From a virus, in the IMG/VR virus record IMGVR_UViG_3300025118_000177, positions 1 through 21,768 of that record: a stretch of 21,768 nt of DNA. One strand, 5' to 3'. The position numbers were made by a program, and so were the translations under genes. The notes beneath the pieces are model-generated. The model saw only the letters and a list, made by a program, of their open reading frames with translations, was not told the DNA's origin and did no database searches. This document shows positions 1-21,768 of the stretch, in pieces; position 1 is the stretch's first letter; every line of letters starts with the position of its first letter.

Positions 1-2
1 GT

Positions 3-62
3 ACCCAAGCGGGTGTAAATATAGACATTGCAGGAAGCGTGCCAGAAATGGAAAGTGTTTAA
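3..62 (+). CDS. C-terminal end of an upstream gene (partial)
   Basis: Reading from position 3, nineteen codons stay open and end at TAA 60-62. The peptide ends in SVPEMESV and has an ordinary protein composition (VNIDIAGSVPEME). The other two plus-strand frames stop at 16-18 and at 77-79; the latter encodes a Cys/Arg-rich, less protein-like string. It is most likely the last codons of a gene that starts to the left of the window. Nothing can be said about function. The same strand as all downstream genes fits one continuous phage transcription direction. Confidence 0.5.
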   Translation, partial: TQAGVNIDIAGSVPEMESV

Positions 63-360
63 TATCAATGACTTACAAGTAGAACTATTCTAATTGTAAA
101 GTAGTGGTGCCTATTAAATGGGCAAACAGTTTAGAATGAGAGTAAATAGCAGCATAAGTAGTTGATCTAAAAGAGTAAAGTAGTGCCTAAAAAATAGGCA
201 GCTAATGATTAAAAAATGGGCAATGGTTCAATCTTAGGGAGACCGTAGGAGAGCCGATAGGATTATATGGCACCAGAGTACCAGCCAAGCCACAAAGGCG
301 CTGAGAGTGGCTTAAAAGGCCGTACAGGGCATATTGAAGCTGGTACTTGATCTAGGATGG
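63..360. other. Gene-free stretch with short hairpins
   Basis: No credible gene is visible; the ATG-started frames here are at most about 15 codons long and lack Shine-Dalgarno sites. It contains a six-base-pair hairpin, TGCCTA (184-189) and TAGGCA (195-200), with a five-A loop. A looser relative of the same sequence, TGCCTATTAAATGGGCA, is at 108-124. Isolated CTAAT cores at 90-94 and 202-206 resemble the repeat array that starts at 361. The right half holds the folded-RNA candidate at 276-348. Confidence 0.6.
276..348 (+). ncRNA. Candidate structured RNA element (nested stems)
   Basis: GTACCAGC (278-285) pairs perfectly with GCTGGTAC (339-346), and the helix extends to ten pairs by an A-T and a G·T pair at its base. 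Inside it AAGCCAC (287-293) pairs with GTGGCTT (307-313) around a 13-base loop, leaving a short arm of about 25 bases that can form only a weak three-pair stem. The arrangement resembles a small branched RNA. No T-run follows, so it is not a standard terminator, and it matches no family I recognise. It could be a leader or packaging-related RNA, or a DNA-level cruciform. Confidence 0.35.
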
Positions 361-618
361 TATATTAGAAATTGCTAATGTATTCAGTATATTAGGGAGT
401 TCTAATATAAAGCTGGATAGGTACATTAGCATTGTCTAATTTAGAAAGTCCTAATATAAGCAGATGCTAATATACAGCCTGCCGAGTATATTAGGACTTG
501 CTAATATAAGAACTCTCTAATATAAGAACTCTCTAATATAAGAACTCTCTAATATAAGCAGATGCTAATGTAGCGTTGTCTAATTTAGCAAGCTCTAATA
601 TTAGAAGATGCTAATATA
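361..618. repeat. CTAATATA iteron-like repeat array (15-16 bp period)
   Basis: Thirteen CTAAT cores start at 375, 402, 436, 451, 467, 501, 517, 533, 549, 565, 580, 595 and 611. From 501 on, the spacing is 16, 16, 16, 16, 15, 15 and 16 bp. Three consecutive units (501-548) are identical, CTAATATAAGAACTCT. Inverted copies, TATATTAG or TACATTAG, start at 361, 388, 422 and 487. Each lies exactly six bases before a direct copy, giving dyads such as 388-395 with 402-409. The stretch 424-476 is repeated imperfectly at 568-620. No gene lies here. It could be an iteron/replication site, a cooperative protein-binding array, or the short-repeat zone next to a terminal repeat, as in T7. Confidence 0.9.
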
Positions 619-651
619 CATGGGGAGCAGGGGGGTGCGTCAGACGCTAGT

Positions 652-762
652 ATGTTTCCCTCTACAACAGAATATCTCAGAGAAATGTCTTCATTAGTTT
701 CAATGGCTTACCAGACTTACCTAACACCTAGATTTAACCAGCGGCCTATTAAGACTACTTAG
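652..762 (+). CDS. Possible 36-residue small protein
   Basis: An ATG at 652 opens 36 codons ending at TAG 760-762. The predicted peptide (MFPSTTEYLREMSS at its start, then VSMAYQTYLTPRFNQ) has a natural amino-acid mix and no low complexity. There is no convincing Shine-Dalgarno site: the nearest purine run is the G-tract at 622-635, too far upstream. It lies between the repeat array and promoter P1, so it would need transcription from further left. The frame stays open upstream to 589 but without a start codon. It may be a chance ORF or a remnant of a longer gene. Confidence 0.25.
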   Translation: MFPSTTEYLREMSSLVSMAYQTYLTPRFNQRPIKTT

Positions 763-776
763 AAGCTAATTAGTTC

Positions 777-805
777 TTGACACGTAGACAGAAACGGCCT
801 ATAAT
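777..805 (+). promoter_or_regulatory. Consensus sigma70 promoter P1
   Basis: TTGACA (777-782) and TATAAT (800-805) are separated by exactly 17 bases, a perfect match to the housekeeping sigma70 consensus. The predicted transcription start is near 812. The palindrome CTAATTAG (766-773) ends three bases before the -35 box. The transcript would have a leader of about 200 bases before the first good gene at 1010. Confidence 0.85.
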
Positions 806-806
806 A

Positions 807-818
807 GTCTATATAGAC
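807..818. promoter_or_regulatory. 12-bp palindrome at the P1 start site, operator candidate
   Basis: GTCTATATAGAC is a perfect 12-bp palindrome that begins one base after the -10 box of P1 and is centred at the predicted transcription start. That is a classic position for a repressor site. A shorter relative, TCTATAGA, occurs at 7817-7824 ahead of a structural gene. Binding by a regulator is inference; AT-rich palindromes can also arise by chance. Confidence 0.4.
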
Positions 819-885
819 AACAAAGACTAAGTAACCTAAACTTTACAGAAGAATCTTACTATTACTCTCTATAGAAGTTAAAGGT

Positions 886-934
886 TACATAAACTACATA
901 CCTACATAAACTACATACCTACATAAACTACATA
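886..934. repeat. 17-bp tandem repeat, about 2.9 copies
   Basis: The unit TACATAAACTACATACC occurs at 886-902 and 903-919, and its first 15 bases recur at 920-934. All copies are identical over the shared length. The repeat lies in the untranslated interval between promoters P1 and P2 and flows directly into the hairpin at 928-963. It has no open frame. Confidence 0.9.
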
Positions 935-963
935 GACGGACTCGGCCTATGTGAACTATGTAG
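928..963 (+). other. Hairpin in the leader between P1 and P2
   Basis: CTACATAG (928-935) and CTATGTAG (956-963) form a perfect eight-base-pair stem around 20 bases. An alternative pairing uses ACATAG (930-935) with CTATGT (947-952), so two folds compete for the same left arm. No T-run follows, so a simple intrinsic terminator is unlikely. The P2 -35 box begins seven bases after the stem. Confidence 0.5.
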
Positions 964-970
964 ATAGATC

Positions 971-999
971 TTGACACCTCTCTATTTATCTGATATAAT
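971..999 (+). promoter_or_regulatory. Consensus sigma70 promoter P2 with extended -10
   Basis: TTGACA (971-976) and TATAAT (994-999) are 17 bases apart, and TGA precedes the -10 box, giving an extended -10 (TGnTATAAT). Positions 990-1011 are identical to 5520-5541 at promoter P3, although the 17-base spacers otherwise differ. The usual start, six to seven bases after the -10 box, would fall at about 1006, only a few bases before the ATG at 1010. Confidence 0.88.
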
Positions 1000-1009
1000 A
1001 TAAGGTAGG

Positions 1010-1384
1010 ATGAAGAACCTACTCTACATACTCTTTCTATTGCTTCTCATTCTCTCACCTTCAGTGGTCTGGGGTCAGGAGATATGTGTATCCCAACCTC
1101 TGATGCATGAGAGGATTACCATTGACAAGGACGTTGAACTAATCCACGTAGAGAAGAAGCTTATCAAAGTACAGTACTTTATAAAAGTTTTCAATAAGGA
1201 GGCCCCAGTTTCTAACCTAAGTGCGTCTTCCATCTATGTCTACTTTAAGAAGGGTGATACAAGTGTTTTGGTTCTCTTCGGGTCTTCTGAAGACTGTATG
1301 CAGAACTACGCTGTAGTACCTTTAGCCTTTGTAAATAAACACCTAATTGATATTCAGTGGGATGTCTCTAACCTAATAACCTAA
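1010..1384 (+). CDS. Small exported protein of unknown function
   Basis: This 124-residue protein opens with a clear secretion signal: Lys2, a hydrophobic core of Leu/Ile/Phe at residues 4-15, then a likely signal peptidase I site after Val-Trp-Gly22. The mature part of about 100 residues appears beta-rich and carries two cysteines (Cys26, Cys96) that could form a disulfide in the periplasm. There is no lipobox. The start fits because the signal peptide begins exactly there. AGGTAGG (1003-1009) touches the start codon, and promoter P2 would begin transcription only about four bases upstream. It lies directly before the terminase genes. I do not recognise the family. A role in superinfection exclusion, envelope modification or lysis is possible but unsupported. 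Confidence 0.75.
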   Translation: MKNLLYILFLLLLILSPSVVWGQEICVSQPLMHERITIDKDVELIHVEKKLIKVQYFIKVFNKEAPVSNLSASSIYVYFKKGDTSVLVLFGSSEDCMQNYAVVPLAFVNKHLIDIQWDVSNLIT

Positions 1385-1426
1385 ATAGAGTACAGCGTAA
1401 CAACCTAAATATAGAACAGGACTTAC

Positions 1427-1945
1427 ATGATGAAGTACCCTGAACATAAAGATCTTCTAAAAGACCCTATGGGCCGTTATAGGACTCAGTCACTCTTTAG
1501 GGAGTTCTATCAAAAGGACCCTCCTATATGGACACTCTCTGAGGAAGACCCTCAAGGTAAGCTACCGTCTTTAAAGGCTTTGTATATGGAAGTAGGAGAT
1601 CCTACTGAGTACCAATTTGCTATGGAAGCCTTTGGTAGTTGGAAGCAATGGTTAAAGATTAAGAGTGCTAAAGCTATCCAACCCTACATAGAAGACTGGT
1701 CTATGGAGCTTTCCCTTAAGATACGCTCTGAGGGTATCCGGGGTGTGATGCTAGAGTCTAAGAACGGTAAGAATAAGTACAATGCTTCTAAGGCTCTTGC
1801 TGAGGGTTTCTGGTCTAAGGAGTCCGCAGCTAAGCGTGGCAGACCTTCTAAGGAGGAGGTGGCTAAAGAGTTAAAGATTGCAGCTAAGCTTGATGCTGAG
1901 TTTGCTGATGATGCAGAACGTATAGGTCTGGCTATTGTCAAGTAA
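1427..1945 (+). CDS. terS: Probable terminase small subunit
   Basis: This 172-residue protein lies immediately upstream of, and overlaps by 11 bases, the large terminase gene, which is the normal place for the DNA-recognition subunit of the packaging motor. The C-terminal third carries a basic, AT-hook-like RGRPSKEE stretch near residues 137-144, followed by a charged helix. I recall the same ending from annotated small terminases of other podoviruses. AGGA at 1418-1421 lies five bases before the ATG; a second ATG follows directly at 1430. In the family the protein forms a ring, binds the pac or concatemer junction and hands DNA to the large subunit. The assignment rests on position and tail motif; the N-terminal DNA-binding fold cannot be confirmed by eye. 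Confidence 0.68.
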   Translation: MMKYPEHKDLLKDPMGRYRTQSLFREFYQKDPPIWTLSEEDPQGKLPSLKALYMEVGDPTEYQFAMEAFGSWKQWLKIKSAKAIQPYIEDWSMELSLKIRSEGIRGVMLESKNGKNKYNASKALAEGFWSKESAAKRGRPSKEEVAKELKIAAKLDAEFADDAERIGLAIVK

Positions 1946-3488
1946 CAGCAATATTGATGAGGAGATTAGACTGGCTGCTGAAGCTGACTTAGTCTCCTTC
2001 ATACGGCTTGTGTCTCCTCGTACAGTCCTAGGTGCTGTGCATACGGAGCTAGCAGAATGGTGGTGCAGGGAATCTGGTAAGAACTTCCAACTTGTACTGC
2101 TGCCACGAGATCATCAAAAGTCTCGTATGGTAGCGTATCGAGTAGCGTGGTACCTTACCAAACACCCTGACCATCGAGTTCTCTACATCAGTTCAACGAG
2201 TAACCTAGCTGAGAAACAGTTAAAGTTTATTAAAGATATCTTCACCTCTAAGATCTACAGAAGGTATTGGCCCGATCATGTCATACCTGAAGAAGGTAAG
2301 CGTGAGAAGTGGACTAACACAGAAATCTCATTAGACCATCCACTACGTAAGGAGGAAGGTGTACGTGACCCCAGTGTCTTTACTGCTGGCCTTACTACTT
2401 CTATTACCGGTCTCCATTGTGATGTTGCTGTCATGGATGATGTGGTCGTATATGAAAACGCCTACACAGAGGACGGAAGGCAGAAAGTCAAGTCTCAATA
2501 CTCTTTGCTGAGTTCTATTGAAGGTGCTGATGCCCAAGAATGGGTAGTAGGTACTCGCTACCACGCTAAGGATTTGTACAATGATCTGATGGAGATGGAA
2601 GAGGAGATCTACGATGATGATGGTGTACCTATTGAGTATGACCCCATCTATGAGAAGTTTGAGCGACAAGTTGAAGATCGTGGTGATGGAACTGGAGAGT
2701 TCTTGTGGGCTAGACAACAGCGCTCTGATGGTAAGTGGTTTGGCTTTGATCGTCGTATCCTAAGTCAGAAGCGTGGTAAGTATCTGGATAAGACTCAGTT
2801 CTTTGCTCAATATTATAACAATCCTAACAACCCAGACGGTAAGGGGATTGATCCAAGTAACTTCCAATACTACGATAAGGCTCATCTAACACGCACCAAC
2901 GGTCAATGGTTTATGAAGGGAGAAAGATTAAATGTCTTTGCCGCTATCGATTTTGCTTTCTCTCTTACTAAGAAATCTGACTATACTGCCCTTGTTGTTG
3001 TGGGCATTAGCAGTGCTGGTGTATATTATGTACTCGACATAGAGCGCTTTAAGACTGACAAGATCAAGGACTACTACGATGCCATCTTACGGATGCACGT
3101 TAAGTGGGACTTCAGAAAGCTACGAGCAGAGACTGTATCAGCACAGAAGGCTATCGTAAGAGAACTAAAGAATAGCTACATAAAGCCTAACGGGCTTGCT
3201 CTCTCCATAGAGGAGCATAACCCTACTAGGCATAGTGGGTCTAAGGAGGAACGTATCAGAGCCATCTTAGAAGCTCGGTACGATAACCTCAGCATTTGGC
3301 ATTACCAAGGAGGTAATTGTCAAGTCCTTGAGGACGAGCTTATACAGGAGTACCCACCACATGATGACGTAAAGGATTGCTTAGCTTGCGCCATCGATAT
3401 AGCAGTACCACCTAGTAGGATGTCGCGTACATCCAATGAGAATAACGTAGTGTATCACAGCCGCTTCGGTGGCGTAGCTTACGGGTAA
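1935..3488 (+). CDS. terL: Terminase large subunit (packaging ATPase-nuclease)
   Basis: This 517-residue DNA packaging motor has a clear two-domain layout. The ATPase half has a Walker A variant LLPRDHQKS (residues 55-63), a Walker B strand VAVMDD (164-169) and a GTRYH coupling motif (205-209). The nuclease half has an RNase H-like core with Asp338 in AAIDFA, Asp348 in KKSDY, and a C-terminal acidic cluster HDDVKD (476-481). Length is normal for the family. The start is TTG at 1935: the frame is closed by TAG at 1923-1925, and no ATG occurs before residue 65, which would remove the P-loop. The overlap with the small subunit suggests translational coupling. The enzyme docks on the portal, pumps DNA with ATP and cuts the concatemer. 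Confidence 0.93.
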   Translation: MSSNSNIDEEIRLAAEADLVSFIRLVSPRTVLGAVHTELAEWWCRESGKNFQLVLLPRDHQKSRMVAYRVAWYLTKHPDHRVLYISSTSNLAEKQLKFIKDIFTSKIYRRYWPDHVIPEEGKREKWTNTEISLDHPLRKEEGVRDPSVFTAGLTTSITGLHCDVAVMDDVVVYENAYTEDGRQKVKSQYSLLSSIEGADAQEWVVGTRYHAKDLYNDLMEMEEEIYDDDGVPIEYDPIYEKFERQVEDRGDGTGEFLWARQQRSDGKWFGFDRRILSQKRGKYLDKTQFFAQYYNNPNNPDGKGIDPSNFQYYDKAHLTRTNGQWFMKGERLNVFAAIDFAFSLTKKSDYTALVVVGISSAGVYYVLDIERFKTDKIKDYYDAILRMHVKWDFRKLRAETVSAQKAIVRELKNSYIKPNGLALSIEEHNPTRHSGSKEERIRAILEARYDNLSIWHYQGGNCQVLEDELIQEYPPHDDVKDCLACAIDIAVPPSRMSRTSNENNVVYHSRFGGVAYG

Positions 3489-3494
3489 CAAAGC

Positions 3495-5306
3495 ATGACA
3501 GGCAAGACGATAGACATTGAGGACATCATTGATGGTAAGGAACCCTTCGCTGAGGAGATTGCCACCAAGTATGCAGACTGGGAAATGTATAGGCGTACGT
3601 GGTTGGAGGAGAAGAAGGAGATCCGCAACTATGTCTTTGCCACAGACACTACAGGCACTACTAACTCGACTCTGCCGTGGAAGAACTCAACTACCGTTCC
3701 TAAGATCTGTCAGATTCGTGACAACCTACATGCTAACTATATGGCTGCTCTCTTCCCCAATGATGAGTGGTTGAACTGGGAAGCTGAAAATCGTGAAGGT
3801 GCTAGTGGTGAGAAGCGTAACATCATTGAATCTTACATGAAGAACAAGACACGTATCTCAGAGTTTAGACGAGTCATCAGTCAACTAGTGCTGGACTATA
3901 TTGACTACGGTAACTGCTTCAGTACTGTGGAGTACTTTGATGAGACCCGTGTAGATGCTGCAACTGGTGAAGAGTTCCCAGGATTCGTAGGACCTAAACC
4001 AGTACGTATTAGTCCTTATGACATTGTGTTTAACCCTACAGCCCCAGACTTTGATAGTGCTCCTAAGATCATTAGAAGCCTTAAGACTGTTGGTGAGCTT
4101 CAAGTTGAACTAGAGGAGAATCCAGAGAAGGGATACCTAGTTGATGTATTTAACATACTTGTTGAGAACCGTGCTAAAGTTCAAGCTGTGTCAGAGATGG
4201 ACATGGCTAAATCTGAAGCTTACCAAATTGACGGGTTCTCCTCGATACACCACTACTACTCCTCCAACTACGTGGAACTCTTGGAGTTTGTAGGTGACAT
4301 CTACGACATGAGCGAGGGGAAGCTTTACAAAGACCACATCATAACTATTGCAGATCGTAAGCATATCATACGTAATATACCTAATCCCACTTGGAGAAAG
4401 AGTATTGTTAGACATGTTGGATGGCGTCTACGTCCTGATAACTTGTATGCTATGGGTCCTCTGGACAACTTAATTGGTATGCAGTACAGGATTGACCATC
4501 TGGAAAACCTTAAGGCTGATGTATTCGACCTGATTGCACATCCAGTTATGAAGATACGTGGCTACGTAGAGGACTTCAACTATGGTCCCGGTGAACGTAT
4601 CTTCCTAGGTGATGATGGTGAAGTTGACTTCATGCGCCCTGATGCCACTGCTCTTAATGCTGACAACCAGATAGCAGTACTAGAGCAACGCATGGAAGAG
4701 CTTGCTGGAGCACCCAAACAGGCTATGGGTATGCGTACTCCGGGTGAGAAGACAGCCTATGAAGTACAGAGTCTTCAGAACGCAGCAGGTCGTGTCTTCC
4801 AGAATAAGATCAGTTACTTTGAGCAGATGTTCCTAGAGCCAGTACTGAATGATATGCTGGAGACTTCTAGGCGTAACATGAATGCTAAGGATGTCGTTAA
4901 GACTATCGACAATGAGCTAGGTGTACAGATCTTTAGTGACATTACTAGAGATGATCTGTTGGCTAAGGGGCGTATCTATCCTATGGGTGCCAGACACTTC
5001 GCTGCCAAAGCTAACATGCTCCAGAACCTTACACAGCTAGCATCCTCACCCCTTGGACAAGACCCCAGTGTAAGCGTCCATATCAGTGGTAAGAAGATCG
5101 CTAAACTTATTGAAGAACTCCTTGATCTTGAGAAGTTCAACCTAGTCAAGGATAACATCCGTATCTTTGAACAACAGGAAACACAACAACTTGTTAACAC
5201 TGCCCAGCAACAAGTGGATGAACAACAAGCTTTGGGCGCAGAACTATCAGGAGTACCCGTAGATGACCAAGCGGCTCTCGACAATGTGGACATCCCACCT
5301 CAATAG
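3495..5306 (+). CDS. Portal protein (head-to-tail connector)
   Basis: This 603-residue protein follows the large terminase after six bases, the usual portal position. A conserved-looking N-terminal block (LPWKNSTTVPKICQIRDNL, about residues 60-78) and a long C-terminal helix region around residues 418-450 (KTAYEVQSL, then FQNKISYFEQ) match portals of short-tailed phages as I remember them. The last 60 residues are Gln-rich and helical (for example QQLVNTAQQQVDEQQ). The family forms a dodecameric ring at one capsid vertex that nucleates shell assembly, is the docking site of the terminase and later carries the tail adaptor. The GGG at 3483-3485 is a weak ribosome site nine bases before the ATG. 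Confidence 0.87.
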   Translation: MTGKTIDIEDIIDGKEPFAEEIATKYADWEMYRRTWLEEKKEIRNYVFATDTTGTTNSTLPWKNSTTVPKICQIRDNLHANYMAALFPNDEWLNWEAENREGASGEKRNIIESYMKNKTRISEFRRVISQLVLDYIDYGNCFSTVEYFDETRVDAATGEEFPGFVGPKPVRISPYDIVFNPTAPDFDSAPKIIRSLKTVGELQVELEENPEKGYLVDVFNILVENRAKVQAVSEMDMAKSEAYQIDGFSSIHHYYSSNYVELLEFVGDIYDMSEGKLYKDHIITIADRKHIIRNIPNPTWRKSIVRHVGWRLRPDNLYAMGPLDNLIGMQYRIDHLENLKADVFDLIAHPVMKIRGYVEDFNYGPGERIFLGDDGEVDFMRPDATALNADNQIAVLEQRMEELAGAPKQAMGMRTPGEKTAYEVQSLQNAAGRVFQNKISYFEQMFLEPVLNDMLETSRRNMNAKDVVKTIDNELGVQIFSDITRDDLLAKGRIYPMGARHFAAKANMLQNLTQLASSPLGQDPSVSVHISGKKIAKLIEELLDLEKFNLVKDNIRIFEQQETQQLVNTAQQQVDEQQALGAELSGVPVDDQAALDNVDIPPQ

Positions 5307-5511
5307 TGAAGAGGAGAAGGATAAGTTCAGAGAATACATACTAAACTCCACCAGCCTATGGGAAAGACTGGGCCAAATTATAGAGGAGAAGGCTCCCAAG
5401 ACAGTGCCAAAGGACTACGACAAAGGTTCTTGGGCGTATTACCAAGCTGACCAACTGGGTTACCAAAGAGCATTAAATGATATCTTAATGGTATTACCTC
5501 TTGACAAGTAA
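5263..5511 (+). CDS. Small protein overlapping the portal gene
   Basis: This 82-residue acidic/basic helical protein of unknown function starts inside the portal gene and overlaps it by 44 bases in another frame. AGGAG at 5249-5253 lies nine bases before ATG 5263. An alternative ATG at 5284 would shorten it by seven residues. The end (WAYYQADQLGYQRAL) looks like a genuine helical protein, and genes of this size often sit between portal and scaffold. Its last codons contain the -35 box TTGACA of promoter P3, so coding sequence and promoter are shared. Function unknown. Confidence 0.75.
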   Translation: MTKRLSTMWTSHLNSEEEKDKFREYILNSTSLWERLGQIIEEKAPKTVPKDYDKGSWAYYQADQLGYQRALNDILMVLPLDK

Positions 5512-5529
5512 CCTTTAACCTGATATAAT
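5501..5529 (+). promoter_or_regulatory. Consensus sigma70 promoter P3 ahead of scaffold and capsid
   Basis: TTGACA (5501-5506) and TATAAT (5524-5529) are 17 bases apart, with an extended -10 TGA just before. Twenty-two bases at 5520-5541 are identical to 990-1011 at P2. The transcription start would be near 5536, inside the AGGTAGGA that also looks like the ribosome site of the scaffold gene (ATG 5551). The site would boost scaffold and capsid, the most needed structural proteins. Confidence 0.88.
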
Positions 5530-5550
5530 ATAAGGTAGGATCAAAAGACC

Positions 5551-6282
5551 ATGAGTGATTCCGCATTCAATACAGACGTACAAGTAGAACCGACTCCCAC
5601 TACAGACCCCGTAGCATCGAGTCAGACTGGCGCATTTAACGAGCTAGTCGGAGAAGGAAAGAAGTTTGCAGATGCTGAGGCTCTTGCAAAAGGTAAGCAG
5701 GAGAGTGACGCATACATTCCCAAACTTCAAGAAGAACTCCAAGGTTTACGAGATGAGCTAGACAAACGGATGACCTCCGAAGATGTCCTAGCTAAGATTC
5801 GTGAAGAGGCTGCTAACACTGCACAGGGGGAGAACACCACTCCTTCATTAGGTAAAGATGACATAGCAGAGTTGGTCAAGCAGACTTTACAATCGACTCG
5901 TACTGAAGAAGTTAAGGACACCAACCTCCAATCAGTTGACCAGACTCTTGTAGGTAAGTACGGTGACAAAGCTGGCGAGTGGTTAGCCACTAAAGCTGGA
6001 CAGTTAGGAGTCTCAATTGATTTCCTTGCTGATGTAGCTAAGACCAGTCCTGATGCATTCTTCAATACTGTTGGTTTAAACTCTACTGATACCAACACGC
6101 CAAATGTAGCCACATCTAGTGTTAATACTGAAGTGGTTGCAAATGTAAACGAAGCGTCAACTGCACAACCTGGAAGTAAAGCATACTTCAACGCTATCAA
6201 AGCCGATGACCCTCGGAAGTACTGGAAGCCTGAAGTTCAGAATGCTATATTTGCTTCCCAAGCAGCTGGCACATATGTCTAA
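5551..6282 (+). CDS. Capsid assembly scaffolding protein
   Basis: This 243-residue acidic protein lies directly before the major capsid gene. It is rich in Glu, Asp, Lys, Gln and Ala. It has a coiled-coil stretch near residues 48-72 (KLQEELQGLRDELDKR), a preceding GKKFADAEALAKGKQ segment typical of podovirus scaffolds, a flexible Ser/Thr/Asn-rich region around residues 170-210, and a more ordered C-terminus (DDPRKYWKPEVQNAIF). Scaffolds of this type guide coat-protein assembly into the procapsid and leave or are removed before packaging; the C-terminal part usually touches the coat protein. AGGA at 5537-5540 is ten bases before the ATG. The gene has its own promoter, P3. Confidence 0.85.
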   Translation: MSDSAFNTDVQVEPTPTTDPVASSQTGAFNELVGEGKKFADAEALAKGKQESDAYIPKLQEELQGLRDELDKRMTSEDVLAKIREEAANTAQGENTTPSLGKDDIAELVKQTLQSTRTEEVKDTNLQSVDQTLVGKYGDKAGEWLATKAGQLGVSIDFLADVAKTSPDAFFNTVGLNSTDTNTPNVATSSVNTEVVANVNEASTAQPGSKAYFNAIKADDPRKYWKPEVQNAIFASQAAGTYV

Positions 6283-6304
6283 TAACTTAATGAGGTAAGA
6301 TATC

Positions 6305-7243
6305 ATGGCAATGACAACTGGTAATGTCACCCATCTTACTCGGAGTGAGGTTTGGTCCTCGCAGCTAAAAGACGTACTGGAAGACGAGTTGCTCGCTACC
6401 CAGTATGTTGATTGGCTCTCTGAGTTCCCTGATGGTGACACCTTTACGATTCCTTCAATTGGTCAGGCCCAGACGGAAACGTATACAGAGAACGAAAGCA
6501 TCACGTATGCTCCGCTTGACACTGGTGAGTTCCAGTTCACGATTACGGAGTATCTGGCTTCCGGTATCTACATCACTGAGAAAGCTAAGCAGGACATGTT
6601 CTACATGAACCAGTTGGTTTCCTCTTTTGTTCCTAAGCAAGAACGCGCGATCATGGAAGACGTTGAGGCTTATATCCTTAACCTGTCTGCTAGTCAGACT
6701 GCTTCCGATCTCAACACGATCAATGGTGCTGACCACCGCTTTGTTGCTTCGGGTACTAATGAAGTCTTCCAGACTGATGACTTCGCCAAAGCTCGTTATG
6801 CCCTGAAGAAGGCTAACGTGCCTGACACAGACTTGGTTGCTATCGTTGACCCCTCGGTTGAGTATACGCTTAATACTCTGTCGAACTTGACCAATGTCAG
6901 TAACAACCCCATGTGGGAAGGTATTGTGTCTTCGGGTATTGCAACTGGTATGAGGTTTGTTAAAAACGTGTATGGCTTTGATGTCTACGTTTCTAACAAC
7001 TTAGCTACTGCTAACGAGACCGTTGACTCGGTTACGACTGCGGCTGGTAAGGCTAATATGTTCTTCTCTGCTGCTTCTGATGTGGTGCCTTTCGTAGGTG
7101 CGTGGCGTCAGATGCCGAAGGTTGACTCCGAATACAATAAGGATCGTCAGCGCGAAGAGTATGTTGTTACGGCCCGTTATGGTGCGAAGTTGTACCGTCC
7201 TGAAAACCTCGTTTGTATCCTCAGTGATACTGACCAAGTTTAG
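6305..7243 (+). CDS. Major capsid protein
   Basis: This 312-residue protein right after the scaffold gene is the expected coat protein, with the HK97-type fold inferred from position, size and pattern. It has an N-terminal helix (SEVWSSQLKDVLEDELLA), an aromatic/Thr-rich E-loop-like stretch around residues 45-80 (TFTIPSIGQAQTETY), a long central helix with an acidic EDVEAYIL segment, and a C-terminal RQREEYVVTARYGAKLYRPE. GAGG at 6292-6295 lies nine bases before the ATG; a second in-frame ATG follows at 6311. Codon use differs visibly from neighbours, with more CGT, CTG, TTC and ACG and few CTA, as expected for the most abundant protein. The stop codon overlaps the next gene's ribosome site. 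Confidence 0.88.
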   Translation: MAMTTGNVTHLTRSEVWSSQLKDVLEDELLATQYVDWLSEFPDGDTFTIPSIGQAQTETYTENESITYAPLDTGEFQFTITEYLASGIYITEKAKQDMFYMNQLVSSFVPKQERAIMEDVEAYILNLSASQTASDLNTINGADHRFVASGTNEVFQTDDFAKARYALKKANVPDTDLVAIVDPSVEYTLNTLSNLTNVSNNPMWEGIVSSGIATGMRFVKNVYGFDVYVSNNLATANETVDSVTTAAGKANMFFSAASDVVPFVGAWRQMPKVDSEYNKDRQREEYVVTARYGAKLYRPENLVCILSDTDQV

Positions 7244-7255
7244 GAGGATTGTATA

Positions 7256-7747
7256 ATGACTAAATGGGTAAACAGTGATGGCTTGGAAGTTCTCTATGGA
7301 AGTTCTAAAGCTGAAATGCGTAAAGGTGGTGAAGTGAACCACGGTGGCTCTCTTCGTGAGGTCCTTGTGACGATTACTGGTACGGATGTCCCTGCTGCGG
7401 ATGCCCCTATCGATAAGCGTATTACTCTTCCTTCCGGTGCGTACATTGACGAAGTAACCTTGAACGTCACGACTGCGTTCACCTCTGGTGGTTCTGCCAC
7501 GTTGGATATTGGGCTTATGCTTGATGACAATGACGGTACGTACAGCACCAGTGATGACAACGGTCTTGATGCAGCGATTGCGGTTGCCACCTTGGCGGAT
7601 AATTACCGTGTCCTGTGTGATGGCGCTCAAGTTGAAACTACTGTTACGGATAGCACTAACGGACTTCCGTTGGCTGTGTCCTATGGCTACAACACTGCGG
7701 CCTTTACTGCTGGTGTTGCGGAGTTGTCGATCAAGTATCGGGTCTAA
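7256..7747 (+). CDS. Capsid-associated beta-rich protein, probable decoration protein
   Basis: This 163-residue protein begins 12 bases after the capsid gene, with a strong AGGAGG (7242-7247) eight bases before ATG 7256. The sequence is beta-rich, with alternating hydrophobics (YIDEVTLNVTTAF, SATLDIGLML, AELSIKYRV) and one cysteine, and no membrane segment. It shares the high-expression codon choice of the capsid gene, implying a protein made in comparable amounts. Decoration or cementing of the capsid is the best guess from these facts. No family signature is recognised. A strong hairpin follows the gene, so scaffold-capsid-decoration may form one abundant transcript. Confidence 0.68.
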   Translation: MTKWVNSDGLEVLYGSSKAEMRKGGEVNHGGSLREVLVTITGTDVPAADAPIDKRITLPSGAYIDEVTLNVTTAFTSGGSATLDIGLMLDDNDGTYSTSDDNGLDAAIAVATLADNYRVLCDGAQVETTVTDSTNGLPLAVSYGYNTAAFTAGVAELSIKYRV

Positions 7748-7761
7748 ACTCTAGTGCGGAT

Positions 7762-7798
7762 GGGGGGATCGTCTATTAAGTACTAAGACGGTCTCCCC
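7762..7798 (+). terminator. Strong hairpin after the capsid block, terminator-like
   Basis: A 13-base-pair stem pairs 7762-7774 (GGGGGGATCGTCT) with 7786-7798 (AGACGGTCTCCCC). It has 11 Watson-Crick and two G·T pairs and an 11-base loop. It sits in the 91-base gap between the decoration gene and the fibre block. The following bases are C-rich (CACTCTCACCCC) without a T-run, so it is not a canonical intrinsic terminator. By analogy with the terminator after T7 gene 10, it may partly stop transcription, or protect the 3' end of the capsid mRNA. Confidence 0.6.
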
Positions 7799-7838
7799 CA
7801 CTCTCACCCCTTCCTATCTATAGACATCAGAGGTTCTT

Positions 7839-8342
7839 ATGGCTAATGTAGCTCATTCTACCCTAACTACGTCTGATCTACATGAACCTAAAGGGGCTGC
7901 TGGTGCCTCAGCTAACACAATCTACTTAGCTAACGGTTCCGGTTCAGGCACATGGGCTTCTATTCCAGCAGGGGCTATTAATACTTCAAGTATCAAGAAC
8001 GTCAATAAGGTCTTCGTGACTCACGTTATTGAAGACATCTCTACAGCTGGTTCAGACTGGGTAGTCCCTGGTATAGCTGGCGATATCACTAAAATCACCA
8101 CAGTCATTGACGGTGTTATAGCCACTGCCGACTGTGGTTTGTCATTTGAGATAGCAGGTACAGCAGTCACCAATGGAGGTATCACAATAGCCTACTCTGG
8201 TTCAGCAGCAGGTGATGTGGATACTGCCACTCCCTCAGCTGCTAAGACTCTCACAGTAGCTCAACCAATAGAAATTATCAGTGATGGGGCAAGCACAAAT
8301 ACTGTACGGTGTACGGTAACCTTTGAGCTTGATGTAGCATAA
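7839..8342 (+). CDS. Virion surface/fibre-like structural protein with LHEPKG motif
   Basis: This 167-residue protein has an N-terminal HSTLTTSDLHEPKGAAGAS segment followed by NTIYLANGSGSGTW. I recall this LHEPKG opening from putative head-fibre or decoration proteins of other phages. The rest is Gly/Ser/Thr/Ala-rich beta structure ending in TVRCTVTFELDVA. AGAGG at 7829-7833 lies five bases before the ATG. Its stop overlaps the next start (TAATG at 8340-8344), which implies coupled translation with the large fibre protein. It is probably an anchor or surface protein on capsid or tail; exact location unknown. Confidence 0.65.
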   Translation: MANVAHSTLTTSDLHEPKGAAGASANTIYLANGSGSGTWASIPAGAINTSSIKNVNKVFVTHVIEDISTAGSDWVVPGIAGDITKITTVIDGVIATADCGLSFEIAGTAVTNGGITIAYSGSAAGDVDTATPSAAKTLTVAQPIEIISDGASTNTVRCTVTFELDVA

Positions 8343-10342
8343 TGGCAAAGCTTACCACGACAGATCTAGCAAATCTAACTAACGAGACCTCAGCTATCAC
8401 AACTATCAATGCTAATAATGCGTTGATTGAAACTGCTATGGAGAATACTCTTAGTAGGGATGGTACTACTCCCAATACCATGTCAGCTTCCTTTGACATG
8501 AACTCCAACAACATCCTTAACGTAGCCCAGATAGATGCCACTACTATCACCTTAGATGGTATCTCTATTCTTAGTAGCCTACCTAGTGTTACCCCTAAAG
8601 GAGACTGGGTAACTTCTACAGCCTATGTAGTTGGTGCTCTTGTTAACCAATCTAACATTACATATATATGTAACACTGCACATACCTCTGGTACCTTCAA
8701 TACTGACAAAGACACTAATGGTTACTGGACAGTCTTTGCTACGGCACCTTCCCTTGTACAAACTCCTGAAAGGTTTAGTGGTAATGCTTCAGATGTTGCT
8801 TTTGCTCTTAGTGCTGAGCCAGCCAGTGAAGACTTCATAAGTGTATTCATAGACGGTGTCTACCAGAACCACGATCAGTTCTCTTTAAGCAGTGCCACTA
8901 TTACCTTCACTACTGCTCCTCCTACAGGTACTAACAATATTGAAGTACAGTACACTATAGTCAACACAGGTACTGATGCCTCTGCTGCGGCTGCTAGTGC
9001 TACTGCTGCGGCTGCTAGTGCAGTAACTGCTGCTGCTAGTGCAGTAACTGCTGCTGGTGTAGCAAGTACCTTAGCTACTGGCTGGACCTTCAGTACTACT
9101 ACTTCTATGGCTGATCCCGGTACAGGTATCCTACGTTTTAACCACGCTACCATAGCTTCTGTGACTGCTATGGCTTTCGATGCCACAAGTGCAGATAGTA
9201 CTAACCCTGATGTATCTGACTTCATAGCTGCATGGGATGATAGTAATAGTACTAATGCTGGTGTGATTACTATAGCTGAAGTAGACTCTCCCGGTAACTG
9301 GCATAGCTTCTATGTTACTGCAGTCACCGATAACACTGGTTGGCTTCAAGTTACTGTAGCTCATATTGGTGGTGTGGGTACCTTTGCAGATACAGATAGT
9401 CTTCGTGTAGCCTTTACAAGGACTGGAGATAAAGGAGACACAGGTGCCACAGGTGCTGCTGGTTCTGGTTCTGGTGACATGCTAGCCGCGCAGAACTTAG
9501 CTGATGTGGACAGTGCAAGTACATCTAGAACTAACTTAGGTGTAGCTATTGGATCTAATGTCCAAGCCTTTGGTGCTGTACTGGATGACTTCAATACTTT
9601 AGGTGCAGCTTCTTCAGATAGTGAGATTATTGTAGCCACTGGTGCTGGAGCTTTTGCATATGAGAGTGGAACAACTCTAAGAACTTCCATAGGTGTAGGA
9701 ACAGGAGACAGCCCTCAAGTTACTGGTATTGAATTAGGACATGCTACTGATACTACCCTTACCCGATCTGCTGCTGGTACTCTAGCTGTGGAAGGTGTAG
9801 ATGTCCTTATGTCTACTGATACTTCTATAGGGCAACATACTATCTTTGTACCAGCAGGGGCTATGGAAGCTGCTGTTACTACTGCTGCTGCTACGTCTAA
9901 TGCAGTAGAGATAGGTACTTCTCTCTTTGCTGCACGTACTATGGACTTCGCTACTGACGCAGATGACTTCGCTTACTTTGGTATTCAGATGCCTAAGAGT
10001 TGGGATGCTGGTACGCTAGTCTGTCAGTTTGTTTGGAGTGCTACAGGGACCACGGCTAATACAGTCTTGTGGGCTATAGCTGCTACATCCTTGGGAGATG
10101 ATGAAGTACTTACAACTGCCTTCCCTACTCCTACATCTCCTGCTGCTGATACCAACTCAACTACGGCTGATGACGTTATGGTGTCTGCTGAAGTAACGGT
10201 AACAGTAGGTAGTACTCCTACAGCAGAAGACTATGTTATCTTTGAAGTCTCTAGAGATGTCAGTGGAGATACACTTGCTGAAGATGCTAGGTTACACGGC
10301 ATTAAGATTCACTATACAACTGATACAGGGAGTGACACTTAA
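8342..10342 (+). CDS. Large tail fibre / receptor-binding protein
   Basis: This 666-residue modular fibre protein reads in order as follows. An N-terminal attachment-like segment is at 1-62. A small CBM5/12-like sugar-binding module is at about 85-133 (GDWVTSTAYVVGALV, then YIC and GYWTVFA). A common fibre beta domain at about 140-210 contains VFIDGVYQ and TITFTTAPPTGTNNIEV. An Ala/Ser heptad linker is at about 212-242. A central beta domain is followed by a short collagen-like GXY run at 362-375. A beta-rich C-terminal domain (PKSWDAGTLVCQF, later VIFEVSRDVSGDTL) resembles distal fibre tips of marine phages. It presumably trimerises and binds host surface sugars. The start overlaps the previous stop by one base. 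Confidence 0.82.
   Translation: MAKLTTTDLANLTNETSAITTINANNALIETAMENTLSRDGTTPNTMSASFDMNSNNILNVAQIDATTITLDGISILSSLPSVTPKGDWVTSTAYVVGALVNQSNITYICNTAHTSGTFNTDKDTNGYWTVFATAPSLVQTPERFSGNASDVAFALSAEPASEDFISVFIDGVYQNHDQFSLSSATITFTTAPPTGTNNIEVQYTIVNTGTDASAAAASATAAAASAVTAAASAVTAAGVASTLATGWTFSTTTSMADPGTGILRFNHATIASVTAMAFDATSADSTNPDVSDFIAAWDDSNSTNAGVITIAEVDSPGNWHSFYVTAVTDNTGWLQVTVAHIGGVGTFADTDSLRVAFTRTGDKGDTGATGAAGSGSGDMLAAQNLADVDSASTSRTNLGVAIGSNVQAFGAVLDDFNTLGAASSDSEIIVATGAGAFAYESGTTLRTSIGVGTGDSPQVTGIELGHATDTTLTRSAAGTLAVEGVDVLMSTDTSIGQHTIFVPAGAMEAAVTTAAATSNAVEIGTSLFAARTMDFATDADDFAYFGIQMPKSWDAGTLVCQFVWSATGTTANTVLWAIAATSLGDDEVLTTAFPTPTSPAADTNSTTADDVMVSAEVTVTVGSTPTAEDYVIFEVSRDVSGDTLAEDARLHGIKIHYTTDTGSDT
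8982..9060 (+). repeat. 21-bp tandem repeat encoding an Ala/Ser heptad
   Basis: The octamer GCTAGTGC recurs at 8993, 9014 and 9035, exactly 21 bp apart, within a run of about three and a half degenerate 21-bp units. The units encode the seven-residue repeat AAASAVT/AAAASAT in the large fibre gene (8342-10342). Because the period is a whole number of codons, gain or loss of a unit would keep the frame and change linker length by seven residues. Confidence 0.85.
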
Positions 10343-10773
10343 TGGCTATTACCCATGCACTCGTAGAAGAAGGAACTAATAAAGTTCTTAAGTACGCTGA
10401 CGCTGCTAAAGAGTTCCGTAATGGTTCACCTCCTGATCTCTCAGGTACAGGTAAAGGTGTTAAGTGGCTTCCTTATTCAGAAGATGCTTCTCCTACCTAT
10501 GATGACACTACTCATATTAGGGATACATCTGTTGAAGTAGTAACAGGAACTGACGTAACACTCACTCACCCTGTCAGAGTTATGACAGCCCAAGAGTCCT
10601 CTGATAACAAAGTAGAACGTATCCAGAGATTAGAAGGTGCTTTAATTCGTATTGTAGAAGATCTCATGGTAGCTATTGCTACTGGGCAACCATTACAACG
10701 CTCTTCTTTTCCAGAAGTAATATGGAATAAGATCAATCGGCATAGAGCATTGCGTGGACAGGGAAATATTTAA
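10342..10773 (+). CDS. Fibre-associated structural or accessory protein
   Basis: This 143-residue protein lies between the large fibre gene and another fibre-like gene, joined to both by TAATG one-base overlaps. The N-terminal half (VKWLPYSEDASPTYDDTTH) has the look of small proteins coded after phage fibres. The second half is a predicted helix (KVERIQRLEGALIRIVEDLM). AGGGAG at 10327-10332 is nine bases before the ATG. A chaperone or adaptor for the fibre, or a small virion protein, are both possible; the sequence does not decide. Confidence 0.55.
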   Translation: MAITHALVEEGTNKVLKYADAAKEFRNGSPPDLSGTGKGVKWLPYSEDASPTYDDTTHIRDTSVEVVTGTDVTLTHPVRVMTAQESSDNKVERIQRLEGALIRIVEDLMVAIATGQPLQRSSFPEVIWNKINRHRALRGQGNI

Positions 10774-11444
10774 TGTTAAGGACTAACTCCCTTATTGGTT
10801 TTGGTAGTGGTGGTGCTGGTGGTGGAAGTTCTGTAACTCTTACTTATGAGGGTGGGTATTCTTCAGGGGCTGGGCCATTCAGCAGCATGACCTATAGTTC
10901 TGCTCCCCTTGGAACTGCTGAAGCTGGACGTATAATTATAGTTGGAGCGCATGTTCCCCTTTATAGCGGAAGTGTTGATATTAGTTCTGTAACAGTGGGA
11001 AGCACTTCCTGTACTAAACTGGTTGATGTACTAACTACCGGCTCTGAACCGTTTGATATATGGGGGGCTGTTCACGCCACAGGCACTACCGGGGATGTTG
11101 TAGTGTCGAATGGAGGGAATGGTCAATACGGGACTATTGCTGTTTGGTCCTTGCTAGGTGCTAATTCAACTCCAACTGATACGGCTACTGATACCGGAAC
11201 AGGTCTTAGTACATCCCTGACGATCCCCTCTGGCGGGGCAGCTATAGGTTGGGCTATGGGCCTTGCAGGGACTACTGTTACTTGGAATACTAATATGTCT
11301 GCTGATGCCTCAATATCTAGACATAATGGTGGTCTATGTCATGCAGCCACAGATATTGTTGCTGGCGCTGATACTATAACAGCAACATGGTCTAGTCAAC
11401 ATAGCTATGACACTTTGGCTCTAGCAGCTTTTGAGCCAGTATAA
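10773..11444 (+). CDS. Gly/Ser/Thr-rich beta-structured virion protein
   Basis: This 223-residue protein opens with MLRTNSLIGFGSGGAGGGSS, a glycine-rich linker after a short attachment-like peptide, followed by a beta-sandwich-type domain ending in TITATWSSQHSYDTLALAAFEPV. I recall similar C-terminal strands in fibre-tip or surface proteins from many phages. AGGGA at 10760-10764 lies eight bases before the ATG, which overlaps the preceding stop by one base. No enzymatic motif is visible. A role in receptor binding or capsid surface display is inferred from its place in the fibre block. Confidence 0.6.
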   Translation: MLRTNSLIGFGSGGAGGGSSVTLTYEGGYSSGAGPFSSMTYSSAPLGTAEAGRIIIVGAHVPLYSGSVDISSVTVGSTSCTKLVDVLTTGSEPFDIWGAVHATGTTGDVVVSNGGNGQYGTIAVWSLLGANSTPTDTATDTGTGLSTSLTIPSGGAAIGWAMGLAGTTVTWNTNMSADASISRHNGGLCHAATDIVAGADTITATWSSQHSYDTLALAAFEPV

Positions 11445-11455
11445 GAGGATAGGAT

Positions 11456-12058
11456 ATGACTACTAAAGTTAAAGCAGGTGTAATAAACGCAGATGCAGTA
11501 ATAACTGCAGGTATTCTTAATGCTAATGTAACTGCAGCTAAGTTAGCTACTGATGCAGTAGAGACTGCTAAGATTAAAGATGTTAACGTAACTACAGCTA
11601 AGATTGCTGATAATGCAGTGACTCTTGCTAAACTTAATGGAGGTACTGCTAGTAAGTATCTTGGTTTTGATGGCTCTGGTAATCCTGCAGAAGTTAACGC
11701 TCCTATCTTTACTGAGTCATACGCCTCTTCAGGGCAGACTATTACATCAGCTGGGCAACTTACCCTTGCTCATGGACTTGCTGGTTCTCCTAAGTTAGTA
11801 CAGTGTTACATTAAGTGTACTGATGCTGGAGGGGATGCTGGGTATTCTCAGAATGATGAAGTCATTATAAATAACGGCTCTAATGATATTAATGTAACAG
11901 CTGACAGAGGTCTTAGTACCCAGATTGATAGTACTAATGTGACTATTAGATACGGTGCTCAAGCCTCTTCTTGTATTACTATTCTAGACGGATCTGATGG
12001 TACCTATGCTCCTATTACTAACACCAAATGGCAACTCTATGTAAGAGCTTGGTACTAG
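11456..12058 (+). CDS. Short fibre protein with decapeptide repeats
   Basis: This 200-residue protein has two parts. Residues 14-63 are five consecutive 10-residue repeats with Ala/Asn-Val at 14-15, 24-25, 34-35, 44-45 and 54-55, and Ala-Lys-Ile/Leu in the middle (for example NVTAAKLATD and AVETAKIKDV), suggesting a trimeric beta-helical shaft. After a short linker (KYLGFDGSGNPAEV), residues about 80-200 form a beta domain ending WQLYVRAWY, a common ending for fibre tips. AGAGG at 11444-11448 lies seven bases before the ATG. It is likely a second receptor-binding or tail-tip protein. Confidence 0.7.
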   Translation: MTTKVKAGVINADAVITAGILNANVTAAKLATDAVETAKIKDVNVTTAKIADNAVTLAKLNGGTASKYLGFDGSGNPAEVNAPIFTESYASSGQTITSAGQLTLAHGLAGSPKLVQCYIKCTDAGGDAGYSQNDEVIINNGSNDINVTADRGLSTQIDSTNVTIRYGAQASSCITILDGSDGTYAPITNTKWQLYVRAWY

Positions 12059-12061
12059 ACT

Positions 12062-12358
12062 ATGAGTGATGAACCTCTATATGATGGTGATGACAGACGT
12101 ACTCTTCCTAGTACTCTATGTATGCCTATGATGACTAAGGTAGCTGGGCAAGCTGCTCATGATGCCGTGGAAGAGATGCTTGAGAAGCTAGGTATTGATG
12201 TAGACAACCACTTAGAGATGCAGGAAGATATGAGTTGGCTCCGTAAGTGGCGTAAGATGAGTGAACGTGTAGGCTCCAGAGTTGTGATGACTGTGTTTAC
12301 ACTTTTAACAGCAGGTATTGTAACACTTGTCTGGACTCAGATACAAGGAGGTAAGTAA
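12062..12358 (+). CDS. Small single-pass membrane protein, possible holin-like
   Basis: This 98-residue protein has a charged N-terminal part, a helix at about residues 50-68 (HLEMQEDMSWLRKWRKMSE), and one C-terminal membrane span at about 73-92 (VVMTVFTLLTAGIVTLVW). The layout, charged helix then C-terminal anchor, resembles small phage membrane proteins annotated as holin or XhlA-like. However, no endolysin gene lies beside it in this window, so a lysis role is a guess; a virion or regulatory membrane protein is equally possible. The upstream Shine-Dalgarno signal is weak, so coupling to the preceding gene three bases away is plausible. An AAGGAGG for the next gene lies within its last codons. 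Confidence 0.65.
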   Translation: MSDEPLYDGDDRRTLPSTLCMPMMTKVAGQAAHDAVEEMLEKLGIDVDNHLEMQEDMSWLRKWRKMSERVGSRVVMTVFTLLTAGIVTLVWTQIQGGK

Positions 12359-12360
12359 CA

Positions 12361-13119
12361 ATGCCTAAGCGTACTCTATTAGATATGACGCAGAATATCC
12401 TAGCTGAGATGGAGTCAGACCAAGTTAACAGCTTAACTGATACTCCTGAAGCCGAGGCAGTAGGTAAGATCATTGAGACAATCTACTATGACTTGATTGC
12501 TAACCAGACATTCCCTGAGCATAGAGAGTTGTTCCAATTTACAGCATTGGCTGACAGTGATAAACCTAACTACCTGCAGTACCCAGCTACAGTAACTAAC
12601 ATTGAGTGGTTCAAGTACGACTCCAGAGACTCAGCTAGTGATACTGCTATATCGTATAAAGAGGTAGTCTACATGGACCCAACTGCCTTCATTGGGATGC
12701 TCAACAGCAGAGATAGCTCAACTACTGAGGTAGACAGCATCTCTGATGACAGTGGTATCACCCTACTTATTAAGAACGATGCTAACCCTACCTACTGGAC
12801 ATCCTTTGATGATGACTACATCATCTGTGACTCCTACGAATCGACTATCGATAGTACTCTGCAAGCCAGTAAGACTCAGGGATGGGGAAAGATAGAGCCT
12901 ACGTTCACACAATCAGATGCCTTTGTACCTGACCTAGACCTTGATCTCTTTCCAATGCTCTTGGCAGTATCTAAGTCAGCAGCTTTTGCTTCTCAGAAGG
13001 GACAGAACCCTCCTGTAGTCTCAGCTGCCGCTAGGTCACACATCGTTAAGAACCAGAACAACCGTCACCGCCTTAATATGGCAAACACCTACAATCAACC
13101 CAACTACGGAAGGAAGTAA
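12361..13119 (+). CDS. Head-tail adaptor (tail tubular protein A / gp4-like)
   Basis: This 252-residue protein has an N-terminal helical segment TLLDMTQNILAEMESD followed by TDTPEAEAVGKIIETIYYDL, the characteristic opening of short-tail adaptor proteins that sit under the portal. Mid-protein beta segments and a helical C-terminal part (PMLLAVSKSAAFASQKG) agree with that fold. Length fits the family. AAGGAGG at 12345-12351 is nine bases before the ATG, one of the best ribosome sites in the window. It precedes the nozzle gene by one small gene, mirroring the tubular A then B order of T7-type phages. Known relatives form a dodecameric ring on the portal. Confidence 0.7.
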   Translation: MPKRTLLDMTQNILAEMESDQVNSLTDTPEAEAVGKIIETIYYDLIANQTFPEHRELFQFTALADSDKPNYLQYPATVTNIEWFKYDSRDSASDTAISYKEVVYMDPTAFIGMLNSRDSSTTEVDSISDDSGITLLIKNDANPTYWTSFDDDYIICDSYESTIDSTLQASKTQGWGKIEPTFTQSDAFVPDLDLDLFPMLLAVSKSAAFASQKGQNPPVVSAAARSHIVKNQNNRHRLNMANTYNQPNYGRK

Positions 13120-13124
13120 CTCTT

Positions 13125-13421
13125 ATGCAAGCTGCGTTTGAAGACCATAACAATCGTAACTATACTCTCAACACAGAAGAGTCCTCAAGCCTGATGCTCT
13201 TCTCAAGTGATAGCCCCGGCCCTATTCCCAAAGCTATTGGTGGTAGGTTCACTGCTCCTAAGTACGCTAATGAAGCATGGGATAACTACATGAAGAACTC
13301 TGCTATCGAGAAAAAGGACATGCGTTTGAAGGAGAACCAAGAGCTACATAAAGAGCTACCAGCTACTTCTAAGAAGGCCCCTAAGAAGAAGAAGAAGACG
13401 GCGTTTACTGAAGAGGACTAA
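13125..13421 (+). CDS. Small protein with Lys-rich tail
   Basis: This 98-residue protein of unknown function lies between adaptor and nozzle genes. Residues 1-60 include SPGPIPKAIGGRFTAPKYANEAWDNY. The last 20 residues contain a basic run (KKAPKKKKK) followed by acidic TEED. The start has AGGA 10 bases upstream. The basic tail could bind DNA or acidic surfaces inside the head-tail junction, or be a disordered extension. I do not recognise a family. Confidence 0.65.
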   Translation: MQAAFEDHNNRNYTLNTEESSSLMLFSSDSPGPIPKAIGGRFTAPKYANEAWDNYMKNSAIEKKDMRLKENQELHKELPATSKKAPKKKKKTAFTEED

Positions 13422-13426
13422 CTCTC

Positions 13427-15640
13427 TTGTCGAATGATCAACTAGCAGGTACCAAACCTTACAATACGTTTGTGGCGGGTCTCATTACTGAGGCTGGCCC
13501 ACTTACGTATCCTGAGAATGCTACCACAGATGAGCTTAACTGTGTTCTCTTTAGGAAGGGTAATAGACGTAGACGCTTAGGTGTTGACTATGAAGATAAT
13601 TATATCCTTAGTGCAGCTACTCAGACTACTGCTACTGTCAGGGATCAGGCTATCAAAACATCAGTCTGGACCTCAGTAGGTGGTAATGGTACCTTAAACT
13701 TCTTAGTTCTACAGGTAGACACAACCCTGCACTATTACGACTTGTCTACTGACGCCCTCTCTACGGGTAAGAAGTCCTTCACAACTGACCTGACTACGTA
13801 CACTGCTAGTGGTGCTACTGATATAGGCTCTGAGCTTGTGTCTATTGGAGGAGGTAAGGGTGTGATCTTCGTAGCTTCCAAGAAGATAGACCCCTTCTTA
13901 GTTGAGTATGATGCAGGTAGTGATTCTATTACAGAGACACAGATCAGCTTAAAGATCAGAGACTTCGATGGCTTAGATGAGTCACCAGCTATTGATCCAG
14001 ACAATGAACCAGCTACACTCTCCACAACCCATGACTATAACTTGAAGAACCAAGGGTGGTCTAGCCCCGGTAGTGGTATAGCTGATCCAGTTACAACGTA
14101 TAACTCTGACAAGGGCGTATATCCTCCTAATTCTAAGCAGTGGTGGGTAGGCAAGGACGCTAATGATGCCTTCGATGCTACCTTACTGGCTAAGTACGAT
14201 GGTGGTAACACTCTAGCGCCTAGAGGACACTTCCTGCTTAACCCCTTCTATAAGGATCGGAGTACTGTATCGGGTGTCAGTAGTATAACTGTTGAGAGTG
14301 AGGACAACAGGCCTGAGCATGTAGGATTCTACGCTGGTAGAGTGTGGTATCTAGGTGTAGAGTCTTCTAGTATCAACGGTCACATATTCTTTAGTCAAGT
14401 ACTGACTGATACCAACAGAGCAGGTAGATGTTACTCTGAAGCTGACCCAACCACTGAAGATCTTAACGAACTGATTGACAGTGACGGCGGTGTAATCGTC
14501 ATACCTGAGATTGGGTCTATTCAAGATGTGTTTGTTACGGATAGGTTCCTCGTTCTGTTTGCTAACAATGGTGTGTGGTCTATTAGTGGTGCCTCGGGAG
14601 ATGGTTTCAAAGCTACTGACTTCCAAGTACAGAAGATCTCCAGTGTTGGGTGTATTAACGGTGATACCATCGTGAGTGTTGAAGGTACCCCGTACTGGTG
14701 GTCTGAGACAGGCATCTATACACTCAGTACTGACCAGACTAGTGGTCGCTTAGTGGCCCAGAGCATGACACAGAACACCATTGAGACCTTTTATCAAGAC
14801 AACATACCCGCAGTGTCTAAGAGCTACGTTAGAGGGCGCTATGATCCTGCTAGTAAATGTATCTACTGGTTCTATAACACTGTAGCACCTACTGATGATG
14901 AGTACAGGTGGAGATTTAATGCTGCTATAGTGTTTGATGCCTCTATAGGTGCGTTCTACCCTTGGAAAGTGAGTGATCTAGACAGCAACAGCCCCTATAT
15001 TCTCGATGTATTCAATACTCAGGGTGTAAATACTGTAGATCGTACAGAGAATATCATAGATGGAGATGGAGATACCGTTATAGACGGCTCAAGTAACAAT
15101 GTAACCGTAGATGTGCAGACTATCAGTGGCTCTAACACCTATCTGAAGTGGTTGTGCATGAAACCGGACGGTGCAGGTAACCATAACTGGTCATTCGCTC
15201 TGTTTAACAACGGTGACTTCGTAGATTGGAAACAAGACGACTCAGTAGGTGCCTCATACTCTAGTTATGCAGAGACTGGGTACGAACTACTCGGTGATAT
15301 GGCAGCTAAGAAGGCCGCACCTACCATTCATACCTTCTTTGGTAAGAGTGAGACTGCTACAGCTGGTGGAGCCTTGGTCACACCGTCCAGTTGCTTCCTA
15401 ACTGCTAAGTGGGACTGGACTGACAGTGGTAACGCAGGTAAATGGGCTACCAAAAGACAAATATACCGCTTGAAAAGATACTTCGATACTGGTATAATTA
15501 CAGGTATTGATGAAGGTCAGACTGTTGTGGTATCTAGAGAGAAGATACGTGGCAGAGGCCGAGCATTGCAACTTAAGTTTGAAAGCGAAGAAGGAAAGGA
15601 CTTTAACTTACATGGATGGCAAATCTACGCAGGTCCCTAA
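13427..15640 (+). CDS. Tail nozzle protein (tail tubular protein B / stabilization-like)
   Basis: This 737-residue protein is the main component expected at the tip of a short tail. It is beta-rich throughout, with repeated blade-like motifs such as VGFYAGRVWYLGVES (about residues 303-317), VTDRFLVLFANNGVWSISG (about 366-384) and GTPYWWSETGIYTLS, which suggests a beta-propeller as in T7 gp12 or P22 gp10 proteins. It follows adaptor and small Lys-tailed genes. The start is TTG at 13427, since no in-frame ATG is near and AGAGGA (13412-13417) lies nine bases upstream. Its 3' end overlaps the acetyltransferase gene by 29 bases and contains promoter-like site P4. Confidence 0.8.
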   Translation: MSNDQLAGTKPYNTFVAGLITEAGPLTYPENATTDELNCVLFRKGNRRRRLGVDYEDNYILSAATQTTATVRDQAIKTSVWTSVGGNGTLNFLVLQVDTTLHYYDLSTDALSTGKKSFTTDLTTYTASGATDIGSELVSIGGGKGVIFVASKKIDPFLVEYDAGSDSITETQISLKIRDFDGLDESPAIDPDNEPATLSTTHDYNLKNQGWSSPGSGIADPVTTYNSDKGVYPPNSKQWWVGKDANDAFDATLLAKYDGGNTLAPRGHFLLNPFYKDRSTVSGVSSITVESEDNRPEHVGFYAGRVWYLGVESSSINGHIFFSQVLTDTNRAGRCYSEADPTTEDLNELIDSDGGVIVIPEIGSIQDVFVTDRFLVLFANNGVWSISGASGDGFKATDFQVQKISSVGCINGDTIVSVEGTPYWWSETGIYTLSTDQTSGRLVAQSMTQNTIETFYQDNIPAVSKSYVRGRYDPASKCIYWFYNTVAPTDDEYRWRFNAAIVFDASIGAFYPWKVSDLDSNSPYILDVFNTQGVNTVDRTENIIDGDGDTVIDGSSNNVTVDVQTISGSNTYLKWLCMKPDGAGNHNWSFALFNNGDFVDWKQDDSVGASYSSYAETGYELLGDMAAKKAAPTIHTFFGKSETATAGGALVTPSSCFLTAKWDWTDSGNAGKWATKRQIYRLKRYFDTGIITGIDEGQTVVVSREKIRGRGRALQLKFESEEGKDFNLHGWQIYAGP
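15470..15498 (+). promoter_or_regulatory. Internal promoter candidate P4
   Basis: TTGAAA (15470-15475) and TATAAT (15493-15498) are exactly 17 bases apart, and TGG just before gives an extended -10. Five of six -35 bases match consensus. It lies within the 3' end of the nozzle gene, about 107 bases before the acetyltransferase ATG at 15612, and could feed the internal-protein genes independently. The expected start is near 15505. Confidence 0.55.
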
Positions 15641-16082
15641 GTACAATATACGGAGTATCACTGCTGAAGACAAGAGCAGAGTCATGGAGCTTATATACTC
15701 CTTTAAAGAAGAGACAGAGTCTGATGAGATTAGTGATGATTCTGTAAGATCTCTTTTAGACCACATAATAGAGTGTGAAGATGGAGTAGGCTTAGTTCTT
15801 TGTGAAGGTTCATTAATTGTAGGGACTATTCTAGGAGCTATACAACAACATGTTTACAATCCATCTTTACTTATCCTTATTGAACTAGTGTGGTATGTAT
15901 CCCCTGACAAACGTAAGTCTCTTAGTAACATAAAACTACTGAAACACTTTGAAGAAGAAGGTAGACTTAAAGGGGCTAACCAAAGCTACGTAACTTTGAG
16001 AGAGAATATGAAAGACGTATCTAAGATATACGAAAGGTTAGGTTATACTAAACAAGAAAGCACTTTTGTGAGGAAACTCTAA
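15612..16082 (+). CDS. GNAT-family N-acetyltransferase
   Basis: This 156-residue protein has the expected GNAT order: an N-terminal IRSITAEDKSRVMELI segment (residues 13-28), a central Gly-rich hairpin VGTILGAI (70-77), the core strand IELVWYVSP (90-98), a following helix carrying the acetyl-CoA loop region (KRKSLSNIKLLKH, 100-112), and the C-terminal IYERLGYTK (139-147). The usual R/Q-x-x-G-x-G/A phosphate loop is degenerate here (no Gly in 101-106), so activity or cofactor binding may differ. The frame is open from a TTG at 15507, but ATG 15612 fits the domain start and keeps the overlap with the nozzle gene at 29 bases. It sits between the nozzle and ejection-type genes, which suggests action on a virion or ejected protein, or on a host target. 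Confidence 0.75.
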   Translation: MDGKSTQVPKYNIRSITAEDKSRVMELIYSFKEETESDEISDDSVRSLLDHIIECEDGVGLVLCEGSLIVGTILGAIQQHVYNPSLLILIELVWYVSPDKRKSLSNIKLLKHFEEEGRLKGANQSYVTLRENMKDVSKIYERLGYTKQESTFVRKL

Positions 16083-16687
16083 TGGCGTTTGCTACATCTA
16101 CAATAGCTTTAATAGGTTTGGGAGTTGCGGCTGCTGGTACTGGTGCCTCTATCATTGGGCAACGTAAAGCTCAGAAGGCTGCTCAGAGTAGAGCACGTAA
16201 TGCTGCTGCTGCAAGGCAACGTGCTGAGGCTCTCCAACGCCGTAGAGAGAACATCATAGCTGCTAGACAACGCCGTAGGGCTGCTGGTGAAGCACGTAGG
16301 TTCCGTGGTGCAGGTGTTAACCTTGCTGCTAACAGAGGTGCAGGTGGTGCTATAGGTGCTGCAGGTTCTACTGTCCCATCTATACAGGGTAACATTGCTA
16401 GTCAGCTTAACTTCAACAATGCCTTCATTAATAGGACCTCTAGTCTTAACTCAGGTATCCGCTCAGCCTTTGGACAGGCACAGACTATAGCTTCTACACC
16501 TATCACTGCTGGTGCTGGCTTACAAGCCTTTGGTGGGTTTGCTAGGGCTGCAGGTGGAGCTATCTTTAGTAATAGTAAGGCTATCTCAGGTGTCTTTAGT
16601 AGTAGAGGAGGTTCCCAAGTATCTAATATACTAGGTGAATCATCTTTTAGAGACTTTGGTGATGGTGGTTACGGTTATGGGAGCTAA
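16082..16687 (+). CDS. Small internal virion / ejection-type protein
   Basis: This 201-residue protein starts with a hydrophobic span (about residues 4-26, TIALIGLGVAAAGTGASIIG), then a highly basic Arg/Ala-rich helix at 27-75 (ARQRAEALQRRREN), then a Gly/Ala/Ser-rich tail ending GDGGYGYGS. Small Ala-rich ejection proteins (T7 gp14-like, P22 gp7/gp20-like) combine a membrane-active N-terminus with a basic helical region. It is placed directly before a giant internal protein, as expected. GAGGA at 16070-16074 lies seven bases before the ATG, which overlaps the previous stop by one base. It is probably ejected with DNA to help form an envelope channel (inference). Confidence 0.68.
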   Translation: MAFATSTIALIGLGVAAAGTGASIIGQRKAQKAAQSRARNAAAARQRAEALQRRRENIIAARQRRRAAGEARRFRGAGVNLAANRGAGGAIGAAGSTVPSIQGNIASQLNFNNAFINRTSSLNSGIRSAFGQAQTIASTPITAGAGLQAFGGFARAAGGAIFSNSKAISGVFSSRGGSQVSNILGESSFRDFGDGGYGYGS

Positions 16688-16699
16688 TAGGTATTTGAT

Positions 16700-19600
16700 A
16701 TGGAAGAACTAGTACTAAGTCAAGGAGACCCGTTAGACTCTTACGAAGAAGAGACTATTGAGGTACCTGATCTGCAAGTATCTAGCTTGCCAGCATCTTC
16801 TAAGCACACCAACATGGTAGCATCCTTAGCTGCTATTGCTTCTACTACCAGCTTTGCTGAAGAAGAGTTAGCCTTTGAGTTTCCTCCATTGTTTGATGCC
16901 TTCAGAGCTTCTATTGAGGCTGGAGAAGAGAGGAACATGCGTGAAGCCTTTAACCTTAAGCTGCTTAACCAGCTAGAGGGAGACTTTTCTAACATAGCTC
17001 TCAATGATATACAGGACTCTTCCCTCTCCCCTGAAGAAAGACAGGTGAGTGTACAGACTAGCCTTGAGGCTATCCAGAGTATCTATGAAGGGACTAACCA
17101 AGGCCTTGAGGAACTAGCAGTACAGCGTATTAAGGACTTAGCCCTTACAGACAATGATCAGCTTAAGCTTATGGAAGCTAAGGAGTTTGTTCCGGGTGAC
17201 ATAGAGATGGACGAGGTGTTACGTAACCATGTGGTACGTGGGCTTATCATTGCTAAAGACCTTGAGGACATCACTAAAGCTCAAGATGATCAGTTAGGCT
17301 TAGAGACAGCCCTTGACTGGATACTAGGAGTGATCCCTCTTAACCGTCTAACGTCTGCTGACAGTATTGTAGATACACTGAGTAACTTCTTCAAGGCTCC
17401 GGGTAAGAACCTGAGAGACCAAGGACGTAACCTTATATACAACACATCTCAAGAAGAGTTCTTAGAGTTGTGGCCTAAAGCTATAGACAACCTAAGTAAT
17501 CAGAGCGGGTACATCAGTGAGAATACTACTATGCTGATGGATAACCTCCAGATGATCTCTGAAGATATACCTAAGTCTAAACAACAAGAGGTAGACTTTC
17601 ATAACATTCTTGATATCATGTTCACTATACCGTTTACTAGTGTTCTCAGAGGCTCTACGGCTGCTGTTACCAAGGTCCTTAACAACAGACAGCTGGCTAA
17701 GACTACCACTGCTCAGTCCCTCTTAAAAGACATGGGAGAAGCAACAGTTAAGGAAGGTGGTGACGATGCAGCTAAGGCTATAGATGAGAGCTTACTCTCT
17801 AGTCTTAAGCCTGAACCTTCTGATGCTATAGACTCTCCTTCCATTAGTAATATAGTACATGAACATATAGCTACTGTGCGTGAGGCTGTAGAGAACATCA
17901 AAGGTGAGTTAGGTGCGCTAGGTAGGCTTGAAGGAGAAGAACTAGAAGCTCTCGTAGCCTCAGAGATCGAGCGTATTAAGGCTGAAGCAGGTACCAGAGT
18001 AGTTGCTATGGATGTCTTCGCTCCTGCCCACACTACAGAGCAGGGTCTTAACTTCATAACGATGGGTATTGGTACTACGAGAGGTAACCTGTTCGCTAAT
18101 GCAGCTGAGGCTACCAAGGCTATGAAGCGTATGCAGCTTAAGGGAGCTACAGTTGAAGAAGTCCCTGAAGGTGGTGCGTTTCTTAAGGTTAAGTATGATA
18201 CTAACGAATCTGCCTTCTACAAAGGGTGGGACGAAGCTGACGTAGCTGTAAAAGCTCCTTTGCTACACTTCCTACGCTCTCCTGATAGCTTCAATCCCAA
18301 CGTGATCTCTGAGATGGCTGCTCAGGCCTCGTTTAAGAAGTCTCATCTCTTCCAGACCTACAAGACCTTACAGAAGAACGTCAGTGGACTATCTAAGAAG
18401 GAAGCCAAGAGACTGGACGAGCTAACTATGCATGGTGAGGTACGTGGTAAGTGGTACGATCACTCTGACTTTGCCGATCTGTACTATAGAACGTACGATG
18501 AGCTACCTAGTGACCGTCTGATGATTGCTAATGCTACTCAGAAGGAGATCCATGACCTCAGTGCTGGTGTACTTGACTGGTCACAGAGAGTTCTCCTGAA
18601 TAGTAAAGGGTACACAGGTGGCTCCATCAAAGGTAAGCTTATGTCTTTGTCTGATCAACCTATTAAAGAGGTAAGTACTCTAGGGGATCTACGTAAGGCT
18701 GTTGTGTACGATATGGAAGAGGGTGTCGTTAAGTTTGGTGATGAGTTGTCTGAGAAGGGTCTCAAGGAGTACATGGACGCTAACAACCTCAAGCTCTACA
18801 AGACCTATGATGACTTCACTACACCTGATGACATCCCTGCTGGCTTTGTACTTGCTAAAGAAGGTAACGTAAGCAAGAACGCTATCACTCCGGGTTCACT
18901 GGTACCTTATAGGGCTGGTGGTCCAAGAGACTATGGTGCTCACTTCTACATTAAACAGTTCCAAGACGTAGTTGTAGATGGTAGACGTATTATTAAGAAC
19001 CCTTCCACTCTGTTTGCTGGTAGCTCTAGACTGGAGCTTAGAGAAGCTGTAGAGAATATGGAGAAAGCCCGTATCCACTATAAAGAGGGTACTTTGACTG
19101 ATGAACTTGTCGAAGAACTCACTCCATACAAGACTACCTCTGATAAAAGCACTGCTATGGACAAGTGGGAAGGTGCTGTCAAGCGTGGAGAGATTTCCAA
19201 AGACCACCCATTCACTATTGTTAGAGATGGTGAGGCTCCTCTGCCTAGTAAGGGTACTACTTTGGATGAGGCTGGTGTATACGATATTAGAACTGAGCAT
19301 TCAGGAACTAATAAGAGTGGTGAGGCCTCTGGTAGGTTGTTACTGTCTCGTAAAGGTAAGAAACTGTGGGGTGGTGACTATAATGCTGCCAAGGTTGTCT
19401 CACCTAGAGAGCTTATCCAGACTGTATCTCAGAACCTGCTACATACTGCCTCATTCACTGACTTCCAGATAAGTGCAGTTAACAGGTGGGCTAAGACGTA
19501 CAGTAGCTCCCTTGCTGACTCCTCACTATCTCCTGAGCAGCTGTTCTGGCGTGGTGAGTTCGGTAGTAGTACTCCCAAGTCTCTAGTTAACAAAGCTGAG

Positions 19601-21304
19601 GCCAGTAGAGCAGCTATCAAGCGTGTATTAGGTGAAGGTTCAGAACACAGCGCCTTATGGGAGCATGGTGTTACTCGTTTAGCTGACTGGGTAGAAGGTA
19701 GAGGCTTTGGTACCCTTAGTGGTAAGATACTGAACGCACAGAGTAAAGATCCGTTCAATGCCCTCAAGGGTATGGCGTTTGACCTTAAGCTAGGTATGTT
19801 TGACATGTCTCAGATGATCATTCAGACCCAGACTATCGCTGCTATGACTGCACTGAGGCCTACAAGTGCTCCTAAGTTTGTATGGCAAGGAGGGTGGATG
19901 AGGATGGCTCACTTCAATCAGTCTCCTGAGTTCCTAAGCTATGCAGCTAAGAAGTCTGGTATGCCTGAAGCTGAGTTCAAGAAGATGGTTACTGAAATGA
20001 ACAAGGGTGGTTATTTAGATGTGAATGGTGAGATGATATTAACTGATCACCACTCTACCTCTATGTATGGACCTACTCAGAGCCGTATAGCTAAGGTGCG
20101 TAACTTAGGTAGGTTACCCTTTTATGAAGCTGAGCGTCTTAACAGGACCTATGGCTTTAGAATGGCTTGGGATGACCTACAAGTTAAGTACCCCACCTCT
20201 AAAGAGCTTGACAAGGCCTTTAAGAACGGGGATGCACAGAGATTCTTATCAGGTAAGACTAACGACTACACTGTTAACATGCTTAACTCCTCTGCTGCTG
20301 CGTATCAGAAGGGTGTCCTTGCAGTACCTAGTCAGTTCATGTCGTATCAGATGCGTATGCTTGAGACTATCCTTCCTGAAGCTTTAGGTGGGTCTAAGAG
20401 GTTCACAGCTGCACAGAAGGGACGCTTAGCTCTTGGTCAGATGCTTCTGTATGGTTCAGCTGGGTTACCTTTCGGTGCTTACTTAGCTGACTCAACCATG
20501 AGAGCTACTGGTGTAGAGTTTGATGACTCCTTGCTTGAACAGACTACTCATAGGTTCATAGCAGGTGGTGTTATAGACTCTATGATCTATGCTGCAACTA
20601 CAGGTGAAGTTGACGTAGCGTTCTCTAAGAGAGCCTCAGTAGGTGCAGGTATTGAGACCTTTATCACTGACCTCTTTGGTATGGGTATGCATACTAAGTC
20701 TACGATGGAGATGATAGGTGGTGCTGGTTCCTCAGTAGGTGGTCAGGTTCTATCTGATGCCTTCACAGCCCTTAAACTTATCTCTCTAGCTGCCTCATCT
20801 GAGCAAGTAGGGGTAGCTGAGGTTACTCCAATGATTGCTCAGGCCCTTGCAGAGAACATGTCGTCTGCTTCACGTGCATTGAAGGCTTACTATGTGTACA
20901 AGTACGGTGTCTATGCCAGTCAAGAGACAGGTAAAGCTCTTACGCTTACTACACCTGCTGAATCTATAGCTGCTCTGTTTGGTATACCTCTTAGAGAGAT
21001 AGGTGACCTGAACAGTATGACGTTTGCTATCAACAACAGACAAGCGTTCATCAAAGGTAATGGTAAGATGGTGGTTAAGCTGCGTAACGAGGCTATGAGA
21101 GCCTTAACTAGTGGTGACGAGGATACTTACCAACACAAGCTTAATGTCTCCTCTGCTCTACTACAGGGTTACGATGTTAAAGACAGATACGACATCATCA
21201 AGTGGGCTAATGGTCAGAGTTCTATGAAGACTGTTACTCAGAAATACAGAGACCTCTTTATGAAGAAGTTTCCTAAAGGGCAACTACCCCAAGGTAATGA
21301 ATAA
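16700..21304 (+). CDS. Giant internal virion (ejection) protein
   Basis: This 1534-residue protein is the largest in the window and larger than T7 gp16. The N-terminal 150 residues are acidic and helical, without an obvious signal or transglycosylase catalytic motif. A middle part contains YRAGGPRDYGAHFYIKQF near residue 735, a block I associate with large internal proteins of other marine podoviruses. Hydrophobic or amphipathic segments lie at about 1025-1052 (GMFDMSQMIIQTQTIAAMTAL) and about 1243-1264 (GQMLLYGSAGLPFGAYLA). AGG at 16689-16691 lies eight bases before the ATG. It likely resides within the head around the portal and is released during infection to form or extend the DNA channel. 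Domain limits and any enzymatic part cannot be set by eye. Confidence 0.75.
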   Translation: MEELVLSQGDPLDSYEEETIEVPDLQVSSLPASSKHTNMVASLAAIASTTSFAEEELAFEFPPLFDAFRASIEAGEERNMREAFNLKLLNQLEGDFSNIALNDIQDSSLSPEERQVSVQTSLEAIQSIYEGTNQGLEELAVQRIKDLALTDNDQLKLMEAKEFVPGDIEMDEVLRNHVVRGLIIAKDLEDITKAQDDQLGLETALDWILGVIPLNRLTSADSIVDTLSNFFKAPGKNLRDQGRNLIYNTSQEEFLELWPKAIDNLSNQSGYISENTTMLMDNLQMISEDIPKSKQQEVDFHNILDIMFTIPFTSVLRGSTAAVTKVLNNRQLAKTTTAQSLLKDMGEATVKEGGDDAAKAIDESLLSSLKPEPSDAIDSPSISNIVHEHIATVREAVENIKGELGALGRLEGEELEALVASEIERIKAEAGTRVVAMDVFAPAHTTEQGLNFITMGIGTTRGNLFANAAEATKAMKRMQLKGATVEEVPEGGAFLKVKYDTNESAFYKGWDEADVAVKAPLLHFLRSPDSFNPNVISEMAAQASFKKSHLFQTYKTLQKNVSGLSKKEAKRLDELTMHGEVRGKWYDHSDFADLYYRTYDELPSDRLMIANATQKEIHDLSAGVLDWSQRVLLNSKGYTGGSIKGKLMSLSDQPIKEVSTLGDLRKAVVYDMEEGVVKFGDELSEKGLKEYMDANNLKLYKTYDDFTTPDDIPAGFVLAKEGNVSKNAITPGSLVPYRAGGPRDYGAHFYIKQFQDVVVDGRRIIKNPSTLFAGSSRLELREAVENMEKARIHYKEGTLTDELVEELTPYKTTSDKSTAMDKWEGAVKRGEISKDHPFTIVRDGEAPLPSKGTTLDEAGVYDIRTEHSGTNKSGEASGRLLLSRKGKKLWGGDYNAAKVVSPRELIQTVSQNLLHTASFTDFQISAVNRWAKTYSSSLADSSLSPEQLFWRGEFGSSTPKSLVNKAEASRAAIKRVLGEGSEHSALWEHGVTRLADWVEGRGFGTLSGKILNAQSKDPFNALKGMAFDLKLGMFDMSQMIIQTQTIAAMTALRPTSAPKFVWQGGWMRMAHFNQSPEFLSYAAKKSGMPEAEFKKMVTEMNKGGYLDVNGEMILTDHHSTSMYGPTQSRIAKVRNLGRLPFYEAERLNRTYGFRMAWDDLQVKYPTSKELDKAFKNGDAQRFLSGKTNDYTVNMLNSSAAAYQKGVLAVPSQFMSYQMRMLETILPEALGGSKRFTAAQKGRLALGQMLLYGSAGLPFGAYLADSTMRATGVEFDDSLLEQTTHRFIAGGVIDSMIYAATTGEVDVAFSKRASVGAGIETFITDLFGMGMHTKSTMEMIGGAGSSVGGQVLSDAFTALKLISLAASSEQVGVAEVTPMIAQALAENMSSASRALKAYYVYKYGVYASQETGKALTLTTPAESIAALFGIPLREIGDLNSMTFAINNRQAFIKGNGKMVVKLRNEAMRALTSGDEDTYQHKLNVSSALLQGYDVKDRYDIIKWANGQSSMKTVTQKYRDLFMKKFPKGQLPQGNE

Positions 21305-21315
21305 GGTGAAATGAT

Positions 21316-21768
21316 ATGGCTACTAAGTCTGGATTCCAACAAAGTATAAGCGAAGCCTCTATTCAAGGCACTCAGAAGGGGTTTGGGTCTTCTCCTAGAG
21401 TCCCTCAAGATGCTAGCATGGGTGTACAACTGGCTGCAGCAGCTGCTCAGTTAGTACCTGCTGCCTTGGACATGTTCAGTAAGTCACAGATAGATGGACT
21501 GCAGGAGGACATGACTAAAGAACTCCTGTCAGTGTCTGAGAGTAGGCAGCAAGGAGGTATCTCTAATGTACAGGCTGAGACACAGTACCGTGAGATAGCT
21601 CTACGCTACAAACAGAACAACCCTACGTATACTCAGGAGATTAACGCTATCTCTGCTCAGGCTATTGGGCGTAACCCACTGATAGAGTCTGAGAAGGCCG
21701 CAGCTGACACTACCCTTAAGTTTGAACAGCTAGGTCTCATCATGGGTGGTGAGGTAGACGAGAATGGT
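21316..21768 (+). CDS. Probable internal virion protein, N-terminal part (cut by window edge)
   Basis: ATG at 21316 opens 151 codons to the edge without a stop. AAGGTG at 21303-21308 is a fair ribosome site. The visible part is Gln/Ala/Ser-rich and helical (MGVQLAAAAAQLVPAALDMF near residues 36-55, and later QAETQYREIALRYKQNN). It lacks a signal peptide. Position after the giant internal protein and composition suggest another ejection or internal virion protein, comparable to T7 gp15, gp14 or gp16 clusters. The end of the gene lies outside the window. Confidence 0.65.
   Translation, partial: MATKSGFQQSISEASIQGTQKGFGSSPRVPQDASMGVQLAAAAAQLVPAALDMFSKSQIDGLQEDMTKELLSVSESRQQGGISNVQAETQYREIALRYKQNNPTYTQEINAISAQAIGRNPLIESEKAAADTTLKFEQLGLIMGGEVDENG

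Follow-up and report, generated by a model that had tools for sequence, protein, structure and literature searches.

A symmetric dyad array in the gene-free hub of a marine Zobellviridae podovirus and its possible role at the replication-start and genome-junction region

Genomic context of the array

The window, the whole 21,768-nucleotide stretch analyzed here (IMG/VR record IMGVR_UViG_3300025118_000177), is the late half of a marine, Cobavirinae-like podovirus of the Zobellviridae, on a contig that starts at the hub separating early from late operons and does not include the early genes. Its large terminase subunit (TerL) is 65% identical to those of Siovirus phages (Roseobacter and Celeribacter cobaviruses of the Zobellviridae), and its gene order, TerS–TerL–portal–scaffold–capsid, is the order of the family. 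Early and late genes diverge from the gene-free hub in the relatives L007, L029, and ICBM1, and the array that we describe lies in this hub, immediately 5' of the packaging and structural genes (Table 1). We found no contig in IMG/VR that reaches to the left of the window. A first-pass annotation of the DNA had placed the array in gene-free DNA, and the whole region 1–1009 indeed lacks any ORF of at least 50 aa. Between the two late promoters we also observed three tandem copies of TACATAAACTACATACC (886–936), and the promoter region at 969–1014 has an 80% identical 46-bp copy at about 5499–5544, before a scaffold-like gene.

Table 1. Features of the hub and the first late genes in the window
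Feature	Position	Strand	Remarks
TGGCACGCTTCCTGCA, copy of TGGCAYR-N4-NTGCW	29–44	-	resembles a sigma-54 -24/-12 site
Array of 13 dyads, TATATTAG-N6-CTAATATA	361–618	.	from dyad scoring and simulation
Left part, spaced dyads	361–494	.	361–382, 388–409, 422–443, start of 487–508
Dense part, eight overlapping dyads	487–618	.	15–16 bp steps; clean CTAATATA half-site at end
G-rich tract	621–640	+	GGGGAGCAGGGGGG at 622–635; 3 bp from array
Predicted physical genome end (right edge of terminal repeat)	655–668, near 660–668	.	from homology to ICBM1
Conserved box TATCTCAGAGAAATG	673–687	+	just past predicted end
Perfect sigma-70 promoter	777–805	+	TTGACA-17-TATAAT
Perfect sigma-70 promoter	971–999	+	TTGACA-17-TATAAT
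Small protein, first late-side ORF	1010–1384	+	signal-peptide-like N-terminus
Probable small terminase subunit (TerS; phrog_8035)	1427–1945	+	name inferred from position before TerL
Large terminase subunit (TerL)	1935–3488	+

Anatomy of the array

The unit of the array is a 22-bp dyad with two-fold symmetry, and its 13 copies (starting at 361, 388, 422, 437, 453, 487, 503, 519, 535, 551, 566, 581, and 597) match 12–16 of the 16 letters of TATATTAG-N6-CTAATATA, while the top score in the rest of the window was 12/16, reached three times. Composition-matched simulation of a 260-bp stretch (n = 2000) gave an expectation of 0.26 exact CTAATATA/TATATTAG octamers, with a maximum of 3, against 11 observed, and of 0.03 exact TTAG-N6-CTAA dyads, with a maximum of 2, against 7 observed. 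The first-pass annotation had reported thirteen CTAAT cores and four inverted copies, a 15–16 bp period after 501, and a constant six-base gap on the left, all of which we recovered: the cores start at 375, 402, 436, 451, 467, 501, 517, 533, 549, 565, 580, 595, and 611, with steps of 16, 16, 16, 16, 15, 15, and 16 beyond 501, the upright inverted copies (TATATTAG or TACATTAG) start at 361, 388, 422, and 487, and the gap from TTAG to the next CTAA is exactly 6 nt in 7/7 cases, on the right as well as on the left. Its division into an inverted left side and a direct right side, with a direct repeat as the unit, gave way to a simpler description: one dyad runs throughout, its copies standing apart on the left (steps of 27 and 34 bp) but overlapping in the right part, where what looked like direct repeats after 501 is a run of overlapping dyads.

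Each 10-bp core in the dense part (CTAATATAAG, CTAATATTAG, CTAATTTAG) is both the end of one dyad and the beginning of the next, which produces the steps of 15–16 bp. Overlap also occurs in the left part, where the dyad at 422–443 is overlapped by those at 437–458 and 453–474, so that dyad centers there are spaced by 27, 34, 15, 16, and 34 bp. This site anatomy is solid; that neighboring dyads would lie on opposite faces of the DNA follows from geometry, not measurement. We rejected an RNA element: the array had no Rfam match above chance, and its inverted repeats by themselves account for the strong DNA fold (z -5.6).

The predicted genome end

Phage T7 carries 7-bp direct repeats, CCTAAAG, that flank its terminal repeat, and our locus resembles it in having a short repeat array adjoining what we presume to be a podovirus genome end. 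As the first-pass annotation had stated, the unit is different; here it is a 22-bp dyad with a sequence other than CCTAAAG, and the genome end is a predicted one. We placed this physical end from ICBM1, in which a comparable G-rich tract, located where the sequenced genome ends, closes the direct terminal repeat on its inner side and is followed by ...GTACAAC and then a box near ATTTACTAACAGAAATTC, the end falling between ...TACAAC and ACAC. The window has the G-rich tract, CTACAAC (662–668), and TATCTCAGAGAAATG in the same order, an order also seen in some twenty relatives. Direct terminal repeats lie in the hub of ICBM1 (172 bp), ICBM2 (159 bp), VpV262 (138 bp), and RIO-1 (121 bp) (PMC6775973), and a terminal repeat of 120–175 bp, as in these relatives, is predicted to extend over a large portion, or the whole, of the dense part. 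The locus thus resembles the terminal repeats of the cobaviruses ICBM1 and ICBM2 (PMC6775973) in its place between early and late modules and in having a conserved box after the G-rich tract at the end, but ICBM1 has no comparable dyad array.

Other arrays in the same slot of relatives

Several relatives carry other motifs in the same slot, close to the G-rich tract, including AATG-N5-CATT dyads in L010, L011, and L012 (eight, five, and eight copies) and GATAG-N7-CTATGA in L025 and L030 (six copies at 21/26-bp steps). Window-wise 7-mer clustering of the slot revealed clusters in L007, L010–L012, L020, L032, L077, and others, with the leading 7-mer on the promoter side in L015–L022, and no significant comparable array in ICBM1, RIO-1, VpV262, or L029, so hub arrays are common but not universal. 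Their motif is not conserved among relatives. L003, although 99.5% identical to the window, begins only at position 782, which puts it outside this comparison. The first-pass annotation had suggested looking for the array at the same place in related phages, and the outcome is mixed: the closest relative covering the slot (L004, TerL 82%) does not have this sequence but other, marginal repeats, while several relatives have significant arrays of their own there and the same dyad recurs in unrelated phages.

Transcription control is a close rival to the replication-start and junction reading that we develop below because the array motif of L025 and L030 also occurs 5' of the first early gene, as it does by eye in L010, L015, and L020. 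The array would then be an operator or enhancer block through which a phage regulator acts on the divergent promoters of the early and late operons. Its position between divergent operons, followed by two perfect sigma-70 promoters and accompanied in the hub by a sigma-54-like element, agrees with such a switch, though neither of the sigma-70 promoters reaches into the array (the distance is about 160 bp), thirteen is a large number of sites for a switch, and phages having the dyad share no common regulator. We regard a transcription switch as a serious but doubtful possibility.

The sigma-54-like element, TGGCAYR-N4-NTGCW, also behaves unlike a promoter, occurring in either direction in relatives and in up to six copies; since its orientation is not conserved, it may instead be a protein site. 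In every examined genome having a copy it is confined to the hub, with six copies in VpV262, all within 173–346 of 46 kb, four in G005, three in G001, and one each in G007 and the window. G015 has four, each beside the G015 dyads, and L025 and L030 have four in tandem, spaced by 27–39 bp; copies sometimes form head-to-head palindromes. Beyond the window, copies were located at 173–346 in L228 and 78242–79751 in G015.

The same dyad in unrelated phages

We scanned 2.9 million viral contigs for two neighboring TATTAG-N6-CTAATA dyads and detected 15 contigs with a spacer of 6, none with a spacer of 7, and eight with a spacer of 8, most of them lone TATTAGG..CCTAATA-like pairs of a different type. 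The spacer-6 matches included isolated pairs (L315, L319, and L325) and what resembles a coding repeat (L328), and the true dyad arrays were those of L127, L157/L161/L326, L316–L318, L320, L322/L324, L323, and L321/L327. The dyad recurs at a period of exactly 16 bp in L321, L327, and L323 (seven, seven, and eleven copies). The array-bearing contigs are partly related to each other and represent about five independent lineages. Comparison of the array with annotated phages by blastn returned chance-level matches only, a search of bacterial genomes for period-16 direct CTAATNTA returned 62 matches, mostly without the dyad, and our literature search turned up nothing relevant on the motif, nor a family of host sites for TATATTAG-N6-CTAATATA. 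The element is apparently new to the literature, and its distribution suggests that it may be a swappable control or replication-start element.

Two of these contigs combine the dyad with DnaA boxes. L161 has 12 boxes (TTATCCAC) interleaved with dyads at 2921–3187, in a 270-bp stretch (2921–3195) just upstream of TerL that we consider a candidate DnaA-dependent phage origin, and in L127 the boxes at 3153–3204 adjoin 19 dyads; a TTWTNCACA scan of the window found no DnaA boxes. Through L157 (TerL 61%), L161 is a relative of the Pelagibacter phage Baldr. All six contigs that have both a recognizable TerL and a dyad array carry the array 5' of TerL, 0.1–6.5 kb away; the six include L157, of the window's array-bearing sister set, which is related to L161.

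This placement relative to TerL would suit a genome-end or packaging element, in which sites at the concatemer junction guide the cutting and duplication of the terminal repeat, as would the distance of 3 bp between the array and a tract found at the genome end of ICBM1-type phages and the extent of the dense part that a terminal repeat would take in. The small terminase was tried as the sequence-specific binder and rejected: in alignments, TerS is ~60–70% identical among phages with wholly different arrays and has no hypervariable DNA-binding segment linked to the motif, which weakens a TerS-read site and with it the packaging signal among the functions listed in the first-pass annotation. 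The sequenced ends of ICBM1, VpV262, and RIO-1 also have no comparable array, and we consider a packaging role unlikely.

A motif that differs among close relatives yet is common to unrelated phages would also be expected of a decoy that soaks up a host regulator during infection, with the motif following the host. The hub array units of L007 (7810–8110), L010 (5480–5720), and L012 (8000–8260) resemble the E. coli Fur box, sites in this group matching 16–17 of 19 letters of its consensus, with 4–9 sites of at least 14 letters per phage. A decoy would leave unexplained the constant place beside the genome end and the 1.5-turn overlap, and the window's dyad corresponds to no host site family in the literature searched; we find this explanation quite improbable. 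Neutral expansion of an AT-rich repeat appears more improbable still. Three tandem 16-bp units at 501–548 are identical, as they would be after recent slippage, but the spacers of the dyads keep a fixed length despite their variable sequence, relatives have significant arrays of their own in the slot, and the same dyad and period occur in unrelated phages, including the arrays of L321 and L327 on contigs with a GC content of 0.45–0.50.

A possible replication-start and junction site

We tentatively propose, with somewhat less than even confidence, that the array serves a dimeric protein as a landing pad, occupied cooperatively, at a replication-start and junction hub. Each dyad, its two half-sites on the same face of the DNA at a distance of one helical turn, would be bound by a putative dimeric DNA-binding protein, and in the dense part successive dimers would advance by 1.5 turns to alternating faces, so that the entire stretch could be coated cooperatively. 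The most likely job of such a complex would be to mark and open the replication-start and junction region, with the array providing initiator or accessory sites, and effects on divergent early and late transcription may be a secondary role. We prefer this reading because DnaA boxes accompany the same dyad and because of the position in the hub. The first-pass annotation had listed an iteron, a packaging signal, a partition site, and a regulator array, a list that took in the likely answers but made no choice among them; the location of the array at the early/late junction, where relatives have their genome ends, and the dyads beside DnaA boxes in two unrelated phages now support it in part. 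For ParB/parS-type partition, we recognized no parAB-like genes in the window, which covers the late half.

Iterons are usually same-orientation repeats with near integral-turn spacing and an initiator gene nearby. The array resembles iteron origins in having many close copies of one motif at a divergent locus that is free of genes and in the company that its dyad keeps with DnaA boxes in L161 and L127, but it consists of symmetric dyads at 1.5 turns (15–16 bp) and has no known initiator gene. Overlapping dyads at ~1.5 turns would fit putative dimers on alternating faces, as in tandem operators of the Fur/DtxR type, from which the array differs in sequence. Zobellviridae do not have their own RNA polymerase (PMC9960094) and thus are without a T7 type of origin; the literature we searched does not settle how their replication starts.

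The cumulative GC skew minimum falls in or near the hub in 6/7 complete or near-complete family genomes, a measure confounded with gene direction; in VpV262 it lies about 1 kb outside the hub. With the same confounding, the minimum is near the array in G011 and inside it in G014, and in G015 it is 4 kb away from the arrays. Against the replication reading, the window lacks DnaA boxes, ICBM1, RIO-1, and VpV262 have no significant array of the window's kind, and the array of G012 coincides with a skew maximum and is flanked by genes pointing toward it, a setting that does not look like an origin.

A shared phage gene as the binder was rejected, as none of the protein families occurs in every array-bearing contig, so a binder from the host, or a phage regulator that is swapped rapidly, would be likelier than a fixed phage protein. 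We also considered the first early protein (ORF1), a fast-evolving family of 150–190 aa with 19–34% identity that adjoins the hub and was seen in L004, L007, L012, L015, L020, L022, L029, and L036; it had no Pfam match, and its AlphaFold model (pLDDT 78) had no clear structural match, which speaks neither for nor against it as the binder. A more general proposal, which we consider rather unlikely, is that one widely conserved, probably host, protein reads such arrays at the hubs of unrelated phages, and that lineages swap whole arrays while keeping the hub architecture; if so, virulent phages would have in the array a modular start element matched to the host. Because the dyad recurs in unrelated phages, we predict that one protein, perhaps from the host, could be retrieved with array DNA, and the combination of a fixed hub layout with exchangeable operator arrays offers a defined 258-bp target for footprinting or pull-down.

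Near the first early genes of L029 we also observed ATTTAATCAGTTAAA and its inverse (6900–6945 and 7563–7577), which resemble the operators that an early regulator would be expected to have.
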